DNA of 64,000 nt from a bacterium (lineage in GTDB: Bacteria > Vulcanimicrobiota > Vulcanimicrobiia > Vulcanimicrobiales > SCRA01). The stretch spans positions 24,384 through 88,383 of the forward strand of contig SCRI01000047.1 in the NCBI GenBank assembly GCA_004298675.1. Direction: 5' to 3'. Position numbers and translations under genes: made by a program. This document shows positions 1-64,000 of this stretch, one piece after another (positions within the stretch are counted from its first letter, which is position 1; every line of letters begins with the position of its first letter). Below the pieces are notes generated by a model. The model did no database searches and had not been told where the DNA came from. It worked only from the letters and a program-made list of their open reading frames with translations.

Positions 1-1
1 C

Positions 2-172
2 GGCAGCGGCGGTAGGCTCTCCAACATGAAGAACGAGTTCACCGGCGTGGGCCCGTTCTTGCACGACGATGCACTCAACCGTCCCGCTGCCGTGTTCGGC
101 GGAACGACGACGCTGCACGTGACTGCGGGGCACGCAGCCTACCTGCTGCTGCCGGTGATTCCAACGCGCTGA
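2..172 (+). CDS. C-terminal end of an unidentified protein (partial)
   Basis: The reading frame is open from the window edge to a TGA at 170-172 and encodes 56 residues ending in LLLPVIPTR. Almost every codon ends in G or C, as in the surrounding genes, so this is very likely the real 3' end of a gene starting upstream. I do not recognise the family from this fragment. It is convergent with livF, with 28 bases between the stop codons and no clear terminator hairpin there. Confidence 0.6.
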   Translation, partial: GSGGRLSNMKNEFTGVGPFLHDDALNRPAAVFGGTTTLHVTAGHAAYLLLPVIPTR

Positions 173-200
173 GTGCGGCGGTGCGCGCCGGTCGCTGCCG

Positions 201-908
201 TTACACGCCCAGGTAGTCGGCGCGCACGCGCTCGTTCTGTGCCAGGTCGCCGGGGGGACCGTGATAGACCACGGTCCCCTTGCTGATGACGTAGGTGGTA
301 TCGGCCATGGCGAGCGCCAGCGGCAAGTTCTGCTCCACCAGCAGCACGGCGATGCCGGTGGCCTTGAGCTCCGCGAGTTTCTCGTGGATCACGCGCACGA
401 TCATCGGCGCCAAGCCTTCGGACGGTTCGTCCATGAGCAAGAGTGTGGGGTTGGACATCAGGGCACGCCCCACGGCCACCATCTGCTGTTCGCCGCCACT
501 GAGCTGCGAACCGAAGTGCTGGCTGCGCTCCTTCAGCCGAGGCATGAAGTCGTACACCGTTTCCAGGTTCCAGCGATTGCCGTTGGCTGCACGGGCCCCG
601 ATCAGCAGGTTCTCCTCGACGGTGAGTGAGGGGAAGACACGCCGGCCCTGCGGCACCAAACCGATTCCGCGTTGCGCGATGAGGTATGAAGGCAAGCGCT
701 GGATCTCGCTATCGCGGAAGCGTACCGTGCCTCTTGCCGGCGGACTGAAGCCGATGATCGAGCGAATGGTCGTGGTCTTGCCTACGCCGTTGCGGCCCAG
801 CAGCGCAGTCACGGTGCCCTGTTCGACTTGCAGTGAGACACCCTGGAGGATGTGCTTGTCGCCGTAGTAGGTGTGGATGTCCTGGACCTCGAGGAGCGGC
901 GAGCTCAC
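201..908 (-). CDS. livF: Branched-chain-type ABC transporter ATPase LivF
   Basis: ATP-hydrolysing subunit of a HAAT-family importer (amino acid, amide or aromatic acid uptake), acting at the cytoplasmic face of the membrane. The 235-residue protein has Walker A GRNGVGKT (about 39-46), signature LSGGEQQ (136-142), Walker B LLLMDEP (157-163) and the VEQN switch segment typical of LivF. The length is normal for the family. I chose the GTG at 908 because it overlaps the livG stop as GTGA; the open frame extends upstream only through antisense-like sequence inside livG. It is the last gene of the livHMGF group. The substrate is inferred only from context, next to aromatic-acid genes. Confidence 0.93.
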   Translation of the reverse strand: MSSPLLEVQDIHTYYGDKHILQGVSLQVEQGTVTALLGRNGVGKTTTIRSIIGFSPPARGTVRFRDSEIQRLPSYLIAQRGIGLVPQGRRVFPSLTVEENLLIGARAANGNRWNLETVYDFMPRLKERSQHFGSQLSGGEQQMVAVGRALMSNPTLLLMDEPSEGLAPMIVRVIHEKLAELKATGIAVLLVEQNLPLALAMADTTYVISKGTVVYHGPPGDLAQNERVRADYLGV

Positions 909-1687
909 AGCTTCCCTCCAAGGTAGATCTCCTGGACCACCGGGTTGCCATGGATACTCTCCACCGATTCCTCCGCCACCACTCGTCCGTAGTGCAGGAC
1001 CGTGATGCGCTCCACCACGTTGAAGACGACGCTGAGATCGTGCTCGATCAGGATCATCGCCACGTCGCGGTGATACGCGCGCAGCATGTCCGTGACCAGC
1101 ACGGCATCCGCGGCGGAAAGGCCCGCCGTGGGTTCGTCGAGCAGCAGCAGCTTGGGGCGTTGTGCCAGTGCCATCAGGATCTCGACTTGGCGTTGCTCGC
1201 CGTGCCCCAGCGCCCGCACCAGCCAGTCCGCGCAATGGTCGAGTTGCACCTGCCGCAGCAGACGCAACGCCTCCTCGCGGAAGCCGCGATAGTGCGTTCG
1301 AGGCACGAAGCATTGGAAAGGCGTCGACGTAAGCGCCTGCAGGGAGAGCACCAAGTTCTCCACCACGGTCAAGCCGGGCAGCAAGGTGGTGGTTTGGAAC
1401 GTGCGGGCTAGGCCGAGCCTGGCCCGGGCGTGCGGCGGCAGACGCGTGATCTCGCGTCCGTACAAGTGCACGTTTCCGGACGTGGGTGCAAGCTCGCCGG
1501 CGATCACGTTGAAAAGCGTGGTCTTGCCTGCGCCGTTGGGACCGATGATCCCGCGCCGCTCGCCATGACGCACGCAGAGTGCGACGTCGTCGAGCACGTG
1601 CAGGTTGCCGAAGCGCTTGGAGACGCCGCTGAGCTGCAGGCAAACCTCTATGCTAGACCTGGGATCAGGCACGGCAGCCACGCTCAT
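905..1687 (-). CDS. livG: Branched-chain-type ABC transporter ATPase LivG
   Basis: Second ATPase of the HAAT importer. The 260-residue protein shows Walker A GPNGAGKT (49-56), a signature-region LGHGEQRQVEI (about 160-170, a variant seen in LivG proteins in place of LSGGQ) and Walker B LLLLDEP followed by TAGLS. The ATG at 1687 overlaps the livM stop as ATGA. The open frame continues further upstream, but that sequence is antisense-like reading inside livM and does not resemble an ABC domain. LivG and LivF would form the heterodimeric ATPase pair driving LivH/LivM. Confidence 0.93.
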   Translation of the reverse strand: MSVAAVPDPRSSIEVCLQLSGVSKRFGNLHVLDDVALCVRHGERRGIIGPNGAGKTTLFNVIAGELAPTSGNVHLYGREITRLPPHARARLGLARTFQTTTLLPGLTVVENLVLSLQALTSTPFQCFVPRTHYRGFREEALRLLRQVQLDHCADWLVRALGHGEQRQVEILMALAQRPKLLLLDEPTAGLSAADAVLVTDMLRAYHRDVAMILIEHDLSVVFNVVERITVLHYGRVVAEESVESIHGNPVVQEIYLGGKL

Positions 1688-2706
1688 CGCTCTGGTCCTT
1701 CGCGCGGATTGAGTGCGGCGCTCGGCATGCTGCCGGCAGCCGGCGCCAAGGCGTGCCGGCTGCGCGCGCGTGCAGCCAGTTGTTTGACCAGGCCCACGAT
1801 GCCATCCGGCGCGTACATGACCGTCACGACGTAGACGGCTCCTAAGATGAGCACCCAGCGCTGGGTGATGTCGCTCAAGGCATTGCTGAGGAACACCAGG
1901 ATGCCGGCTCCCAGCAGTGGGCCGATCAGCGTGCCCGTGCCGCCCAGGATCACCATGATGAGTATCTGGACCGTGGTGTCGAGACTTAGGCTGCCCGGCC
2001 CCACGAACTCGTTGTAGTAGGCGAAGAGTACGCCCGCCACCGCTGCGAACATCGCCGCGACGATCAGCGCCAAATACCGGAAGAGCCAGACGTTGTAGCC
2101 CAGAGCCGCCATGCGCCGCGGGCGCTCTCTTGCTCCCACCAGCACCAGACCGAACGGCGAGCGCACGATGAGTGTCAGCAAGGTGAGGCAGACGATCAGC
2201 GCGGTTAGGGAGAGGTAGTAGAAGCCGGCGTTGCCGGTGGTGTGGAACGGCCCCACGTCCACGCGCAGAAAACCCGTGATGCCGTTGTCGCCGCCGCTCA
2301 TGGAAACCCATTGGTAAGCCAGTCCCCAAATGATCTCGTTGAGCGCCAGGGTGATGATGATAAAGCCCACGTCCTCGGCGCGCAGGGCGAGTGCGGCGAA
2401 GGCCGCGGCCGTGACCGCCGCCACCAGGATGGCGATCAGCAACGTCAGCCAGAAGTCCGTGAAATGGTAGCGCGTGGCGGCGATCGCTACCACGTAGGCT
2501 CCGATCCCGAAGAATGCCGCCTGCATGAAGCTGACGAGGCCGGTGAAGCCGACCAGTAAGTCGAGGCTCATGGCCAGGATGCCGTAGATCCACGTTTGAG
2601 TGAGCAGCGAGACGTAGAATGCCGGCAGCCCCAAACGTGGAATGGCGATCGCCAACAGCAGCAGGGCGCCGATGATCGCGACGTTGCTCCAAGGCCGGCC
2701 GGTCAA
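1684..2706 (-). CDS. livM: Branched-chain-type ABC transporter permease LivM
   Basis: Integral membrane permease of 340 residues, rich in hydrophobic helices (for example near residues 10-30, 40-60, 95-110, 205-235 and 245-275). It carries the LDLLVGFTGLVSFMQAAFFGIGAY-type N-terminal region characteristic of LivM (LDLLVG near 48, then a conserved glycine-rich helix). It overlaps livH upstream and livG downstream by 4 bases each, implying translational coupling. The final 25 residues are a polar cytoplasmic tail. Confidence 0.92.
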   Translation of the reverse strand: MTGRPWSNVAIIGALLLLAIAIPRLGLPAFYVSLLTQTWIYGILAMSLDLLVGFTGLVSFMQAAFFGIGAYVVAIAATRYHFTDFWLTLLIAILVAAVTAAAFAALALRAEDVGFIIITLALNEIIWGLAYQWVSMSGGDNGITGFLRVDVGPFHTTGNAGFYYLSLTALIVCLTLLTLIVRSPFGLVLVGARERPRRMAALGYNVWLFRYLALIVAAMFAAVAGVLFAYYNEFVGPGSLSLDTTVQILIMVILGGTGTLIGPLLGAGILVFLSNALSDITQRWVLILGAVYVVTVMYAPDGIVGLVKQLAARARSRHALAPAAGSMPSAALNPREGPER

Positions 2707-3566
2707 GTCTTCCTCCCAAACAGACCTTGCGGGCGGATCGCCATGATGATGGCCACCGGCAAGAAGATGGTGAAGTAGGAGAGCTCGGGGAAGAGTGCCC
2801 GGCCAAACGTGTTGACCAGCCCGATGAGCATGCTGGCGATAAACGCGCCCTCCAGGCTTCCCATGCCGCCGATGATCACGATGGCAAAAGCCAACGGCAG
2901 CAACTCGCCGTCTAGCCCTGGATACGCGCTGGTGATGGGGCCGCCCAAATAGCCGCCGAGCCCGGCCAGAAACGCACCCAGTGCGAAAACGAAATAGAAG
3001 GCGCGGTTGACGTTGATGCCCAGGCCGCGGGTCATCTCCTCGTCGTCGACGGCGGCACGGATGATGGCGCCGAACTTCGTTCTCCGCTGAAAGAGGAGCA
3101 GGCCCGCGGCGATGACCGTGCTGACCACGACGAGCGCCAGCCAGTACTCGGGGAAGACGAGGTTGCCGAAATGGATCGACGCGGCAAAGACTTTCGGCGG
3201 GGCGATCGACTGCGGATCGCCTCCCCAGATCGCTAGCGAGCCGTCGTCGATGATCAGTGCGAAGCCCAGGGAGAGCAAGAGCGCCGTCAGCGGATTGGCA
3301 TGATAGCGATGGAGGAAGATGCCGTAGATCGCCAGGCCCACGACCGTCGCCACGATGCCGCCGGCTAGTCCGGAGACCCAGAAGTTCACGCCGTGAAGCC
3401 CGAGCGAGAGCCCGACGTAGGCTCCCAGCAGATAGAATGCCGTCTGCGCGAGGTTGATGATCCGCATCAGGCCGAAAATCAGCGTGAAGCCAGCCGCGAT
3501 GAGGAACAGGAGACTGCCGTGCGCAAGCCCGCCGAGGACGTTTTGCAGGTAGAATGCGTTGCCCAA
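2703..3566 (-). CDS. livH: Branched-chain-type ABC transporter permease LivH
   Basis: Membrane permease of 287 residues and partner of LivM. The N-terminal part (LTLIFGLMRIINLAQTAFY, about residues 28-46) matches the LivH hallmark, and a glycine-rich GGMGSLEGAF stretch near residue 240 is also family-typical. The apparent start is TTG at 3566, with a GGGAG-like ribosome site upstream. No in-frame ATG lies near the conserved N-terminus, so the rare start looks real. It begins 18 bases after the hydroxyacid dehydrogenase stop, in the same operon. Confidence 0.9.
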   Translation of the reverse strand: MGNAFYLQNVLGGLAHGSLLFLIAAGFTLIFGLMRIINLAQTAFYLLGAYVGLSLGLHGVNFWVSGLAGGIVATVVGLAIYGIFLHRYHANPLTALLLSLGFALIIDDGSLAIWGGDPQSIAPPKVFAASIHFGNLVFPEYWLALVVVSTVIAAGLLLFQRRTKFGAIIRAAVDDEEMTRGLGINVNRAFYFVFALGAFLAGLGGYLGGPITSAYPGLDGELLPLAFAIVIIGGMGSLEGAFIASMLIGLVNTFGRALFPELSYFTIFLPVAIIMAIRPQGLFGRKT

Positions 3567-3584
3567 GACTCTGCCGCTCCCGTG

Positions 3585-4574
3585 TTAGGATGACGCCGAC
3601 CCGAACGCCTCCGGGTTGACGAGGTGGGGTGGGCGCTCGCCCCGCAGGAAGGCCGTCACGTTGTCGACGATGGCGGCAGCGATCGCCTCGCGTGTCTCGA
3701 GCGTCGCGCTGCCCACGTGCGGCGTCAGCACGACGTTGTCGAGGCCGAGCAGGCCGGCGTGGACTTCGGGCTCGCGTTCGTAGACATCCAGTGCCGCGCC
3801 GGCGATGCTGCGCGTGCGTAGCGCCTCCACCAGCGCCGCCTCGTCAACGATGGGTCCGCGGGCGGTGTTGACCACGTAGGAAGTCGGCTGCATGAGGGCG
3901 AGTTGCGCGGGGCCGATCAAGTGATGCGTGCCGGGATGGTAGCTTGCGTGCAGCGAGACGAAATCGCTCTCGCGCAGCAACGCCTCGAGAGCGCGGTATT
4001 CGACCTGCAGTTCGGTCTCCTCGGAGGGCGCAAGCGCCTGGCGTTTGTTGTAGAGGACGCGCATCCCAAAGCCGTGTGCCCGGCGCGCCACCGCGCGCCC
4101 GATGTCGCCGAAACCCACGATGCCGATGGTCTTGCCCGCCACCATGCGCCCCGCGAAGTGGAGCGATTGCGAGCCGGGGAATGTGCCCGCGCGGATGCCG
4201 CGGTCGGCTTCCGGTATGCGTCGCGCCACGGCCATGAGAATCGCCCAATGGAGGTCGGCCGTGGCTTCGGTCACGATGCTGGGGATCGTGGTGACGGCAA
4301 TGCCGCGAGCGGTGGCGCGGGCGACGTCGATATTCGCGGGGTGGATGGCTCCGTTGGCGATGAGGCGCAGGCTAGTACCGGCGTCCACCACCTCGGCATC
4401 GATCCGGTCGTGCAGCAGGCAGCAGAGCACGTCGGCGCGTGCCGCCTCCTGCAGCAGCCGATCGCGTGGGAGGATCCGGCTGGAGTCGGGGTTGACGGCA
4501 ACCTCGACTCCAGGGAGGGCGCGCAGGCGCCGGAGTGGAGCCTCGACGACCGGCTGCGTGACGAAGATGCGCAT
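3585..4574 (-). CDS. D-isomer-specific 2-hydroxyacid dehydrogenase
   Basis: NAD(P)-dependent interconversion of a 2-oxoacid and a D-2-hydroxyacid; glyoxylate/hydroxypyruvate reductase-type enzymes are the closest general match. The 329-residue protein has the Rossmann motif GFGDIG (154-159) and the catalytic triad expected for the family: Arg239 in NTARG, Glu268 in YEREPE and His286 in LTPHVGSA. I chose the ATG at 4574, 8 bases after the binding-protein stop, because it gives the family's usual N-terminus; upstream frame is antisense-like. Its location between the binding protein and the permeases suggests a role in processing the imported compound, but the substrate is unknown. Confidence 0.88.
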   Translation of the reverse strand: MRIFVTQPVVEAPLRRLRALPGVEVAVNPDSSRILPRDRLLQEAARADVLCCLLHDRIDAEVVDAGTSLRLIANGAIHPANIDVARATARGIAVTTIPSIVTEATADLHWAILMAVARRIPEADRGIRAGTFPGSQSLHFAGRMVAGKTIGIVGFGDIGRAVARRAHGFGMRVLYNKRQALAPSEETELQVEYRALEALLRESDFVSLHASYHPGTHHLIGPAQLALMQPTSYVVNTARGPIVDEAALVEALRTRSIAGAALDVYEREPEVHAGLLGLDNVVLTPHVGSATLETREAIAAAIVDNVTAFLRGERPPHLVNPEAFGSASS

Positions 4575-4582
4575 GGGGCCTC

Positions 4583-5872
4583 TTAGGGCGCCTTGACGCC
4601 TTGGAACGTCGGCGAATAGACAGGCTGCTTGAGATACTCCTGCGGCGCCAGGTTCCAGAACTGCGAGACGTTCGGATAGGCCTTGACCACGACGTTCCAG
4701 GTCTTGCCGTACTTCGCTAGCGGACCGCTCACGGTCTCCACGCGCCGCACGTAGACGTTCTCGACGGGGTTGTTGTACGTATCCAGTTTCATCGGACCGA
4801 ACGCCGAATCCGCGAGACGTACCGAGCGCACGGCGGCGAGAAAGGCGTCGGTGTCCTCGACGTTTCCGTGCACCTTGAGCATCGCGCTGTCGATCCACTG
4901 CGCCGCCGTGAAGAAGGCTGCCGCCATGTACGATGGCAGCTTGCCCGTCTTGGCCGCGAAGTTCGTGTCGAACTCTTGGGTGGCAGCGGCATCGCGGCCC
5001 TCGGCGAAGTGGCCGAAGCTGACGATCCCGTCAACCACGTCCGCCGGCAGCGTGCGGATGTTCGACTGATCGGTGGTAGTCTCGTTGGCGATCAGCGGAA
5101 TCTTGTCTTTGAGTCCGAACGCGTGCCACTGCTGCAGGAAGTGCACGGCATCAGCGCCCACCATCTCGACGAAAACGGCGTCCGGCTTCGCCGCCTCGAT
5201 CTGTGAGAGGTAGGGACTGTAGTCGGTGTTTCCCAGCGGAGCCCAGATCTGCTTGAGTACTTTGCCGCCTCTAGCGGTGAAGGTCTGGTTGAAACCGCCG
5301 ACGTTCTCATAGCCGAAGGCATAGGCATCGGCGATGGTCACCACCGTGCGATAGCCCTTGTCGTAGGCCCAATCGCCGGCCGGATGCGTGGGCTGGCTGC
5401 TGGTCCAGCCGGCCACGCGGATCACGTAGGGATTGGCTTTGCGCTGCGTCAAGTCGTCCGCGGAGACCGTCGGCTCCAGGAACGGAATCTTGTGCTGAAT
5501 GGCGTACGGCGCCACCGCCAGGCCCTCGTTGGCCAGGTAAGGTCCAACGATCATCTGGACGTGGTCCTGCTCCACGGCTTGCCGCGCCACGGTGAGCGCA
5601 CGCGCCGGATTCGAGCCGGTATCGTAGAAGGTGGACTCGATCCTGCGCCCATCCACACGCTCGCCGTGCTCCGCCCAGTAGAGCTTCCAGGCGGTGACCA
5701 TGTCGTGACCGGCGGCGGCGGCGGTGCCCGACTCTGAAGCCAGGACACCGATGCGGATCGGGGGCTGCTCCGCGCCGCGCGCGGAGGGCGCGGTCAGCGC
5801 GAGTACGGCGGCGCAGACGGAAACGTACGCGGCGGTGCGGTGATGACGAAGAAAAACGAAAACCCGTCTCAT
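4583..5872 (-). CDS. ABC transporter substrate-binding protein (Peripla_BP_6/LivK type)
   Basis: Exported ligand-binding protein of 429 residues. It has an N-terminal signal peptide (MRRVFVFLRHHR then a hydrophobic stretch ending near SARGAEQ), followed by the two-lobed type I periplasmic binding fold starting with PIRIGVLASESG. Segments such as VEQDHVQMIVGP and DYSPYLSQIEAAKPDAVF are typical of HAAT binding proteins. It ends with an aromatic-rich tail (FWNLAPQEYLKQPVYSP) shared in pattern with the second binding protein at 10067-11326, so the two are paralogues. It would feed LivHMGF encoded downstream. Confidence 0.9.
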   Translation of the reverse strand: MRRVFVFLRHHRTAAYVSVCAAVLALTAPSARGAEQPPIRIGVLASESGTAAAAGHDMVTAWKLYWAEHGERVDGRRIESTFYDTGSNPARALTVARQAVEQDHVQMIVGPYLANEGLAVAPYAIQHKIPFLEPTVSADDLTQRKANPYVIRVAGWTSSQPTHPAGDWAYDKGYRTVVTIADAYAFGYENVGGFNQTFTARGGKVLKQIWAPLGNTDYSPYLSQIEAAKPDAVFVEMVGADAVHFLQQWHAFGLKDKIPLIANETTTDQSNIRTLPADVVDGIVSFGHFAEGRDAAATQEFDTNFAAKTGKLPSYMAAAFFTAAQWIDSAMLKVHGNVEDTDAFLAAVRSVRLADSAFGPMKLDTYNNPVENVYVRRVETVSGPLAKYGKTWNVVVKAYPNVSQFWNLAPQEYLKQPVYSPTFQGVKAP

Positions 5873-5982
5873 GCGGTCCTCCCAGCGTGCAAGCCTGCAC
5901 AGGCGAGTAGCAATCAGCGGCCTCGGATATCGTCCCGCCTTTATTGTTCGATTGATAAATACCGGAGTCCCTGCGCGCCCTT

Positions 5983-6858
5983 TCAGCCGCGCTGCGAGCG
6001 ATACCAGTCCAGGATCTGCCCCGCCTTCATGAAGGTAACCCCCGCGTGCCCGGCCATGTACGCCAGCAGCCGCTCGAGACTCGCGATGCGGTGCGGCACG
6101 CCGCTGACGTACGGATGGATGGCAATGGACATGACGCGTACGTTCTCGGCGCTCTCCTGGTAGAGCCAGTCGAACTGGCGGCGCCCGCGCTCGTAGAGCT
6201 CGTCAGATGCATGGCGATCCATCACGTAGATGACGATGTCGTTCATTTCGAGCGGGTACGGCACGGCCACCAGCGGGCCGTGCTGGGTGGCGATATCCAC
6301 GGGCTGGTCGTCCATCGGGCCCCAGTCGCAGACATATTCGAGGCCTTCGGCTGCGAGATGATCCGGGGTATCGAACGTCTCGCCCAAGCCCGGGCCCAAC
6401 CAGCCCCGCGGGCGCTGTCCCGTCTTCTCTTGGATGATGTCCAGCGTCGCGCGGATCGTCGCGCGCTCGTCTGGCTCCAGCATCAGCGGCCGCTGATAGA
6501 TACCGTGCCCCATCATCTCCCAATCCGCGCCGACGCAGGCCTGCACGATTTGCGGATAGACGTTGCAGACGTTGGCGTTGATGCTCAGCGTGCACTTGAC
6601 GCCGTGCGCGTTCAAGATGTCGAGGAAGCGCCAGAAGCCTACCCGCATGCCGTATTCGCCCCAGGCCCAGTTCGGCACGTCGGGGACGTAGGCGCCGCCT
6701 TGCGGCGGTGAGATAGCCGTGCGCGGCATGGGCTGATCGAAGCGCCATTCCTCGACGTTGACGATGACGTGAACGATGATCCGCGTACCCGCGGGCGGTT
6801 GTAGCCGCGGGCGCTCGACGATCGGCGAATATATGGTGCGGAGTATCGGAGCGGACAC
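5983..6858 (-). CDS. Polysaccharide-deacetylase-fold hydrolase (PuuE/cyclic imidase-like)
   Basis: The 291-residue protein has the NodB/PuuE-type layout: an N-terminal strand with IIVHVIVNVEEW (about 28-39), GGAYVPDVPNWAWGEYG-type sequence, TLSINANV, WEMMGHG and an internal IHPYVSG near the end. This cytoplasmic (no signal peptide) subgroup includes allantoinase PuuE and cyclic-imide hydrolases, which act on cyclic amides and not on polysaccharides. It begins 9 bases after the aldehyde dehydrogenase stop and is followed by 110 bases before the binding protein. In a catabolic operon a C-N bond hydrolase is more plausible than cell-wall deacetylation, but the substrate is not determinable here. 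Confidence 0.8.
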   Translation of the reverse strand: MSAPILRTIYSPIVERPRLQPPAGTRIIVHVIVNVEEWRFDQPMPRTAISPPQGGAYVPDVPNWAWGEYGMRVGFWRFLDILNAHGVKCTLSINANVCNVYPQIVQACVGADWEMMGHGIYQRPLMLEPDERATIRATLDIIQEKTGQRPRGWLGPGLGETFDTPDHLAAEGLEYVCDWGPMDDQPVDIATQHGPLVAVPYPLEMNDIVIYVMDRHASDELYERGRRQFDWLYQESAENVRVMSIAIHPYVSGVPHRIASLERLLAYMAGHAGVTFMKAGQILDWYRSQRG

Positions 6859-6867
6859 GTTTCACCT

Positions 6868-8433
6868 CTAGTTCAGGCGCTTCGCCGTACCATCGGCCGC
6901 GTACCAATCGACGGTACGCCCTGTCGTGTTTACGGTCACGACGCGTGGCTCGGTAAAATGATCGAACGATTCACTACCCGTCTCCCGGCCCACCCCACTC
7001 TCCTTGAAGCCGCCCCAAGGGGAGGCAGGGTCGAGACGGTGGTGATCGTTGATCCACACCATGCCGAACAGGAGCTTGTTTGCGACGCGGTGTGCGCGCG
7101 CCACGTCGTTCGTCCAGAGGGAGGCGCCCAGACCGAAGCGCGTTCCGTTGGCGATGCGCAGCGCCTCTGCCTCATCCTCGAACGGAATGACGACCGTGAC
7201 GGGACCGAAGATCTCGTCTTGCGCGATCTCTGAGTGCGGGTCCACGTCGTACAGCACGGTTGGCTCCAGAAAGAAGCCGCCGTCCGGCACGCCTGACGGG
7301 ATGCCGCCGCCCGTGAGCACCTGCGCGCCGTCGCGCTTGGCGCGCTCCAACAGCGCGAGAATACGCCGGCGCGAGCGCTCCGAGATGACCGGGCCCAGTT
7401 GCGTGCGCGGATTGCTTGGATCCCCCACGTGGATCGCTGCGATCTTGGGTCCGAACGCTGCGAGAAATTCGTGATACCGTGAGCGCTGCACCAGGATACG
7501 TGAGCCGCAGATGCAGGTTTGCCCCGCGGCGATGAAGGCCGCGAACGCCGTCCCGTTGACGGCGCGCTCGATCTCCATGTCTTCGAAGACGATGGCGGCG
7601 CCCTTACCGCCGAGCTCCAGCGTCACCGCGGCGAAGTTCTGCGCGGCTGCGGCGCCGATCTTGCGGCCGATGTCGCTGCCCCCGGTGAAGACGACCTTGC
7701 GTATGCCGCGGTGGGCCACGAGCGGCGCGGCCACGTCCGCGCCGGCTCCGTTGACGATGTTGATCACGCCCGCGGGCACGCCGGCCGCAGTCAGCAGCTC
7801 TACCAGGCGCACCGAGGTATAGGGCGTCTGCTCCGAGGGTTTGATGACCACGCTGTTCCCCGTTGCCAGCGCCGGCGCGAGACTCTTCGAGAGAATCATC
7901 AAGGGATGGTTGAACGAGGAGACCAGTGCCGCCACGCCCAGCGGCACGCGTTGCGTGTAGTTGAGGTACGGCCCTTCGACGGGGATCACGTCACTGCGGC
8001 GCGTCAGCGCCAGTGCCGCGAAGTAGCGGTAGAACTGCCCCAGACGGCCGATCTGAGCCCGCGTCTCGACGATGGGTCGTCCGTTGTTCAGCGTTTCAAG
8101 CCGGAAGAATGCTTCGAGCTCGGCTTCGAAGAGATCCGCGAAACGGTTGAGGACGCGGGCGCGCTCTTGGACCGGTGCGTCACGCCAGAGGCCGCGCTCG
8201 AAGGCGCTGTTTGCCGCCGCTACGGCGCGGTCCACGTCTTCCGCGCCGGCGGCGGCCAGGGTTCCAAGGGGCTGGCCGGTGGTCGGGTTGATCACGGCTA
8301 GCGTCGCGCCGCTGCTGGCATCACACCACGTTCCGTCGATGAAGAGCGGCGCGTGATACGGTGCGCTCGCACCCAGCACGCTAGCCTGCGTGCCGCTGCC
8401 GGGCACTGAGGGAGAAGGCGTACGCATGACCAT
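6868..8433 (-). CDS. NAD(P)-dependent aldehyde dehydrogenase
   Basis: Oxidises an aldehyde to the acid. The 521-residue protein has the full ALDH fold: SSFNHPLMI cofactor-side segment, KPSEQTPYT, FTGGSDIGRKI, catalytic-base LELGGKG, nucleophile Cys in GQTCICGSR, and EIFGPVTVVIPF. An N-terminal extension of about 25 residues precedes the conserved FIDGTW start; a later Met may be the true start. It lies 45 bases downstream of the crotonase-like gene. It could supply the semialdehyde-oxidising step (BoxD) missing from the box cluster, or oxidise benzaldehyde or another operon-specific aldehyde; the sequence does not decide. Confidence 0.9.
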   Translation of the reverse strand: MVMRTPSPSVPGSGTQASVLGASAPYHAPLFIDGTWCDASSGATLAVINPTTGQPLGTLAAAGAEDVDRAVAAANSAFERGLWRDAPVQERARVLNRFADLFEAELEAFFRLETLNNGRPIVETRAQIGRLGQFYRYFAALALTRRSDVIPVEGPYLNYTQRVPLGVAALVSSFNHPLMILSKSLAPALATGNSVVIKPSEQTPYTSVRLVELLTAAGVPAGVINIVNGAGADVAAPLVAHRGIRKVVFTGGSDIGRKIGAAAAQNFAAVTLELGGKGAAIVFEDMEIERAVNGTAFAAFIAAGQTCICGSRILVQRSRYHEFLAAFGPKIAAIHVGDPSNPRTQLGPVISERSRRRILALLERAKRDGAQVLTGGGIPSGVPDGGFFLEPTVLYDVDPHSEIAQDEIFGPVTVVIPFEDEAEALRIANGTRFGLGASLWTNDVARAHRVANKLLFGMVWINDHHRLDPASPWGGFKESGVGRETGSESFDHFTEPRVVTVNTTGRTVDWYAADGTAKRLN

Positions 8434-8478
8434 GGCAACCAGCCTTTCGCTACGAGCGGTGGCGTCGCAATGCCGGCG

Positions 8479-9228
8479 TTAACGCTGCAGCATGGTGGCG
8501 CTGCAGATGGTAAGCGCTTCAACGGCGAGGCGGCAGTTGCTCTCGAACGAGTTCTGCAGCATCGTCTGAAAGAGGTCCTTGCAGGCTCGCGTCGAGGCCG
8601 GATCGAGTTGTAGAATCCGCTGCGTCAACGTGTCGGCGGCGGCAACCACGTGTGCAGCGTCGGCTACGACCTCCGAGACGAGACCGATCTCCAATGCGCG
8701 CCGCGCGCTAAACGGCTCACCGAAGAGAACCAGCGGGAAGGCGTGCCGGGGCAGGACGTACTCGCCCAGGTACGCCATGATCGCGGCGGGTGGGAGACCC
8801 GCCCGCATCTCAGGGAACGCGAGCAACGCGTGTTCGGCGGCCAACGCAAAATCGCACAGGATCGCAAGGCCGCAGCCGAAGCCGAATGCGTCGCCCTGGA
8901 TCTCGGCGATGCTGATGAGCGGCGTGGCGCGCAGCATCTGTTTGAAGCCGACCAGTCGCGCGGCCTCGGTGCGTATCGCTGCGACTCCTTGCCCGGCACG
9001 CTCGCGCCCCACGCAGAACGCGCGCCCCCGCGCGCGCAGGCGCAGGACGCGAGCGCGTGGCGCGGCTGCCTCCTCGCGCAGGACGGCCAGCATGGCCTCG
9101 AACATCGCGCCGGTGATCTCGTTGTCCCGTTCCGGATTGTCGAGCGTGAAGGTGAGCACTTCGCCGGCGCGGTCGATATGCACCGCGCCGGATCCGTGGG
9201 AAGAGGCTGGACCCTGTTGCACGGACAT
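8479..9228 (-). CDS. Enoyl-CoA hydratase/isomerase (crotonase) family protein
   Basis: Crotonase-superfamily protein of 249 residues that probably hydrates, isomerises or cleaves a CoA thioester. Seen are an N-terminal VHIDRAGEVLTFTLDNPERDNEIT segment, an oxyanion-hole region near GRAFCVGRERAGQG, and ISIAEIQGDAFGFGCGLAILCDF with the usual second glycine-rich helix. It lacks an obvious Glu-Glu catalytic pair, so the exact reaction is open. I chose the ATG at 9228; the preceding open frame crosses the operator-like palindrome. The start has no good Shine-Dalgarno sequence, and a TATACC box lies 9 bases upstream, which suggests a leaderless mRNA. First gene of the catabolic operon. Confidence 0.82.
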   Translation of the reverse strand: MSVQQGPASSHGSGAVHIDRAGEVLTFTLDNPERDNEITGAMFEAMLAVLREEAAAPRARVLRLRARGRAFCVGRERAGQGVAAIRTEAARLVGFKQMLRATPLISIAEIQGDAFGFGCGLAILCDFALAAEHALLAFPEMRAGLPPAAIMAYLGEYVLPRHAFPLVLFGEPFSARRALEIGLVSEVVADAAHVVAAADTLTQRILQLDPASTRACKDLFQTMLQNSFESNCRLAVEALTICSATMLQR

Positions 9229-9229
9229 T

Positions 9230-9244
9230 GTATACTCGGTATAC
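9230..9244. promoter_or_regulatory. Putative GntR/FCD operator (GTATAC-TCG-GTATAC)
   Basis: Two copies of the self-complementary hexamer GTATAC occur at 9230-9235 and 9239-9244. Extended by three bases on each side they form an almost perfect inverted repeat (ATTGTATAC / GTATACGAT, one mismatch). GntR-family regulators of the FCD/VanR type are known to bind operators built on GTATAC cores. The site sits directly before the crotonase ATG and 75 bases before the divergent GntR gene, so one element could control both directions. Binding is inferred. Confidence 0.6.
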
Positions 9245-9318
9245 GATTTGCTACGGCGTACTCCTTTCCCGGAATATGAAAGGCTGCGGTCATCGACTTC
9301 CATGCAGGGCCAGCGTAC

Positions 9319-10062
9319 GTGACCCGGCCGCGCAACGGCGCGGCAAGTGCCGCTCTCGCTCCGCTCGCCGAGCGCCGCCGCACCTTGCGCCCCGAGGGCT
9401 TGGCGGCTCACTCGCTGAGCAGCGCCGTGGTCGTTCCACCGCTGCGCGAGGCGATTATCGAGGGGCAGCTGCCGCCCGGCACGCGCCTATCCGAAAGCGA
9501 GCTCGCTCAAGAGCTCGGGGTGAGCCGCACCCCCGTGCGCGAGGCGCTCGCCCAGCTCGAGCGTGACGGGTTGGTAACGATCGTCGCGCGGGCCGGCGCC
9601 TTCGTCAGGACCGTGACGATCGACGATCTCAACGAGATCTACGAGACGCGCATCGCCCTCGAGACGTTTGCCGTGCAGCTGGTGGCGCAGCGCCTGACTC
9701 CGGTTGGCCGTGCTCGCCTCGAGGAGGTGTTGGCGCGCATGCGCGAGCGTGTTGCGGGCGACGATCACGCCGGCTACACCGCGGAACTGGACCGCTACTA
9801 TGCGGTCGTCATGGAGCTTGCCGGCAATGCGACCTTGGCGCGCATTCACGAGGCCGTCCTCGTGCCCGTGCGCAGGCTCCGCCGGATCGCCATGAGTCAT
9901 GAGAATCGTATGGCCGAGTCGCTGCTGCACGCCGAGAAAATCGCCGCCGCGATGCTGGCTGGTGACAGCGCCGGCGCCGCGGCCGAGATGCGCGAGCAAC
10001 TCGTCACCGCCTGTCAGGCCGCGCAGGACGTCCTGCTGCACGCACCACCAAGAAAGGGGTAG
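9319..10062 (+). CDS. GntR family transcriptional regulator, FCD domain
   Basis: Local regulator of 247 residues. A winged-helix domain lies at about 38-100 (PLREAIIEGQLPPGTRLSESELAQELGVSRTPVREAL is the classic GntR recognition region). An all-helical FCD ligand-binding domain follows (about 105-240) and contains metal/ligand-type Asp and His residues. The first 35 residues before the HTH are non-conserved, so the real start may lie downstream of the annotated GTG. It diverges from the catabolic operon and is followed 4 bases later by a second binding protein, which suggests it senses the transported acid or its CoA product. Confidence 0.9.
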   Translation: MTRPRNGAASAALAPLAERRRTLRPEGLAAHSLSSAVVVPPLREAIIEGQLPPGTRLSESELAQELGVSRTPVREALAQLERDGLVTIVARAGAFVRTVTIDDLNEIYETRIALETFAVQLVAQRLTPVGRARLEEVLARMRERVAGDDHAGYTAELDRYYAVVMELAGNATLARIHEAVLVPVRRLRRIAMSHENRMAESLLHAEKIAAAMLAGDSAGAAAEMREQLVTACQAAQDVLLHAPPRKG

Positions 10063-10066
10063 CCCG

Positions 10067-11326
10067 ATGCGCGTTCCCATATCCGCTTCGCTCCGTGCTC
10101 TCTCGTTCGTCGCGGCGGCCACGCTCGCCGCCGCTACGCAGGGCACGGCAGCCGCAGCACCCGTGGAACAGCAGCCGCTCACGGTCGGTCTGTTGATTCC
10201 AACCAGCGGCAACTTCGCGGCGCCGGGCCGCTACATGAAGGAAGGCTTTGAGCTGTATCTCCAGCAGCACGCCGACACGCTGGGTGGGCGCAAGGTCGTC
10301 GTGATCCAAGCCGACAGCGCCGGCAACCCGGCCGTTGGATTGACGCAGGCGCGCCGGCTCGTCGAGCAAGACCATGTCAACATCATCGTTGGACCGCTCT
10401 CCACGGCCGTGGATCAGGCCATCATTCCCTACATCACCGCGCACAAGGTACCGGCCATCTTCCCGGTGCTCTCGCCGGACGACATCACGCAACGCATGCC
10501 GGCCGCATACGTCGTGCGCACGAGCGCGGCGAGCAGCCAAACGACCCAGCCGCTGGGCGACTACGCCTACAAGACGCTGAAGTACCGCAAGGTGGCCACG
10601 ATCGCTTACGACTTCTCCTTCGGCTGGGAGAGCATCGGCGGCTTCGTGCAGGTCTTTCAAGACGAGGGTGGGAGCGTGCTCAAACAGCTCTGGACGCCCG
10701 TTGCCACCGCTGACTACGGGCCGTATCTCTCCGAGCTGCCGCGTAACGTCGATGCGATCGTGTGCAGTTTCTCCGGCGCCGCGGCGATCAACTTCATCAA
10801 GCAGTACAAGGCTTTCGGTCTCAAGACGCCGCTGATCTGTCAAGGGAATACGACCGATGAAAGCACCTTGCCGGCAACGGGCGCTGCGGCGCTCGGGATA
10901 CTGACGGCGCTGCACTATAGCACCGCGCTCGGGCGGCCGCAGAACGAGAGCTTCGTGGCCGCCTACACCAAGGCGTACGGCCATCAGCCCTCGTACTACG
11001 GCGAGGGGACGTACGATGCGGCGCTCGTCCTCGACCAAGCGGTCAGCAAGCTCCATGGCGATATCTCCGATACGCAGAAGTTCGTCGCGGCGATGCGCTC
11101 CGAGCACGTGACGGAGGCGCCGCGCGGCCCGCTGGTGTTCGACCGCTACGGCAACCCGGATCAAAACGTCTATATCCGCAAGGTCGAGATGCGTGCTGGA
11201 AAGCTCGAAAACGTCGTGACCACGACCATTCCAAACGTCTCTCAATTCTGGACGTTCGATCCCGCGGCGGTCCTGCGGCACCCGGTGTATTCGCGGAGTT
11301 ATCCGGTCTGTAACGCCTGCAAGTAG
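10067..11326 (+). CDS. ABC transporter substrate-binding protein (LivK type), second copy
   Basis: Exported ligand-binding protein of 419 residues with a signal peptide (hydrophobic, Ala-rich, cleavage likely near AAAAPVEQ). A type I periplasmic binding fold follows, beginning PLTVGLLIPTSGNF. It shares many segments with the binding protein at 4583-5872 (VEQDHVNIIVGP, QFWTFDP-like C-terminus). The ATG at 10067 has an AAAGGGG ribosome site and lies 4 bases after the gntR stop, so the two are co-transcribed. No permease genes accompany it on this strand, so it probably shares LivHMGF with the first binding protein, perhaps widening substrate range. Confidence 0.9.
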   Translation: MRVPISASLRALSFVAAATLAAATQGTAAAAPVEQQPLTVGLLIPTSGNFAAPGRYMKEGFELYLQQHADTLGGRKVVVIQADSAGNPAVGLTQARRLVEQDHVNIIVGPLSTAVDQAIIPYITAHKVPAIFPVLSPDDITQRMPAAYVVRTSAASSQTTQPLGDYAYKTLKYRKVATIAYDFSFGWESIGGFVQVFQDEGGSVLKQLWTPVATADYGPYLSELPRNVDAIVCSFSGAAAINFIKQYKAFGLKTPLICQGNTTDESTLPATGAAALGILTALHYSTALGRPQNESFVAAYTKAYGHQPSYYGEGTYDAALVLDQAVSKLHGDISDTQKFVAAMRSEHVTEAPRGPLVFDRYGNPDQNVYIRKVEMRAGKLENVVTTTIPNVSQFWTFDPAAVLRHPVYSRSYPVCNACK

Positions 11327-11404
11327 GCGCATAGGAACGACGCCGGCTCTTATGGTAGGCTCGGTTGCGGCTCTCGCTAGCGCGAGAGGGCGGAGGGACT
11401 ACCG

Positions 11405-11821
11405 GTGCCGGCTCGTTCTGGATCTCGAACAAAACTCGTCCTACGGCTGTCGATCGCGCTCGCCGTCGCGGTCGCTCTGGCCGCCGGCATCGTGGTGCTT
11501 GGCGGGCACCAGCGGCGTGCTGCGGTGGCGGATCAACAGCTGGGCGTGACGATTGTGTCGCCGGCGTCCGGTTCGGTCGTGACCAACCCGGTGCGCTTCA
11601 CGTTCGAGGTTCGCGGCGCCCAGCTCGGCTCGCCGGAGGCGGGCCTCGACCACCTGCACGTCTCGATCGACGGCAGTCAGCCCGGCGGCGTGGAGACGAA
11701 CTCGGTCACCGCCGTCATCCCGCCGGGCCGGCATTTCCTGCACGTAGAGCTTGCCGACGCCGCGCATGACTCGCTCGGCGTGAGCGCCGACGAAACGTTC
11801 ACCGTCGCCGCTTCGCGTTAA
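11405..11821 (+). CDS. Hypothetical membrane-anchored or secreted protein
   Basis: A 138-residue protein with a basic N-terminus, one hydrophobic helix (about 10-34: LVLRLSIALAVAVALAAGIVVLG), and a soluble extracytoplasmic part. That part includes VTIVSPASGSVVTNPVRFTFEV and LDHLHVSIDG, which look like an immunoglobulin-like beta domain of the DUF4399-like sort. The function is unknown. A GTG start follows a GGAGGGA ribosome site, and a CTCTCGC/GCGAGAG hairpin lies just upstream. It ends 8 bases before the cytochrome b-like gene, suggesting a two-gene unit. Confidence 0.65.
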   Translation: MPARSGSRTKLVLRLSIALAVAVALAAGIVVLGGHQRRAAVADQQLGVTIVSPASGSVVTNPVRFTFEVRGAQLGSPEAGLDHLHVSIDGSQPGGVETNSVTAVIPPGRHFLHVELADAAHDSLGVSADETFTVAASR

Positions 11822-11829
11822 CGTTCGCC

Positions 11830-12513
11830 GTGAGCACACGCGCCGGCACACCGATGATCCGCCGTCACAGCTCGCTGACGGTGGGCACGCACGCCACCGT
11901 CGGCTTGCTCGTCATCGTGGTAGCGGTCACGGGCCTCGGTCTACTAGGGGTACTTCCTACTCCGCTGCTGCGCGCGTTCGGCGGTCACGCCGGCGTCCGC
12001 GCATGGCACTACTGGACCGGGATCGCGCTGACGTGCGTCTTCGTCGTCATTCCGATTGCCGCACCGCAGCAGGCCTGGCAGTTCGTGCGTGACGTGAGCC
12101 GCTACCGGGTGTCGGATCTTGCGTGGCTGCTCAACTTCATGCGCTTTTCGGTAGCACAGGCCCGGCGTCCGGTGCCCGCGCACGCTGGCCGCTTCGATCC
12201 GGTGCAGCGCGCGATCTTCGCGCTGATGACGATCGCGCTGGCTGTGCTCGCCGTGACGGGGGTAGCGCTGCCGCTCATCCCGCCCTCCGCGCGCGCCTTG
12301 GTAGGCGCGTGCGTGCGCATTCACGATGCGACGGGCTGGGCGTTCATCGGTCTGCTCGGTCTACATATCGTGGCCGGGAGCGGGGTGCTGCCGACGCACC
12401 GCGGCGTTGCCCTGGCTATGGCGACAGGGCGCGTCTCGCTGCGGGTTGCGCAGCGGCTTTGGCCCGGCTGGACCGCGCGGCAGCCGGACGAGCACGCGCC
12501 CAGGTCCGATTAG
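11830..12513 (+). CDS. Cytochrome b561-like/DUF4405-like four-helix membrane protein
   Basis: The 227-residue protein has four predicted transmembrane helices (about 18-42, 58-78, 117-142, 160-182). Histidines suit haem ligation: HATVG near 20, HYWTG near 62, HDATGW near 159 and LHIVAG near 172. This pattern resembles the membrane cytochrome b subunits of dehydrogenases and b561-type proteins, so it may move electrons at the inner membrane. The GTG start is 8 bases after the preceding gene. A connection to the neighbouring benzoyl-CoA genes is only positional. Confidence 0.6.
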   Translation: MSTRAGTPMIRRHSSLTVGTHATVGLLVIVVAVTGLGLLGVLPTPLLRAFGGHAGVRAWHYWTGIALTCVFVVIPIAAPQQAWQFVRDVSRYRVSDLAWLLNFMRFSVAQARRPVPAHAGRFDPVQRAIFALMTIALAVLAVTGVALPLIPPSARALVGACVRIHDATGWAFIGLLGLHIVAGSGVLPTHRGVALAMATGRVSLRVAQRLWPGWTARQPDEHAPRSD

Positions 12514-12522
12514 GCGACCGTC

Positions 12523-14166
12523 TTACGCTTGCACGGGCTGGCGTGCGCGCAGTTCGTTCTCGCGCTCGCGCAGCAGGTGGCGTTTGGTCTTCCCGGTCGA
12601 CGTCTTGGGCAGCTCCTTCACGAACTCGATCCAGCGCGGATACTTATACGGCGCCAGCTGCGATTTCACGAAGAGCTTGAGTTCACTCGCGAGCTCGGGA
12701 TGCTCAGCGACACCGGGCTTGAGCACGATAAAAGCCTTGGGCTTGACCATGCCGTTGTCGTCGGTCACGCCGATGACGGCGGCCTCGAGCACCGCTTCAT
12801 GTTTCTGCAGCGTGCCCTCAACTTCGACCGGCGAGACCCAGATGCCGCCCACCTTCAGCATGTCGTCGGCGCGTCCGCAATGAACGAGATCGCCATCCGC
12901 GGTCATGCGGAACTTGTCGCCGGTGCGCAGCCATTCGCCTAAGAACGTCGCACGCGTCTTCTCCCGGTTGTTCCAGTAGAACGCCGCGGCACTGGGGCCG
13001 CGAACCTCCAGCTCACCGATCTCCCCCGCTTCCACGGGCTTGCGATCGGCGTCGACCAGGCGCACCTGGTAACCGGGTACCGCCCGTCCGGTGGTACCGT
13101 AACGTACCGCACCGGGCCGGTTCGAGACGAAGATGTGCAGCATCTCCGTGGAGCCGATGCCGTCGATGATCTCCACGCCCGTGCGCGCGGTCCAGGTGCG
13201 GCCGATCTCCTCGGGCAGCGCCTCGCCGGCGGAGGTGCAGAGCCGCAGCGCCAAGTCAGCACGCGCCGGCAGGCCGTCATGTGCCAGCATATTGCTGAAC
13301 AGCGTCGGCACGCCGCAGAAGATCGTGGGTTTGCGGTCGCGCAGGACGGCGTTGACGTTGTCGGGCGTGGGGCGGCCCGCGAACAGCACGCTCGTTGCGC
13401 CTACCGCCAGCGGAAACGTGAGCGCGTTGCCCAAGCCGTAGGCGAAGAAGAGTTTGGCCGCCGAGTAAACGACGTCGTTGTCCGTGAATCCGAGCACGTG
13501 TTGGGCGAAGAGCTCCGCCGTCTGCGTGAGGCTCGTCTGAACGTGAACCGTGCCTTTGGGTGCGCCGGTCGAGCCCGAAGAGTAGAGCCAAAAACAGATG
13601 TCGTCGCGGCGCGTGGGAGCCGTGGGGGCGTCGGGCTCGGCGCGCTTCAGCAACTGCGCAAACGTGGGCGTGGCGTTAGCCGAGAGGCGTCCGTTGGGAT
13701 CGGAGACGATGATGCGCCCCTGCCACTGCGCCAGCTCCGCCGCCTCGCGGAACTGCGGCAGCAACTCGGCGGAGACGATCGCTGCGCGCGCGCGGCTGTC
13801 GGCGAGGATGTAGGCATAATCGGTTGGCGTCAGCAGTGTATTGGTGGGAATGGGCACGATGCCGGCCTTGATCGCGCCGAGGAACGCGACGGGAAAGTCG
13901 ATGCCGTCGAGCACGCAGACCACCACGCGGTGCTCGATCTCGATACCCTGTGCGCGTAACGCATTGGAGCAGCGCCCAACGCGCTGCGCTAGTTCGCCGT
14001 ACGTGTACGTGCCGGCGTCATCGACGAAAGCGATCTTCTGCGCGCGGGCCGGGAGATTTCGATCGATGAGATCGGCTGCGGCGTTGTACAGCGATGCCGC
14101 GATCTTTGCTTGCGCGCTTGCTCCGGAGCCGGCAGGGACGGCGGGCGTGTCAACGGTGGATGTCAT
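12523..14166 (-). CDS. bclA: Benzoate-CoA ligase
   Basis: Activates benzoate, CoA and ATP to benzoyl-CoA, the entry step of the box pathway. The 547-residue ANL-superfamily protein has the phosphate-binding loop YSSGSTGAPKG (about 195-205), VYSAAKLFFAYGLGNALTFP (strongly typical of the benzoate-CoA ligase family), an IDGIGSTEMLHIF motif, RTGDKFRM and the C-terminal lysine in LPKTSTGKTKR. It starts with ATGA overlapping the flavodoxin stop, so the two are translationally coupled. Related ligases accept other benzoates, so exact substrate preference is inferred. It is convergent with the cytochrome b-like gene with 9 bases between. Confidence 0.92.
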   Translation of the reverse strand: MTSTVDTPAVPAGSGASAQAKIAASLYNAAADLIDRNLPARAQKIAFVDDAGTYTYGELAQRVGRCSNALRAQGIEIEHRVVVCVLDGIDFPVAFLGAIKAGIVPIPTNTLLTPTDYAYILADSRARAAIVSAELLPQFREAAELAQWQGRIIVSDPNGRLSANATPTFAQLLKRAEPDAPTAPTRRDDICFWLYSSGSTGAPKGTVHVQTSLTQTAELFAQHVLGFTDNDVVYSAAKLFFAYGLGNALTFPLAVGATSVLFAGRPTPDNVNAVLRDRKPTIFCGVPTLFSNMLAHDGLPARADLALRLCTSAGEALPEEIGRTWTARTGVEIIDGIGSTEMLHIFVSNRPGAVRYGTTGRAVPGYQVRLVDADRKPVEAGEIGELEVRGPSAAAFYWNNREKTRATFLGEWLRTGDKFRMTADGDLVHCGRADDMLKVGGIWVSPVEVEGTLQKHEAVLEAAVIGVTDDNGMVKPKAFIVLKPGVAEHPELASELKLFVKSQLAPYKYPRWIEFVKELPKTSTGKTKRHLLRERENELRARQPVQA

Positions 14167-14639
14167 GCGACTTCAGCCTCACGATCGAGCCAAGTATTGG
14201 CCCAGGAGCGCACCCACTCGACGGCGATGTCCTCCGGCAAGGTTCCGGAGCTTGCGTCGTGCATGAGCGGCTCGCCCAGGCGCGTAGCGCCCAGCTCGCT
14301 CAGCAGTGCGTCGAAGCGTCGTCCGCCTCCGCAGAAAGTCGTCTTATACGTGCGATCGCCCAGTGCGATTAGACCGTACTGGACGTGCGAGAGATCCGGG
14401 CGGGCTTGCTCGAGGCACGAGAAGAATGCCTGCGCGTTGTCGGGAACATCACCCTGACCGTAGGTCGACGTGCAGATGAGGAACGTCGAATGGGTCTCGA
14501 AGATGCTTTCAGTGAGGTCGTCCATGGGCTCGACGGTTACCCGGTGCCCCGCCGCTTCCAGCGTCGCCTTGACCTCATCGGCAACGAACTCCGACGTGCC
14601 CGTCATCGTCCCGATGAGAACTGTGATCTTCTGCCCCAT
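14163..14639 (-). CDS. Flavodoxin-like protein coupled to benzoate-CoA ligase
   Basis: A 158-residue FMN-binding flavodoxin domain of the MioC/diflavin-reductase type. The phosphate loop is IGTMTGTSEFVA (about 9-20), and FMN-contacting loops are TSTYGQGDVPDNA (near 57-69) and ALGDRTYKTTFCGGG (near 90-104). The ATG at 14639 has a strong GGAGGGGTGAG site; an upstream in-frame ATG gives 30 extra residues crossing the promoter region and is rejected. It precedes and overlaps the ligase gene. Because no BoxA reductase is encoded here, it is a candidate electron carrier for BoxB; that is inference. Confidence 0.85.
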   Translation of the reverse strand: MGQKITVLIGTMTGTSEFVADEVKATLEAAGHRVTVEPMDDLTESIFETHSTFLICTSTYGQGDVPDNAQAFFSCLEQARPDLSHVQYGLIALGDRTYKTTFCGGGRRFDALLSELGATRLGEPLMHDASSGTLPEDIAVEWVRSWANTWLDREAEVA

Positions 14640-14700
14640 CCTCACCCCTCCATACCTGGGTTTTGGCGTCGCGTTTGCAACCACGCTCTCGGATGAGGGT

Positions 14701-14742
14701 ATTATAGTGCATAATATGGGTGAAAACAAGCACTATAATGCA
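14701..14742. promoter_or_regulatory. Divergent flavodoxin-bclA / boxR promoter and BoxR operator candidate
   Basis: A perfect 10-base inverted repeat, ATTATAGTGC (14701-14710) and GCACTATAAT (14730-14739), is separated by 19 bases and flanked by TGCA at 14708-14711 and 14739-14742. Each arm contains a TATAAT -10 box, one for each strand. The minus-strand promoter has TTGTTT (14724-14729) 17 bases upstream of its -10. The plus-strand -35 is poor. BzdR/BoxR-type regulators are known to recognise TGCA-containing repeats, so this is the likely operator for both transcripts. Confidence 0.7.
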
Positions 14743-14762
14743 TCGTTCTGGAGGGGAGTCCT

Positions 14763-15644
14763 GTGACTGAGACCACCGGCTTGCTTCCCGTCGACGAGTC
14801 GGGTCCGTTCCTGCGCCTGCTTGGTGACCGCGTGCGCGAGGCCCGGGCCCGCCGCGGCATGACCCGCCGCATTCTGGCGCGTCAATCGGAGGTCTCCGAA
14901 CGCTACCTTGCTCAGCTGGAATCCGGTCAAGGCAACGTTTCGATCCTGCTCCTGCGCCAGGTGGCACGCGCCCTGGGCATGCCCCTCAGCACCCTGGTCA
15001 ACGATGAGCCGGAACCGCCGGTCGAGCTCACCCGCACGGTGGAGCTGCTGCGGCGTCTCACGCCGGATCAGCTTGCTCAGGCGCGCGAGCACATGGTGCG
15101 CTCCCTGGGCGCGGTGGATACCGGTGAGCGCCAAGGGCGCATCGCGCTGATCGGCCTGCGCGGTGCAGGGAAGACCACGCTGGGCGCGCTGTTGGCCCAG
15201 CGTCTCGATATTCCGTTCATGGAGTTGGATCGCGAGATCGAGCAGGAGAGCGGCCTCTCGCTGGGTGCCATCTTCGATATTTACGGCCAGGCGGGGTTCC
15301 GGCGCCTGGAGCGGCTCTGCCTCGACCGGATCATCGAACGGCACCACCGCTTTGTGCTGGCCACCGGGGGCAGCATCGTCTCTGAGGCAGCCACCTTCGC
15401 ACGCCTCCTCTCCGCCTGCTACACGGTTTGGCTGCACGCCTCCCCGGACGAGCACATGGATCGGGTCATCGCTCAGGGTGATTTGCGTCCGATGGCGGGC
15501 AACTCCCAAGCGATGGGGGATCTCCAGCGCATCCTGCGCGGGCGGGAGTCCCTGTATAAAGGAGCCGACGCCGAGATCGACACCAGCGGACGCAGCCTGA
15601 CGGAGAGCCTTGACGATCTGCTGGAAATTCTCCCACATGCATAA
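14763..15644 (+). CDS. boxR: BoxR/BzdR-type regulator (XRE HTH plus shikimate kinase-like domain)
   Basis: Benzoyl-CoA-responsive repressor of aerobic benzoate genes. The 293-residue protein has an N-terminal XRE helix-turn-helix (about 16-75: LGDRVREARARRGMTRRILARQSEVSERYLAQLESGQGN region), a linker, and a C-terminal shikimate-kinase-like domain from about 125. That domain has P-loop GLRGAGKTT, MELDREIE and TGGSIV. This architecture is the hallmark of BzdR/BoxR, where the kinase-like domain binds benzoyl-CoA. The GTG start has a GGAGGGGAG site. It lies between the two promoter regions carrying the shared TGCA elements and directly upstream of boxC. Confidence 0.92.
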   Translation: MTETTGLLPVDESGPFLRLLGDRVREARARRGMTRRILARQSEVSERYLAQLESGQGNVSILLLRQVARALGMPLSTLVNDEPEPPVELTRTVELLRRLTPDQLAQAREHMVRSLGAVDTGERQGRIALIGLRGAGKTTLGALLAQRLDIPFMELDREIEQESGLSLGAIFDIYGQAGFRRLERLCLDRIIERHHRFVLATGGSIVSEAATFARLLSACYTVWLHASPDEHMDRVIAQGDLRPMAGNSQAMGDLQRILRGRESLYKGADAEIDTSGRSLTESLDDLLEILPHA

Positions 15645-15650
15645 TAATGC

Positions 15651-15679
15651 TTGTCATCGAGACTCAGATGCAGTATAAT
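15651..15679 (+). promoter_or_regulatory. boxC promoter with TGCA operator elements
   Basis: TTGTCA at 15651-15656 and a perfect TATAAT at 15674-15679 are separated by 17 bases, giving a strong sigma-70-type promoter 41 bases before the boxC ATG. TGCA occurs at 15638-15641 (spanning the end of boxR) and at 15669-15672, just upstream of the -10. The 31-base spacing is the same as in the boxR/flavodoxin region. The reverse complement of 15668-15681 reads GTATTATACTGCAT, nearly identical to the left arm at 14699-14712. BoxR bound here would overlap the -10 region and block RNA polymerase; this is inference. Confidence 0.75.
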
Positions 15680-15720
15680 ACACCTTAGCAGTACTTCGAT
15701 CAGCCAGTACGAGGCATCCG

Positions 15721-17400
15721 ATGGTTACGGCAGAGCTCCCGATCGCTTCCCAGCCGCTTGTCACCTTTGACACCAGCCCCGAACGCTATCGGCACTGGCG
15801 GCTCAGCGTGGACGGTCGCGTGGCGACGCTCACGCTCGACGTCGACGAGGACGGCGGAATCCGCCCCGGCTATGCGCTGAAGCTCAACTCCTACGACCTG
15901 GGCGTCGACATCGAGTTCCACGATGCTCTCCAGCGCATCCGCTTCGAGCATCCCGGCGTGGCCTGCGTCGTCATCACCAGCGCCAAGGACCGTATGTTCT
16001 GTGCCGGCGCCAACATCTACATGTTGGGCGCCTCCACCCATGCCTGGAAAGTGAACTTCTGCAAGTTCACCAACGAGACGCGCAACGGCATGGAAGACTC
16101 CAGCCGTAACGACGGTCTGCGCTTCGTGGCCGCGCTCAACGGCACCACCGCCGGCGGCGGCTACGAGATCGCGCTCGCCTGCGACGAGATCGTGATGGTG
16201 GACGACCGCTCCAGCGCCGTCAGCCTCCCGGAGGTGCCCCTGTTGGGCGTGCTGCCGGGCACGGGCGGCCTCACGCGCGTGGTCGACAAGCGCAAGGTGC
16301 GCCGCGACATCGCCGATCTGTTCTGCACCAATCCGGACGGGGTGCGCGCCGAGCGCGCCAAGAGCTGGAACTTGGTGGACCACATCGCGCCGCCGGCGCA
16401 GTTCGCTGCGCTGGTCGCGGAGCGCGCGCAGGCTCTCTGCACGTCGTCGCCACGCCCGGCCGTTGAGCGCGGTATCGAGTTGCGTCCGTTGGAGCGGGTC
16501 ATCGACGCCGCCGGCTACCACTATCGCCACGTCGACGTGCGCTTCGATCATCTCCGCCGCTTGGTAACGCTCGTGGTGCGCGCGCCGCGCGAAGCGCAGC
16601 CGCAGGGCGTGGAGGGGATCGTTGCCGCCGGCGACGCGTGGTGGCCGCTCGCGCTAGCTCGTGAGCTGGACGACGCGCTGCTGCTGCTGCGTACGAACGA
16701 GGCCCAGCTGGGACTCCTGGTGATACGCACCGAGGGCGATCCGGAGGCCGTGCTCGCCGCCGACCAGACGCTGCTACGCCACCGCGACCATTGGCTGGTG
16801 CGCGAGACGATCGGTATGTTGCGGCGCACGTTTGCCCGCATCGACGTCACCTCGCGCAGCGCCTACGCCATCGTCGACGCCAACTCGTGCTTCGCGGGTC
16901 TGCTCTACGAGCTGGCGCTCGCGGCCGACCGTTCCTACATGCTCGATCTGACGGACGGCGACGAGAACGCACCGGAGATCGCGCTCGACGAGTTCAATTT
17001 CGGCTTGCTGCCGATGGTCAACGGGCGCAGCCGTCTCGAGACCCATTTCCTGGGAACTCCCACCGCGGTTGCGGCGCTTAGCGCTGAAGCCGGCCGCCGC
17101 TATCGCGCGGCGGAGGCGCTGGCGCAGGGGTTGATCACGCTCGCCCCCGACGATCTCGATTGGGAAGACGAACTACGCATGGCATTCGAGGAGCGCACGG
17201 CGCTCTCACCCGACGCGTTGACGGCCATGGAGGCGAACCTGCGCTTCGCCGGGTCCGAGACGCTGGAAGCCAAGGTTTTCGGTCGCCTCTCCGCCTGGCA
17301 GAATTGGGTCTTCATCCGCCCCAACGCCACCGGGGAACGCGGCGCGCTCAATGTCTTTGGAACAGGCTCCAGACCACAGTTCGACTGGAAGAGGGTTTAA
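15721..17400 (+). CDS. boxC: 2,3-epoxybenzoyl-CoA dihydrolase BoxC
   Basis: Ring-opening enzyme of the aerobic box pathway. It hydrolyses 2,3-epoxybenzoyl-CoA to 3,4-dehydroadipyl-CoA semialdehyde and formate. The 559-residue protein is a double crotonase-like dimer fold. The first half has CVVITSAKDRMFCAGANIYMLG (about 82-103) and ALNGTTAGGGYEIALACDEI; the second half begins around residue 300. The length matches BoxC (about 550). The ATG follows a GAGG site. It is 3 bases upstream of boxB, so the pair is co-translated. Confidence 0.94.
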   Translation: MVTAELPIASQPLVTFDTSPERYRHWRLSVDGRVATLTLDVDEDGGIRPGYALKLNSYDLGVDIEFHDALQRIRFEHPGVACVVITSAKDRMFCAGANIYMLGASTHAWKVNFCKFTNETRNGMEDSSRNDGLRFVAALNGTTAGGGYEIALACDEIVMVDDRSSAVSLPEVPLLGVLPGTGGLTRVVDKRKVRRDIADLFCTNPDGVRAERAKSWNLVDHIAPPAQFAALVAERAQALCTSSPRPAVERGIELRPLERVIDAAGYHYRHVDVRFDHLRRLVTLVVRAPREAQPQGVEGIVAAGDAWWPLALARELDDALLLLRTNEAQLGLLVIRTEGDPEAVLAADQTLLRHRDHWLVRETIGMLRRTFARIDVTSRSAYAIVDANSCFAGLLYELALAADRSYMLDLTDGDENAPEIALDEFNFGLLPMVNGRSRLETHFLGTPTAVAALSAEAGRRYRAAEALAQGLITLAPDDLDWEDELRMAFEERTALSPDALTAMEANLRFAGSETLEAKVFGRLSAWQNWVFIRPNATGERGALNVFGTGSRPQFDWKRV

Positions 17401-17403
17401 TAC

Positions 17404-18828
17404 ATGGACATCAACTACTCGGAGCGCATCCCGAATAACGTCGATCTCGCGTCCGATCGTACGCTGCAGCGAGCGCTCGAGCATTGGCAGCCGGGTTTTC
17501 TCAACTGGTGGAAGGATCTCGGGCCGAGCGACTTCCAGGCGAACGACGTGTATCTGCGCACGGCGACGTCCGTCGATGCCAAGGGCTGGGCTACCTACGG
17601 TTTCGTGCGCATGCCGGAGTATCGCTGGGGCATCTTTCTGGCCGATCGCGACCCCGATCGCCGCATCGGCTTCGGTGACCACCTCGGTAGCCCGGTGTGG
17701 CAGCAGGTCCCGGGCGAGTATCGCTCCACGCTGCGCCGGCTAATCGTCACGCAGGGCGACACGGAGCCGGCATCGGTGGAGCAGCAGCGTCTGCTGGGAC
17801 ACACCGCGCCCTCCATCTACGATCTGCGCAATCTCTTCCAAGTGAACGTGGAAGAGGGGCGCCACCTGTGGGCGATGGTCTACCTGCTGCACGCGTACTT
17901 TGGACGCGACGGACGCGAAGAGGCTGAGGAGTTGCTGGAGCGCCACTCCGGCGACAACAACAAACCACGCATCCTGACCACGTTCAACGAGCCTATCAGC
18001 GACTGGCTCAGCTTCTACATGTTCACGTACTTCACGGATCGTGACGGCAAGTTTCAGTTGAAGTCGCTGGCGGAGTCCAGCTTCGATCCGCTCTCCCGCA
18101 CCTGTCAGTTCATGCTTACCGAAGAGGCGCACCACATGTTCGTGGGCGACACCGGTATCGCGCGCGTCACCAAGCGCACGCTGGAGGTGATGAAGGAGCT
18201 AGGGACGGACGACCCCGAGGCGATCCGCCACGCCGGCGCCATCGATCTACCCACGCTGCAGAAGTATTTGAACTTCTGGTTCACCGCCTCGCTCGATCTC
18301 TTCGGCGTGGAGACCTCGTCGAATGCGGCGTCGTACTTCGCTACGGGCCTCAAGGGGCGTCCGGACGAGTGGAAGTTCGAAGACCACGCGGCCGTCAATC
18401 AGGTCTTTGCGCTGGAGTCGCCGGGCGAGAGCGGGAGCGTGAAGTCCGAAGAGATTCCGATGCGCAATGCGATGAACGAAGTCACGCGCGCGGAGTACGT
18501 CAAGGATTGCGAGGTCGGCGTCGCGCGCTGGAACCGTCTCATCCAAAAGCACGGTTACGACTTCCGGCTCGCATTGCCAAGCACGCGCTTCCACCGCAAG
18601 ATCGGTGTTTGGGCCGGTATTGCCACGGACGAGCACGGCCACATCATCTCGCGTGAGGAGTACGACGCCAAGCAGGGTCAGTGGCTGCCCACGCAGAGCG
18701 ACCGCGCCTACGTCGCGAGCTTGATGCAAAACGTGACGGAGCCGGGAAAGATCGCCGCGTGGATCGCGCCCCCGGACCGCGGCATCAACAATCAGCCCGT
18801 CGACTACGAGTACGTACGTCTGAAGTAG
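17404..18828 (+). CDS. boxB: Benzoyl-CoA 2,3-epoxidase oxygenase subunit BoxB
   Basis: Class I diiron oxygenase that converts benzoyl-CoA and O2 to 2,3-epoxybenzoyl-CoA using external electrons. The 474-residue protein has candidate diiron ligands in the expected helices: Glu121, Glu151-x-x-His154 (NVEEGRH), Asp212, and Glu241-x-x-His244 (LTEEAHH). Normal family length. In characterised systems BoxA, an FAD/iron-sulfur NADPH reductase, supplies electrons. No boxA lies in this window, and the flavodoxin at 14163-14639 is a possible carrier. The gene ends just before a strong terminator. Confidence 0.94.
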   Translation: MDINYSERIPNNVDLASDRTLQRALEHWQPGFLNWWKDLGPSDFQANDVYLRTATSVDAKGWATYGFVRMPEYRWGIFLADRDPDRRIGFGDHLGSPVWQQVPGEYRSTLRRLIVTQGDTEPASVEQQRLLGHTAPSIYDLRNLFQVNVEEGRHLWAMVYLLHAYFGRDGREEAEELLERHSGDNNKPRILTTFNEPISDWLSFYMFTYFTDRDGKFQLKSLAESSFDPLSRTCQFMLTEEAHHMFVGDTGIARVTKRTLEVMKELGTDDPEAIRHAGAIDLPTLQKYLNFWFTASLDLFGVETSSNAASYFATGLKGRPDEWKFEDHAAVNQVFALESPGESGSVKSEEIPMRNAMNEVTRAEYVKDCEVGVARWNRLIQKHGYDFRLALPSTRFHRKIGVWAGIATDEHGHIISREEYDAKQGQWLPTQSDRAYVASLMQNVTEPGKIAAWIAPPDRGINNQPVDYEYVRLK

Positions 18829-18850
18829 TCTTCGCCACCGGCGATGCGCA

Positions 18851-18887
18851 CGCTGCCGAGCAGTTCTCCGCTGCTCGGCAGCGTTTT
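18851..18887 (+). terminator. Rho-independent terminator after boxB
   Basis: A perfect 13-base-pair stem (18851-18863 with 18871-18883) with a 7-base loop is followed by TTTT at 18884-18887. It lies 22 bases after the boxB stop and would end the boxR-boxC-boxB transcript. The remaining sequence up to the next gene has no other recognised feature apart from a TACAAT box at 19010-19015. Confidence 0.9.
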
Positions 18888-19039
18888 GTATTGGGGGCCG
18901 GCCGGCTCTGCTGCGGTGCGCCAAACGTCCCGCCGCGCCCGGGTAGCGGGGGACATTCAGGGCTCGCCAGAGGGGCTCCGTGACTCTGTGGCGCGGCGGT
19001 GGTGCTTCCTACAATCAGGGCGTGCAGAGGTTGAGGGGA

Positions 19040-19984
19040 ATGCGCGTGCTTTCCGTCGTGATCCCCGCGTACCAGGAGGGCCGCACGATCGCGGCGGCTC
19101 TCGGCGCGGTGGACGAGGGAATCGAGCCGCTGAGGGCGCGCTATGAGGTAGAGCTGATCGTCGTCGACGACGGCAGCACCGATCAGACGTACGCGCTCGC
19201 CACCGGGTTCGCCCGCGGGCGCGCCGACGTTCGCGTCCTGCGCCACCCCTGCAATCGCGGCCTCGGCGCGGCGCTGCGTACGGCGTTCGCGCAGGCGCGC
19301 GGGGACTTCATCGTGACGCTCGACGCGGACCTGAGCTACGGGCCCGAATACGCGGAGCGCCTAATGTGCGTGCTCGAGCGCAGCGGAGCCGATCTCGTCT
19401 TGGCCTCCGCGTATATGCGTGGCGGAACCGTCGAAAACGTTCCCTGGGGGCGCCGCCTGCTCAGCCGGGAGGCCAATCGTTTCCTCTCGCTCGCCACCGG
19501 CGCGCGGCTGCGCACGCTCACGTGCATGGTGCGCGCCTACCGTGCCCGCTTGCTGGCCCGGCTGAGCACCGTCTGCGACGGAATGGAGATCAATCACGAG
19601 CTCGTCTTCGCAGCGCTGCGCCTGGGCGCCAAGGTGATCGAGATCCCGGCCCGGCTGGCATGGAGCGACGAGCGAGTGCGGGCCGCTCGCCCGCTCAGGC
19701 TTGCGCGCACCGCGGTGCAGATCGGCGGCGTCATCCGCAGCGGACTCGCTCATCGCCCCGCCCTGCTGCTGGCGCTGCCCGGCTTGCTGCCAGGGCTGTT
19801 GCCGATCGTGGCGGTGCTGCTCTATCTCCTGCACGCCCCCGCCAGAACGATCGCGCTGGGCCTGGTCCTTGTCGCGGTCGTGCAGTATGCCGCTCTCGCC
19901 GTTCTGGCCGGGCAGCTCGCGGCGTTCTGCGCCCGCGGCACGCTCGCGCGACGGTCGAGCGCCGCGCAGATGCAACCTCGATAA
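19040..19984 (+). CDS. Glycosyltransferase family 2
   Basis: Inverting GT-A glycosyltransferase, probably acting on a lipid-linked sugar carrier. The 314-residue protein has VLSVVIPAYQEGRTI at the N-terminus, VDDGSTDQTYALA (donor binding), FIVTLDADLSYGPEY (DxD metal site) and two hydrophobic segments near the C-terminus (about 225-280). This resembles dolichol/polyprenyl-phosphate sugar transferases. The start is uncertain: ATG 19040 fits the family N-terminus but its GAGGGG site is only one base away. GTG 19022 lies 7 bases after a TACAAT box and could be a leaderless start. First gene of the sugar operon. Confidence 0.85.
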   Translation: MRVLSVVIPAYQEGRTIAAALGAVDEGIEPLRARYEVELIVVDDGSTDQTYALATGFARGRADVRVLRHPCNRGLGAALRTAFAQARGDFIVTLDADLSYGPEYAERLMCVLERSGADLVLASAYMRGGTVENVPWGRRLLSREANRFLSLATGARLRTLTCMVRAYRARLLARLSTVCDGMEINHELVFAALRLGAKVIEIPARLAWSDERVRAARPLRLARTAVQIGGVIRSGLAHRPALLLALPGLLPGLLPIVAVLLYLLHAPARTIALGLVLVAVVQYAALAVLAGQLAAFCARGTLARRSSAAQMQPR

Positions 19985-19998
19985 GGAGTCTAGACCGG

Positions 19999-21225
19999 AT
20001 GGATATCCTGCTTCAGAAAGTTGCTCTACCCTCGGACCAAGACGCCAGTGGGCGCAATCTCGGCGCGGAGGAGATCGCCGCCGTTGCGGAGGCGATTCGC
20101 AGCGGCACGCTGACCAGTACCAAGGGGCGTTTCGTGAAGACGCTGGAGGAGCGCTTTGCCGCCCGCCTGGGTGTGAAGCACGCCTTTGCTTGCGCCTCCG
20201 GCTCCGCGGCCGTGCACTGTGCCGTGGCCGCCATCGATCCCGAGCCCGGCGACGAGATCGTCACGACGCCCATCACCGACATGGGGGCGCTGGCGCCGAT
20301 CTTGTACCAGGGTGCGATCCCGGTCTTCGCCGACGTCGACCCGCGCACGTGCAACGTGACCGCCGCGACGATTGCCGCGGCGCTGAGCGAACGCACCAAG
20401 GCCATCATCGTCACCCACCTCTTCGGCAACCCGTGCGCGATGGAGGAGATCGTCGCGCTGGCCGCGGAGCGCAACATCCCGCTGATCGAGGATTGCGCCC
20501 AGGCTTTCGGCGCGACCCACCACGGCCGTCACGTGGGCACGCTGGGCCGCATCGGAACCTTTAGCCTGCAGCAGGGGAAGCACATCACCACCGGCGAGGG
20601 TGGGCTCGTGGTCACCGACGACGATGCGCTGGCGCGCCGCATGTATCTGTTCATCAACAAAGCCTGGGGCTACGGTGATCCCAAGCCAGACCACTACTTC
20701 TTGGCGCTCAACTACCGTATGTCGGAGCTGTGCGGAGCCGTCGCCGTGGCGCAGCTCGAGAAGCTGGACGCGGTGGTTGCGCGCCGCATCGAGCTGGCCG
20801 GCCGTTTGACGGAACAGTTGAGCGACGTGCTCGGCGTCAGCGTGCCCTACGTGGCACCGCGTGCCGTCCACACCTATTGGAAATACTGCATTCGCGTGAA
20901 CCCCGCGATCGTCCCGGAGGGCGTGGGCGGTATCGCGCGCCTGCTGCGCGAGTATGACATCTTCACGGCACCGCGCTACATCCAGAAACCCGCGTTCATG
21001 TGCGAGATCTTCCAGAAGCGGCGTACCTTCGGGAAGAGCGAGTTCCCCTTCGTGTTGGCCCGCCCGGAGGCGCTGGACTATCGCCTGGAGCGCTTCCCCG
21101 GTACCGTCGAGGCCCTGGAGCATATCTTGGTGATCCCCTGGAACGATCGCCTGAGCGAGCGGGACGTACAGTACATCGGCGAGGCGATCCGCGCCTCGGT
21201 CGCGGTGCTGCGCGGCGAGCGGTAG
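19999..21225 (+). CDS. DegT/DnrJ/EryC1 sugar aminotransferase (WbpE-like)
   Basis: PLP-dependent aminotransferase that installs an amino group on a nucleotide-linked keto sugar. The 408-residue protein has FACASGSAAVHCAVAA (cofactor phosphate region), VTHLFGNPCAMEEI, IEDCAQAFGATHHG and the Schiff-base lysine in FSLQQGKHITTGEGG (about residue 195). ATG 19999 follows AAGGAG at 19983-19988. With the next two genes it forms a WbpE-WbpB-WbpD-like set that in other bacteria makes 3-acetamido sugars from UDP-GlcNAcA. The actual sugar here is inferred. Confidence 0.9.
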   Translation: MDILLQKVALPSDQDASGRNLGAEEIAAVAEAIRSGTLTSTKGRFVKTLEERFAARLGVKHAFACASGSAAVHCAVAAIDPEPGDEIVTTPITDMGALAPILYQGAIPVFADVDPRTCNVTAATIAAALSERTKAIIVTHLFGNPCAMEEIVALAAERNIPLIEDCAQAFGATHHGRHVGTLGRIGTFSLQQGKHITTGEGGLVVTDDDALARRMYLFINKAWGYGDPKPDHYFLALNYRMSELCGAVAVAQLEKLDAVVARRIELAGRLTEQLSDVLGVSVPYVAPRAVHTYWKYCIRVNPAIVPEGVGGIARLLREYDIFTAPRYIQKPAFMCEIFQKRRTFGKSEFPFVLARPEALDYRLERFPGTVEALEHILVIPWNDRLSERDVQYIGEAIRASVAVLRGER

Positions 21226-21227
21226 CC

Positions 21228-22268
21228 ATGGAGCGGGTGTTACGGTTCGGGATCGTCGGCACGGGGGCGATCGCGAAAGCCTATGAGTCCGCCTTCGCCG
21301 GATTGGAGTGTGCGCGCATCGTCGCCGCCTGCGACGCCGATGCCGCGGCGGTGGAAGAGTTCGCGCGGCGTCTGGGCTGCGCAGCCTACACGTCGTACGA
21401 GCACATGGCCGAAGACGGTGCACTCGACGCGGTGGTTGTCTGCACGCCGCCGTGGACGCATGAAGCCGTCTCCACGTACTTCTTGCGGCGCGGCAGCGCG
21501 GTGCTGTGCGAGAAGCCGTTGGCCACCAGCGTCTCCAGCGCGCTGCGCATGCTTCAAGCTGCGGAGTGGAACGGTTCGCTCTTCACGATGGCCTCGAAGT
21601 TCCGTTACGTCGACGACGTGCGCCGCGCCCGCGAGCTGGCGCTGGACGGCACGATCGGCGAGGTCGTGTTGATCGAGAACGCGTTCACCGGCCGCGTCGA
21701 CATGTCGTCGCGCTGGAACTCGGACCCTGCGCGCAGCGGCGGCGGGGTGCTGATCGACAACGGCACGCACGCCGTCGACATCCTGCGTTACTTCCTGGGC
21801 GCGCTCTCGGACGTGCAGGCCTTCGAGTCCAAGCGCATCCAGGGGCTGCGCGTCGAGGACACCGTGCGGCTGTTCGTGCGCAGCGAGGGCGGGGTGACGG
21901 GAACCTCCGACCTCTCCTGGAGTATCGACAACGAGCTCGACACCTATCTGCGCATCTACGGTAGCCGTGGAACGATCTTGGTGGGCTGGCAGGAGTCGCG
22001 CTACCGCTGCTCGCGGCAGAGTGAGTGGCGCGTCTTCGGCCACGGCTACGACAAGGTGCGTGCGTTCCGCGGCCAAATTCAGAACTTCTGCAACGCGCTC
22101 CTGGGCCACGAGGCCCTGGTCATCACCCCGCTGGATGCCTTGGCCTCGGTCGAGGTGATCGAGACGGCCTACGCTGCCTTGGAGCGTAGTCATTGGGAGA
22201 AGATTCACCGCTCGGCGGCGCGCGGCGTCCACCCCTTTCCCGGCCTTCCGGAGCGGCGTGTTTCATGA
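21228..22268 (+). CDS. Gfo/Idh/MocA family NAD-dependent sugar oxidoreductase (WbpB-like)
   Basis: The 346-residue protein has an N-terminal Rossmann motif GIVGTGAIAKAY (about 8-19), VVVCTPPWTHEA, the catalytic EKP motif (VLCEKPLATS, about 93-102) and a C-terminal substrate domain with GGGVLIDNGTHAVDILRYF. These features define the Gfo/Idh/MocA fold. It starts 2 bases after the aminotransferase stop. Position next to aminotransferase and acetyltransferase suggests it makes the 3-keto sugar nucleotide used by the DegT enzyme. Confidence 0.88.
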   Translation: MERVLRFGIVGTGAIAKAYESAFAGLECARIVAACDADAAAVEEFARRLGCAAYTSYEHMAEDGALDAVVVCTPPWTHEAVSTYFLRRGSAVLCEKPLATSVSSALRMLQAAEWNGSLFTMASKFRYVDDVRRARELALDGTIGEVVLIENAFTGRVDMSSRWNSDPARSGGGVLIDNGTHAVDILRYFLGALSDVQAFESKRIQGLRVEDTVRLFVRSEGGVTGTSDLSWSIDNELDTYLRIYGSRGTILVGWQESRYRCSRQSEWRVFGHGYDKVRAFRGQIQNFCNALLGHEALVITPLDALASVEVIETAYAALERSHWEKIHRSAARGVHPFPGLPERRVS

Positions 22269-22882
22269 GCGCCAAAATTCACCCCACCGCCATCATCGAG
22301 CCTGGCGTCGAGATCGGCGACCGCACCGCGATCTGGGATAGCGTGCACGTGCGCCGTTCCGCCGTCATCGGCGCGGACTGCATCATCGGTGAGAAGAGCT
22401 ACATCGCCTACGGCGTGAAGATCGCCGCGCTGGTCAAGATCAACGCCTTCGTCTACATCTGCGCGGCCGTGACCATCGAGCGCGGTGTGATGATCAGCGC
22501 GGGCACCGTCTTCACCAACGATCGCTTTCCGCGCGCGGCGACGCGCGACCTCACGGCGCTGCGGTCCTCCGACCCCGACGAAACGACGCTGCCGACGCTC
22601 GTGCGCGAAGGGGCTACGATCGGTGCCAACTGCACGATCGGCTGCGGTTTGGAGATTGGGCGCTATGCCATGGTCGGCATGGGCTCCGTGGTGACCAAGC
22701 CGGTGCCAGACTACCATCTGGTGGTCGGCAACCCGGCCCGCTCGGTCGGCATCGTCTGCGCCTGCGGGCAGATTCTCGCGCGTTTGCGCGAGGGCGCGCC
22801 GGAGGCTCGCGTGTCCTGCCCAGCCTGCGGCGAGGCGTACGAGATCAACAGGGGCCGCGTCGCACCGCTGGCGACGGCATGA
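22265..22882 (+). CDS. Left-handed beta-helix N-acetyltransferase with zinc-ribbon tail (WbpD-like)
   Basis: Transfers acetyl to the amino sugar made by the preceding enzymes. The 205-residue protein has hexapeptide repeats from IHPTAIIEPGVEIGDRTAIW through VMISAGTVFTNDRFP and TIGANCTIGCGLEIG, ending with GSVVTKPVPDYHLVVGNPAR, the classic acyltransferase motif. The last 45 residues add a CxC...CPxCG pattern (VCACGQ and SCPACGE) that looks like a zinc ribbon. Such tails occur in some sugar acetyltransferases. It overlaps the dehydrogenase stop as ATGA. Confidence 0.88.
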   Translation: MSAKIHPTAIIEPGVEIGDRTAIWDSVHVRRSAVIGADCIIGEKSYIAYGVKIAALVKINAFVYICAAVTIERGVMISAGTVFTNDRFPRAATRDLTALRSSDPDETTLPTLVREGATIGANCTIGCGLEIGRYAMVGMGSVVTKPVPDYHLVVGNPARSVGIVCACGQILARLREGAPEARVSCPACGEAYEINRGRVAPLATA

Positions 22883-24222
22883 GCGATCCCGAGCGCTGGT
22901 GCGTGGTGGGCGGCGGTCTGCTCGGCATGACCCTCGCCTTACGCCTCGCGCAGCATGGCCGCCAAGTCACCGTGTGGGAGGGCGCGCCAACGTTGGGGGG
23001 CTTGGCGGCGCCCTGGCACCTGGGTGAGGTGATCTGGGACCGTCACTACCACGTGACGCTGGCCTCCGACACCTGCTTGCGTAACCTGCTGCGTGAGCTG
23101 GGACTCGAGCGCGAGCTGACCTGGGTCACCACGCGCACCGGTTTCTATGCCGGCGGACGCATGCTCTCGCTCTCGAGCCTCGCGGATTACGCCGCATTCC
23201 CGCTGCTCTCGCCGCTGGAGAAAGTGCGCTTGGCGGCGACGATCCTGATAGCCTCGCGCATCCGTGACGCGCGCGCGCTGGAGCGTATCACGGCCGTCGA
23301 CTGGCTGCGCCGGCACTCCGGTCAGCACACGTTGGAGCGCATCTGGTATCCGCTGCTGCGTGCCAAGCTCGGCGCCAACGCCGAGCGCGTCTCCGCTGCG
23401 TTCATTTGGGCCATCATCGCGCGCATGTATGCGGCGCGCCGCAGCGGCGCCAAGCGCGAGCTGTTCGGCTACGTCCCCGGCGGTTACGCGCGCATTCTCG
23501 AGCGCTTTGCCGGGCATCTGACGGCGCACGGCGTGCGCGCGGTCGTGGGGCAGCGGGTGGAGAGCGTGACGCGCGCCACCGGCGGCGCGCTGACCGTCAG
23601 ATCCGCCGCCGGCACGGAGAGCTTCGACCGTGTGGTCGTGACGGCGGCCTCGCCGCTGGCGGCGCGCCTGTGCCCCGAGCTCACGGCCTCCGAGCGCCTG
23701 CTTCACGAGGGTGTGGAGTATCAAGGCATCGTCTGCGCCTCCGCGCTGCTGGAGCGCCCGCTCACTCCCTACTACATCACCAACATCGTCGACGCGTGGG
23801 TACCCTTCACCGCGGTCATCGAGATGACGGCCTTGGTGGACCGGGCGGCCTTTGGCGGCCGTGCCTTGATCTATCTGCCGAAGTACGTCACCGCAAGCGA
23901 TCCCGTGCTGGCGCGCGACGACGCGGCGATCGAGCAGGAGTTTCTCGCCGCCCTGGAACGGATGCATCCCGGCTTCCAGCGCGGCGCGGTGCAGAGCTTC
24001 CGCATCTCGCGCGTGCGCTACGTGCTGCCGCTAGCCACGCTGGGCTACTCCGATCGCCTGCCTGCCATGCGCACGTCGATCCCCGGGCTCTTCATCGTCA
24101 ACAGCGCGCAGATCGTCAACGGCACGCTCAACGTCAACGAAACCGTGGCACTGGCGGAGCGGGCGTATCCGCAGCTGCTGGCCGGCGCGAGTGCCTCCGC
24201 GCCACGAGCGCTGAGCGTATGA
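22879..24222 (+). CDS. FAD-dependent oxidoreductase (NAD(P)/FAD, amine-oxidase-like)
   Basis: The 447-residue flavoprotein begins with the dinucleotide-binding motif VVGGGLLGMTLALRLAQHG (about 9-27) and WEGAPTLGGLAAPW. It ends with PGLFIVNSAQIVNGTLNVNETVALAERAYPQL, the second FAD-contact region of the protoporphyrinogen oxidase/UDP-galactopyranose mutase-like group. In sugar clusters such proteins often act on nucleotide sugars or carry out desaturation; the reaction is unknown. It overlaps both neighbours by 4 bases (ATGA), so it belongs to the surface-sugar operon. Confidence 0.78.
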   Translation: MSDPERWCVVGGGLLGMTLALRLAQHGRQVTVWEGAPTLGGLAAPWHLGEVIWDRHYHVTLASDTCLRNLLRELGLERELTWVTTRTGFYAGGRMLSLSSLADYAAFPLLSPLEKVRLAATILIASRIRDARALERITAVDWLRRHSGQHTLERIWYPLLRAKLGANAERVSAAFIWAIIARMYAARRSGAKRELFGYVPGGYARILERFAGHLTAHGVRAVVGQRVESVTRATGGALTVRSAAGTESFDRVVVTAASPLAARLCPELTASERLLHEGVEYQGIVCASALLERPLTPYYITNIVDAWVPFTAVIEMTALVDRAAFGGRALIYLPKYVTASDPVLARDDAAIEQEFLAALERMHPGFQRGAVQSFRISRVRYVLPLATLGYSDRLPAMRTSIPGLFIVNSAQIVNGTLNVNETVALAERAYPQLLAGASASAPRALSV

Positions 24223-25211
24223 GGCGCGCGACGCTCTCGCTCGACCTCGACAACCGCTGGTCCTACATGAAGACGCACGGCGACGCGGGCTGGGAGACCT
24301 TTCCGTCGTACCTGGAGACGCTCGTGCCGCGCGCCCTGGAACTGCTCGCGCGGCAGCGCGTGCGTATCACCGTCTTCGTGGTGGGGCAGGATGCCGCGCT
24401 CGACCGCAACGCGGCACCGCTGCGCGCGTTGGCGCTGGCCGGACACGAGATCGGCAACCACTCGTTCCATCACGAGCCCTGGCTCCATCTACGCCGCGAG
24501 GACGAGATCGAGCGCGAGCTGGCCAGGGCGGAGGCAGCCATCGAGCACGCTACCGGCGTGCGCCCGCAAGGGTTCCGCGGACCGGGCTTTACGCGCTCGC
24601 ATACCATCCTGCGGGTCTTGGCGCGCCGCGGCTACCGTTACGATGCCTCGACTCTAGCCACCTGGATCGGACCGTTGGCGCGGGCCTACTACTTTCGCTC
24701 GATGCGCCTGCAGGAGCGCGAGAAGCGGGAACGCGCGGCCCTCTTCGGCCGTTGGAGCGACGGACTTCAGCCCAATCGCTGCCACTTCGAGCGCACCGCG
24801 GCGGGGGACATCGCCGTAGTGCCCGTGACGGTGATGCCGCTCCTGCGCGTGCCGATTCACGTCAGCTACCTGCTGTATCTCGCGGTTGTCGACCCAGCGC
24901 TGGCGCGCGCCTATTTCGACGCCGCGCTCGCGCTGTGCCGCTTGACCGGAACGGAGCCGTCGATCCTGCTCCATCCGCTGGACTTCCTGGACGCCGGCGA
25001 CGCACCGGAGCTGATGTTCTTCCCCGCGCTGCAGCTCCCACTCGCGACGAAGCTGGGGATCGTTTCCTACGTCTGCGAGCGGCTTACCGCCGCCTACCGC
25101 GTCGGACCAATCCTGGACTACGTGCGCCTGCGCGAGGCGCGCCCAGCTATGCCGGCTGCGCCACGCCCTCCGGAATACCGTTCGCCATCACGCGCAGATC
25201 CGCATCCGTGA
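24219..25211 (+). CDS. Polysaccharide deacetylase family protein
   Basis: NodB-fold hydrolase of 330 residues. It begins TLSLDLDNRWSY (first catalytic Asp and divergent Asp-Asn pair). The metal site EIGNHSFHHEPW matches the HSxxH motif, followed by GFRGPGFTRSH, RRGYRYDAS and, near the C-terminus, LLHPLDFLD. No signal peptide is present, so it probably acts on a lipid-linked or cytoplasmic intermediate, or is exported otherwise. It starts within the ATGA overlap with the oxidoreductase. Its last 65 bases overlap the 3' end of leuA on the other strand, an unusual convergent coding overlap. Confidence 0.85.
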   Translation: MRRATLSLDLDNRWSYMKTHGDAGWETFPSYLETLVPRALELLARQRVRITVFVVGQDAALDRNAAPLRALALAGHEIGNHSFHHEPWLHLRREDEIERELARAEAAIEHATGVRPQGFRGPGFTRSHTILRVLARRGYRYDASTLATWIGPLARAYYFRSMRLQEREKRERAALFGRWSDGLQPNRCHFERTAAGDIAVVPVTVMPLLRVPIHVSYLLYLAVVDPALARAYFDAALALCRLTGTEPSILLHPLDFLDAGDAPELMFFPALQLPLATKLGIVSYVCERLTAAYRVGPILDYVRLREARPAMPAAPRPPEYRSPSRADPHP

Positions 25212-26313
25212 TCTCGCGTTTGGTGTTGGCCAGCTCCAGGAACGACTGGTAGAAGCGCTCCATCTCGCTCTGTTCGAAGGCGTAGCCGAGCTGTTCCAGA
25301 CGTACGCGAATAGCGTGGCGCCCGGATTGACGCCCCAAATGCAGGCGCGCCGCCTGCCGCCCCAGCAGTTCCGCTGGGAGCACTTCGTAGGTGGCGCGAT
25401 GCTTGAGGACTCCATCCTGATGGATGCCGGACTCGTGCGCGAAGGCGTTGGCGCCCACGACGGCCTTGTGCTTCTGTACCGGCATATGCGTGGCACGCGC
25501 CACCATGCGGGAGAGCGCAGGGATGGCCGCCATGTCGAAGTCCACCTCGGCGCCGTAGACGTCCTGGCGCACCCGCATCGCGGCCAGCGTCTCCTCCAGC
25601 GCGCAGTTTCCGGCGCGTTCACCGATGCCGTTCACGGTGCACTCGATCTGGCGCGCCCCGGCGCGCACGGCCGCCAAGGTGTTGGCCACGGCCAGGCCTA
25701 GATCGTCGTGGCAGTGCACGGAGAAGATCGCGCGCTCGCTCCCCCGCACGTGCTCGCGCAGGTACGAGATCAACGCGGCGTACTCGTGCGGCTGCGTGTA
25801 GCCCACGGTATCAGGGACGTTGAGCGTGAGGGCCCCGGCATCGAGCGCCGTTTGGAAGACCTCGACCAGGAAGTCGCGCTCGCTGCGGGTGGCATCCTCG
25901 GCTGAGAACTCCACGTCCGGACAGAGCGTGTGCGCGCTGCGCACCGAGCGCTCCACGGCCGCCAAGACCTGGCGCGGAGTCATGCGCAGCTTGTGCTCCA
26001 TGTGGATGGGGCTGGTGGCGATGAAGACGTGGATGCGCGGCGCGCGGGCGTGGCGCAGTGACTCCCACGCGGCATGAATGTCGCCGTCGACGGCGCGGGC
26101 GAGGGAGGCGACCGTGCTGTGCGTCACGCTCGCGGCGATCTCCGCCACCGACGCCGCGACGGCGGGCGAGGCCGCCGAGAAGCCGGCCTCGATCACGTCG
26201 GTGCCGGCGCGATCGAGCGCGCGGGCGATGCGCAGCCGGTCGGCGGCGCGCATGGCAGCGCCCGGAGATTGCTCCCCGTCGCGCAACGTGGTATCGAAGA
26301 CGCGGACCTTCAT
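25147..26313 (-). CDS. leuA: 2-isopropylmalate synthase lacking the regulatory domain
   Basis: Condenses acetyl-CoA with 2-oxoisovalerate in the first committed step of leucine synthesis. The 388-residue protein has the catalytic TIM barrel with [13 protein letters not shown] (about 6-18), metal-binding [18 protein letters not shown] and HESGIHQDG, then a short subdomain. The C-terminal LeuA allosteric domain (about 130 residues in typical 510-residue enzymes) is absent, so leucine feedback inhibition is not expected. A homocitrate or citramalate synthase role is possible, but the ilv/leu context and a leucine-rich leader favour LeuA. Start ATG 26313 follows an ACGAGG site just after the attenuator. 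Confidence 0.88.
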
Positions 26314-26326
26314 CGTTTGTACCTCG

Positions 26327-26366
26327 TGAAAAAAGCGAAACGCGCCCCCGCCGAAGCGGGGGCGCG
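26327..26366 (-). terminator. leuA attenuator terminator
   Basis: Reading the minus strand, an 11-base-pair G/C stem (26366-26356 with 26351-26341) closed by a TTCG tetraloop is followed by TTTCGCTTTTTT (26340-26329). It lies 14 bases before the leuA start and 30 bases after the leader peptide stop. The loop and adjacent stem (CCGCTTCG on the minus strand, 26359-26352) are perfectly complementary over 8 bases to CGAAGCGG at 26407-26400 in the last leader codons, giving a competing antiterminator. Confidence 0.85.
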
Positions 26367-26395
26367 TCTCATACTGTCTTATGGGTGCGCAAACC

Positions 26396-26458
26396 TCAGC
26401 CGCTTCGTCGTATGACGCCGTCCGTAAGGAGAAGTCGGCCAAGGAGCTGCATGCGCAT
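26396..26458 (-). CDS. leuL: Leucine leader peptide of the leuA attenuator
   Basis: A 20-codon ORF with sequence MRMQLLGRLLLTDGVIRRSG contains five leucine codons in a seven-codon stretch (CTC CTT GGC CGA CTT CTC CTT). It is followed by a terminator hairpin and then leuA. The second ATG at 26452 lies 7 bases after the putative -10 box and may be the true leaderless start, giving 18 residues. The last four codons form the 5' arm of the antiterminator, so ribosome stalling at leucine codons would expose that arm and allow read-through. Confidence 0.8.
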   Translation of the reverse strand: MRMQLLGRLLLTDGVIRRSG

Positions 26459-26488
26459 CTTATGGTGGAGTGTAGCACGCAACGTCAA
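26459..26488 (-). promoter_or_regulatory. leuL-leuA promoter
   Basis: On the minus strand TTGACG (26488-26483) and CATAAG (26464-26459) are separated by 18 bases. The predicted transcription start would fall at or next to the ATG at 26452, giving a leaderless leader-peptide mRNA. It lies back to back with the ilvB promoter at 26531-26560. Confidence 0.55.
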
Positions 26489-26530
26489 GCACGGCGACGC
26501 CGCGCTCGAAATATCCCTCGCGCGAGGAGG

Positions 26531-26560
26531 TTGACATGTCGAACGCATGGGCAGTACCAT
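26531..26560 (+). promoter_or_regulatory. ilvL-ilvB promoter
   Basis: A perfect -35 TTGACA (26531-26536) and TACCAT (26555-26560) are separated by 18 bases. Transcription would begin about 3-7 bases before the leader peptide ATG at 26571. An AGGAGG sequence at 26525-26530 precedes an ATG at 26536 that opens a frame running into ilvB, but that ATG overlaps the -35 box and the frame crosses the terminator hairpin, so I do not use it as a start. Confidence 0.65.
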
Positions 26561-26570
26561 GGCTTCAACA

Positions 26571-26636
26571 ATGTCGTCGCAAATTCTCGTCGTTAGCCTT
26601 ATTCTTGTCCGCCTCGAAGGGGGTCGGTGGGGATAG
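26571..26636 (+). CDS. ilvL: Branched-chain amino acid leader peptide of the ilvB operon
   Basis: A 21-residue ORF starting MSSQILVVSLILVRL contains two Ile, four Leu and three Val codons within codons 5-15, all three end products of the pathway. The final codons (26622-26632, GGT CGG TGG GG) can form 11 pairs, including two G-U, with CCTCGCCGACC at 26673-26683 in the terminator's left arm and loop, giving an antiterminator. A CCGCC/GGTGG pairing (26609-26613 with 26626-26630) provides the alternative protector hairpin. This is the standard design of ribosome-mediated attenuation. Confidence 0.85.
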   Translation: MSSQILVVSLILVRLEGGRWG

Positions 26637-26666
26637 GCACTGTCTGACGACAGAATACGAAAGTAG

Positions 26667-26706
26667 AAGCCGCCTCGCCGACCAAGCGAGGCGGCTTTCT
26701 TTTTTC
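26667..26706 (+). terminator. ilvB attenuator terminator
   Basis: A perfect 12-base-pair stem (26667-26678 with 26686-26697), a 7-base loop CGACCAA and a downstream TCTTTTTT run form a Rho-independent terminator only 12 bases before the ilvB start. It lies 30 bases after the leader peptide stop, the same distance as in the leuA leader, and its left arm also pairs with the leader's last codons. Confidence 0.9.
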
Positions 26707-26718
26707 ACTGGAGGTATC

Positions 26719-28413
26719 GTGGAGATCACCGGTTCGCGTCTCTTGCTTGCGGTACTCGAGGCCCATGGGATCGACTCCGTCTTCGGCTATCCCGGGGGCG
26801 CCATCATGCCGTTTTACGATGCGCTACTGCACGGCGGTCTCACGCACTATCTCGTCCGCCACGAGCAGGGGGCGGCCTTTGCCGCCGGCGCCTACGCCCG
26901 GACGACGGGGCGTTTGGGCGTCTGCGTCTCGACCAGCGGTCCCGGTGCCACCAACCTCGTGACCGGGTTGCTGGACGCGATGATGGACAGTGCACCGGTC
27001 TTGGCTATTACGGGCCAAGTGCGCTCGGCGCTCATGGGCAGCGATGGGTTTCAAGAGGCCGATGTGGTCGGCATCACCAGCCCTTGTACGAAGTTCAACG
27101 CGCTGGTGACGCGCGCGGCCGACATCCCCGCCACCGTGGAGAAGGCGATCCGTATCGCCACGTCTGGGCGCCCGGGTCCGGTGCTCGTCGACGTCACCAC
27201 CGACGCGCTCAAGGAGCGGCTGACCTGGGATGCTCCGTTGACGCGCTCCGCCGAGCGTAGCGGCTACGGCGAGGGCGGGCGTGCGCCGGAGCTCAACATC
27301 GCGGCCACGGAGGCGATCGCGGCGCTGGCGCGCGCCGAGCGCCCCGTCATCATCGTGGGCGGCGGCACCCGCATCGCGGGCGTCGTGCAGGAGTTCCGGC
27401 GCCTGGCGGCACTGATCGGCGCCCCGGTCGTGGCGACGCTCAACGGTCTGGGAACGGCCGATCCGAGTGACGCGCGCTATCTCGGCATGTTCGGTATGCA
27501 TGGCCACAAAGGTGCCAACCTCGCCGTCACGCGTGCCGACTGCATGCTGGCGCTGGGCGTGCGCTTCGACGACCGCGTCACCGGCGACGTCTCGAAGTTC
27601 GGACGCAATGCCACGGTCATTCACTGCGACATCGATCCCTCCGAGATCGGTAAGATCATCCACGTGGACGTCCCCGTGGTGGGCGATCTGCGCGAGACGA
27701 TCGCGGTGCTGACGGAGGTGGCTCAGGTTGCGACGATGCCGTCCTACGAGCCGTGGTTGGCCGAGGTAGCAGCGCTGAAGCGGCCGCTGCCGCCGGCGCG
27801 CCACGAGAACGGCGAACTCTCGGCCACCGACGTACTGGACGCGCTGGCGGCACTGATGGAGCCCGGCACCGTCGTCACGACCGACGTCGGGCAGCACCAG
27901 ATGTGGGCGGCACAGCGCGTGCGCTTGGAGAGCAGCCGTGACTTCCTGACCTCCGCCGGTCTGGGGGCGATGGGCTTCGGCCTGCCCGCGGCGGTGGGGG
28001 CGCAGGTGGCCCGCCCGGGCGATACCGTGGTCGCCATTCTCGGCGACGGCGGTTTCCAGATGACGATGCACGAGCTGGCGACGATTCGCCGCTACGAGTT
28101 GCCCATCAAGATCGTGGTGATGGACAACCGTCATCTCGGCATGGTGCGGCAGTGGCAAGAGCTCTTCTACGAGCGCCGCATCGTGGCCACCGATCTCTAC
28201 GACAATCCGGAGTTCTGTACGCTGGCGTCGGCGTACGGTATCGCCTCCACGCGCGTTGACCGCCCGGAGGACCTCCATCGCGCCTTGCGCGAGATGCTCG
28301 ACTCGAGCGGCGCCTTTCTACTGCACTGCGCCTGCTTTCCCACGGAGAACTGCTTTCCGATGGTACCGGCGGGGCGCCACATCGACGAGATGCTGGAGAG
28401 AACATCGGCATGA
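26719..28413 (+). CDS. ilvB: Acetolactate synthase large (catalytic) subunit
   Basis: Thiamine-diphosphate enzyme joining pyruvate with pyruvate or 2-oxobutyrate in valine/leucine/isoleucine synthesis. The 564-residue protein has GYPGGAIMPFYDAL (about 22-35), the catalytic Glu in RHEQGAAFAAGAYAR, FQEADVVGIT, GMHGHKGAN and the TPP-binding GDGGFQMTMHELATIRRYELPIKIVVMDN region. The GTG at 26719 has a GGAGG site directly after the attenuator. The operon continues as ilvN, ilvC with 4-base overlaps. No ilvD is in the window. Confidence 0.94.
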   Translation: MEITGSRLLLAVLEAHGIDSVFGYPGGAIMPFYDALLHGGLTHYLVRHEQGAAFAAGAYARTTGRLGVCVSTSGPGATNLVTGLLDAMMDSAPVLAITGQVRSALMGSDGFQEADVVGITSPCTKFNALVTRAADIPATVEKAIRIATSGRPGPVLVDVTTDALKERLTWDAPLTRSAERSGYGEGGRAPELNIAATEAIAALARAERPVIIVGGGTRIAGVVQEFRRLAALIGAPVVATLNGLGTADPSDARYLGMFGMHGHKGANLAVTRADCMLALGVRFDDRVTGDVSKFGRNATVIHCDIDPSEIGKIIHVDVPVVGDLRETIAVLTEVAQVATMPSYEPWLAEVAALKRPLPPARHENGELSATDVLDALAALMEPGTVVTTDVGQHQMWAAQRVRLESSRDFLTSAGLGAMGFGLPAAVGAQVARPGDTVVAILGDGGFQMTMHELATIRRYELPIKIVVMDNRHLGMVRQWQELFYERRIVATDLYDNPEFCTLASAYGIASTRVDRPEDLHRALREMLDSSGAFLLHCACFPTENCFPMVPAGRHIDEMLERTSA

Positions 28414-28628
28414 GCGAACGACTCGAACTCCCATTGCGCGACCAACGCGCGCTCGCCAAGGTATTGGCGGCGCTGACGCGCACGGGCTGCACCGCCACCA
28501 GCGTGCGCGCTAGTTTCGGCGATAGTTACTCCGCCGTCATCACGATCGAGGGGCCCGCGCTCAACCTGCGGCGCCTGTCAGCACTAATCACGCGTCTTCT
28601 TTCAACCCACCAAGAGGAGTACCGATGA
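28410..28628 (+). CDS. ilvN: Short acetolactate synthase small subunit (ACT-like)
   Basis: Regulatory partner of IlvB, inferred from position and sequence. At 72 residues it is far shorter than standard IlvN/IlvH (about 160-170) and resembles the IlvM size class. Residues 10-66 can be read as a single ACT-like fold ([32 protein letters not shown] then a helix). The characteristic glycine-rich valine-binding loop (RRGFNI type) is replaced by TRTGCTA. It overlaps ilvB upstream and ilvC downstream by ATGA at both ends, so production is tightly coupled. Confidence 0.75.
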
Positions 28629-29695
28629 ACGTCCAACACGCCCAAACCACCGACCCGGGGAGCCTGCGCGGAAAACGCATCGGCATCATTGGATACGGCA
28701 GTCAAGGCCGCGCGCACGCGCTCAACCTCCGGGACTCCGGTTGCGACGTCGTCGTCGGACTTCGCACCGGAGGCGCCTCCTACGTCAAAGCGATCGCCGA
28801 CGGCTGGAGCCCCGTCACGCCGGCCGACGCCGCCACGCGCGACGTCGTCATGATGCTCACCCCCGACGAAGAGACACCGCGTATTTACCGCGAGCAGATC
28901 GGCCCCAACTTGCGCCCCGGCGCCGCGTTGGGCTTTGCGCACGGGTTCTCCATCCATTTCAACTACGTGCAGGCACCGCCGGCCGTGAGCGTTTTCATGG
29001 TGGCGCCGAAGGCCCCCGGACGCTTGGTGCGCAGCGAGTACGAAGCCGGGCGCGGCGTCCCGTGCTTGATCGCGGTGGCGCAAGACCCGCACGGTGATGC
29101 GCTCGAGATCGCGCGCAACTGGGCGATCGGCATCGGTGCCGGCCGGGCCGCGATCATCCAGACCAACTTCCGCGAGGAGACGGAGACCGATCTCTTTGGC
29201 GAGCAAGCCGTGCTCTGCGGCGGACTCTCGGCGTTGGTCACCGCCGGCTTCGAGACGCTCGTGAGTGCCGGCTACGCGCCGGAGATGGCTTACTTCGAGT
29301 GCTGCCATGAGTTGAAGCTCATCGTCGATCTGGTCTACGAGCGCGGCATCACGGGCATGCGCGACGGTATCTCGAATACGGCCAAGTATGGTGACTACAC
29401 GCGCGGCAGCCGTATCGTCACCGAGCAGACGCGCCAGGCCATGCGCCAGATCCTGGGTGAGATCACCTCCGGTGCCTTCGCCAAGGAGTGGATGGCCGAG
29501 TGTGAGGCTGGCAAGCCGCGCTTCCAGCGCTTCCGCGAGGAGGGCCACCGCCATCAGATCGAGGGTGTGGGTGCGGAGTTGCGCAGCTTCATGCCCTGGA
29601 TGGCGGCTCCCGAGCCGCCGCGTTCCGAGACGCCGGCGCCCGCGCTCGATGCGAGCCATGCGATGCCGGAAGTCGGCGCTTTTATGAACGAGTAG
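28625..29695 (+). CDS. ilvC: Ketol-acid reductoisomerase
   Basis: Mg- and NADPH-dependent enzyme that isomerises and reduces acetolactate. The 356-residue protein has a Rossmann motif [20 protein letters not shown] (about 20-39), [34 protein letters not shown] (metal-binding Asp/Glu) and [18 protein letters not shown], which define class I KARI. It carries a non-conserved tail of about 25 residues ending [12 protein letters not shown]. After the stop, 82 bases precede leuC and contain an A-rich stretch but no clear terminator. Confidence 0.94.
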
Positions 29696-29777
29696 GGACT
29701 GCTGGCATACGTCGCCTTCCGGCGCCTCGGCCTGACGAAAAAATAAGGCCCTACTGACACTGAACGGAGATATCGGC

Positions 29778-31145
29778 GTGCGAACGCTTTTCGAGAAGAT
29801 CTGGGATAGCCACGTGGTCGAGGAGCTGCCGGGCGGTAACGCACTGGTGTTCATCGACCGCGTCGTTGCCCACGAGATCACCACCCCTACCGGGGCACTC
29901 GAGATCGAGCAGAATTTCGGTGACCGCATCTACGATCCGGCACGTATCGTGGCCCTCAACGATCACGTGTCGCCCGCCAAGGACACCGAGACGGCGATCC
30001 AGGCACAGGTGCTGCGCACGTGGGCGAAACGTCACGGCATCAAGCTCTACGACATCGGCGATAACGGCATCTGCCACGTGGTGGTGCCCGAGCGCGGCTT
30101 GGTCGAGCCCGGAATGACGCTCTGCTGCGGTGACAGCCACACCTGCACGCTGGGCGCGTTCGGAGCCTTTGGGCTAGGCATCGGCAGCACCGCCCAAGGC
30201 GGGGCGATGCTCGCCGGCTGCTTGATCTTGCAGCGGCCGAAAGTCTACGGCATCGAGCTGCGCGGCAGTCTCGGCCACGGTGCGACGGCGAAGGATCTCG
30301 CGCTGACGGTCGTCGCGCGTTTGGGCTTCCGCGGAGCGACCGGTTACGTCATCGAGTATTTCGGCGCGGGGGTGGCCTCGCTCTCGATGGAGGAGCGCAT
30401 GACGCTCTGCAACATGGCCATCGAAGCCGGTGCCACTTCCGGTCTCTGCCCGGTCGACGAGACGACGTTCTCGTATCTGGCGCAGACCGAATACCAGCGC
30501 GGCGTGCCCGATTGGGAGAGCCGCGTCGAGCGTTGGCGGGCCCTGCGCGCCGACGACGACGCCGAGTACGACGCCGTCGCGCGTATCGATCTCTCGGAGC
30601 TGCGTCCGCTGGTCTCGTGGGGGACCAACCCCGGCGAGTGTTCACCGATCGACGGCGCCGTGCCGGCCGATGCACCCCAGGCTTCGCTCGAGTACATGGG
30701 GCTCACGCCTGGACAGACGCTGGACGGGCTCGCCATCGATCAAGCCTTCATCGGCTCCTGTACCAACGCGCGCCTCTCCGATCTGCGTGCCGCCGCTGCG
30801 GTGCTGCGCGGCCGCCACGTGACCGTGCCCACGATCGTCACCCCAGGCTCGCAGGCGGTGCGCCGGGCCGCCGAACGTGAGGGTCTCCACGATATCTTTC
30901 AAGACGCCGGGGCGCTCTGGACGCACTCCTCGTGCGGGCCGTGCCTGGGAATGTCGATGGGTGTCCTGGCTCCAAAGATGCGCTGCGTCTCGTCGTCGAA
31001 CCGCAATTTCCCGGGGCGCATGGGAGCGGGCGGACGCGTGCACTTGGCCTCGCCGACGGTAGTCGCCGCGAGCGCCGTAGCCGGATGCATCACCGCACCC
31101 GATCGACTCGCCGCACGGCATGCCGTGGCCGGTGGTGCCGCATGA
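29778..31145 (+). CDS. leuC: 3-isopropylmalate dehydratase large subunit
   Basis: Iron-sulfur isomerase of leucine synthesis, working as a heterodimer with LeuD. The 455-residue protein begins TLFEKIWDSHVV, has GDSHTCTLGAFGAFGLGIG (about 119-137) and the cluster cysteines in FIGSCTNARLSDL (about 332) and HSSCGPCLGM (about 393-396), ending NRNFPGRMG. The GTG start has a GGAG site. It overlaps leuD by 4 bases. leuB is not in the window. Confidence 0.94.
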   Translation: MRTLFEKIWDSHVVEELPGGNALVFIDRVVAHEITTPTGALEIEQNFGDRIYDPARIVALNDHVSPAKDTETAIQAQVLRTWAKRHGIKLYDIGDNGICHVVVPERGLVEPGMTLCCGDSHTCTLGAFGAFGLGIGSTAQGGAMLAGCLILQRPKVYGIELRGSLGHGATAKDLALTVVARLGFRGATGYVIEYFGAGVASLSMEERMTLCNMAIEAGATSGLCPVDETTFSYLAQTEYQRGVPDWESRVERWRALRADDDAEYDAVARIDLSELRPLVSWGTNPGECSPIDGAVPADAPQASLEYMGLTPGQTLDGLAIDQAFIGSCTNARLSDLRAAAAVLRGRHVTVPTIVTPGSQAVRRAAEREGLHDIFQDAGALWTHSSCGPCLGMSMGVLAPKMRCVSSSNRNFPGRMGAGGRVHLASPTVVAASAVAGCITAPDRLAARHAVAGGAA

Positions 31146-31669
31146 ACTTCGAAGGCGAGATTCTCCTCGTCGACCGCGCCAACGTCGATACCGACCAGAT
31201 CATCCCTGCGCGCTACCTCACCGGCATCACGAAGAGCGGCTACGGACAACACCTCTTCACGGGCATGCCGGGCGGTACGGAGTTGCTCCAAAGCAAGCCC
31301 GCCGCCACCATTCTGGTCGCGCGCGAGAATTTCGGCTGCGGAAGCTCGCGCGAGCACGCCGCGTGGGCGATCGCCGATCGCGGCTTCCGGGCGGTGATCG
31401 CGGAGAGCTTCGCGCGCATCTTCCTCGAGAACGCCTACACCAACGGGGTGGTGCCTATCGTGCTGCCCAAGGCCGAGGTGGAGGCGTTGGCGGCGTGCGG
31501 ACGCGCGCGCATCGACGTCGCCGGGCAGTTCGTCGAGGCGTTGGGGCGGCGCATCCCCTTCGATCTCGATCCGCTGCGTAAGTCCTTCGTGCTCGAAGGC
31601 GGCTTCATGGAGTTCTTAGCCAAGAAAGTCGAGCTAGTGCGCGCGTGGGAGCGCGCCGCGGCCTCCTAA
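31142..31669 (+). CDS. leuD: 3-isopropylmalate dehydratase small subunit
   Basis: The 175-residue swivelling domain subunit has the canonical [13 protein letters not shown] (about 15-27), [18 protein letters not shown] (about 60-77) and [18 protein letters not shown] chose the ATG at 31142 because it overlaps the leuC stop and gives the family N-terminus. It is the last gene of the ilv/leu operon. It overlaps the 3' end of the convergent diguanylate cyclase gene by 4 bases. Confidence 0.94.
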
Positions 31670-32586
31670 GCGGTACCCGTCTCGTGGCGGCGCTTCGCCT
31701 CGTACATCAAGGCATCAGCCTCCTCCCACGTACGCCGCAGCGTGGCGCCGGCGCGGCGCCGCGCGACGCCGATCGAAGCGGCGATACCGCGTTCGCGAAA
31801 GGCGTCCAGCAGTCGCCGGCGCAGGTGTTCCGCCTGCGCCGGTTCGCTCTCCACGGCGAGGATGGCGAACTCGTCACCACCGATGCGGGCCATGCTGTCG
31901 TGGCCGCGTAGGACGCGCGTAATCGTCCGCGCGGCATGGCGCAACATGCGGTCGCCACGGGCATGGCCGTAGGTATCGTTGGTGTGCTTGAACTCGTCGA
32001 GATCGAGCATGAAGATGTGCGCGGAGCAGTCGTAGCGGCGGCAGCGCTCCTCCTCGCCTGCAAGCAGGCGGTCCCAGCCACGGCGATTGAAGACGCCGGT
32101 CAGCGGATCGAGCAGCGCGTCGGCCTCGGCACGCTCGGCACGGCGCTCGGCCTCGTCCACCTCGCGCTGGCGATCCACCAACGAGCCCAGCAGGCGTCCG
32201 AAGAGGAGCAGTACCGCGGCGGCCTCGTCGTGATCGATCTCCTGTGCCTGCGTGCATAGGCCGCAGATCGTGCCGAACAGTCTCCCGTCACTGCCGAGAA
32301 TGGGCACGCCCGCGCAGGCGCCGGCACCTCCGCCTGCAAGGACGAGTGGACCCTCGCCGCGCAGCAGGCGGGCGTGCAGCCGTTCCGAGCGCGCCAGCGT
32401 CTTACCGCACTCGTACGCTGCCTTCGGCTGATGGGCGGCGACGCGTACCGGCAGGTCCTTGTCGACGTGCGTAAAGAGGCAGTGTTGAAAGCCGAGGGTG
32501 CGCTGGAGGTGGGCCAGAGCCGCTTGGATGGCGGCGCCGAGGTCGTTGAACGGGAGGAGGTCGGGTGGGGGAACCGAGACGGTCAT
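31666..32586 (-). CDS. Diguanylate cyclase with N-terminal GAF domain
   Basis: Makes cyclic di-GMP from two GTP. The 306-residue protein has a GAF-like sensor domain (about 10-140, with FGTICGLCTQ), a short helical linker, and a GGDEF domain starting DALLDPLTGVFNRRGWD. The active-site motif IGGDEF is intact, and RGHD lies five residues upstream, matching the RxxD inhibitory site for product feedback. No transmembrane helices are seen, so it is a cytoplasmic sensor. The GAF ligand is unknown; two or three cysteines in CGLC may matter. Confidence 0.92.
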   Translation of the reverse strand: MTVSVPPPDLLPFNDLGAAIQAALAHLQRTLGFQHCLFTHVDKDLPVRVAAHQPKAAYECGKTLARSERLHARLLRGEGPLVLAGGGAGACAGVPILGSDGRLFGTICGLCTQAQEIDHDEAAAVLLLFGRLLGSLVDRQREVDEAERRAERAEADALLDPLTGVFNRRGWDRLLAGEEERCRRYDCSAHIFMLDLDEFKHTNDTYGHARGDRMLRHAARTITRVLRGHDSMARIGGDEFAILAVESEPAQAEHLRRRLLDAFRERGIAASIGVARRRAGATLRRTWEEADALMYEAKRRHETGTA

Positions 32587-32676
32587 GACTCAGCGGCGCT
32601 TCGCCGGACCGCTGGCGCTTTCGTGCGGACGTGCGTTAAGGTTTAGCCTAAAATCGCACAAGAAACGGCGAAGCTG

Positions 32677-33024
32677 CTACCGGCTCTCGCTGGCGCGAAT
32701 TTCGTCGATGCGCTCGACGGCACGCCGCAGATGCGGGATCACGATGGAGCCGCCCACCACCAGCCCGACGTTGAGCGCTTCGTAGAACTGTTCGTCGGTG
32801 ACTCCCAGCGCGATGCACTGACCGAGGTGATAGGTCACGCAGTCGTCGCAGCGCAGCACGAGCGAGGCCACGAGCCCCATCAGCTCCTTGATGACGGCGG
32901 TGAGCGCCCCTTCGTCGTACGCGCGCGTATCGAGGTTGAAGAAGCGCTGGATACCCAGGTGCCCGGACGCTAGGATGCGTTCGTTTGCGTGCGCGCGATG
33001 GGCGTTGAAGGCGTCGATATCCAT
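32677..33024 (-). CDS. Carboxymuconolactone decarboxylase/AhpD-like protein
   Basis: A 115-residue all-helical protein of the AhpD/CMD family, with the redox motif CDDCVTYHLGQCI (CxxC-x3-H, about 66-74) typical of alkylhydroperoxidase-like members. It probably acts in peroxide or thiol redox chemistry and not as a true decarboxylase, because the CxxC/His set is complete. I chose ATG 33024, which gives the family N-terminus; a longer frame upstream is arginine-rich antisense-like sequence. It sits 44 bases downstream of the hydroxypyruvate isomerase-like gene. Confidence 0.85.
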   Translation of the reverse strand: MDIDAFNAHRAHANERILASGHLGIQRFFNLDTRAYDEGALTAVIKELMGLVASLVLRCDDCVTYHLGQCIALGVTDEQFYEALNVGLVVGGSIVIPHLRRAVERIDEIRASESR

Positions 33025-33068
33025 GGTGGCGGCGTCATTCGCGAGAGGAGTGCCCCGTACCCCGGGGT

Positions 33069-33857
33069 TCACGCGCCGGCAGTGAAGCCGTACTCCTCGA
33101 TCCAGCTCAGGCTCTCCCGCGTTGAGCCGGACGGACGGTACTCCAAACCCACCCAGCCTGCGTAGCCGGCAGTGTCGATGGCGCGCAGGATGCGCTCGTA
33201 GGCTAGCTCGCCCGTGCCGGGCTGATGGCGCTCCGGGGAGTCGGCGATCTGAACGTGGCCCACGCGCGCGACGCAACGCGCGAACCTCGCGGTGACGTTG
33301 CCCTCACCGCGCTGCACGTGGTAGCAGTCGAACTGCAGGCGCGCGTTCTCGGCGCCAACGTCGTCCAACAGCCGCAGCGCGCGTGCCGTCGTCTCGATGA
33401 AGAAACCGGGCGTGTCGAGAGCGTTGAGCGGCTCGACCAGCAGCGTGATGCCGCTTTCCCGCAGGCGTGCCGCTGCGTAGCGCAGGTTCTCGACGGCGGT
33501 CTCCCACAGCGTGCGTTCGTCGAGCTCCGCCTTGCGGATGCCCACCAGCGCGTTGATGCGCGTGCAGCGCAGGCGCCGTGCCGCCTCCAGTGCGCGCTCG
33601 ATGCCCGCGTGGAACTCCTCACGCCGCGTGGGGTCGAGCGCGAACCCGCGCTCGCCCGCCGCAAAGTCGCCCATCGGCAAGTTGAAGAGAATCAGTTGCA
33701 GGCCGTGCTCGCGCAGCAGACCGGCGTACTCTTCGACGTGTCCGTATGGATCGGGCAGCTCGACGGCGCGGAAGCCGCTGGCGGCGGCCGCCGCGAAACG
33801 TTGCTCCAGCGGTACTTCGGTGAAGAGGAAGGAGAGGTTGGCGCAGAGCTTGGGCAT
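33069..33857 (-). CDS. hyi: Hydroxypyruvate isomerase family TIM-barrel protein
   Basis: The 262-residue protein of the xylose-isomerase-like barrel family starts with KLCANLSFLFTEVPLEQRFAAAAASGF, the usual Hyi/OtnI opening. Metal-binding candidates are Glu in LLVEPLNALDTPG, Asp/His in LQFDCYHVQRGEG, His in VGHVQIADSPERHQPGTGE and Glu in VGLEYRPSG. It would interconvert hydroxypyruvate with tartronate semialdehyde or a related 2-keto sugar acid. It lies 9 bases after the aldolase/dehydrogenase fusion gene, which suggests a shared sugar-acid pathway. Confidence 0.88.
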   Translation of the reverse strand: MPKLCANLSFLFTEVPLEQRFAAAAASGFRAVELPDPYGHVEEYAGLLREHGLQLILFNLPMGDFAAGERGFALDPTRREEFHAGIERALEAARRLRCTRINALVGIRKAELDERTLWETAVENLRYAAARLRESGITLLVEPLNALDTPGFFIETTARALRLLDDVGAENARLQFDCYHVQRGEGNVTARFARCVARVGHVQIADSPERHQPGTGELAYERILRAIDTAGYAGWVGLEYRPSGSTRESLSWIEEYGFTAGA

Positions 33858-33866
33858 CGTCGATCC

Positions 33867-35900
33867 TCAGCGTGGGAAAGCGGCGGGGACGCCGCCGTCA
33901 ACGGTGAGCACGCAGCCGGTGGTGGCACGAGCCGTGGCGAGATAGCGGAATGCCTGTGCGACGTCTTCCGCCTGCACCTCCCGGTGCAGCAGGTTGCCAC
34001 GGAAGTACTCCGCGCTGGTGACGCCGTGCGCGGCGGCGCGCTGCGCGACGAGCTCCGGCGTGAAGAGCCCGGTGCGGACGCGATCGGCATTGACGGCATT
34101 GGCGCGGATGCCGTAGCGCCCACCGTCGAGCGCATATTGGCGCATCAAAGCCAACGCCGCGGTCTTCGCGACGCCGTACGGGCCGAAGCCGGCGCTCTGC
34201 GCGAAGGCCTGCTTGGAAAGATTGAAGAGCAGCGTGCCGCCGCAGCCCTGGGTCAGGAACGCTTCGAAGGCCGCGCGCGCCAGGCGCCGGTGCGCGTGAA
34301 AGTTCACGTCCAGCGACCGCGTCAGCGCCGCCTCACCCTCGTCGGTGTCCAGGAAGCCTGCCGGCGCGATGCCGGCGTTGCTGACCACGACGTCGATGCC
34401 GCCGAACGCATCGCAGCACGCGTTCACCACCGTCTCGCCGGCGTCTGCCGCCGTCACGTCGCAGCGCGCGGAGGCGATACGGGTGCCGTAGCGCTCTAAG
34501 TGCGCAGCCGCGCGCTCGAGCGCCTCGCCGTCGCGGTCGGCGATCAGTACGTGCGCGTCGTGGCGTGCGTACTCTTCGGCGACGGCTAGGCCGATGCCGC
34601 TGGCGCCGCCGGTCACGGCGGCGATGCTGCCCGTCAGCGGCGCGGGAGCGCGCGCAGCGCCGTCCACCTTGGCGCGCTCCAGCGGCCAGTATTCCATCTC
34701 GAAGAGCTGGAGCTCGGAGATGGGCTGGTAGCGCCCCAGGGCCTCGGCCTGCAAGATCGTGTGCGCGCTGTGCGCGGCGATGTCGCAGGCTGCACGGGCC
34801 GCGCCGGCGGTCTCACCAAAGGCGCAGATGCCGAGTCCTGGCAGCACCACCACGCGCGGCAGGGGATCCAGCGGCGCGCGGGCGCCCAAGCGCGCCGATC
34901 CTTGTTCGACGTAATGCTCGTAGCGCGCGGCGTACGCATCGAGCGCGGCGTCGATCCGCGCGCGCTCCGTTGCCGCGGCATCCGGTGCGAGGACCAGCGG
35001 CCACGGCCGCGTGCGCAGCACGTGGTCCGGCGTGATCGGCCCGCGCGCGCACAGTTGCTCCGCGTCCTCGCGCAGCGAGAGCGCCAGTGCCGCCCCATCG
35101 TCGCTCCAGCAGCCCAGCCAGCGTGAGCCCCGCTCGGCCAGCGCCCCGCGCAGTGCCAGCATGGCGTTGCGCCGCCGCGTGTGATCGGGCGCGAAGGCCG
35201 GGAGGGAGAAGGCGCATGCGCGCCCCAGCTCGCGCTCGGCTTCGTCGACGGCCTCCACCATGCGTTCGTAGGATTGGCGCGCGTTCTCCCCTGCCGTAAA
35301 GAGGCCGTGTTTTGCCAAGATGATCAGGGACGGGTTGGAGTGCTCGCGCAGCGCCGCTTGCGCGCGTTTGGCCAGCGTGAAGCCGGGCATCCCGTATTCC
35401 AGCACGAGCGCCCGCGGCCCGAACAGCGCGCGGGCGCGCGCCACGCCGTCGGGCTGATCGGTGAGCGCGAGGATAGCGTCGGCGTGCGTGTGATCCACGA
35501 AGCGCTGCGGCAGCAGCGCATGCAGCAGCGCTTCGACGGAGGGGTTGGGGGAGCGGAAGTCCAGCAGGTGCGTGCGCTGCTGATTGACCATCTCCTCGTC
35601 GCTCAGGTGCTCCTGTTCGAGCATGCGGTGCAGATGGTCTAAGCGTAGCGCGGGGAAGCCCTGCGGCTCGATGGTGGCGAGGTCCCAGCCGCTGCCTTTG
35701 ACGTAGAGTACGTCTACCTCGCCGTCGACGGCAGCGCGCGCTTGGGTCTTCACCGAGGTGTTGCCCCCGCCGTGGAGGACGAGCGAGGGATCGCCTCCGA
35801 TCAGGCGCGAGGTATAGATGCGCAGCGCCAGATCGTCACCCCACGCACGATAGCGCTCGAGAAAGCGCGCGGCTTCGCGCTCGTCGTACCGGCTGATCAT
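33867..35900 (-). CDS. Bifunctional class II aldolase / short-chain dehydrogenase (RhaD-like)
   Basis: A 677-residue fusion. The N-terminal class II aldolase domain (about 1-400) has HGGGNTSVK and the zinc-binding HTHADAILAL pair plus a later His. The C-terminal SDR domain (about 420-677) has TGGASGIGLAVAEEYARHDA, VVSNAGIAPAG and the catalytic YGVAKT. This matches the rhamnulose-phosphate aldolase/lactaldehyde dehydrogenase family used in deoxysugar breakdown. I chose ATG 35900; a GTG 42 bases upstream is possible but adds non-conserved residues. No kinase or isomerase for rhamnose is nearby, so the true substrate is open. Confidence 0.88.
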   Translation of the reverse strand: MISRYDEREAARFLERYRAWGDDLALRIYTSRLIGGDPSLVLHGGGNTSVKTQARAAVDGEVDVLYVKGSGWDLATIEPQGFPALRLDHLHRMLEQEHLSDEEMVNQQRTHLLDFRSPNPSVEALLHALLPQRFVDHTHADAILALTDQPDGVARARALFGPRALVLEYGMPGFTLAKRAQAALREHSNPSLIILAKHGLFTAGENARQSYERMVEAVDEAERELGRACAFSLPAFAPDHTRRRNAMLALRGALAERGSRWLGCWSDDGAALALSLREDAEQLCARGPITPDHVLRTRPWPLVLAPDAAATERARIDAALDAYAARYEHYVEQGSARLGARAPLDPLPRVVVLPGLGICAFGETAGAARAACDIAAHSAHTILQAEALGRYQPISELQLFEMEYWPLERAKVDGAARAPAPLTGSIAAVTGGASGIGLAVAEEYARHDAHVLIADRDGEALERAAAHLERYGTRIASARCDVTAADAGETVVNACCDAFGGIDVVVSNAGIAPAGFLDTDEGEAALTRSLDVNFHAHRRLARAAFEAFLTQGCGGTLLFNLSKQAFAQSAGFGPYGVAKTAALALMRQYALDGGRYGIRANAVNADRVRTGLFTPELVAQRAAAHGVTSAEYFRGNLLHREVQAEDVAQAFRYLATARATTGCVLTVDGGVPAAFPR

Positions 35901-35960
35901 GAGCCGCGGCTTCGCCGCTCCAGGGGGGCTTATCCGCCCCACCGAATAACCAGGCCTCCC

Positions 35961-37097
35961 ATGTTCGTCCGCACGCTCTCACCCGCGCGCATGCGCGGCG
36001 GTCCACTTGCCTCCGCCGCCACCGCCCGTGCCGTGGCGCTCGACGCCTTGGGCGAGGAGCTGGCCGCGCGCGTTGCCGCGAGAGCCTGCGCAAGCGGTCT
36101 CGCCGTGCTGGCGGCGGCAGGCTCGCTGCAGCTAGCCGGTACGTTGGCGCAGTACGACGCCGCCGCGGCCGCGGCGGAGGGTGACGTGGGGACGGCGCTG
36201 GCAGGCGCGGCTCAGGCCGTGCGCAACGCCATGGATACGCCTGCGCGGTTGCAGGTGGGGCGCTTCAGCCTGGGCTTGGAGCGGGCGCTCGTGATGGGCA
36301 TCCTCAACGTGGCCAAGGAGTCGTTTTACGACGGCGGGCGCTATCGCGGCGTGGACGGCGCGCTCGAGCGCGCCGGGCAGATGCTGGCCGAAGGCGCCGA
36401 CATCGTCGACGTCGGCGGACAGTCCTATAATGCCGTGACGCCTCCGGTGAGCCAGGAAGAAGAGCGGGGGCGCGTGGTACCGGTGGTGGAGGCGCTGGTG
36501 CGCGCCTTTCCCGGCGTGGTGATCTCGGTGGACACCGTCCGTTCCGCCGTGGCACGCGCGGCGCTGGAAGCGGGCGCCGCGATCATCAACGATTGTAGCG
36601 GCAACGCCGATCCCGGCATGGCGGCCGTGTGCGCGGCTTACGGCGCGGGCGACGTGATCGTCCATTTGAAGGGCCGCCTCAAAGTACGCGAACCGGAGCA
36701 GTACGTCTACGGCGACGTCACCGCCGAGATCGTGCGCGTGCTCGAGGAGCGCTGCGGCGCGGCGCTCGCGGCCGGCGTGCGCGCGCAATCGCTGATCGTC
36801 GATCCCGGCCTGGAGTTCGGGAAGGAGCCGTACGACGATCTCACGATCGTCGAGCGTCTGGAAGAGTTCATGGCGCTGGGGTATCCGGTGCTCGTTGCGG
36901 CTTCGCGCAAGAGTTTCATGGGGCGGCTCTTTGCGTTGCCGGCAGCGGAGTTGTTGGCTCCCAGTGCCGCCGTCGCCGCCTATAGCGTTCTCGCCGGTGC
37001 GCGCATCATTCGCGCCCACGACATCCAATTCACGGTCCGGCTCGTCAAGATGCTGGAGGCGATCTCCTCGGACCGCAAGCGTGAGCTCGTCCCATAG
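35961..37097 (+). CDS. folP: Divergent dihydropteroate synthase
   Basis: Would condense 6-hydroxymethyl-dihydropterin diphosphate with p-aminobenzoate. The 378-residue protein has an unusual N-terminal extension of about 95 residues, then a TIM barrel with VMGILNVAKESFYDGG (about 111-126), DIVDVGGQSYN (147-157), ISVDTVRS, INDCSGN, VIVHLKG, LIVDPGLEFGK and VAASRKSFMG. Canonical motifs are altered: NVTPDSF reads NVAKESF, and GGESTRPG reads GGQSYNAVT, so the pterin/pABA loop lacks its Thr-Arg-Pro. The neighbouring FolK-FolE2 fusion supports a folate role, but the active-site changes leave the substrate uncertain. Confidence 0.78.
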   Translation: MFVRTLSPARMRGGPLASAATARAVALDALGEELAARVAARACASGLAVLAAAGSLQLAGTLAQYDAAAAAAEGDVGTALAGAAQAVRNAMDTPARLQVGRFSLGLERALVMGILNVAKESFYDGGRYRGVDGALERAGQMLAEGADIVDVGGQSYNAVTPPVSQEEERGRVVPVVEALVRAFPGVVISVDTVRSAVARAALEAGAAIINDCSGNADPGMAAVCAAYGAGDVIVHLKGRLKVREPEQYVYGDVTAEIVRVLEERCGAALAAGVRAQSLIVDPGLEFGKEPYDDLTIVERLEEFMALGYPVLVAASRKSFMGRLFALPAAELLAPSAAVAAYSVLAGARIIRAHDIQFTVRLVKMLEAISSDRKRELVP

Positions 37098-37106
37098 GAA
37101 TGGACC

Positions 37107-38624
37107 ATGGGTGAAACGGTTTATCTCGGCTTAGGCTCCAATCTCGGGGACCGGCAGGCCAACCTGCTGCAGGCCCTGCAGAAGCTGCGCGTGCACGCTC
37201 GCATCGTGCGGGTCAGCGCTACCTATCGTACGCGGCCTTTCGGCGCGGTGAGCGGGCCCGAATTCCTCAATGCGGCCGTGGCCGTGGAGACCGAGCTCGA
37301 GCCGCCTGCGTTCGAGCGCGCGCTGCGCCGCGTGGAGGAGGCGGTGGGCCGTCAGCGCGGCGATCTCGGCGTGGGCGTCAAGGCGCCGACGGCGGCGCGC
37401 TGCATCGACATCGACATCCTGCTGTGGGGCGAGCGCTGCGCCGACTTCGGCCGTTTCTCCGTGCCCCATCCCTACCTTGCGCAACGCCCTTACAACCTGG
37501 TGCCGTTAGCGGAGATCGCCGCCGACGTTTGCGAGCCGCGCAGCGGCCACACCATCGGCGCATTGGCCGCGGCCGTCAACGTCAGCGGCATCGAGCGGCA
37601 ACGGCGCGGACTGCACTTCCAGACCGACCGTCAGGAGCAGGAGCCGGAAGTGCACCTCGCGCTGGATCGCGTGGGCGTCTCGGGCGTGCGGCGGATGCTG
37701 CGGCTGGATCTAGGCGGCCGTGAGCAGACGCTCGTCGGCGAGTTCTCGATGTTGGCGGACTTGCGCCCCGAGCAGTCCGGCGTCCACATGTCACGTTTCT
37801 CGGAGCTGCTCGAAGAGGCGCTGCTCGACGTATTGGAGGAGAGCGAGCCTTTGCGCGCCGAGGAGCTGAGCGCGCGGGTGGCGCGTGCGATCGTGGTCTC
37901 TCAGCGTGCCTCGCGCGCCGAGGTGCGTCTGCGCGCGGATTTCGGCCTCGAGCGCTGGACGCCGGTCTCCGGTAAGCGCGGCGAGGAGATGTACGCGCTG
38001 ATCGGTTTAGCCTGCGCCGACGCGCGTTCGAACGGCGGCCACGAGCCCGTGCTGCGCCGCGCCGTGGGCGTGGAGGCCGAGGGCATGACGGCCTGTCCCT
38101 GCGCGCAGGCGATGGTGCGCGAGCACTCGCTGCGCGCATTGATAGATGCGGGCTTCGACGAGGCTGCGGCGCAGCGCGCACTCGATGCGCTGCCGGTCGC
38201 GACGCACAATCAACGCGGTCGCGGCACGCTGCTGGTCGGCTTGGTCGAAGAGTCTCCCGAGAGCGTGCAACCGGAGACGCTGGTGGAGATCGTCGAGAAC
38301 GCGATGTCCAGTGAGACCTACGGTCTGCTCAAGCGTCCCGATGAGTTCTTCGTCGTGAACAAAGCGCACCAGAACCCCAAGTTCGTGGAGGACGTGGTGC
38401 GCGGAATCCTCGCACGCGCCCTCGACGTCTACGCGGACTTTCCGGACCAGACGTTTCTCGCCGCCACGCAGATCAACTACGAGTCGATTCACAAGCACGA
38501 TGCGCTGGCCGAGGCGTACGGGACGTTCGGCGAGCTGCGCCGCGAGCTTGGCGGTGAGCGCGTCCCCTGCAAGACGGATCTCCAGAGCTGGCTCGCGGCC
38601 TATCCCACGCGAGCGCTGCGGTGA
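37107..38624 (+). CDS. Fusion of pterin pyrophosphokinase (FolK) and GTP cyclohydrolase IB (FolE2)
   Basis: A single 505-residue ORF joins two folate enzymes. Residues 1-165 are HPPK-like: VYLGLGSNLGDRQANL (5-20), RTRPFGAVSGPEFLNAAV and RCIDIDILLWGE (98-109). Residues about 170-505 are COG1469 GTP cyclohydrolase IB: SGVHMSRFSELLE (224-236), catalytic-cysteine GMTACPCAQ (326-334), THNQRG and INYESIHKHDA near the end. FolE2 makes dihydroneopterin triphosphate at the pathway start and FolK acts two to three steps later, so they are not consecutive. It begins 9 bases after folP and overlaps the next gene as GTGA. Confidence 0.9.
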   Translation: MGETVYLGLGSNLGDRQANLLQALQKLRVHARIVRVSATYRTRPFGAVSGPEFLNAAVAVETELEPPAFERALRRVEEAVGRQRGDLGVGVKAPTAARCIDIDILLWGERCADFGRFSVPHPYLAQRPYNLVPLAEIAADVCEPRSGHTIGALAAAVNVSGIERQRRGLHFQTDRQEQEPEVHLALDRVGVSGVRRMLRLDLGGREQTLVGEFSMLADLRPEQSGVHMSRFSELLEEALLDVLEESEPLRAEELSARVARAIVVSQRASRAEVRLRADFGLERWTPVSGKRGEEMYALIGLACADARSNGGHEPVLRRAVGVEAEGMTACPCAQAMVREHSLRALIDAGFDEAAAQRALDALPVATHNQRGRGTLLVGLVEESPESVQPETLVEIVENAMSSETYGLLKRPDEFFVVNKAHQNPKFVEDVVRGILARALDVYADFPDQTFLAATQINYESIHKHDALAEAYGTFGELRRELGGERVPCKTDLQSWLAAYPTRALR

Positions 38625-39856
38625 TCCCTGCGCTGGAGATCTGGGCCTCCCCCGAGCCCACGGCGGCGCGAATAGACGAGCACAACCGCCGCGATCAATT
38701 GCGCGAGACGGGCCATGCGGAGCGCTTCGGCGACGTCGAGCTGCTGGCGAGTCTGGGCGTCAGCCACGTGCGCTATCCGGTGCTGTGGGAGCAGGGAGAG
38801 CGCGGCCTGGCATGGGCGGCCCCACGCCTCGCGTACTTGCGGGCGCGCGGCATCTCGCCCATCGTCACGCTGCTGCATCACGGCAGCGGCCCCGATGACA
38901 GCTCGCTGATCGATCCCGCCTTTCCCGAGCGTTTCGCGCGTCATGCTCGTGCGGTCGCACAGCGTTTTCCTTGGGTCGAGCGCTGGACGCCGGTCAACGA
39001 GCCCTTGACCACGGCGCGCTTCTCCACGCTCTACGGCCACTGGTATCCCAACCTCGTCGACGACCATGCCGCGTTCGGACGGGCGCTGACGCTCCAGGCG
39101 CGCGCGATCATCCTGGCCATGGCGCAGATCCGCTGCGTCAACCCGGCGGCGCGCTTGATGTTGACGGAGGATCTGCAAGGCTTTCACGCCGATGCGGCGC
39201 ACGCGGTCTACGCCCAGCATCTGCGCGAGCGCTCCTTTCTCTCCGCCGAGATCCTCATGGGGCGGATCGTGCCGGGGCACCCGTTGTGGCGTTACTTGAC
39301 GCTGCGCTGCGCGGTTCCGCCGGGGGAGCTGGCGTGGCTGGCACGCCATTCCACGCCGCCGGACCTGATGGGCTGGAACTACTATCCGCACTCCGAGCGC
39401 GCACTGTTGGATCGCGGCGGTGCGCTGCGGGACGTGTCGGCCGCCTTGGCGTGCCGCGAGGTCATCTCGCCGCTGCCGTTGCTGCGCGCGGCTTACGCAC
39501 GGCTGGGCCTGCCGCTGGCGCTCTCGGAGGTACACCTCGACGGCAGCGCGGAGGAGCGTTGCCGCTGGCTGGAGCTGCGCTGGCGCGAGGCGATGGCGCT
39601 GCGCGCGGAGGGCGTGCCGCTGCTGGCCGTGGGCGCTTGGGCGGCCTTCGGCATGGTGGACTGGCGTTCGCTGCTGCGCCGCCGCGAAGGCTGGAGCGAG
39701 GACGGGGTCTTCACGTTCGCACCCGCCGATGGAGCGCCGGCACGAACGGCCGTTGCGGAGCTGGTGGAGCGTCTAGCGCGCGGCCACGAGCCGCCGGAGT
39801 ACGCGCCGGGCTGGTGGGAGCGCGAGCAGCGCTTGGAGGAAGCGGCGCGCGTATGA
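38621..39856 (+). CDS. Glycoside hydrolase family 1-like protein
   Basis: The 411-residue TIM-barrel protein resembles GH1 beta-glycosidases, shortened and divergent. It has SHVRYPVLWEQ near 48-58, the acid/base glutamate in WTPVNEPLTT (Glu127), GWNYYPHS (251-258) and a candidate nucleophile in LPLALSEVHLDG (Glu303). No signal peptide is seen. A similar GH1-like domain occurs joined to deoxysugar reductases in some bacteria, where its role is unclear. The GTG start overlaps the FolK-FolE2 stop, and its end overlaps the glycosyltransferase start. Confidence 0.75.
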   Translation: MIPALEIWASPEPTAARIDEHNRRDQLRETGHAERFGDVELLASLGVSHVRYPVLWEQGERGLAWAAPRLAYLRARGISPIVTLLHHGSGPDDSSLIDPAFPERFARHARAVAQRFPWVERWTPVNEPLTTARFSTLYGHWYPNLVDDHAAFGRALTLQARAIILAMAQIRCVNPAARLMLTEDLQGFHADAAHAVYAQHLRERSFLSAEILMGRIVPGHPLWRYLTLRCAVPPGELAWLARHSTPPDLMGWNYYPHSERALLDRGGALRDVSAALACREVISPLPLLRAAYARLGLPLALSEVHLDGSAEERCRWLELRWREAMALRAEGVPLLAVGAWAAFGMVDWRSLLRRREGWSEDGVFTFAPADGAPARTAVAELVERLARGHEPPEYAPGWWEREQRLEEAARV

Positions 39857-40968
39857 GGGGCGTGGACGGCCTGATCGTGGGCCTGCACCTGCGCTGGCGC
39901 GGCGTCTATCAGCGCCCGCAGCACGTGCTCTCGCGCTTGGCGCGCCGTTATCCCGTGGTCGTGTTGGAGGAGCCGCTGTTCGCCTCCGGGGCCAGCCGTT
40001 TCGACGTCGAGGAGCCCGCGCCCAACGTCACGGTGATCCGGCCCGTGGTCGACGCCGACGGCCCGTATGTCGCCTCGAAGATCGCGCCGGGTGCCATCGC
40101 CGCCGTCGCGCGCCAGGCCGCGGAGTACGGCATCTCGAGCCCCGCGCTGTGGCTCTACACGCCGATGATGACGGCGCTTGCCGATGCCTTTCCGGAGGCT
40201 CCGCTGATCTACGACTGCATGGACGATTTAGCGTCGTTCGCCTTCGCGCCGTCCGGAATGCGTGCGCGTGAGCGCGCGCTGCTGGAACGAGCCGACGCCG
40301 TGTTCTGCGGTGGAGCCTCGCTCTATCGCACGCGCGCGCGCTATGGGCCGCACGTGCGGTGCATCCCAAGCGGCGTCGAGTTCGCGCGCTTCGCGTCGGC
40401 ACGCACGACGCTCCCCGCGGGGCCGCTGCGTCTCCTGCGCGGGCGCGTGTACGGTTACGTGGGTGTGATCGACGAGCGCATCGATTACGCGATCGTACGG
40501 CGCTTGGCGCAGGTGGCGGGAGCGCAGATCGTGCTGGTCGGCCCGGTGGCGAAGGTCGAGCCGCACACGCTGCCGCGCGCCGCCAACATTCACTACGCCG
40601 GTCAGATCGAGTATGCCGAGCTGCCGCGTTGGGTCGCGGGCTTCGACGTGGCGCTGATGCCATTCGCGGACAATGCCTCCACCCGCAGCATCTCGCCGAC
40701 CAAGTTACTGGAGTACTTCGCCGCCGGTAAGGCGGTCGTGACGACGCCGATTCGCGACGTCGTCGAGCGCTACGGCGGCTTGGTCGCCCAGGCGCGTACG
40801 CCCGAGGAGTTCGCGCGCGCTTGCGTGGCGGCGCGTCCCGACCCTAGGCGCGATGAAGCCGTCACGGCTGCCGCGCGCTTGCAGAGTTGGGATGCGGTAG
40901 CGGCAACGATGGAGCAGGCGCTGCTCCGGACGCCGCAGACGCTGGCCGCGCAAGGCGCCGGCGCGTGA
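39853..40968 (+). CDS. Glycosyltransferase (GT4-like, GT-B fold)
   Basis: The 371-residue protein starts with a WRGVYQRPQHVLSRLARRYPVVVLEEP segment, a common opening of this group. It continues with a middle YDCMDD motif (about residue 117), SGVEF, GRVYGYVGVIDERIDY and IVLVGPVAKV, and ends with the donor-site LMPFADNASTRSISPTKLLEYFAAGKAVVTTP region, where the second Glu of EX7E-type transferases would lie. Donor and acceptor are unknown. Overlaps of 4 bases with both neighbours tie it to the folate/GH1 operon. Confidence 0.85.
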   Translation: MRGVDGLIVGLHLRWRGVYQRPQHVLSRLARRYPVVVLEEPLFASGASRFDVEEPAPNVTVIRPVVDADGPYVASKIAPGAIAAVARQAAEYGISSPALWLYTPMMTALADAFPEAPLIYDCMDDLASFAFAPSGMRARERALLERADAVFCGGASLYRTRARYGPHVRCIPSGVEFARFASARTTLPAGPLRLLRGRVYGYVGVIDERIDYAIVRRLAQVAGAQIVLVGPVAKVEPHTLPRAANIHYAGQIEYAELPRWVAGFDVALMPFADNASTRSISPTKLLEYFAAGKAVVTTPIRDVVERYGGLVAQARTPEEFARACVAARPDPRRDEAVTAAARLQSWDAVAATMEQALLRTPQTLAAQGAGA

Positions 40969-42500
40969 GCGCGCGGCGCGCGTTCGTCAACGGCCGCATC
41001 TATGCACGAGACCCCGCCACCGGCGCCTACCACCGCCGGCGTGAGATGGTCGTCGAAGACGGACGCATCCTGGCGCTGGGGGAGGGGCTATGCGGCGCCG
41101 GCGTGGAGTGCGTCGACCTGGCCGGCGCGACGGTGCTTCCCGCCTTCGCCGATAGTCACGTCCACCTTACCGATACCGGCTGGTTCTTGGGCGCGCGGAG
41201 CCTGTCAGACGTGAGTTCCTACGCGCAGTTCGAAGCGCGCGTGCGTGCGCTTCCGGACTCGCAGAACGTCTTTGCCGGACAGTACGACGACGCGCGCTGG
41301 AGCGACGGGCGTGAAGCCGACGCGAGACCGCTCGAGGCTGCCTTTCCGGAGCGCTTGGCGCTGCTGGTGCGCGTCGACGCGCACTCTTGCATCGTCAACC
41401 GGCAGACGCTGGCTTGGCTCGACCTCGCGCCGGAGACGGAGGGTATCGAGCGCACCGCCTCCGGTACCCCCACGGGGCGACTCTTACTCGACGCCAACTG
41501 GCGCGCGCAGACGGCGTTCATGGCGGCGCTGCCCGAGCGTGAGCGCCGCGCGGCCGAAGGCCGCGCGCTGGGCGAGGCGCTGCGCCAGGGCGCGCTGCAC
41601 CTGCACGTGCAGCTCGTAGGCTTGACGGGACGCGAGGGTTTCGAAGCGGAGCTGCGGGCCCTCGCTGCACTCGCACGCGAGCTCGCTCCCGAGCTGGCGG
41701 CGAAGATCCATTGGAAGCTGTGCACGACCGACGTCTCCATCGCCGCCGGCCTGGGTCTACCGTACGTGGGGGGCGACGTCTTCCTCGACGGCTCGATCGG
41801 CAGCCGCACCGCCGCGGTGGGCCGGCCCTACCTCGACGGCAGCGGACAGGGTAAGCTCTTCTACACCGATGCGGAGGTCGCGGCGTACGTGCGTGCGGCC
41901 GAGGAACGCGGCATCTCGGCGGGCGTGCATGCCATCGGTGATCGCGCGCTGGAGCAGGCGATCGACGCCGTGGACGCGGCTTTGGGCGGGCACCGCTCCC
42001 CGCGCACGCGCCACTTCATCGAGCACGCGGAGATGCTGACCGACGCGCAGATCGAGCGCTGCGCGCGCTTGGGTATCCAACTCTCGATGCAGCCGCAGTT
42101 CGACGCGTTGTGGGGCGGGCGGGGCGGCATGTACGAGCGGCGCTTGGGCCCGGAGCGCGCGCGAGCGATGAACCGGCTGGCCACGCTGCTGCGCGCGGGC
42201 GTCGTCGTGGCGGGCGGGGACGATAGCCCCGTCTGCCGCCTCGCGCCGCTCGAGGGGATGCAGGCATGCCTCGCGCATCATGAGGCCGGCCAGCGCTTGA
42301 CCCCGGAGCAGGCGCTGACGCTCTACACGTACAACGCGGCGCGCCTGGGCTTCGCCGAGGGGCGCACGGGCGCTCTGGCGCCGGGGCTGGCCGCCGATTT
42401 CGTGGTGCTCGATCGCGATCCGCTGGCCCAGGGGTCGTTCGCGACCGCACACGTGCTGCAGACCTGGGGCGACGGGCGGCTCCTCTCTTCCATAACCTAG
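40965..42500 (+). CDS. Amidohydrolase family protein (YtcJ-like)
   Basis: Metal-dependent hydrolase of 511 residues. A beta-sandwich start (AFVNGRIYARDPATG) is followed by the barrel with ADSHVHLTDTGWF (HxH metal site, about 65), a lysine in IHWKLCTTDVSI, HAIGDRALEQAID, RHFIEHAEML, GGDDSPVCRLAPLEGMQA and a C-terminal GALAPGLAADFVVLDRDP. This is the amidohydrolase 3 (YtcJ/N-substituted formamide deformylase-like) pattern. The substrate is unknown. The GTG overlaps the glycosyltransferase stop as GTGA. Confidence 0.85.
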   Translation: MSARRAFVNGRIYARDPATGAYHRRREMVVEDGRILALGEGLCGAGVECVDLAGATVLPAFADSHVHLTDTGWFLGARSLSDVSSYAQFEARVRALPDSQNVFAGQYDDARWSDGREADARPLEAAFPERLALLVRVDAHSCIVNRQTLAWLDLAPETEGIERTASGTPTGRLLLDANWRAQTAFMAALPERERRAAEGRALGEALRQGALHLHVQLVGLTGREGFEAELRALAALARELAPELAAKIHWKLCTTDVSIAAGLGLPYVGGDVFLDGSIGSRTAAVGRPYLDGSGQGKLFYTDAEVAAYVRAAEERGISAGVHAIGDRALEQAIDAVDAALGGHRSPRTRHFIEHAEMLTDAQIERCARLGIQLSMQPQFDALWGGRGGMYERRLGPERARAMNRLATLLRAGVVVAGGDDSPVCRLAPLEGMQACLAHHEAGQRLTPEQALTLYTYNAARLGFAEGRTGALAPGLAADFVVLDRDPLAQGSFATAHVLQTWGDGRLLSSIT

Positions 42501-42568
42501 CCGGTTCTTCCCCAGTCTTGCAACGGTGATTCGTAAGGCGGACAGGTGACGCGCCTTATGATGCGCTC

Positions 42569-43726
42569 GTGAGACAACGCCAACTCTTCCTGTCGACGCT
42601 TGCCTTCATGATCTCGTTTGCACTCTGGGGCAGCATCGCGGCGCTCGCGCCCCGGTTGCGCGTCCAGTACGGCTTGACGGAGGAGCAGACGGCCCTGGCC
42701 GTCGCCGTGCCGGTGCTGTTGGGCTCGCTGACGCGTATCCCGCTGGGGGCGCTGGCCGACCGCCTCGGCGGGCGCGTCGTCTTTACCGCTCTGCTGGCGT
42801 TCGGTGCGCTGCCCGCGGCCGCGCTGACGCTGTTCCATTCCTACGTGGCGCTGCTCGTAGGCGGATTCTTCCTCGGTATAGCGGGGGCCAGCTTCGCCGT
42901 GGGCGTGGCCTTCTCGACGCGTTGGTTTGCACAGGAGCAACAGGGTCTGGCGCTGGGGATCTTCGGGATCGGCAATGTCGGACAATCTGTGGTGGCGTTC
43001 AGCGCGCCGCTGATCGCGCGCTCGCTCGGGTGGGAGGCGGTCTTCTGGATCTTCGGCTCGGCGTCGCTGGTTTGGGCGGCGATCTTTTGGATCTTCGCGC
43101 GTGATGCTGGGCCGCCGCGCAGTATCTCCTTGCGTCATGTCGCCGGCGTGCTCGCCCGCGAACGGCTCTCCTGGGTGCTGGCGTACTTTTACTTCATCAC
43201 CTTCGGCGGTTTCGTGGCGCTGGCGATCTATCTCCCGACGCTGCTGCGCGTGCAGTTTAACGTGACGCTCGAGGACGCCGGCATGCGGACGGCGATCTTC
43301 GTCCTGGTGGCGACGGCGATGCGGCCGCTCGGAGGTTGGCTCTCCGATCGCGTCGGGGGCGCGCGTGTATTGACGGTCGTCTTTGCGATGATCGTCCTGT
43401 GCGCGCTGGCGCTGGTTTCGCAGAGTTTCGCCGTCTTCAGCACTGGGGCGCTGGTCGGAGCGACGATGTTGGGCTTGGGTAACGGCGCGGTCTTCAAACT
43501 CGTGCCGAAGTACTTCCCCGCCGATGTCGGAACGGTCACGGGTTTGGTGGGCGCGTTCGGCGGCCTGGGGGGCTTCTTTCCGCCGTTGGTGTTGGGCGTG
43601 CTCGAGGAGGCGACCGGCTCCTACGCCATCGGTTTCCTCTTATTGGGAGCGTTCGCAGTGGCGGCCGCGGCCACCAATCTGGCGGTCTTCGATCGTCCGG
43701 TCGCAGGGCGCATCCCCGTCAAGTGA
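42569..43726 (+). CDS. NarK/NNP-family MFS nitrate/nitrite transporter
   Basis: A 385-residue MFS protein with about 12 hydrophobic helices. The second half contains GLGNGAVFKLVPKYFPADVGTVTGLVGAFGGLGGFFPP (about 293-330), which closely matches the nitrate signature motif of the NNP family. The first half has a matching glycine-rich helix, GIFGIGNVGQSVVAF, and an arginine in TRIPLGALADRLGG. Nitrate or nitrite uptake/exchange is therefore likely. The start is GTG. A 7-base inverted repeat TAAGGCG/CGCCTTA (42534-42540 and 42552-42558) lies just upstream and could be an operator. No nitrate reductase is in the window. Confidence 0.82.
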   Translation: MRQRQLFLSTLAFMISFALWGSIAALAPRLRVQYGLTEEQTALAVAVPVLLGSLTRIPLGALADRLGGRVVFTALLAFGALPAAALTLFHSYVALLVGGFFLGIAGASFAVGVAFSTRWFAQEQQGLALGIFGIGNVGQSVVAFSAPLIARSLGWEAVFWIFGSASLVWAAIFWIFARDAGPPRSISLRHVAGVLARERLSWVLAYFYFITFGGFVALAIYLPTLLRVQFNVTLEDAGMRTAIFVLVATAMRPLGGWLSDRVGGARVLTVVFAMIVLCALALVSQSFAVFSTGALVGATMLGLGNGAVFKLVPKYFPADVGTVTGLVGAFGGLGGFFPPLVLGVLEEATGSYAIGFLLLGAFAVAAAATNLAVFDRPVAGRIPVK

Positions 43727-43731
43727 AACGC

Positions 43732-43763
43732 CGCGCCCGCCGGCACTAGCGCGGGCGGGCGCG
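43732..43763. terminator. Hairpin between convergent narK-like and mrp genes
   Basis: A 10-base-pair G/C stem (43732-43741 with 43754-43763) with a 12-base loop sits in the 61-base convergent gap. It has no clear T-run on either side, so it may be a weak bidirectional terminator or only a structural element. Confidence 0.4.
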
Positions 43764-43787
43764 TGAGAGAGCGTAGCGGCGCGCTCG

Positions 43788-44885
43788 TCAGATCAGCGAG
43801 ACGATCTCCGTCTCCTTGGACGTAGGCGCGTTCTCCAACGCTTGTAAGAGATTGGTTGCCATGGCGTCGTAGAGCGGGCCCTCCAGATCCTCGATACGTC
43901 CGTGATCGGCGTATTCCACGACCGTGGGATCGATCGGCAGGCGTGCCAGCACGGGTGCTCCCGCCAGATCGGCCACGTCTTGAGCATATGACGGTCCGAA
44001 GATCTCGTAGCGCGTGCCGGTATCGGGCGCCTCGAAGTACGACATGTTCTCGATCACGCCGATGATCGGCTTCTTGAGCTGGTGTACGAGATTGGCTGCC
44101 TTGCGCACGATCATCGTGGCCAGGCGCTGCGGCATCGTCACCAGCACCACGCCGTCGACGCGCAGCGACTGCAGCACCGTCAACGGTGCGTCGCTGGTTC
44201 CCGGCGGGAGGTCGACCAGCAGGTAATCCAGATCGCTCCACATCACCTGTTCGTAGAACTGCCGGATGACGCCGGAGAGGATCGGCCCGCGCCAGATCAT
44301 CGCCGTGTCCTCCCTGTCGGTGAGCAGATTGGAGCTCACCACTTGGATCGCGGCCTTAGTCATTGCGGGGATCATCAGCCCCTTGGGCTGTTGGCCCGGC
44401 GGCGGCGGCGGGGCGTTAGGATCGGGTTCGATCATCAGCCGTCCGGTCAGGCCGAAGAAGCGCGGAATCGAGGGGCCGGTGACGTCCGCATCGAGGATGC
44501 CGACGCGATAGTTCTTACGCCTCAGCGCCACCGCCAAGAGCGACGTCGTCAGCGATTTGCCGACGCCGCCTTTGCCGGACATGACCGGGATCAGATGCTT
44601 GATCTTCGCGCGCCGGTTGAACTCGCCCGGCCGGCGCCGCAGCGGCATCGTATCCTCTTTGCTGACTTCGGGGACCTCGTTCTTGTCGCGCGCGTACAAG
44701 AGCGCGGCCATGACCGGTTCCATGCGCAGACCGTGCGAATTCACGCCCTGCTCGAGCGTCTCGAATTTGTTGATCCCGCAACTGGCGCAGTGCAAGCCGA
44801 ACTTGCTGAGCACCTTGCTGGCGAGTCGAAACGACTCGACCAGCACGTTGATTTTGATATGCGGGTCGATCTCGAAGGTAGCCAT
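43788..44885 (-). CDS. Mrp/NBP35-family ATPase with N-terminal DUF1858-like domain
   Basis: Iron-sulfur cluster carrier-type P-loop ATPase. The 365-residue protein starts with a DUF1858-like segment (about 1-70) carrying HCASCG (Cys33, Cys36). The ATPase follows with deviant Walker A MSGKGGVGKS (102-111), GILDADVTGPSIPRFF, WRGPILSGVIRQFYEQVMW, DLPPGTSDAPLTV and VIENMSYFEAPDTG. In most Mrp proteins the segment after NMSYF holds a CxxC that binds the bridging cluster; here it is EAPDTG without cysteines. The N-terminal CxxC may substitute. A TATAAT box (minus strand, 44962-44957) lies 72 bases upstream. Confidence 0.87.
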   Translation of the reverse strand: MATFEIDPHIKINVLVESFRLASKVLSKFGLHCASCGINKFETLEQGVNSHGLRMEPVMAALLYARDKNEVPEVSKEDTMPLRRRPGEFNRRAKIKHLIPVMSGKGGVGKSLTTSLLAVALRRKNYRVGILDADVTGPSIPRFFGLTGRLMIEPDPNAPPPPPGQQPKGLMIPAMTKAAIQVVSSNLLTDREDTAMIWRGPILSGVIRQFYEQVMWSDLDYLLVDLPPGTSDAPLTVLQSLRVDGVVLVTMPQRLATMIVRKAANLVHQLKKPIIGVIENMSYFEAPDTGTRYEIFGPSYAQDVADLAGAPVLARLPIDPTVVEYADHGRIEDLEGPLYDAMATNLLQALENAPTSKETEIVSLI

Positions 44886-44984
44886 GATTATGCCACTTCG
44901 AGCAGCGCGCTGGTGACTCCCCGCTCTCTAAAAGTTCCGTAACGCGTGCGACTTGGATTATAGACGAGAGTCGCTGTGCGCGCG

Positions 44985-45746
44985 CTACTTCGTGCCGTCG
45001 AGCGGCCAGAAGCCGTAGATCGCGCGCCCCGGCTCCAGATCCCAGAAGCGCGTGGCGTTGTCACTAACGCCGTAGACGATCGCGAAGGGGACGTCGTGGG
45101 CGAGGATCGCGTGCACCAGCCGCGCGAGGTCGCGCTGCGACATCCAGGTGGCCGCGTAGCGCGCGAATTTCTGCTCGTCGGTGAGCCCCAACCAGCCGGA
45201 GGAGGCACGGACGCTTGGATGCTTGGGATCGTCTTCTTTGGTGATCGAACCGATGCGCACGCACGCTACCTGCAGACCGTGGGCGTCGCTATAGTAGCGT
45301 CCTAAGTTCTCGCCGAAGGCCTTCCAGACGCCGTAGAGGCTGTCGGGACGGAGCGGCGCATCGGTGCGCACGAGCACGCCGGAGGCCGGCTCGTAGATCC
45401 GCGGCTTGCCATCCACCTCGTAGCGGCCCACCGCGTGGTTGGAGCTGGCGAAGATTACCCGCTTGCAACCGGCCCGGCGCGCCGCTTCGAAGGCGTTGTA
45501 CGTCCCGCCAATATTGATCGAATGGACGTCTTCCCACTCGGCTTCGACGGCCACGACGCCGGCGAGATGGATGACCGTCTCGCAGCCCGCGCAGGCGCGC
45601 TCGAGCGCGCCGAGATCGCGGACGTCCGCGGTGACGTCGGCCCCGGAACGGTCGATACGCACGACCTGATGCCCGTGAGCCTCCAGGTCGTTACAGAGCG
45701 GAACGCCGATCGTTCCCTGCGAGCCCGTTACCGCGATGCGTGCCAT
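44985..45746 (-). CDS. NAD-dependent epimerase/dehydratase, uronate dehydrogenase-like
   Basis: Extended SDR of 253 residues with the cofactor motif TGSQGTIGVPL (about 7-17), VIHLAGVV, ASSNHAVGRYEVD, catalytic YGVWKAFGE (Tyr-x3-Lys) and VRIGSITKEDDPKHP. The pattern SSNHAVG...YGVWKAFGE matches uronate dehydrogenases and related NAD-dependent sugar oxidoreductases. It ends in FWDLEPGRAIYGFWP, also typical. It stands alone between mrp and the STAS gene, so the physiological substrate is unknown. Confidence 0.82.
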   Translation of the reverse strand: MARIAVTGSQGTIGVPLCNDLEAHGHQVVRIDRSGADVTADVRDLGALERACAGCETVIHLAGVVAVEAEWEDVHSINIGGTYNAFEAARRAGCKRVIFASSNHAVGRYEVDGKPRIYEPASGVLVRTDAPLRPDSLYGVWKAFGENLGRYYSDAHGLQVACVRIGSITKEDDPKHPSVRASSGWLGLTDEQKFARYAATWMSQRDLARLVHAILAHDVPFAIVYGVSDNATRFWDLEPGRAIYGFWPLDGTK

Positions 45747-45779
45747 GTGCGAAGGCTACGCTTCGCGCAGGCAAGTTCC

Positions 45780-46130
45780 CTACGCGCTGTTGCGCACGTT
45801 GGCCGTGGCGAAGCGCTCGCGCGCCTCTTCGATGGAGGCGTGGATGCTGAAGATCTTGTCGAGCGCGGTGAGATGGAGGATCTTGAGGATCTGCGGGTTG
45901 CCGGCCACCAGGCGCACCGTGCCGCCGACTTCACGAACCGAGCGCAGCGCGGCGATGAGCGCGCCCAAACCGGTCGAGTCGAGTAGCTCCACGTTGAGCA
46001 TGTCGACGATGTGCAGGAAACGGCCGCTGTCGACGTGGTTGCGGAACGTCTTCTTGAGCCGGGCTGCGGTTAGCCCATCCACCACGCGGGGGAGGGCGGT
46101 AACCGTGATGCTCTCGGCAGGGGTATCCAT
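45780..46130 (-). CDS. STAS-domain anti-sigma factor antagonist
   Basis: A 116-residue single STAS domain that would bind and sequester an anti-sigma kinase when dephosphorylated. The key segment VELLDSTGLGALIAALRSV (about 48-66) contains the conserved serine (Ser52) that is phosphorylated in SpoIIAA/RsbV proteins. The ATG follows an AGGAG site and a good promoter lies about 70 bases upstream. No partner anti-sigma factor or sigma factor is adjacent. Confidence 0.88.
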   Translation of the reverse strand: MDTPAESITVTALPRVVDGLTAARLKKTFRNHVDSGRFLHIVDMLNVELLDSTGLGALIAALRSVREVGGTVRLVAGNPQILKILHLTALDKIFSIHASIEEARERFATANVRNSA

Positions 46131-46199
46131 GAGAATCTCCTAGCGGGTCAACCCCCAGTTGCGTACGCCCGGGGATGGACAGCCGATTTCGATGGCCTT

Positions 46200-46229
46200 A
46201 TCCTAAGGTAGCATAAAATAAACTGTCAA
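46200..46229 (-). promoter_or_regulatory. Promoter for the STAS gene
   Basis: On the minus strand TTGACA (46229-46224) and TAGGAT (46205-46200) are separated by 18 bases in an unusually AT-rich stretch. A 7-base inverted repeat, GGCCTTA (46195-46201) and TAAGGCC (46242-46248), brackets the promoter and may be an operator. Confidence 0.6.
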
Positions 46230-46279
46230 TGGTCTTTTCCTTAAGGCCGATAAAAGTTGAGTGAAGGCACGGCCGATAG

Positions 46280-46308
46280 TTGACTTTTGACGAGAGTCCG
46301 ACTAAAGT
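46280..46308 (+). promoter_or_regulatory. Promoter for the hxlR-hemL operon
   Basis: TTGACT (46280-46285) and TAAAGT (46303-46308) are separated by 17 bases. The roughly 95-base leader that follows holds a G/C hairpin (46327-46349) ending in TTTT and a CCCTAG/CTAGGG inverted repeat (46368-46373 and 46387-46392) directly before the ribosome site. Confidence 0.5.
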
Positions 46309-46404
46309 CTGAATGGCACTTGCGTTCGCCCCCTCGTTCGGGGGAGGCGGTTTTCACGGAGCGAGGGCCCTAGCGGGTTCCCCACCCTAGGGAAGAAGAC
46401 GGAG

Positions 46405-47079
46405 ATGGCTCGAGGCTACGGTCAGGAGTGTCCGATCGCGCGGACGCTGGAGATGCTCGGTGAAAAGTGGACCCTGTTGGTCGTGCGCGAGCTTTTCCAA
46501 GGCACGAATCGCTTCAAAGACTTGGTCGAACGCCTCCACGGCATCCCGCGCAACCTTCTGGCCCAGCGGCTCGCCCAGTTGGAGACCGAAGGTCTGGTCG
46601 TCCGCCGCTCCTATCGTGAAGTTCCGCCGCGCGTGGAGTACCATCTTACGGAGAAGGGCTGGAGCCTCCAGCCGGTGCTGCGCTCCCTCGCTGATTGGGG
46701 GCGGCGCTGGAACGTCTGCGCCGTCGACGGGGAGCACCATCTCGAGCACGATCCGCTCAGCGAGCGGATGCTCAACCTCCCATTCGAGTACGACATCGCC
46801 TCGGCGCGAGGTGCCCGCGGTACCGTCGAGGTGCGTGCGGGCGCGCGCACCTGGTTCGTCACGTTCGAGCATGGCGGATGTCTGGTTGGACGCAGCACGG
46901 AAGAGCTGCCCTCTGCGGCGTTGACCGGGAGTGAGGCCGTCTGGCTCGACGTGCTCTCCGGGCATCTACGGCTGGAACAGGCGGAGGCCGCGGGCAAGAT
47001 CACCGTGGCCGGCGACCGCGGCACCGTTGACCGCTTCTCTCACGCCTGCCTCGGTCCGCAGGCGTTGCTCTCAGCCTAA
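46405..47079 (+). CDS. HxlR-family winged-helix transcriptional regulator
   Basis: The 224-residue protein has an HxlR-type winged helix at about 1-100: CPIARTLEMLGEKWTLLVVRELFQGTNRFKDLVERLHGIPRNLLAQRLAQLETEGLV region, with Cys9 at the position used for redox or aldehyde sensing in some members. A C-terminal domain of about 110 residues (SCP2-like; TWFVTFEHGG) follows and could bind a lipid-like ligand. The ATG follows an ACGGAG site. It is 12 bases upstream of hemL, so the two form an operon and it may autoregulate tetrapyrrole precursor synthesis. Confidence 0.87.
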   Translation: MARGYGQECPIARTLEMLGEKWTLLVVRELFQGTNRFKDLVERLHGIPRNLLAQRLAQLETEGLVVRRSYREVPPRVEYHLTEKGWSLQPVLRSLADWGRRWNVCAVDGEHHLEHDPLSERMLNLPFEYDIASARGARGTVEVRAGARTWFVTFEHGGCLVGRSTEELPSAALTGSEAVWLDVLSGHLRLEQAEAAGKITVAGDRGTVDRFSHACLGPQALLSA

Positions 47080-47091
47080 AGGAGTCCCTAC

Positions 47092-48399
47092 GTGCTCGAC
47101 CTCACCCGTAGCGCCGACGTTTGGCGGCGCGCTACCTCTGTGTTGGCCGGAGGCGTCGACTCCCCAGTCCGTGCCGGTAAGCCGGTGGGCGGCCCCGTGG
47201 TCGTGCGGGAGGCGGCGGGAGCGTACGTGGTCGATGCCGATGGGCGGCGCCTGCTGGATTATCTGATGGCTTACGGCCCACTGCTGCTGGGGCATGCGCA
47301 TCCGGCGCTCACGCATAACCTCGACCAGGCGGCGGCGCGCGGTACCCTCTACGGCTGCACGCACGAGGACGAGGTACGTCTGGCCGAGCGTTTGCGCGGG
47401 CATCTGCCGTCACTCGAGCGCATCCGCTTCACCAATAGCGGCACCGAGTCGGTGATGAGCGCGATCCGCGTCGCGCGCGGCTTCACCGGACGCGAGGCGA
47501 TCCTGCGTTTCGCCGGCAACTACCATGGCCACTTCGATCAGGCCTTGCTCAATGCCGGTGCCTCCGCCGGTGCCGCCGGTGCCGGCCCCTCGGGTATCCC
47601 CGCGGGTGTTGCGCACGACACGATCGTCTGCCGGTACAACGACCTCGACAGCGTCGATGCCGCGCTGCGCGAGCACGGCTCGCGGCTGGCGGCGATCGTG
47701 GTCGAGCCCGTGGTCGGCAATATGGGACTGGTGCACCCCTTACCGGGTTTTCTCGAGGGCCTACGCGAGCGCACGCAGCGTAGCGGTGCGCTCTTGATCT
47801 TCGACGAAGTGATCACCGCGTTCCGGTTGGGTCTGGGCGGTGCGCAGGGGCGTTGCGGCGTGATTCCGGATCTCACGACGCTGGGCAAGGTGCTCGGCGG
47901 CGGCTTCCCGCTGGCGGCCTTCGGAGGGCGCGCGGAGGTGATGCGCGTGCTGGCTCCTGAAGGCACGGTCTTCCAAGGCGGAACGCTTTCGGGCAATCCC
48001 TTCTGCGTGGCCATCGCGCATCGGCTGCTCGACGTGCTGGAGGGTGATCCGGGGCTGCTCGCGCGGATGCGCGCGTTGGGCGAGCGCCTTGCGGCGGGGC
48101 TGCGTACCGTCCTGGCGGAGTTCGAGCTACGCTATCCCGTGGTGCAGGACGAGTCGATCGTCGACTTCATGTTTCGCGCGGCCGATCGCCCTCACCGCAA
48201 CTACGATGAGGCCCGCCAAGGCGACGCCGCAGCCTACGGCTCGTTCTACCGTGAGATGCTCGCGGAGGGCGTCTTGCTGGCGCCCTCGCAGAACGAGGTC
48301 ATGTTTCTCTCGTCGGCACACAGCGCCGGCGACGTCGATCTCACGCTGGATGCCGCGCGTGCGGCGCTGGCCCGGATGCGCGGCCGCGGCGAGATCTAA
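47092..48399 (+). CDS. hemL: Glutamate-1-semialdehyde 2,1-aminomutase
   Basis: PLP enzyme making 5-aminolevulinate for haem and other tetrapyrroles. The 435-residue protein has VLAGGVDSPVRAGKPVGG (about 18-35, the HemL signature), FTNSGTESVMSAIRVAR, YHGHFDQALLNAGASAG, FDEVITAFRLGLGGAQ and the PLP lysine in TTLGKVLGGGFPLAAFGG (about 267). The GTG start has an AAGGAG site. Other hem genes are not nearby. Confidence 0.94.
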   Translation: MLDLTRSADVWRRATSVLAGGVDSPVRAGKPVGGPVVVREAAGAYVVDADGRRLLDYLMAYGPLLLGHAHPALTHNLDQAAARGTLYGCTHEDEVRLAERLRGHLPSLERIRFTNSGTESVMSAIRVARGFTGREAILRFAGNYHGHFDQALLNAGASAGAAGAGPSGIPAGVAHDTIVCRYNDLDSVDAALREHGSRLAAIVVEPVVGNMGLVHPLPGFLEGLRERTQRSGALLIFDEVITAFRLGLGGAQGRCGVIPDLTTLGKVLGGGFPLAAFGGRAEVMRVLAPEGTVFQGGTLSGNPFCVAIAHRLLDVLEGDPGLLARMRALGERLAAGLRTVLAEFELRYPVVQDESIVDFMFRAADRPHRNYDEARQGDAAAYGSFYREMLAEGVLLAPSQNEVMFLSSAHSAGDVDLTLDAARAALARMRGRGEI

Positions 48400-48409
48400 A
48401 CCTGGACCC

Positions 48410-49111
48410 CTAGCCGGGGATCTCCTCGAACTCGTCGGCTGCCGCCGGCGGCTGGCGTAGCGTGCGCCGCGAGTCGTCGTGCAGCTCGATCTCCCGCGCC
48501 GCCTCGCGCAGCTCGACGAACTCGTCGGCCGCATCGAGCAGATCGTCGGAGGCTCGTCCGGGGAAGGGACGCGGATGCTCGACGGAGTGGTTGTAGGCCC
48601 AGTTCGACTGTGAGCCGGCCACCACGACGCGTACGCCTTTGAGCGTCAGCGCCTGCACCAGCGGCACATATTCGGAATCGCCCATGACCAGTACCACGCG
48701 GTCGCAGTGGTCGGCCATCCAGAGCGCGTCGACAGCGAGATCGATGGCGATCTCCGCCTTGACCGTCCCGTCCACGTGGACGCGCATGCCGCGACGCACG
48801 ACCTGGTAGCCGTTGCGGTTGAGCATGCGAATGAAGCCCTGCTGATCGCGCCGCCGGCGTTCGGCTTCGGTGGGATCGGCGTGCTCCACCGTCAAGCCGC
48901 GTGCCCGCCGCGCCGCGGCGTACAACGCGTACGATTCCTCGCTCCACTCGCCGATATAGTAGCGCGCGCGCACCAGCGTCGTGCCGCCGCATAACAGCGA
49001 AAGCAGTCGCCGGAAGTCGACGCGAATTCCCAGCCCCTCGTAGGTGACCCGCGCGAAGTTCCATCCGTCGATGAAGATGGCGGTGCGCATACCACTGTTC
49101 ACAAGACCCAT
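48410..49111 (-). CDS. NYN-domain (PIN-like) protein
   Basis: The 233-residue NYN-domain protein is probably a metal-dependent RNA nuclease. AIFIDGWNFARVTYEG (about 11-26) provides the first Asp/Asn, KAEIAIDLAVDALWM the central Asp, and VVLVMGDSEYVPLVQAL the third acidic motif. After residue 180 comes a low-complexity acidic tail. The start is uncertain: consecutive ATGs at 49114 and 49111 follow GGTAGGG, and ATG 49090 lies directly before the conserved strand. Longer upstream frames would overlap the divergent gene at 49174 and are rejected. Confidence 0.83.
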   Translation of the reverse strand: MGLVNSGMRTAIFIDGWNFARVTYEGLGIRVDFRRLLSLLCGGTTLVRARYYIGEWSEESYALYAAARRARGLTVEHADPTEAERRRRDQQGFIRMLNRNGYQVVRRGMRVHVDGTVKAEIAIDLAVDALWMADHCDRVVLVMGDSEYVPLVQALTLKGVRVVVAGSQSNWAYNHSVEHPRPFPGRASDDLLDAADEFVELREAAREIELHDDSRRTLRQPPAAADEFEEIPG

Positions 49112-49173
49112 CATATCCCTACCGGTTTCTCCCTGCCGCAGGGCGGGGCCTCGTACCCCGCGAACGGCCAAAC

Positions 49174-49656
49174 GTGCCTCGATCGTCGTTCGTTGCCGCA
49201 ATCGCGCTTCCGGTGGTCCTAGCGTTTGCTAGCCCCGTGGGGGCACAGCAGTCGCTGGAGGTTCCGCCCGTCGCTACTCCGGCCCCGTCAGCGGCGCCCG
49301 CGGCAACGCCGGCCCATCCGTCCAGTCGCCCTTCCGCGGATGCATCTGCTTCGAAAGTACCCAAGAACGATCGATCCAGCAATCTCCCGACGCGTGTGTG
49401 GGAGGGGTATGTGGTGCACGCGTCGGCGCAGAGTGTACGCGTCCATAGCCCCTCGCAGCGTCGCGACATGACGTTTCTGGTCTTTACCAAGCCGGAGCAT
49501 CTCACGGATCCTAGCGGCATGGGGACGTACGCCATGAACGAGCTTCCACCGGGAACGCGCGTCAAGGTGATCTATACCCAGATGCTGGGCGTACGCCATG
49601 CGTATGTGATCTACGTGTACCGCGCCGACGGCAGTATCAAGAAAATGCATGGCTGA
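49174..49656 (+). CDS. Secreted protein of unknown function
   Basis: The 160-residue protein has a clear signal peptide (MPRSSFVAAIALPVVLAFASPVGAQ, cleavage near residue 25), then a Pro/Ala/Ser-rich linker to about residue 70. A small beta-rich domain follows (RVWEGYVVHASAQSVRVHS ... LPPGTRVKVIYTQMLGVRHAYVIYVY) that resembles DUF5666-like OB-type folds. The function is unknown. A GTG start is used. It overlaps the GIY-YIG gene by 8 bases. Confidence 0.72.
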   Translation: MPRSSFVAAIALPVVLAFASPVGAQQSLEVPPVATPAPSAAPAATPAHPSSRPSADASASKVPKNDRSSNLPTRVWEGYVVHASAQSVRVHSPSQRRDMTFLVFTKPEHLTDPSGMGTYAMNELPPGTRVKVIYTQMLGVRHAYVIYVYRADGSIKKMHG

Positions 49657-49918
49657 AATCGGTCCAACTCGAGCGTACGTCTACCTCTTGCGCTGTCGTG
49701 ACGGATCGCTCTATGCGGGTTGGACGACAGACCTCACGCGGCGCTTGCGCGCCCATGCATCGGGACGTGGCGCCCGGTACACGCGCGCACGTCTTCCGGT
49801 AGCGTTGGCGGCCTCTTGGGAGGTGGCGGGGCGCTCCGAGGCGTTGCGCTTGGAGGCGCGGATCAAACGTTTGAGCCGCACGGAGAAGATCGCCCTCTGC
49901 GGCAGCGCCCGTCTCTGA
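49649..49918 (+). CDS. GIY-YIG domain protein (YhbQ-like)
   Basis: An 89-residue single-domain nuclease-fold protein. It has YVYLLRCRDGSLYAGWTTDLTRRLRAH (GIY-YIG core; here YVY and YAG replace GIY and YIG), the catalytic arginine in LTRRL, and a glutamate in SEALRLEARIKRLSR. This matches the small UPF0213/YhbQ family implicated in DNA repair or nucleic acid cleavage. Confidence 0.88.
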   Translation: MAEIGPTRAYVYLLRCRDGSLYAGWTTDLTRRLRAHASGRGARYTRARLPVALAASWEVAGRSEALRLEARIKRLSRTEKIALCGSARL

Positions 49919-49936
49919 TCGAAAGGAATCACCACC

Positions 49937-50428
49937 GTGGCAACTCATCAAGCTCCGACGCCGGAAGAGGTCGGAACGCTCTCGGCGGAGGCCGAGCACC
50001 TGCAGGTCCGCATCACCACGCCGCACGGCGACATCGTCTTCGCGTTCTATCCGCAGGATGCGCCTGGTCACGTGGCCGCGTTCGTCAAGCTGGCGCGCTC
50101 CGGTTTCTACGACGGGCTGACGTTCCATCGCGTCGAGCCCGGCTTCGTGATCCAGGGCGGCTGCCCCGAAGGGACGGGCACGGGCGGTCCCGGCTATCAC
50201 CTGAAGGCGGAGTTCAACGAGCGTCCACATCTGCAGGGAACGGTCGCGATGGCACGCGCCTCGCACCCGGATTCGGCGGGCTCGCAATTCTACATCTGCC
50301 TGGAAGACGCGCGTTTCCTGGACCGGCAGTATACGGTCTTTGGCCAGGTCACCGAGGGTCTAGGCGTGGTGCAGAAGGTGCGCCGCGGCGATGCCATGGA
50401 GCGTGTGGCGATCGAAGACGCCGCCTAG
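49937..50428 (+). CDS. Cyclophilin-type peptidyl-prolyl cis-trans isomerase
   Basis: Speeds proline isomerisation during protein folding. The 163-residue protein has the cyclophilin core: FYDGLTFHRVEPGFVIQGGCPEGTGTGGPGY (about 57-87, with the catalytic Arg in FHRV), GTVAMARASHPDSAGSQFYICL and YTVFGQVTEGLGVV. No signal peptide is present, so it is cytoplasmic. The GTG start follows GAAAGGA. Confidence 0.93.
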   Translation: MATHQAPTPEEVGTLSAEAEHLQVRITTPHGDIVFAFYPQDAPGHVAAFVKLARSGFYDGLTFHRVEPGFVIQGGCPEGTGTGGPGYHLKAEFNERPHLQGTVAMARASHPDSAGSQFYICLEDARFLDRQYTVFGQVTEGLGVVQKVRRGDAMERVAIEDAA

Positions 50429-50484
50429 CGCGCGGGCGCACGCCTGTTGACATGTGACCGAATGGTAACGTATAGTGCGGGTGC

Positions 50485-50802
50485 GTGGACAGTCTGGATG
50501 ACGTCTTCAAAGCTCTAGCGGATCCTACTCGCCGTGCCTTGCTGGACGCGCTGCGAAAGCGTGACGGTCAGACGCTGGGGGAGTTGTGCGAGGATGCGGA
50601 GATGACGAGGTTCGGAGTGATGAAGCACCTGCGCATCCTCGAGGATGCTGGCCTGGTGGTCACCAGGCGCGCGGGGCGCGAGAAGCACCATTACCTCAAC
50701 GCGGTTCCGATTCAGCACATCTACGATCGATGGGTGAGCAGGTATGCACGTCACTGGGCGCGCGCGTTGACCAAACTCAAGCGAGAGCTGGAGGAACCAT
50801 GA
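50485..50802 (+). CDS. ArsR-family transcriptional regulator
   Basis: A 105-residue winged-helix repressor: VFKALADPTRRALLDALRKRDGQTLGELCEDAEMTRFGVMKHLRILEDAGLVVTRRAGREKHHYLNAVPI region spans the whole HTH and wing. No metal-binding cysteines are seen, which fits the SdpR/YceI-like subgroup paired with SRPBCC proteins. The GTG start is preceded by a TATAGT box (50470-50475) about 10 bases upstream, so it may be leaderless. It overlaps the next gene as ATGA. Confidence 0.92.
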   Translation: MDSLDDVFKALADPTRRALLDALRKRDGQTLGELCEDAEMTRFGVMKHLRILEDAGLVVTRRAGREKHHYLNAVPIQHIYDRWVSRYARHWARALTKLKRELEEP

Positions 50803-51263
50803 GCCAAACGCTGCGGCAAGTCTTTGAAGTCTACATTCGCACCACGCCCGATAAGTTGTGGGAGACGTTGACGAACGGCGATCTCACCAAACTCTACTTC
50901 TTCGGTGGCGTCGCGCGCTCGGATTGGAAGGCGGGATCGGCGTACGAATTCGTCGACGAGGACGGCGACACGATGCACTTCGGTGAGGTGATCGAGAGCG
51001 TCGCTCCCCGTAAGCTCGTCTATACGTTCAATGCGGGGTATCGCTCGGAGAGCGATCGCGATCCGGCCTCACGCGTGACCTACGAGATTGCGCCCGCGGG
51101 CGAAGCCTGCAAGCTGACCGTGCTCCACGAGCATTATGCCGGCGAGACGGAGACCTCGAAGGGCACGTTCGTGGGGTGGAATCAGATCCTCTCCGGCCTC
51201 AAGACGCTGTTGGAGACGGGGCGGCCGCTCCAGCTACCCTCGCCGGAGGAGACGCCGGCGTAA
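50799..51263 (+). CDS. SRPBCC (AHSA1-like) domain protein
   Basis: A 154-residue ligand-binding START/AHSA1-fold protein: RQVFEVYIRTTPDKLWETLTNGDLTKLYFFG at the start, then W-K-x-G-S-x-Y, VIESVAPRKLVYTF, RVTYEIAP, TVLHEHY and a final GWNQILSGLKTLLETG helix. ArsR regulators are very often paired with such proteins; the bound ligand is unknown. Translationally coupled to the ArsR gene. Confidence 0.9.
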   Translation: MSQTLRQVFEVYIRTTPDKLWETLTNGDLTKLYFFGGVARSDWKAGSAYEFVDEDGDTMHFGEVIESVAPRKLVYTFNAGYRSESDRDPASRVTYEIAPAGEACKLTVLHEHYAGETETSKGTFVGWNQILSGLKTLLETGRPLQLPSPEETPA

Positions 51264-51288
51264 TCGCTCCGGTCAGGGCGCGCCGCTG

Positions 51289-53124
51289 CTACGCGCGGGC
51301 GGCGACGCGCTTCTTGGCTTTGAGCCGGTCGCCTTCGTCCAGCAGGCGCTTGCGCAGGCGAATGGCTTTGGGCGTGACCTCCACCAGCTCGTCGTCCTCG
51401 ATGAACTCCAGCGCGCGCTCCAGCGAAAGCTCCTCGGGCGGCGCCAGCTTCACGTTCTCGTCCGACCCGGCGGCGCGCATGTTGGTGAGCTTCTTCGCGC
51501 GCACGACGTTGATGGCCACGTCGTACTCGTTGCCGGCACGCCCCACGATCATGCCTTCGTAGACCTCCACACCGGGGCCGATGAAGAAGCGCCCGCGTGA
51601 CTCCAGACCCATCAAGGCGTAGCCCGTCGTGCTGCCCATCTCGCTGGCCACGAGCACGCCGTTGAGCCGTCCGGGAATCTCCCCCGCCAGGGGCTGGTGG
51701 TCGTAGTAGGTGTGTGACATCACGGCGGTGCCGCGCGAGAGCGTGAGCAGCTCGCCGCGCAAGCCGAAGATCGCGCGGGTCGGCATCGTGTACTCCAGGC
51801 GGCGCGTGTCGCCGATCGAGATCATGTTGGACATGACGGCACGGCGCTTGCCCAACGCCTCGATGACGGCGCCGGCGTGCTCCTCGGCCACGTCGATCAC
51901 CACGTACTCCACGGGCTCGAGCTTCTGGCCGTTGCGCTCGGTGATGATGACCTGCGGCTTGGAGACCGCCAACTCGTAGCCTTCGCGGCGCATCGTCTCG
52001 ATGAGAATCGAGAGATGCAGCTCTCCGCGGCCGCAGACCTCGAAGGTATCGGCGCTCTCAGTCTCCTTGACGCGCAGCGCGACGTTGGAGTCCAGCTCGC
52101 GCATCAAGCGGTCGCGCAGGTGGCGCGAGGTGAGATACTTGCCGTCCTTGCCCGCGAACGGCGAGGTGTTGACGGAGAAGAACATCGCGACCGTCGGCTC
52201 GTCCACCGCCACCGCGGCCAGCCCCTCTGGAGCCTCCACGTCGGCTAGCGTATCACCGATGTTGATGCCTTCGATGCCCGAAACGCAGACGATGTCCCCG
52301 GCCTCGGCGTTCTCGATCTCCACGCGCTCCAAGCCCGCGAACGCCAGCAGCTTGGTGAGGCGGTGTCCGGTCTCGACGTGGCTGTTACGGTCGACCTTCG
52401 CGACGGGTGCGTTGACCTGTGCGCTGCCGCGGAAGACGCGGCCGATGCCGATGCGTCCCACGTAGGCGTTGTGATCGATCGAGCTCACTAGCATCTGGAA
52501 GGGCCCTTCCTGTGCGGGGGCCTCCGGGATGTGCGCGGCGATCGTTTGGAAGAGCGGCTCCAGATTGGTGCCGGGCTGTGCCAAGTCCAGCGTCGCCGTG
52601 CCTTGTTTGGCGTTGGTATAGACGACGGGGAAGTCGGCCTGTTGGTCGCTTGCACCCAGCTCGATGAAGAGATCGAAGACTTCGTCCACCACTTCGTTGG
52701 CGCGTGCATCCTTGCGGTCGATCTTGTTGATCACCACGATCGCGTGCAGATCCAGCTCCAAGGCTTTGCGCAGCACGAAGCGAGTCTGTGGCATGACGCC
52801 TTCCGCCGCGTCCACCAGCAGCAGCACGCCCTGCACCATCTGCAGCACGCGCTCTACCTCGCCGCCGAAGTCGGCGTGGCCGGGCGTGTCGACGATGTTG
52901 AACTTGAACTCGCCGTGGCGCACCGCGGTGTTCTTGGCCAGGATGGTGATGCCGCGCTCGCGCTCCAAGGGGTTGGAGTCCATGATGCGCGTCTCCACCT
53001 GCTGGCCCACGCGGAAGACGCCGCTCTGCTTGAGCATGGCGTCCACTAGCGTGGTCTTGCCGTGATCGACGTGGGCGATGATGGCGACGTTTCGAATATC
53101 GGGACGGGTCTTCACGACGGCCAT
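51289..53124 (-). CDS. typA: Ribosome-associated GTPase TypA/BipA
   Basis: Translational GTPase that helps ribosome assembly and stress adaptation. The 611-residue protein has G1 [15 protein letters not shown] (about 16-30), G2 [12 protein letters not shown]3 [12 protein letters not shown] and G4 [11 protein letters not shown], then EF-G-like domains and the BipA-specific C-terminal region ([40 protein letters not shown]). Length matches the family. It is convergent with the SRPBCC gene and ends with a basic tail [10 protein letters not shown]. Confidence 0.95.
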
Positions 53125-53164
53125 TATAGCACAGACGACCTAATCGCCCGGGTGGAGCGGCGCG

Positions 53165-54277
53165 CTACGACGCGTGGGTCAGGCGCAGCGCGGTCAGCAG
53201 CGGTTGCATCGTGGAACCGCCCACGACCAGCGTGACGAAGACCACGCCGGCCGTTGCCGCAATCAGCAGCTCCCGTCCAGGGAGAGCAAGCGGCAGGCTG
53301 AGCGCCAGTGCCATCGCGATGGCTCCGCGCAGGCCGCCCCAGACGAGCACCACGCGCCAACGCCGCGACGGGCGCTGGGGGCGCGGCAGCAGCGCCATCA
53401 GCGCCGCCACGGCCACGCCGCGCGCGGCGTAGGTGGCGAAGATCGCCAGCGACACGGGCAGCCATTGCCGTGCGATCAAGGCGAGATCGATCTGCAGTCC
53501 GACGACGATCCAGAGCAGCACGTTTGCGGCGAACGCGACGCGGCTCCAGAATCGCGCCACCACGCGGCGCGAGCGCGCGCGGTGCTCGCCGGCATTCAGT
53601 AACAGCGCCGCGGCGAGCACCGCGAAGATACCGGAGGCATGCAGTGCCTGCGCGCCCGCATACGAGCCGTACGCAGCCGCGAGTGTCAGCCCCGCTTCGA
53701 TCCACGGCGAGCGCGCCGCGCGCAGCACGAGCGTACACAGCGCTCCCGCCAAGAGTCCGCACGCGCAGCCGACGGCGGTGACGCTGACGAAGCGCCCGAG
53801 CTGCGCGAGGGGAGTCCCCGCGCCGTGGCCGGTCGCGGTGGCGGCGAAGAGGCCGAAGAGCACCACGGCGATGCCGTCGTTGATGAGGCTCTCGCCTTCG
53901 ATGATGGCGGCGAGCGCTGCAGGAGCGCCCACGCGCCGGAAGACTGCCAGTACGGCGATGGGGTCAGTGGCGCAGATGATTGCGCCAAAGAGTAGCGCAT
54001 CGTTCCAGCCCACGCCCCAGAGCGCGCGTACGCCGGCGGCTGCCAGCCCAGCCGTGGCGAGCGTGCCCACCACCGCCAACAGCACGATCGGCTTCCAACG
54101 CGCCACGAGTTCGGCGGTGTCGAACGTCCAGGCCGCTTCGAAGAGTAGCGGCGGGATAAAGATCAGCAGCACCAACTCGGGCGGCGGCAGCGCCGCGGCG
54201 CGCAGCGGCAGCAGCCCCAGCAGCGCGCCGGCCACGACCAGTGGGATCTCGTAGGGTATGGCAACGCGGCCCTTCAT
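53165..54277 (-). CDS. Na+/H+ antiporter (CPA1 family)
   Basis: The 370-residue membrane exchanger has about 10 helices. Family motifs are IFIPPLLFEAAW, ATDPIAVLAVFRRVGAP (the ND/TD-type ion site region), EGESLINDGIAVVLFG and VWGGLRGAIAMALALSLP. It begins at what is normally the second helix (IPYEIPLVVAGALLGLLPL), so the usual first transmembrane segment seems to be missing. ATG 54277 overlaps the stop of the EamA gene; the open frame continues upstream but reads antisense-like. Short CPA1 versions exist, so this may be genuine. Confidence 0.83.
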   Translation of the reverse strand: MKGRVAIPYEIPLVVAGALLGLLPLRAAALPPPELVLLIFIPPLLFEAAWTFDTAELVARWKPIVLLAVVGTLATAGLAAAGVRALWGVGWNDALLFGAIICATDPIAVLAVFRRVGAPAALAAIIEGESLINDGIAVVLFGLFAATATGHGAGTPLAQLGRFVSVTAVGCACGLLAGALCTLVLRAARSPWIEAGLTLAAAYGSYAGAQALHASGIFAVLAAALLLNAGEHRARSRRVVARFWSRVAFAANVLLWIVVGLQIDLALIARQWLPVSLAIFATYAARGVAVAALMALLPRPQRPSRRWRVVLVWGGLRGAIAMALALSLPLALPGRELLIAATAGVVFVTLVVGGSTMQPLLTALRLTHAS

Positions 54278-55152
54278 TCGCGTTCCCACGCGCATACTGC
54301 CACGCCTACCAGCACGAGGGCCCCGCCGGCCAAGAAGTTGCGCGTCAACCGTTCGCCTAGCCACAGCGCGCCGAGCAGCGAAGCCACCATCGGCTGAACG
54401 AAGAAGAACAGCGAGACCAGCCACGCCGGTAGCCGTTCCACGCCCTTGTACCAGAGGTACCACGCCAGCGCGGTGGCGACCAGCCCGAGATAGAGTACCA
54501 CGCCCAGCGCGCGCAGATCGAAGGTCGTGGGCCTGAAGAACGCTTCGACCAGTGCCGGCGGCACTAGAAAGACACAGCCCCAGGCCGCCGCCCAGGCGCT
54601 GACGGGAAGCGCGCCCTCGCTGCGCACCGCGGGCGCGCCGTCGACGGTGAAGATGGCCCAAGTGACCGCGGAGATCAGCAGCAGCACGATGCCCCAGCGC
54701 CCATGCGCGTCGAGCGCGCCGCCTCCGATCACGGCCACGAAGCCGGCCGCGGCTAGCGCAATGCCCGCGAGTTGCCGCGCATTCGGCCGTTCGTCCAGGA
54801 GGAATGCCCCGAGTGCGATGGTGGCCAGTGGCGCGGCGCTGCCGACCAGTGCCCCCAGGTGCGCGTCGGCAAGATCGGTGCCGAGAAATTGCGCGACGAT
54901 CGTGAGCGCCACCCAGAAACCCAGACGCGGGCCCATGCGCCGTGCTTGCGGATACGCGCGGCCTCTGCTAAAGAGACGCAGCGCGATCAGCAGCGCCGCG
55001 CCGCCGATTGCGCAACGCGAGAAGCCCGCGGCTAGCGGTGGAACGGTGCTGAAGCCGTATTTGCTGACCACGTACATCGCGCCCCAGAGGACAGACGATA
55101 CGAGGGGGAAGAGCATGAAACGCCGGTCGCTTACCACCCAGCGCTCGTTCAA
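54274..55152 (-). CDS. EamA/DMT-family transporter
   Basis: The 292-residue protein has ten hydrophobic helices arranged as two EamA repeats (about 15-145 and 165-290). The second repeat contains LYLGLVATALAWYLWYKGVERLPAWLVSLFFFVQPMVASLLGALWLGE, the DMT signature region. Members export amino acids or other metabolites; the substrate is unknown. ATG 55116 (residue 13, MLFPLVSS) may be the better start because it begins the first helix. It is coupled to the Na+/H+ antiporter gene. Confidence 0.9.
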   Translation of the reverse strand: MNERWVVSDRRFMLFPLVSSVLWGAMYVVSKYGFSTVPPLAAGFSRCAIGGAALLIALRLFSRGRAYPQARRMGPRLGFWVALTIVAQFLGTDLADAHLGALVGSAAPLATIALGAFLLDERPNARQLAGIALAAAGFVAVIGGGALDAHGRWGIVLLLISAVTWAIFTVDGAPAVRSEGALPVSAWAAAWGCVFLVPPALVEAFFRPTTFDLRALGVVLYLGLVATALAWYLWYKGVERLPAWLVSLFFFVQPMVASLLGALWLGERLTRNFLAGGALVLVGVAVCAWERE

Positions 55153-55187
55153 CGGGAAGTGCGCCGCGCCCCTCGAACGGAGTTGCC

Positions 55188-57185
55188 GTGACGAGAGCGT
55201 TGGTACCCGACGATCTGCTGCGTTTGCGCGTCGCGCAGTCGCCCACGGTTTGCAGCGATGGACGCATTGCCTTCGCCGTGCAAGAGAGCGACGGCGAGCA
55301 CGACGAGCGCCTGAGCTCCATTTGGCTTGCCGATACGTCCGGCGTGCGGCGCTTTACCGCCGGTGACAAGGATGCGGCACCGCGCTTCGCGCCGGATGGC
55401 GCGGCGTTGGCTTTCGTGCGTGCCGAGGGCGAGCATGGCCGCATCCACGTGTTGCCGGTGGCCGGCGGCGAGGCGCAGGCGGTGGGCGAGCCGCGCGACG
55501 GCATCTCGGCGCTGCGCTGGTCGCCCGATGGGCGCCGCCTCGCATTCGTGGCCAAAGCCGAGGCGGCACCGGAGGCGGGCGTCTTCCGTGACGAGCGCAG
55601 CGGCGCGCGCCACATTCGCACGCTGCTCTACAAGTCGGACGAGGAGGGGCTGAGCGATGGCCGCCGCCGTCACCTCTTCGTTGCCGACGTGGCACGCGGC
55701 AGCGTGGAGCAGATCACGCGCGGCGAGTTCGACGCCGGCGCGCCGTGCTGGTCTCCGGACGGGCGCGAGCTGACCTTCTCCGCGCAGATCGATCTGCCGG
55801 AGACGAGCTTTCGTTCCGACGTGTGGGTCGTCGACGTCGCCGCAGGCACGTTGCGCAAGCTCACGCAATCGTTGGGATGGACGTCCTCACCGGCGTTTTC
55901 GCACGACGGGCGCTGGGTGGCCTATGCCGGGCACGAACACGGTGAGGATGGACCCGGCGGTGCCCGCAATCTGCACCTGTACCTCGTGCCGCGCGAGGGC
56001 GGGGTGTCACGCTGCGTCGACGCCCAGGCGTTCGATGGCTTGGGCGACCACGTCATCACCGATACGCGCGGACACGGTAACGACCTCATCGTGTGGAGCG
56101 AGGACGATTCCGCTGTCTTCTCAACCGCCACCATCGAAGGCGCGACGTATCTGGTGCGCATCGGCGTGCGCGACGGTGCGTGGACGCGCGTCGCTGGTGG
56201 CGCGGGGCGCACGATTCTGGCCGCGGACGTCGGGCACGACCGTATCGCCTTTGTCGCTAGTGACCCGCGCACGCCCTCGGAGGTCTACTGCAGCGGCCTC
56301 GACGGCGGCAGCGAGCGCCAACTGACCGATCTCAATCCGTGGCTGGCCGAGGTGGAGTTGGCCGAACCCGAGCGCGTGCGTCCCGCGCACCGCGACGGCA
56401 CCGTGCTCGATCTCTGGCTGCTGCGGCCGGCGCGCGCCGCCGCGCCTTACCCGCTGGTGTTCGAGGTGCACGGCGGGCCGCACGCGAGTTTCGGGCCGGG
56501 TTTCTTCTTCGAGTTCCAGATGCTGGCGGGGCAAGGCTATGCGGTGGCCTATGGCAATATTCGCGGCTCGCAGTCGTACGGCGAGCCGTTCGCGCGGGCG
56601 ATCGTGGGACGTTGGGGGACGCTCGATGCCGAAGACGCGCTCACGCTGCTGGACGCCGCACTCGAGCGGCTCCCGGCCGACCCCGCGCGCGTGGCCGTCG
56701 CCGGCGGCTCCTACGGCGGCTTCATGACGTCGCTGCTGATGGGTAAGGCACCCGAGCGTTTCGCCTGTGGCATCTCCATGCGTGCCGTCAACGCGATGAT
56801 CTCGATGATCGGCACCTCGGACTTCGGCTGGTTTATCGAGCAGGAGTTGGAGGCGTCGCTGCTCGACGCGGAGATCGAGCGGCTCTACGCCGCCTCGCCC
56901 ATCAGCCTGGCGCACGCGTATCGCTCGCCGCTGTTGATCCTGCACAGCGAGCGCGACTATCGCTGCCCGCTGGGGCAGGGCGAAGAGCTCTTTCATCTCT
57001 TGCGGCGGTTGGGCAAGCCCGTGGAGATGGTGCGCTTCGAGCGCGATGCGCACGGCCTCTCGCGCGACGGCCATCCCCGCAATCGCGTCTTGCGCCTGCG
57101 CGCCATCGCCAATTGGCTGGCGCAGTGGCTGCGCGAGCCGCGCGGGCCGGCGCGCGAGGCGGGCTGGCTCTTCGCGCCGCTCTAA
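55188..57185 (+). CDS. S9 family (prolyl oligopeptidase-type) serine peptidase
   Basis: The 665-residue enzyme has an N-terminal WD40-like beta-propeller (TolB-like repeats such as WSPDGRRLAFVAKAE and WTSSPAFSHDGRWVAYAGHE) and a C-terminal alpha/beta hydrolase. The catalytic triad is Ser near 507 (VAGGSYGGFMTS), Asp near 590 (HSERDYRCP) and His near 621 (DAHGLSRDGHP). No signal peptide is seen, so it is probably a cytoplasmic acylaminoacyl- or oligopeptidase. The GTG start has an ACGGAG site. It overlaps the 3' end of the converging ABC permease gene by 4 bases. Confidence 0.92.
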   Translation: MTRALVPDDLLRLRVAQSPTVCSDGRIAFAVQESDGEHDERLSSIWLADTSGVRRFTAGDKDAAPRFAPDGAALAFVRAEGEHGRIHVLPVAGGEAQAVGEPRDGISALRWSPDGRRLAFVAKAEAAPEAGVFRDERSGARHIRTLLYKSDEEGLSDGRRRHLFVADVARGSVEQITRGEFDAGAPCWSPDGRELTFSAQIDLPETSFRSDVWVVDVAAGTLRKLTQSLGWTSSPAFSHDGRWVAYAGHEHGEDGPGGARNLHLYLVPREGGVSRCVDAQAFDGLGDHVITDTRGHGNDLIVWSEDDSAVFSTATIEGATYLVRIGVRDGAWTRVAGGAGRTILAADVGHDRIAFVASDPRTPSEVYCSGLDGGSERQLTDLNPWLAEVELAEPERVRPAHRDGTVLDLWLLRPARAAAPYPLVFEVHGGPHASFGPGFFFEFQMLAGQGYAVAYGNIRGSQSYGEPFARAIVGRWGTLDAEDALTLLDAALERLPADPARVAVAGGSYGGFMTSLLMGKAPERFACGISMRAVNAMISMIGTSDFGWFIEQELEASLLDAEIERLYAASPISLAHAYRSPLLILHSERDYRCPLGQGEELFHLLRRLGKPVEMVRFERDAHGLSRDGHPRNRVLRLRAIANWLAQWLREPRGPAREAGWLFAPL

Positions 57186-57994
57186 CTCCCGGTGCCCTGA
57201 TAGCGGTTGAGTCCGGCGCGCCAGAAGGCGTAGGCGGCCGTGAACCAGAGCGCGCCCACCACTGGCGCGAGTAGTCCCAGCCACGGCACGATCGTCAGCC
57301 CGTGGTCGCTCTTGTGCAGGAAGTACACGGCGGGAAAGTAGTTCATGAAGGCATACGGCAAGACGTACGCCATCAAGATGCGCACGCCGCGCGTGTAGAT
57401 GGATACCGGATAGCGCGTGAACTCCTGCTCCAACGACATCACCACCCAGCGCAGCGTATCGACGCGCACGAACCAGAAGGAGACCGCGGCCACCAGCAGC
57501 GAGATGGAGAGGTCGATCAGGACACCGCCCAGCACGATGAGCGGCACGGCCGCGAGGAAGATCCAGTCGACCGCGACGTGGGCGTACCACGTCGCGAAGA
57601 TGAACCAGACCGCCGCCAGCGCCAATTCGTCGGGCCACTGCTGATTGGGAACGGTAACGACCTGAAAGAGCACGTCACGCGGGCGCACCAGAAAGCGATC
57701 GAACGTACCTTCCTGCACGTACGTTGGAACGTCGCCGACGCTGAAGAAGAAGAGGTTGTGCGTGCTGTGACCCAGCATCCAGAGTGCGTAGAGGAAGGCG
57801 ATTTCGCGGAAGTTCCAGCCCGCCAGGCTTGGGAAGTTATAGAGCGTGACGCCTAGCGCCGCTATCGCCACGCCATGGTAGGCGATGGTGAACGCGAACC
57901 ACATGAAGAAGTTGGCTTTGTACTCCAGCATCGTCAGCACGCGGATACGCCACGCCTGCGCGGTCACGTTCAGCCAGCCGCGCGCGCTAACCAC
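57182..57994 (-). CDS. ABC-2 type exporter permease (DUF990-like), second subunit
   Basis: A 270-residue membrane protein with six hydrophobic helices. It begins with a basic amphipathic helix, WRIRVLTMLEYKANFFMWFAFTIAYHG, and contains FLVRPRDVLFQVV and SFWFVRVDTLRWVVMSLEQEFTRYPVSIY, typical of ABC-2 family permeases of the DUF990 group. The start is uncertain: GTG 57994 (used here) overlaps the first permease's TAG region, while GTG 58021 would lengthen the overlap to 35 bases. It is the last gene of the exporter operon. Confidence 0.82.
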   Translation of the reverse strand: MVSARGWLNVTAQAWRIRVLTMLEYKANFFMWFAFTIAYHGVAIAALGVTLYNFPSLAGWNFREIAFLYALWMLGHSTHNLFFFSVGDVPTYVQEGTFDRFLVRPRDVLFQVVTVPNQQWPDELALAAVWFIFATWYAHVAVDWIFLAAVPLIVLGGVLIDLSISLLVAAVSFWFVRVDTLRWVVMSLEQEFTRYPVSIYTRGVRILMAYVLPYAFMNYFPAVYFLHKSDHGLTIVPWLGLLAPVVGALWFTAAYAFWRAGLNRYQGTGS

Positions 57995-58793
57995 CTTGCA
58001 GCACCACGCGGCGGCGCCCACGGCTCCATGCCAGCGCCGCGATAGCTGCGAAGACCAGCAGCCACGCTGCCTGTTCCAGTAAAGCCTGAGGGATCCGATC
58101 GCCGCGCAGGATGCCGAGATAGATCAGCAGCGGGGTGGAGTAGACCGCGGCGAAGGGCAAGTGCAAGAGCGCGCTCTGGAAGAGGCCGGGGAAAAATGAG
58201 AGCGGGATGACTGCACCCGAGAGCAGATCGGAGAGCCAGCGCACCACCAACTGCAGCGCGAACGTTTCCAGCGTCCAGAACGCTACGCAGTTCATGCAGA
58301 AGTTCAGCAGGAAGTTCACGCCGTACCCTAGCGCGAAGGCGGCGAGAAAGGCCACGCCCGCCGCGGCCGTGGCGGGGTGGTCGACATGGACCAGCAGCAG
58401 CGCGAAGAGCAGGCTTGGGATCACGGTCAGTGCGTGCAGCAGCGTCATCCCCACGCCGTCACTGAAGAGGGAGCCGGGCAGGCTGACCGGCTTGAGCAGG
58501 TCGGTGGCAATGGTGCCCAGGCGGATCTTCTCGCGCAGTTGGCGGGTACCGTCCACTTCGAAGATCAGCGAGAGCAGCAGCGCCACCGTCGAGTAGGTGA
58601 TGATCGCGTGCAGCGGCAGGTTCGGTGGTGCGGGGTTGTGTGCGTAGAGCGCCGTCCAGAGCGCGCGGATCAGATAGACCCGCAGCACCAGCGAGCCGAT
58701 CTCGCTGAACACCTCGACCCGATAGGTCGCCTCGCGCTGAAACGCCTTGGAGGCGAACTGCGCGTACGGCGCCAGCACGCGCGCGAAAATCAT
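57987..58793 (-). CDS. ABC-2 type exporter permease (DUF990-like), first subunit
   Basis: A 268-residue permease with six hydrophobic helices. The opening FARVLAPYAQFASKAFQREATYRVEVFSEIGSLVLRVYLI and the DLLKPVSLPGSLFSDGVG and PLSFFPGLFQSALLHLPFAAVYSTPLLIYLG segments match ABC-2 permeases that pair with a DrrA-like ATPase. Its ATG (58793) overlaps the stop of a duplicated copy of the preceding gene's 3' end. It would form the membrane channel with the second permease and the ATPase at 59620-60627. Confidence 0.85.
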   Translation of the reverse strand: MIFARVLAPYAQFASKAFQREATYRVEVFSEIGSLVLRVYLIRALWTALYAHNPAPPNLPLHAIITYSTVALLLSLIFEVDGTRQLREKIRLGTIATDLLKPVSLPGSLFSDGVGMTLLHALTVIPSLLFALLLVHVDHPATAAAGVAFLAAFALGYGVNFLLNFCMNCVAFWTLETFALQLVVRWLSDLLSGAVIPLSFFPGLFQSALLHLPFAAVYSTPLLIYLGILRGDRIPQALLEQAAWLLVFAAIAALAWSRGRRRVVLQGG

Positions 58794-58959
58794 CGTTTCT
58801 TCTTGCCGGTCTCCCGGCGGCGTTGCATTTTATCCCCACTCACTGCGCTGCGCTCCGTTCGCGGGGGCCCCTGTTGTTTGAAAGATTCCGGGCCACTCGG
58901 CCCGGCTTGCAGAGCCGATCATCGCTTTTTCTTGCCGGTCTCCCGGCGGCGTTGCATTT
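58791..58959. repeat. 40-base direct repeat of a gene 3' end flanking an 89-base segment
   Basis: Bases 58791-58830 and 58920-58959 match at 38 of 40 positions and encode, on the minus strand, the same MQRRRETGKKKR tail plus stop. The second copy is the real end of the beta-helix gene. The first is detached and its TGA overlaps the permease ATG. The 89 bases between contain a CCGGGCC/GGCCCGG hairpin and a GC-rich CTCACTGCGCTGCGCTCCG stretch. This looks like an insertion with duplication of the gene end. Confidence 0.8.
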
Positions 58960-59623
58960 CTTCGAGCTCGTAGAAGGTGACGTCGTAGACTTTACCAACG
59001 TCGGCTTTGACAGTGGGCTCCGCGGGCGCGGGCTTCTTGGCTGGGGCGGGTTTGGCGGCGGGCTGGAGGGTGGCGGTGACGCGATCCTCGGCGTGCGCCG
59101 CGCGCAGGAAGGCGCTGTAGCGCGCGGCGATCTCCGCGCCGGCGTCGGGGCCTGCGGCCACGTTGAAGACATACTCAAAGAAGCCGTCCATATCTCCCAC
59201 GACGCCGGCCGCCGGGATACGGGCGCCTTCACCGACTTCGCTCTTCGCATGGACGAGCGCCCCGGCCGCCAGGACGCTCCCGGCACCCACACGCGCGCCG
59301 TTGAAGACCTTCGCGCCGGCGGCGATGTAGCAGCCCGGGCCGATCTCGCAGCCCACCAAATACGTGCCGGGTCCAACGAGCGTAGCCTCGCCCAGCGTAA
59401 GCGGGAACTGCGAGACCGCTCCGCCCGACGCCCGCAGAACCGCTTGCTCCATCACCACGCAGTTAGGTCCAACGCGCAGCGGCGCGCCCTCGGCCACGAG
59501 CACGGCGCCATGCATGATCGCGCACCCCTCGTCTACGACCACGTCGCCGACGATGGTGGCCGTCTCGGCGACGAGGGCCGATTGATGGATGTGTGGGGTC
59601 TTCCCTGCGCTCTCGACGATCAC
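58919..59623 (-). CDS. Left-handed beta-helix (hexapeptide-repeat) protein in the exporter operon
   Basis: The 234-residue protein has hexapeptide repeats from about 10 to 145 (HIHQSALVAETATIVGDVVVDEG ... GAKVFNGARVGAGSVLAAGALV), as in gamma-carbonic anhydrase-like proteins. The three zinc-binding histidines of true carbonic anhydrases are not in the expected positions (VVMEQAVLRA appears instead). It then has a helix, an Ala/Pro/Lys-rich linker (QPAAKPAPAKKPAPAEP) and a conserved-looking tail. It overlaps the ATPase stop as ATGA. Possible roles are sugar/acyl transfer or scaffolding of the exporter; this is inference. Confidence 0.78.
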   Translation of the reverse strand: MIVESAGKTPHIHQSALVAETATIVGDVVVDEGCAIMHGAVLVAEGAPLRVGPNCVVMEQAVLRASGGAVSQFPLTLGEATLVGPGTYLVGCEIGPGCYIAAGAKVFNGARVGAGSVLAAGALVHAKSEVGEGARIPAAGVVGDMDGFFEYVFNVAAGPDAGAEIAARYSAFLRAAHAEDRVTATLQPAAKPAPAKKPAPAEPTVKADVGKVYDVTFYELEEMQRRRETGKKKR

Positions 59624-60627
59624 GGACGTAGCACCTCCGATGGTGAGATTCCCTCGAGGTAGATGCGCCGGATGATGCTTTCGAGGTCCGGCTCCTCGAT
59701 CGAGACGTCGCGTACCGGGTAGCGTGCTGCCACGGCTGCGATCAGCCGGTCTGCGGAGATGGCGGCGCGCTCGAAGGCAAAGCGCGCGCGATTGCGCTCC
59801 ACATGCTCGAGCGTTGCTCCTGCGATGGTGGGCTGGGGTTGAGGCTCGCTGAAGACGACGATGAGCCGGCGCGTCTGCCCGTAGGCGTCCTTGAGTTGCT
59901 CGACGGTGCCGTCGTAGAGCAGGCTGCCGCGGTCGATGATCACGATACGCCGGCAGAGCCGCTCGACGTCGGCCAGATCGTGGGTGGTCAAGATCACGGT
60001 GGTGCCGCGCTGCTGGTTGACACGCAGAATGAACTCGCGGATCGCCTCCTTGGCCACGACGTCGAGGCCGATCGTGGGCTCGTCCAGGTAGATAATGCGC
60101 GGGTCGTGCAGTAGAGCCGCCGCGAAGTCTCCCCGCATCCGCTGGCCCAGTGAAAGCTGCCGCACGGGGGTATCGAGGAAGTCGGCCATCTCGAGCAGCT
60201 CGACGAACTCGGCGAGATTCTCGCGGTAGCGCTGGCTCGGGATATCGTAGATGGCGCGCAGCAGTTCGAACGACTCCCGCAGCGGCAGATCCCAGTAGAG
60301 CTGGCTGCGTTGTCCGAAGACCACGCCGATGTTGCGCGCGTTATCGCTGCGGCGCCTCCACGGTACCAAACCCGCCGCCTCCACGACACCCGAAGTGGGG
60401 ACGAGGATGCCCGTGAGCATCTTGATCGTGGTGGATTTACCGGCGCCGTTCGGACCGATGTAGCCCACCAACTTCCCCGCTGCCACCTCCATCGAGACGT
60501 TCGAGACGGCGACGGTTTCCACGTATTCGGTCGAGAAGAGCGCGCGCAACGCCCCCGCGATGCCGGGGCGGCGGCGCGTGCGGCGGAAGACTTTGCGCAG
60601 ATCGCGCGTGCGCAGGATCGGCTCCAT
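59620..60627 (-). CDS. ABC exporter ATPase (DrrA-like)
   Basis: The 335-residue ATP-binding subunit has Walker A GPNGAGKSTTIKMLTG (about 58-73), signature LSLGQRMRGDFAAALLH, Walker B IIYLDEPTIGLD and switch-region TTHDLADVERLC. An N-terminal insert (RKVFRRTRRRPGIAGALRALFSTEYV) is typical of ATPases paired with DUF990 permeases. The C-terminal region of about 80 residues is the usual regulatory extension. It is the first gene of the operon with the beta-helix protein and two permeases; the exported substrate is unknown. Confidence 0.92.
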   Translation of the reverse strand: MEPILRTRDLRKVFRRTRRRPGIAGALRALFSTEYVETVAVSNVSMEVAAGKLVGYIGPNGAGKSTTIKMLTGILVPTSGVVEAAGLVPWRRRSDNARNIGVVFGQRSQLYWDLPLRESFELLRAIYDIPSQRYRENLAEFVELLEMADFLDTPVRQLSLGQRMRGDFAAALLHDPRIIYLDEPTIGLDVVAKEAIREFILRVNQQRGTTVILTTHDLADVERLCRRIVIIDRGSLLYDGTVEQLKDAYGQTRRLIVVFSEPQPQPTIAGATLEHVERNRARFAFERAAISADRLIAAVAARYPVRDVSIEEPDLESIIRRIYLEGISPSEVLRP

Positions 60628-60681
60628 CGTTGGCGCCGTCTTTGGCAGGCACCGAGGGAGCCACCTGCGGAACCTGACGCC

Positions 60682-61293
60682 ATGATCGTCGCCTTCGCCC
60701 GCCAGTTCGGCAGCGGTTCGAAACGGGTCGCGGCCGCGGTGGCCGGTGAACTCGGATACGAACTCATCGACGATCAGTTGCCCGAAGCGGTGGCGATCCG
60801 CCTGGAGACCAGTCCCGACGAGGTGCGCGGGCGCGAGGATCGCGCCAAGACCTTTGGCGAGCGCTTGTTGCGCTCGTTACAAGCCGGCACCCCCGAGGTC
60901 GTTGCCACCCTGCGGGGGGCCGACGAGGAGGTGCTGCGTGAAATCGAGCGCTCGGTCCGCGAGTATGCCGAGCGTGGGAACTGCGTGATCTCCGGCCACG
61001 GCAGTACCCAGATCTTACGCGATCGTCCCGACGTCGTGAGCGTGCTGCTCCACGCGCCGGCCGCGTGGCGGGCGCAGCGGGTCGCGGATTGGTGGAAGGT
61101 GAGCATCGCGGCGGCGCGCCGGGAGGTGGAGCGCATCGATCGCGCCCGAGCCCAGCACTTGCTCGAGCACTACGGTCAAGCGCCCAACGACTACAGCCCC
61201 TACGGCCTCGTCATCGACACGCAGGCGCTTGGTTTCGATGCGGTGGCCGCGGCGATCGTGGCGGTGGTGCGGGCGAAGACGGGGAGCTCGTGA
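60682..61293 (+). CDS. Cytidylate kinase-like family protein
   Basis: The 203-residue P-loop kinase-fold protein starts IVAFARQFGSGSKRVAAAVAGELGYELIDDQLPEAVA, the standard opening of the cytidylate_kin_2 family; GSGSK stands in for GSGGS. It also has GNCVISGHGSTQILRDRPDVVSVLLHAPAAWRAQRV and a lid-like helix with DRARAQHLLEHYG. Substrate not known; such proteins are often adjacent to transporters. The ATG at 60682 diverges from the ABC ATPase gene with 54 bases between. It overlaps the MFS gene as GTGA. Confidence 0.82.
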   Translation: MIVAFARQFGSGSKRVAAAVAGELGYELIDDQLPEAVAIRLETSPDEVRGREDRAKTFGERLLRSLQAGTPEVVATLRGADEEVLREIERSVREYAERGNCVISGHGSTQILRDRPDVVSVLLHAPAAWRAQRVADWWKVSIAAARREVERIDRARAQHLLEHYGQAPNDYSPYGLVIDTQALGFDAVAAAIVAVVRAKTGSS

Positions 61294-62558
61294 GGGAGCC
61301 CTCCCACCTTCCCAGCGAGGTTGAGGAGCCGCCGCCACGTCCGCGGACCAGCGCCTTCGCGCCGCTGCGGTACCGCGACTTCCGATTGCTGTGGAGCGGA
61401 CTCTTTCTCAGCAACATCGGCGGATGGATGCAGATCACCGCCATGGGCTATCTCGTGGCGACGCTGGCACCGCAGCCGAAGCTCGCTCCGCTCTACCTGG
61501 GCCTCGTCGGTCTCTCGCGCGCCGTGCCCGTGCTGCTGCTCTCCCCGCTGGCGGGGCTGGCCGCCGATCGCCTCCCCCGCAGACGCGTGCTCTTCGTGAC
61601 CAATCTCGCCATGCTCATCCTCTCGGCGTTGCTGGCTGCGCTTACCTACGTGCATCGCGCCAATCTCGGAGTCGTGCTTGCAATCTCGGCGGGTCTGGCC
61701 GGCGCGCTGTCGTTCGATTCTCCGGCGCGCCAGAGCTGGGTGCCGATCCTCGTACCGCGTCCGTTGGTGGCTAGCGCCATCGGTCTCAACAGCGTGGCCT
61801 TCAACTTGCCGTCGGTCATCGGTCCGGCCTTCGCCGGCCCGCTGATCGCGACGATCGGCGTGGCGGGCTGCTTCGCGGCCAACGCGGTCTCGTTTCTCGC
61901 GGTCGTGGTGGCCGTGGCGTTCATGGTACCGGTGGCGCCGTCGTCTTCGCACAAGGAGAGTGCCGCCGAGTCGATTCGCGCGGGCCTGCGCTTCCTGCGC
62001 GGCCACCCCGTACTGCGTTGGGTCATCGTATGCCTGGTGGCATCGGCGCTGTTGGCGCGTCCGTTCTTTCAACTGCTCCCGGACTATGCGCTGCATCAGT
62101 TGGGGACGGGGGTCATCGGCTACACCTGGATCATCACGGCCAACGGCGTGGGCGGCTTCCTCGGCGCATTACTGGCGACGTTTCTCGGCGGCATTCGCCA
62201 CCGCGGCGCACTCTGGGCCTGGGCGGGCGTGGGGCTGGGTCTGGGCGTCTCGCTCCTCGGGCTCACCCATGTGTTGACGCTCGCGGTCGTGGAGCTGGTG
62301 GCGATCGGCGCCATGACGCTGATCTTCGTCAACTCCAGCAACGTGCTGATTCAGATGCTCTCACCCGACGACATGCGCGGGAGGGCGATCTCCGTCTACT
62401 CGATGGTGCTCTTGGGTTTCGTTCCCGGCGGCGCGCTCTTGCTGGGCGCGCTGGGCTCGCTGATGGGCGTGGGCTGGACCTTCTTCGCAGCGGGTATCGC
62501 CGCGGCGGCCGTCATCGGCTGGACCTGGTTCGCTAAACCGCAGATCCGGCGCGTCTAG
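61290..62558 (+). CDS. MFS exporter (EntS/MFS_3-like)
   Basis: A 422-residue transporter with about 12 helices. It starts with a proline-rich tail, then FAPLRYRDFRLLWSGLFLSNIGGWMQITAMGYLVATL (MFS_3 hallmark), LAGLAADRLPRRRVL (motif A), FDSPARQSWVPILVP and IFVNSSNVLIQMLSPDDMRGRAISVYSMVLLGFVPGG, all typical of the EntS-like group. Substrate unknown. The GTG overlaps the kinase-like stop. It converges with the H1-like gene across a terminator. Confidence 0.9.
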   Translation: MREPSHLPSEVEEPPPRPRTSAFAPLRYRDFRLLWSGLFLSNIGGWMQITAMGYLVATLAPQPKLAPLYLGLVGLSRAVPVLLLSPLAGLAADRLPRRRVLFVTNLAMLILSALLAALTYVHRANLGVVLAISAGLAGALSFDSPARQSWVPILVPRPLVASAIGLNSVAFNLPSVIGPAFAGPLIATIGVAGCFAANAVSFLAVVVAVAFMVPVAPSSSHKESAAESIRAGLRFLRGHPVLRWVIVCLVASALLARPFFQLLPDYALHQLGTGVIGYTWIITANGVGGFLGALLATFLGGIRHRGALWAWAGVGLGLGVSLLGLTHVLTLAVVELVAIGAMTLIFVNSSNVLIQMLSPDDMRGRAISVYSMVLLGFVPGGALLLGALGSLMGVGWTFFAAGIAAAAVIGWTWFAKPQIRRV

Positions 62559-62567
62559 CCGGAGCTG

Positions 62568-62595
62568 AAAAAAAAGCGAGGCGGAAACGCCTCGC
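62568..62595 (-). terminator. Terminator for the H1-like gene
   Basis: A perfect 8-base-pair stem (62576-62583 with 62588-62595) and a 4-base loop (TTTC on the minus strand) are followed, on the minus strand, by an eight-T run (62575-62568). It lies 30 bases after the H1-like stop. The stem may also slow polymerase leaving the MFS gene, although no T-run follows on that strand. Confidence 0.88.
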
Positions 62596-62625
62596 GGAGT
62601 GGACCAGCCGGAGGATCCGGCCGTG

Positions 62626-63024
62626 CTACATCGCGGGGGCCGCGGGCTTCTTGGCGACCGCCTTGCGGGCAGCGGGCTTACGAGCGGCCGGTTTGCGAGC
62701 CACCCGCTTGCGGGCTGCTGGCTTCTTCGCCGCGGCTTTCTTACGGGGAGCGCTCTTCTTGGCCGTGGTCTTCTTACGGGCCGTGGTCTTCTTGCGAGCG
62801 GTGCTCTTACGCGCCATGCTCTTACGGGCCGTGGTCTTCTTGCGAGCGGTGCTCTTGCGAGCCGTGCTCTTACGGGCCGTGGTCTTTCTGCGAGCGGTGC
62901 TCTTCCGCGCCGTCGTCTTCTTAGCGGCGGTCTTGCGAGCCGGCTTACGCGCGGCCTTCTTCGGAGCTGACTTCTTCGCCGCGGCCTTTTTCGGCGCAGC
63001 CTTCTTACGTTTGGCAACTGCCAT
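62626..63024 (-). CDS. Lysine/arginine-rich histone H1-like DNA-binding protein
   Basis: A 132-residue protein made almost entirely of Lys, Arg, Ala, Thr, Ser and Pro. It opens MAVAKRKKAAPKKAAAKK and runs through repeated TARKSTARKKT-type units (about 32-90) into KPAARK repeats. This composition matches bacterial histone H1-like (Hc1/Hc2, AlgP-like) nucleoid proteins that compact DNA and may be regulated by acetylation or phosphorylation. The repeat makes the exact length prone to copy-number change. The leader carries a perfect GGCGGAA/TTCCGCC hairpin (63046-63061) 22 bases before the ATG. Confidence 0.85.
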   Translation of the reverse strand: MAVAKRKKAAPKKAAAKKSAPKKAARKPARKTAAKKTTARKSTARRKTTARKSTARKSTARKKTTARKSMARKSTARKKTTARKKTTAKKSAPRKKAAAKKPAARKRVARKPAARKPAARKAVAKKPAAPAM

Positions 63025-63141
63025 GTACGTCAGAGGTCCTTTCTCGGCGGAAGATTCCGCCGGGCATTAGGACCGTGATTTGACTTTCGTACGGCAAGTG
63101 CCTTCTGTTTTTGCAGGGAATTCAAAAAAAAGTAGGTGGCG

Positions 63142-63321
63142 TCACGGTGCGGGTGGACGGCTGTTCATCCGGGCACTCAACTCGCGGATGACGAACGCGA
63201 TGCCGATGATGAGCACGGCGATGACCGCTGCCACGGCCACGATCTTCACGACGAAGACCAACACCAGCAGTCCGACGATGACGGCCGCGACGATCAACGT
63301 AAGCTTGACGAAGCGTTCCAT
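63142..63321 (-). CDS. Small hydrophobic membrane protein
   Basis: A 59-residue ORF starting MERFVKLTLIVAAV with ATG 63321 and a strong AAGGGGG site 7 bases upstream. Residues 6-45 are almost wholly Val, Ile, Leu and Ala with one Lys near 26, giving one long or two short transmembrane helices. A polar tail follows (RELSARMNSRPPAP). Codon third positions are G/C-rich, supporting coding. The function is unknown. Confidence 0.65.
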   Translation of the reverse strand: MERFVKLTLIVAAVIVGLLVLVFVVKIVAVAAVIAVLIIGIAFVIRELSARMNSRPPAP

Positions 63322-63421
63322 GTGGTACGACCCCCTTGTAGGCTCCTACCGCCACCGCGCCGCTGGAGTTTCGCGGCCGTTCGGGAGGAGCGCCTCCCCG
63401 CGGCGTGAAGGCCTCGGCGCC

Positions 63422-64000
63422 GTGAGATCCGCTTTCTCCGCACTCCATCCAAAGGTCGCCTCGTGGGCGCAACGGAGGCTGGGGCATCCCACGCAGCCGC
63501 AAGCAGCCGCGATCCCCTCCATTGTCGCGGGGCGCACGGTGCTCGTTGCGAGCCCCACCGGAACGGGCAAGACGTTGGCGGCGTTTCTCCCGCAGTTCTC
63601 TCGTTTGGCCGAGCGGATCGACCGCGACGAACTCTACCCGCGTCCGTTCGTCCTCTACGTTTCACCGCTGCGCGCATTGGGCTACGACATCGAGCACAAC
63701 GCGCGGCGGCCATTGCGCGAGATGGAGCTCCTCGAGCGTCCGGGCGGCGAGCGCGCCGAGCGCAGGCGTGGGCGCTTGCGAGAGCGCGCCGTGCGGACGG
63801 GGGTGCGAACGGGCGATACACCGCAGACCGAACGCCGGCTCATGTTGCAGCGCCCGCCGCATCTGCTCATCACCACGCCCGAGTCACTGGCGCTGATGCT
63901 GGCCCTACGCACGTATCGCGATCAGCTACGCCACGTGGAGTGCGTGATCGTCGACGAGATCCATGCCCTGGCCCCCAACAAGCGCGGGGCGCAGCTCGCA
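63422..64000 (+). CDS. Lhr-like DEAD/DEAH-box helicase, N-terminal part
   Basis: An ATP-dependent helicase continues beyond the window; 193 codons are visible. Motifs in order: HPTQPQAAAIP (Q-like region), Walker A VASPTGTGKTLAAFLP (about 41-56), motif Ia YVSPLRALGYDI, GDTPQTERR, TTPESL (Ib) and the DEIH box (VIVDEIHAL, about 177-185). The long-helicase (Lhr) pattern SPLRAL-GDT-TTPESL fits best. Start GTG 63422 is chosen for the first conserved residues (FSALHPKVASW). The gene lacks a good ribosome site, so a slightly different start is possible. Confidence 0.85.
   Translation, partial: MRSAFSALHPKVASWAQRRLGHPTQPQAAAIPSIVAGRTVLVASPTGTGKTLAAFLPQFSRLAERIDRDELYPRPFVLYVSPLRALGYDIEHNARRPLREMELLERPGGERAERRRGRLRERAVRTGVRTGDTPQTERRLMLQRPPHLLITTPESLALMLALRTYRDQLRHVECVIVDEIHALAPNKRGAQLA

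Follow-up and report, generated by a model that had tools for sequence, protein, structure and literature searches.

Two divergent leader-peptide attenuators predicted upstream of leuA and ilvB in a genus of Eremiobacterota

In a 64,000-nucleotide stretch of bacterial DNA (the window; source genome 3.03 Mb, 87 contigs), the divergently transcribed genes leuA (minus strand) and ilvB (plus strand) have leaders that sequence comparison identifies, with a probability of about 0.93, as two independent classical ribosome-mediated transcription attenuators served by predicted divergent promoters about 100 bp apart. Leader ORFs, their codon content, terminators, a conserved and covarying pairing of segments 2 and 3, and conserved promoter-like boxes are seen directly. 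We infer that transcription terminates and antiterminates in the cell, that ribosomes stall, and that a 1:2 state exists at both genes. The mechanism is a known one and is well supported here by comparison with relatives. The features are as follows (peptides are given up to the stop codon).

25147..26313, minus: leuA, 2-isopropylmalate synthase, 388 aa (NCBIfam 569.7 bits, cut-off 532; Pfam)
26327..26370, minus: leuA terminator (segments 3:4) with U-rich tail (fold; conserved in species G001–G003)
26352..26359, minus: leuA segment 3 (CCGCTTCG), partner of segment 2 (fold)
26396..26458, minus: leuA leader ORF, MRMQLLGRLLLTDGVIRRSG (read directly; orthologues in the genus)
26400..26407, minus: leuA segment 2, antiterminator strand (CGAAGCGG), in the final leader codons (fold)
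26431..26444, minus: leuA segment 1, within the Leu control codons (predicted fold)
26469..26488, minus: leuA promoter candidate TTGACGTTGCGTGCTACACT (extended -10 TGCTACACT, TTGAC box 8 nt upstream)
26531..26560, plus: ilvB promoter candidate, TTGACA-18-TACCAT (consensus-like boxes; same layout in relatives)
26571..26636, plus: ilvB leader ORF, MSSQILVVSLILVRLEGGRWG (conserved in G001–G003)
26598..26615, plus: ilvB segment 1 (predicted fold)
26622..26632, plus: ilvB segment 2, antiterminator strand (GGTCGGTGGGG) (fold)
26668..26705, plus: ilvB terminator (segments 3:4) with U tract (sequence, fold)
26673..26683, plus: ilvB segment 3 (CCTCGCCGACC), terminator left arm and loop (fold)
26719..28413, plus: ilvB (ilvG-like), acetohydroxyacid synthase (AHAS) large subunit, 564 aa (NCBIfam TIGR00118, 656 bits, above cut-off)
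28410..28628, plus: 72-aa ORF flanked by ilvB and ilvC, where an AHAS small subunit would be expected (position)
28625..29695, plus: ilvC, ketol-acid reductoisomerase (Pfam, NCBIfam)
29778..31145, plus: leuC, 3-isopropylmalate dehydratase large subunit (Pfam, NCBIfam)
31142..31669, plus: leuD, 3-isopropylmalate dehydratase small subunit (Pfam, NCBIfam)

The leuA leader runs from ATG 26458 to its stop at 26396 and contains CTC CTT GGC CGA CTT CTC CTT, five Leu in seven codons; the ilvB leader runs from ATG 26571 (alternatives 26559 and 26547) to a stop at 26636, with Ile, Leu, or Val at nine of eleven codons. Both counts agree with an earlier note on this DNA, which also described a terminator hairpin between each leader stop and its gene. 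At leuA the stop lies ~25 nt from a GC-rich 15-bp stem (26370–26356 with 26351–26337) that carries a TTCG loop, is followed by CTTTTTT, and ends ~20 nt before the gene (ATG 26313). At ilvB the corresponding distance is ~30 nt, and the terminator (26668–26696) is followed by TTCTTTTTT and likewise lies ~20 nt ahead of the gene (GTG at 26719). The interval to which the note assigned the pair, 26396–26719, does hold the features described, except that the leuA terminator falls outside it.

Folding gave three mutually exclusive states (1:2, 2:3, and 3:4) for both attenuators. The antiterminator pairings proposed earlier—8 bp at leuA (26407–26400 with 26359–26352) and 11 bp at ilvB (26622–26632 with 26673–26683)—were reproduced, and in each case strand 2 overlaps the leader end, its partner lies in the terminator's left arm and loop, and its pairing excludes the terminator. 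Segment 1 sits in the control codons of both, as in the classical model. Each leader can also fold on itself, segment 1 masking the antiterminator strand, which the earlier note did not mention: the predicted 1:2 pairings, 26444–26431 with 26406–26394 at leuA (13 bp) and 26598–26615 with 26620–26637 at ilvB, could mask segment 2, at duplex energies not above chance. Most relatives' folds contain a 1:2 pairing, but its duplex energy is above shuffles in only 4 of 36 cases; because it does not beat shuffled controls, we treat 1:2 as a predicted state. Two small hairpins, CTGTC TGAC GACAG and TAC GAAA GTA, lie between the ilvB leader stop and terminator (26640–26665, plus strand); each of the four genus species has them, and in the 2:3 state they fall inside the antiterminator loop.

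The mechanism proposed for both genes is as follows. A ribosome on the leader would pass the Leu codons (leuA) or the Ile/Leu/Val codons (ilvB). With ample charged tRNA it would reach the stop codon and cover segment 2, so that the 3:4 terminator would fold and RNA polymerase would halt upstream of the gene. With charged tRNA scarce, it would stall over segment 1 and leave segment 2 free to take segment 3 as the 2:3 antiterminator, allowing transcription of leuA or of ilvB–(small subunit)–ilvC–leuC–leuD, the latter presumably co-transcribed. An untranslated leader would adopt the 1:2 pairing and retain the terminator. Folding at equilibrium mostly favors the terminator over 2:3; antitermination would therefore depend on kinetics, as it does in known attenuators.

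The 72-aa ORF in the ilvB operon is probably the AHAS small subunit: it has no Pfam match of its own, and its counterpart in family f2 is weakly ACT-like (ACT_5, E = 0.0004, below the cut-off). LeuA comprises HMGL-like and HCS_D2 domains, and Pfam found no C-terminal regulatory domain of the kind usual in feedback-inhibited isopropylmalate synthases. Judging from this domain content, leucine feedback on the enzyme may be absent, in which case attenuation may bear a larger share of control.

Hairpins and short ORFs of this kind could in principle be ordinary terminators of neighboring transcription and chance reading frames, since GC-rich genomes yield both freely. Across 100 dinucleotide shuffles of the window, ORFs like the leuA leader (5/7 Leu) arose 0.26 times per 64 kb and ORFs like the ilvB leader (9/11 Ile/Leu/Val) 0.01 times. 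The ilvB leader lies far beyond chance expectation; the leuA leader alone is not rare by chance, and its conservation is what makes it convincing. Each hairpin, moreover, is located between its gene and that gene's predicted promoter, its U tract reading in the sense direction. The leaders, their codons, and the pairing show conservation and covariation, and leader codons fit the pathway at ilv, leu, aro, and phe. We regard the chance explanation as largely refuted by this conservation and give it next to no credence.

Both leaders and the divergent layout occur in all four species examined in the genus. The leuA leaders of the other three are MHLQLLSRLPLMDDVLRRSG, MHLQLLGRLLLTDGVLRRSG, and MHVQILSQLLLTNDALRRSG; the ilvB leaders of the genus take the forms MSSQILVVSLILVRLE(G/W/R)GRWG and MSQHLLVVISLLVRSERGRWG. 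In G001 an assembly break falls inside the leuA terminator, with the expected pieces on both flanks, and a C-to-T change in ilvB segment 3 preserves its pair as G-U. The paired arrangement singled out by the earlier note is real. No back-to-back layout turned up outside the genus: in the sister family leuA and ilvB are separate or co-directional. The ribosome-stalling interpretation offered earlier also gains support, since leader codons and alternative pairings, whose lack of conservation was to count against it, are conserved in relatives; transcripts starting downstream of the leader ORFs were the other adverse outcome named, and predicted promoters lie upstream of both leaders.

Beyond the genus, the ilvB leader is the more constant of the two. 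Twenty-five genomes of the order yielded AHAS genes, and 24 of these have an Ile/Leu/Val leader ahead of ilvB or, in ilvC–ilvB operons, ahead of ilvC; the exception, G090, offers only 377 nt of upstream sequence. Vulcanimicrobium alpinus has the leader MLSRLVVLVSVLLAVLIDGRRDVFA before ilvCB, with a 9-bp antiterminator (GCCGGCGAG/CTCGCCGGC). Leaders of leuA are patchier: clear in G044 and G026, and poor, doubtful, or absent in G007, G052, G023, and G047. In G044 the 2:3 pairing of leuA is weak, and its leuA and ilvB leaders end alike, in NRLGLTTA. Of 61 genomes near the window, 38 lacked an AHAS match (E 1e-150) and 50 a leuA match (1e-60); branched-chain synthesis in the order may accordingly be patchy or rely on other enzymes.

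The 2:3 pairing was compared in homologous register across ten distinct sister-family rows, which were chosen and related, with core and register selected rather than blind: 94.4% of cells were paired and four of nine pairs had changed on both sides. The covariation score was 0.405 against 0.202 for shuffled alignments, none of 500 shuffles reached the observed value, and sliding-register controls scored far lower, destroying the signal. Sister-family cores include GGATCGG/CCGATCC, GGTTCGG/CCGAACC, GAATCGG/CCGGTTC, GGATCGG/CCGGTCC, and CTTTCGG/CCGAAGG. Segment 2 also paired better with its own segment 3 than with swapped partners, at -18.5 versus -13.3 kcal/mol in the genus and -18.6 versus -14.1 kcal/mol in the sister family; in the Vulcanimicrobium group, antiterminator cores are too alike for this comparison to discriminate. 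Duplex-energy shuffle tests are weak in GC-rich RNA, and choosing the 2:3 cores for their complementarity biases the resulting fractions; homologous-register covariation is the fairer test. We consider it strong, though not blind, evidence for the alternative pairing.

This pairing also bears on whether leader translation acts otherwise than through a 2:3/3:4 switch, via Rho-dependent termination, translational coupling, or nascent-peptide arrest. Such leaders can mislead: as far as the cited account goes, changing the candidate control codons of Streptomyces coelicolor ilvB had no effect (PMC1262725). Here, however, the intrinsic terminator is complete, U tract included, and is accompanied by a covarying antiterminator, and the leader peptides vary, keeping only their amino-acid class, which counts against peptide-specific arrest; we judge these routes highly improbable. 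Only slightly less improbable is that the peptides are small proteins functioning in trans, besides or instead of attenuation. They would be translated if the attenuation model is right, their C-termini are conserved in the genus (RRSG and GRWG before the stop), and a leader peptide with a trans function is known in peTrpL of Sinorhizobium (PMC7298713). Yet the parts outside the C-terminus vary, and RNA pairing accounts for the conserved C-terminal codons, which fall on segment 2. Attenuation by alternative pairing thus remains our reading of both leaders.

Codon usage in the leaders departs from that of genes in the window. CTT makes up ~2% of Leu codons in seven window genes versus 40 of 94 in leaders, and ATT 12% in the same genes versus 24 of 33 in leaders, while CTG and GTG almost vanish; these figures are descriptive, as leaders from related species are not independent. 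Control codons are almost exclusively NNY (CTT/CTC, ATT, GTC/GTT), and NNY codons are read by the GNN-anticodon isoacceptor, which would then be the sensed species. On theoretical grounds, how sensitive an attenuator is depends on codon choice of this kind (PMC1183508).

At most leaders a TTGAC-17/18-TAnnnN promoter candidate ends 7–10 nt upstream of the ATG (10 nt before ATG 26571 for the ilvB -10), which implies little or no 5' UTR and suggests, on promoter prediction, near-leaderless translation. The leuA, aroF, and pheA leaders of the genus differ from this spacing, with TTGAC only 7–8 nt from an extended -10. Their motif, TTGACS-N(7-8)-TA[CT]NCT with TG before the -10 (window 26469–26488, minus strand; loci L232–L240), is spaced unlike a usual -35/-10 pair. 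In the four genus genomes the exact pattern matches only at leuA, aroF, and pheA leaders; a looser pattern adds two sites in the window's own genome, both without a leader.

A nucleotide search with the intergenic region gave one other genome match, upstream of a DAHP synthase gene:

G000, contig C74, 25767..25926 (locus L002, 1501–1660), minus: aromatic attenuator before DAHP synthase, leader MFTSPRSYFAYWYFTDAHRRSG (...SYFAYWYF...)

Its leader end and terminator follow the leuA design, its 3' half is paralogous to the leuA attenuator, and leuA segment 3 covaries relative to CCGCTCC in this aroF paralogue. This aromatic leader is conserved within the genus; DAHP synthases of the sister family and of V. 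alpinus have different ones (WWW, YSYWW, WFYRYFY). In V. alpinus, attenuator-type leaders stand before ilvCB and before a pheA–aroF fusion. Two of the four genus species, G003 and G001, have Phe-containing leaders ahead of pheA (L195, L197; MIVQRERFARFFFGRRPRTPVG and MTGVLGLTLRFSFRRIRRVTVG); none is present in G000 and G002, where pheA closely follows an upstream gene. A leader scan of the hisD, trpE, and homoserine dehydrogenase regions of the genus found no leader.

The shared design before DAHP synthase and pheA places leuA and ilvB within an attenuation regulon. Paralogous aro and leu leaders, the pheA leaders, and the common leader end in G044 suggest that attenuators were copied between operons and then re-coded. 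It is possible, if rather doubtful, that in Eremiobacterota a promoter box, a near-leaderless leader ORF, an antiterminator, and a terminator together make up a copyable cassette, which was duplicated among leuA, aroF, and pheA with its codons changed to suit each amino acid, the genus copies carrying their own promoter motif, possibly the site of an additional shared regulator.

Leader-peptide attenuators are known from Proteobacteria, Actinobacteria, and some Firmicutes (PMC2965389, PMC1262725, PMC5794164); the earlier note rightly named the first two but drew the range too narrowly by omitting Firmicutes (PMC2965389, PMC5794164). Attenuation is also suspected at ilvB in further phyla, as far as the cited survey goes (PMC10272879). 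A literature search, covering little of the subscription literature, returned no earlier report of leader-peptide attenuation in Eremiobacterota. The present analysis would thus add a largely uncultured phylum to this range, in which attenuation would form a regulon spanning the leu, ilv, aro, and phe pathways. V. alpinus WC8-2, the first cultured Eremiobacterota (PMC9758169), has the same devices, which makes the prediction directly testable. The back-to-back pair would form a compact system, with two amino-acid sensors in one intergenic region.

The enterobacterial leuLABCD and ilvGMEDA/ilvBN attenuators combine a leader peptide rich in pathway codons, exclusive 1:2, 2:3, and 3:4 pairings, and a terminator before the first gene. 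The window pair shares pathway-codon leaders, terminators, and the exclusive 2:3 and 3:4 pairings, and folding predicts a 1:2 pairing for it. It differs in its solitary leuA, in an ilv operon that takes in leuCD, in the placement of two attenuators on one divergent promoter region with predicted near-leaderless leaders, and in having no match to an Rfam leader family: at gathering score, neither a riboswitch, a T-box, nor another listed leader family matched, and relaxed thresholds gave only chance-like sub-threshold matches. The ilvB-OMG and Leptospira ilvB motifs, RNAs upstream of ilvB in several phyla, likewise contain uORFs rich in branched-chain codons; their functions are unconfirmed in the cited account (PMC10272879), and the window did not match them at Rfam gathering scores. 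The ilvBNC attenuator of Corynebacterium glutamicum (ilvB-II motif) has a branched-chain leader peptide with terminator, antiterminator, and anti-antiterminator hairpins (PMC11857589, PMC10272879), and the 5' end of its ilvL transcript lies one nucleotide from the leader start codon (PMC11857589). As far as these sources go, it resembles the window pair in leader, terminator/antiterminator design, and the little or no 5' UTR predicted here, but belongs to another phylum, sequence, and operon, and has no described divergent partner. Staphylococcus aureus also controls branched-chain synthesis by a terminator/antiterminator with a Leu-rich leader, at ilv-leu; unlike the window pair, that attenuator serves a single operon, has a ribosome-binding site, and works with CodY (PMC5794164).
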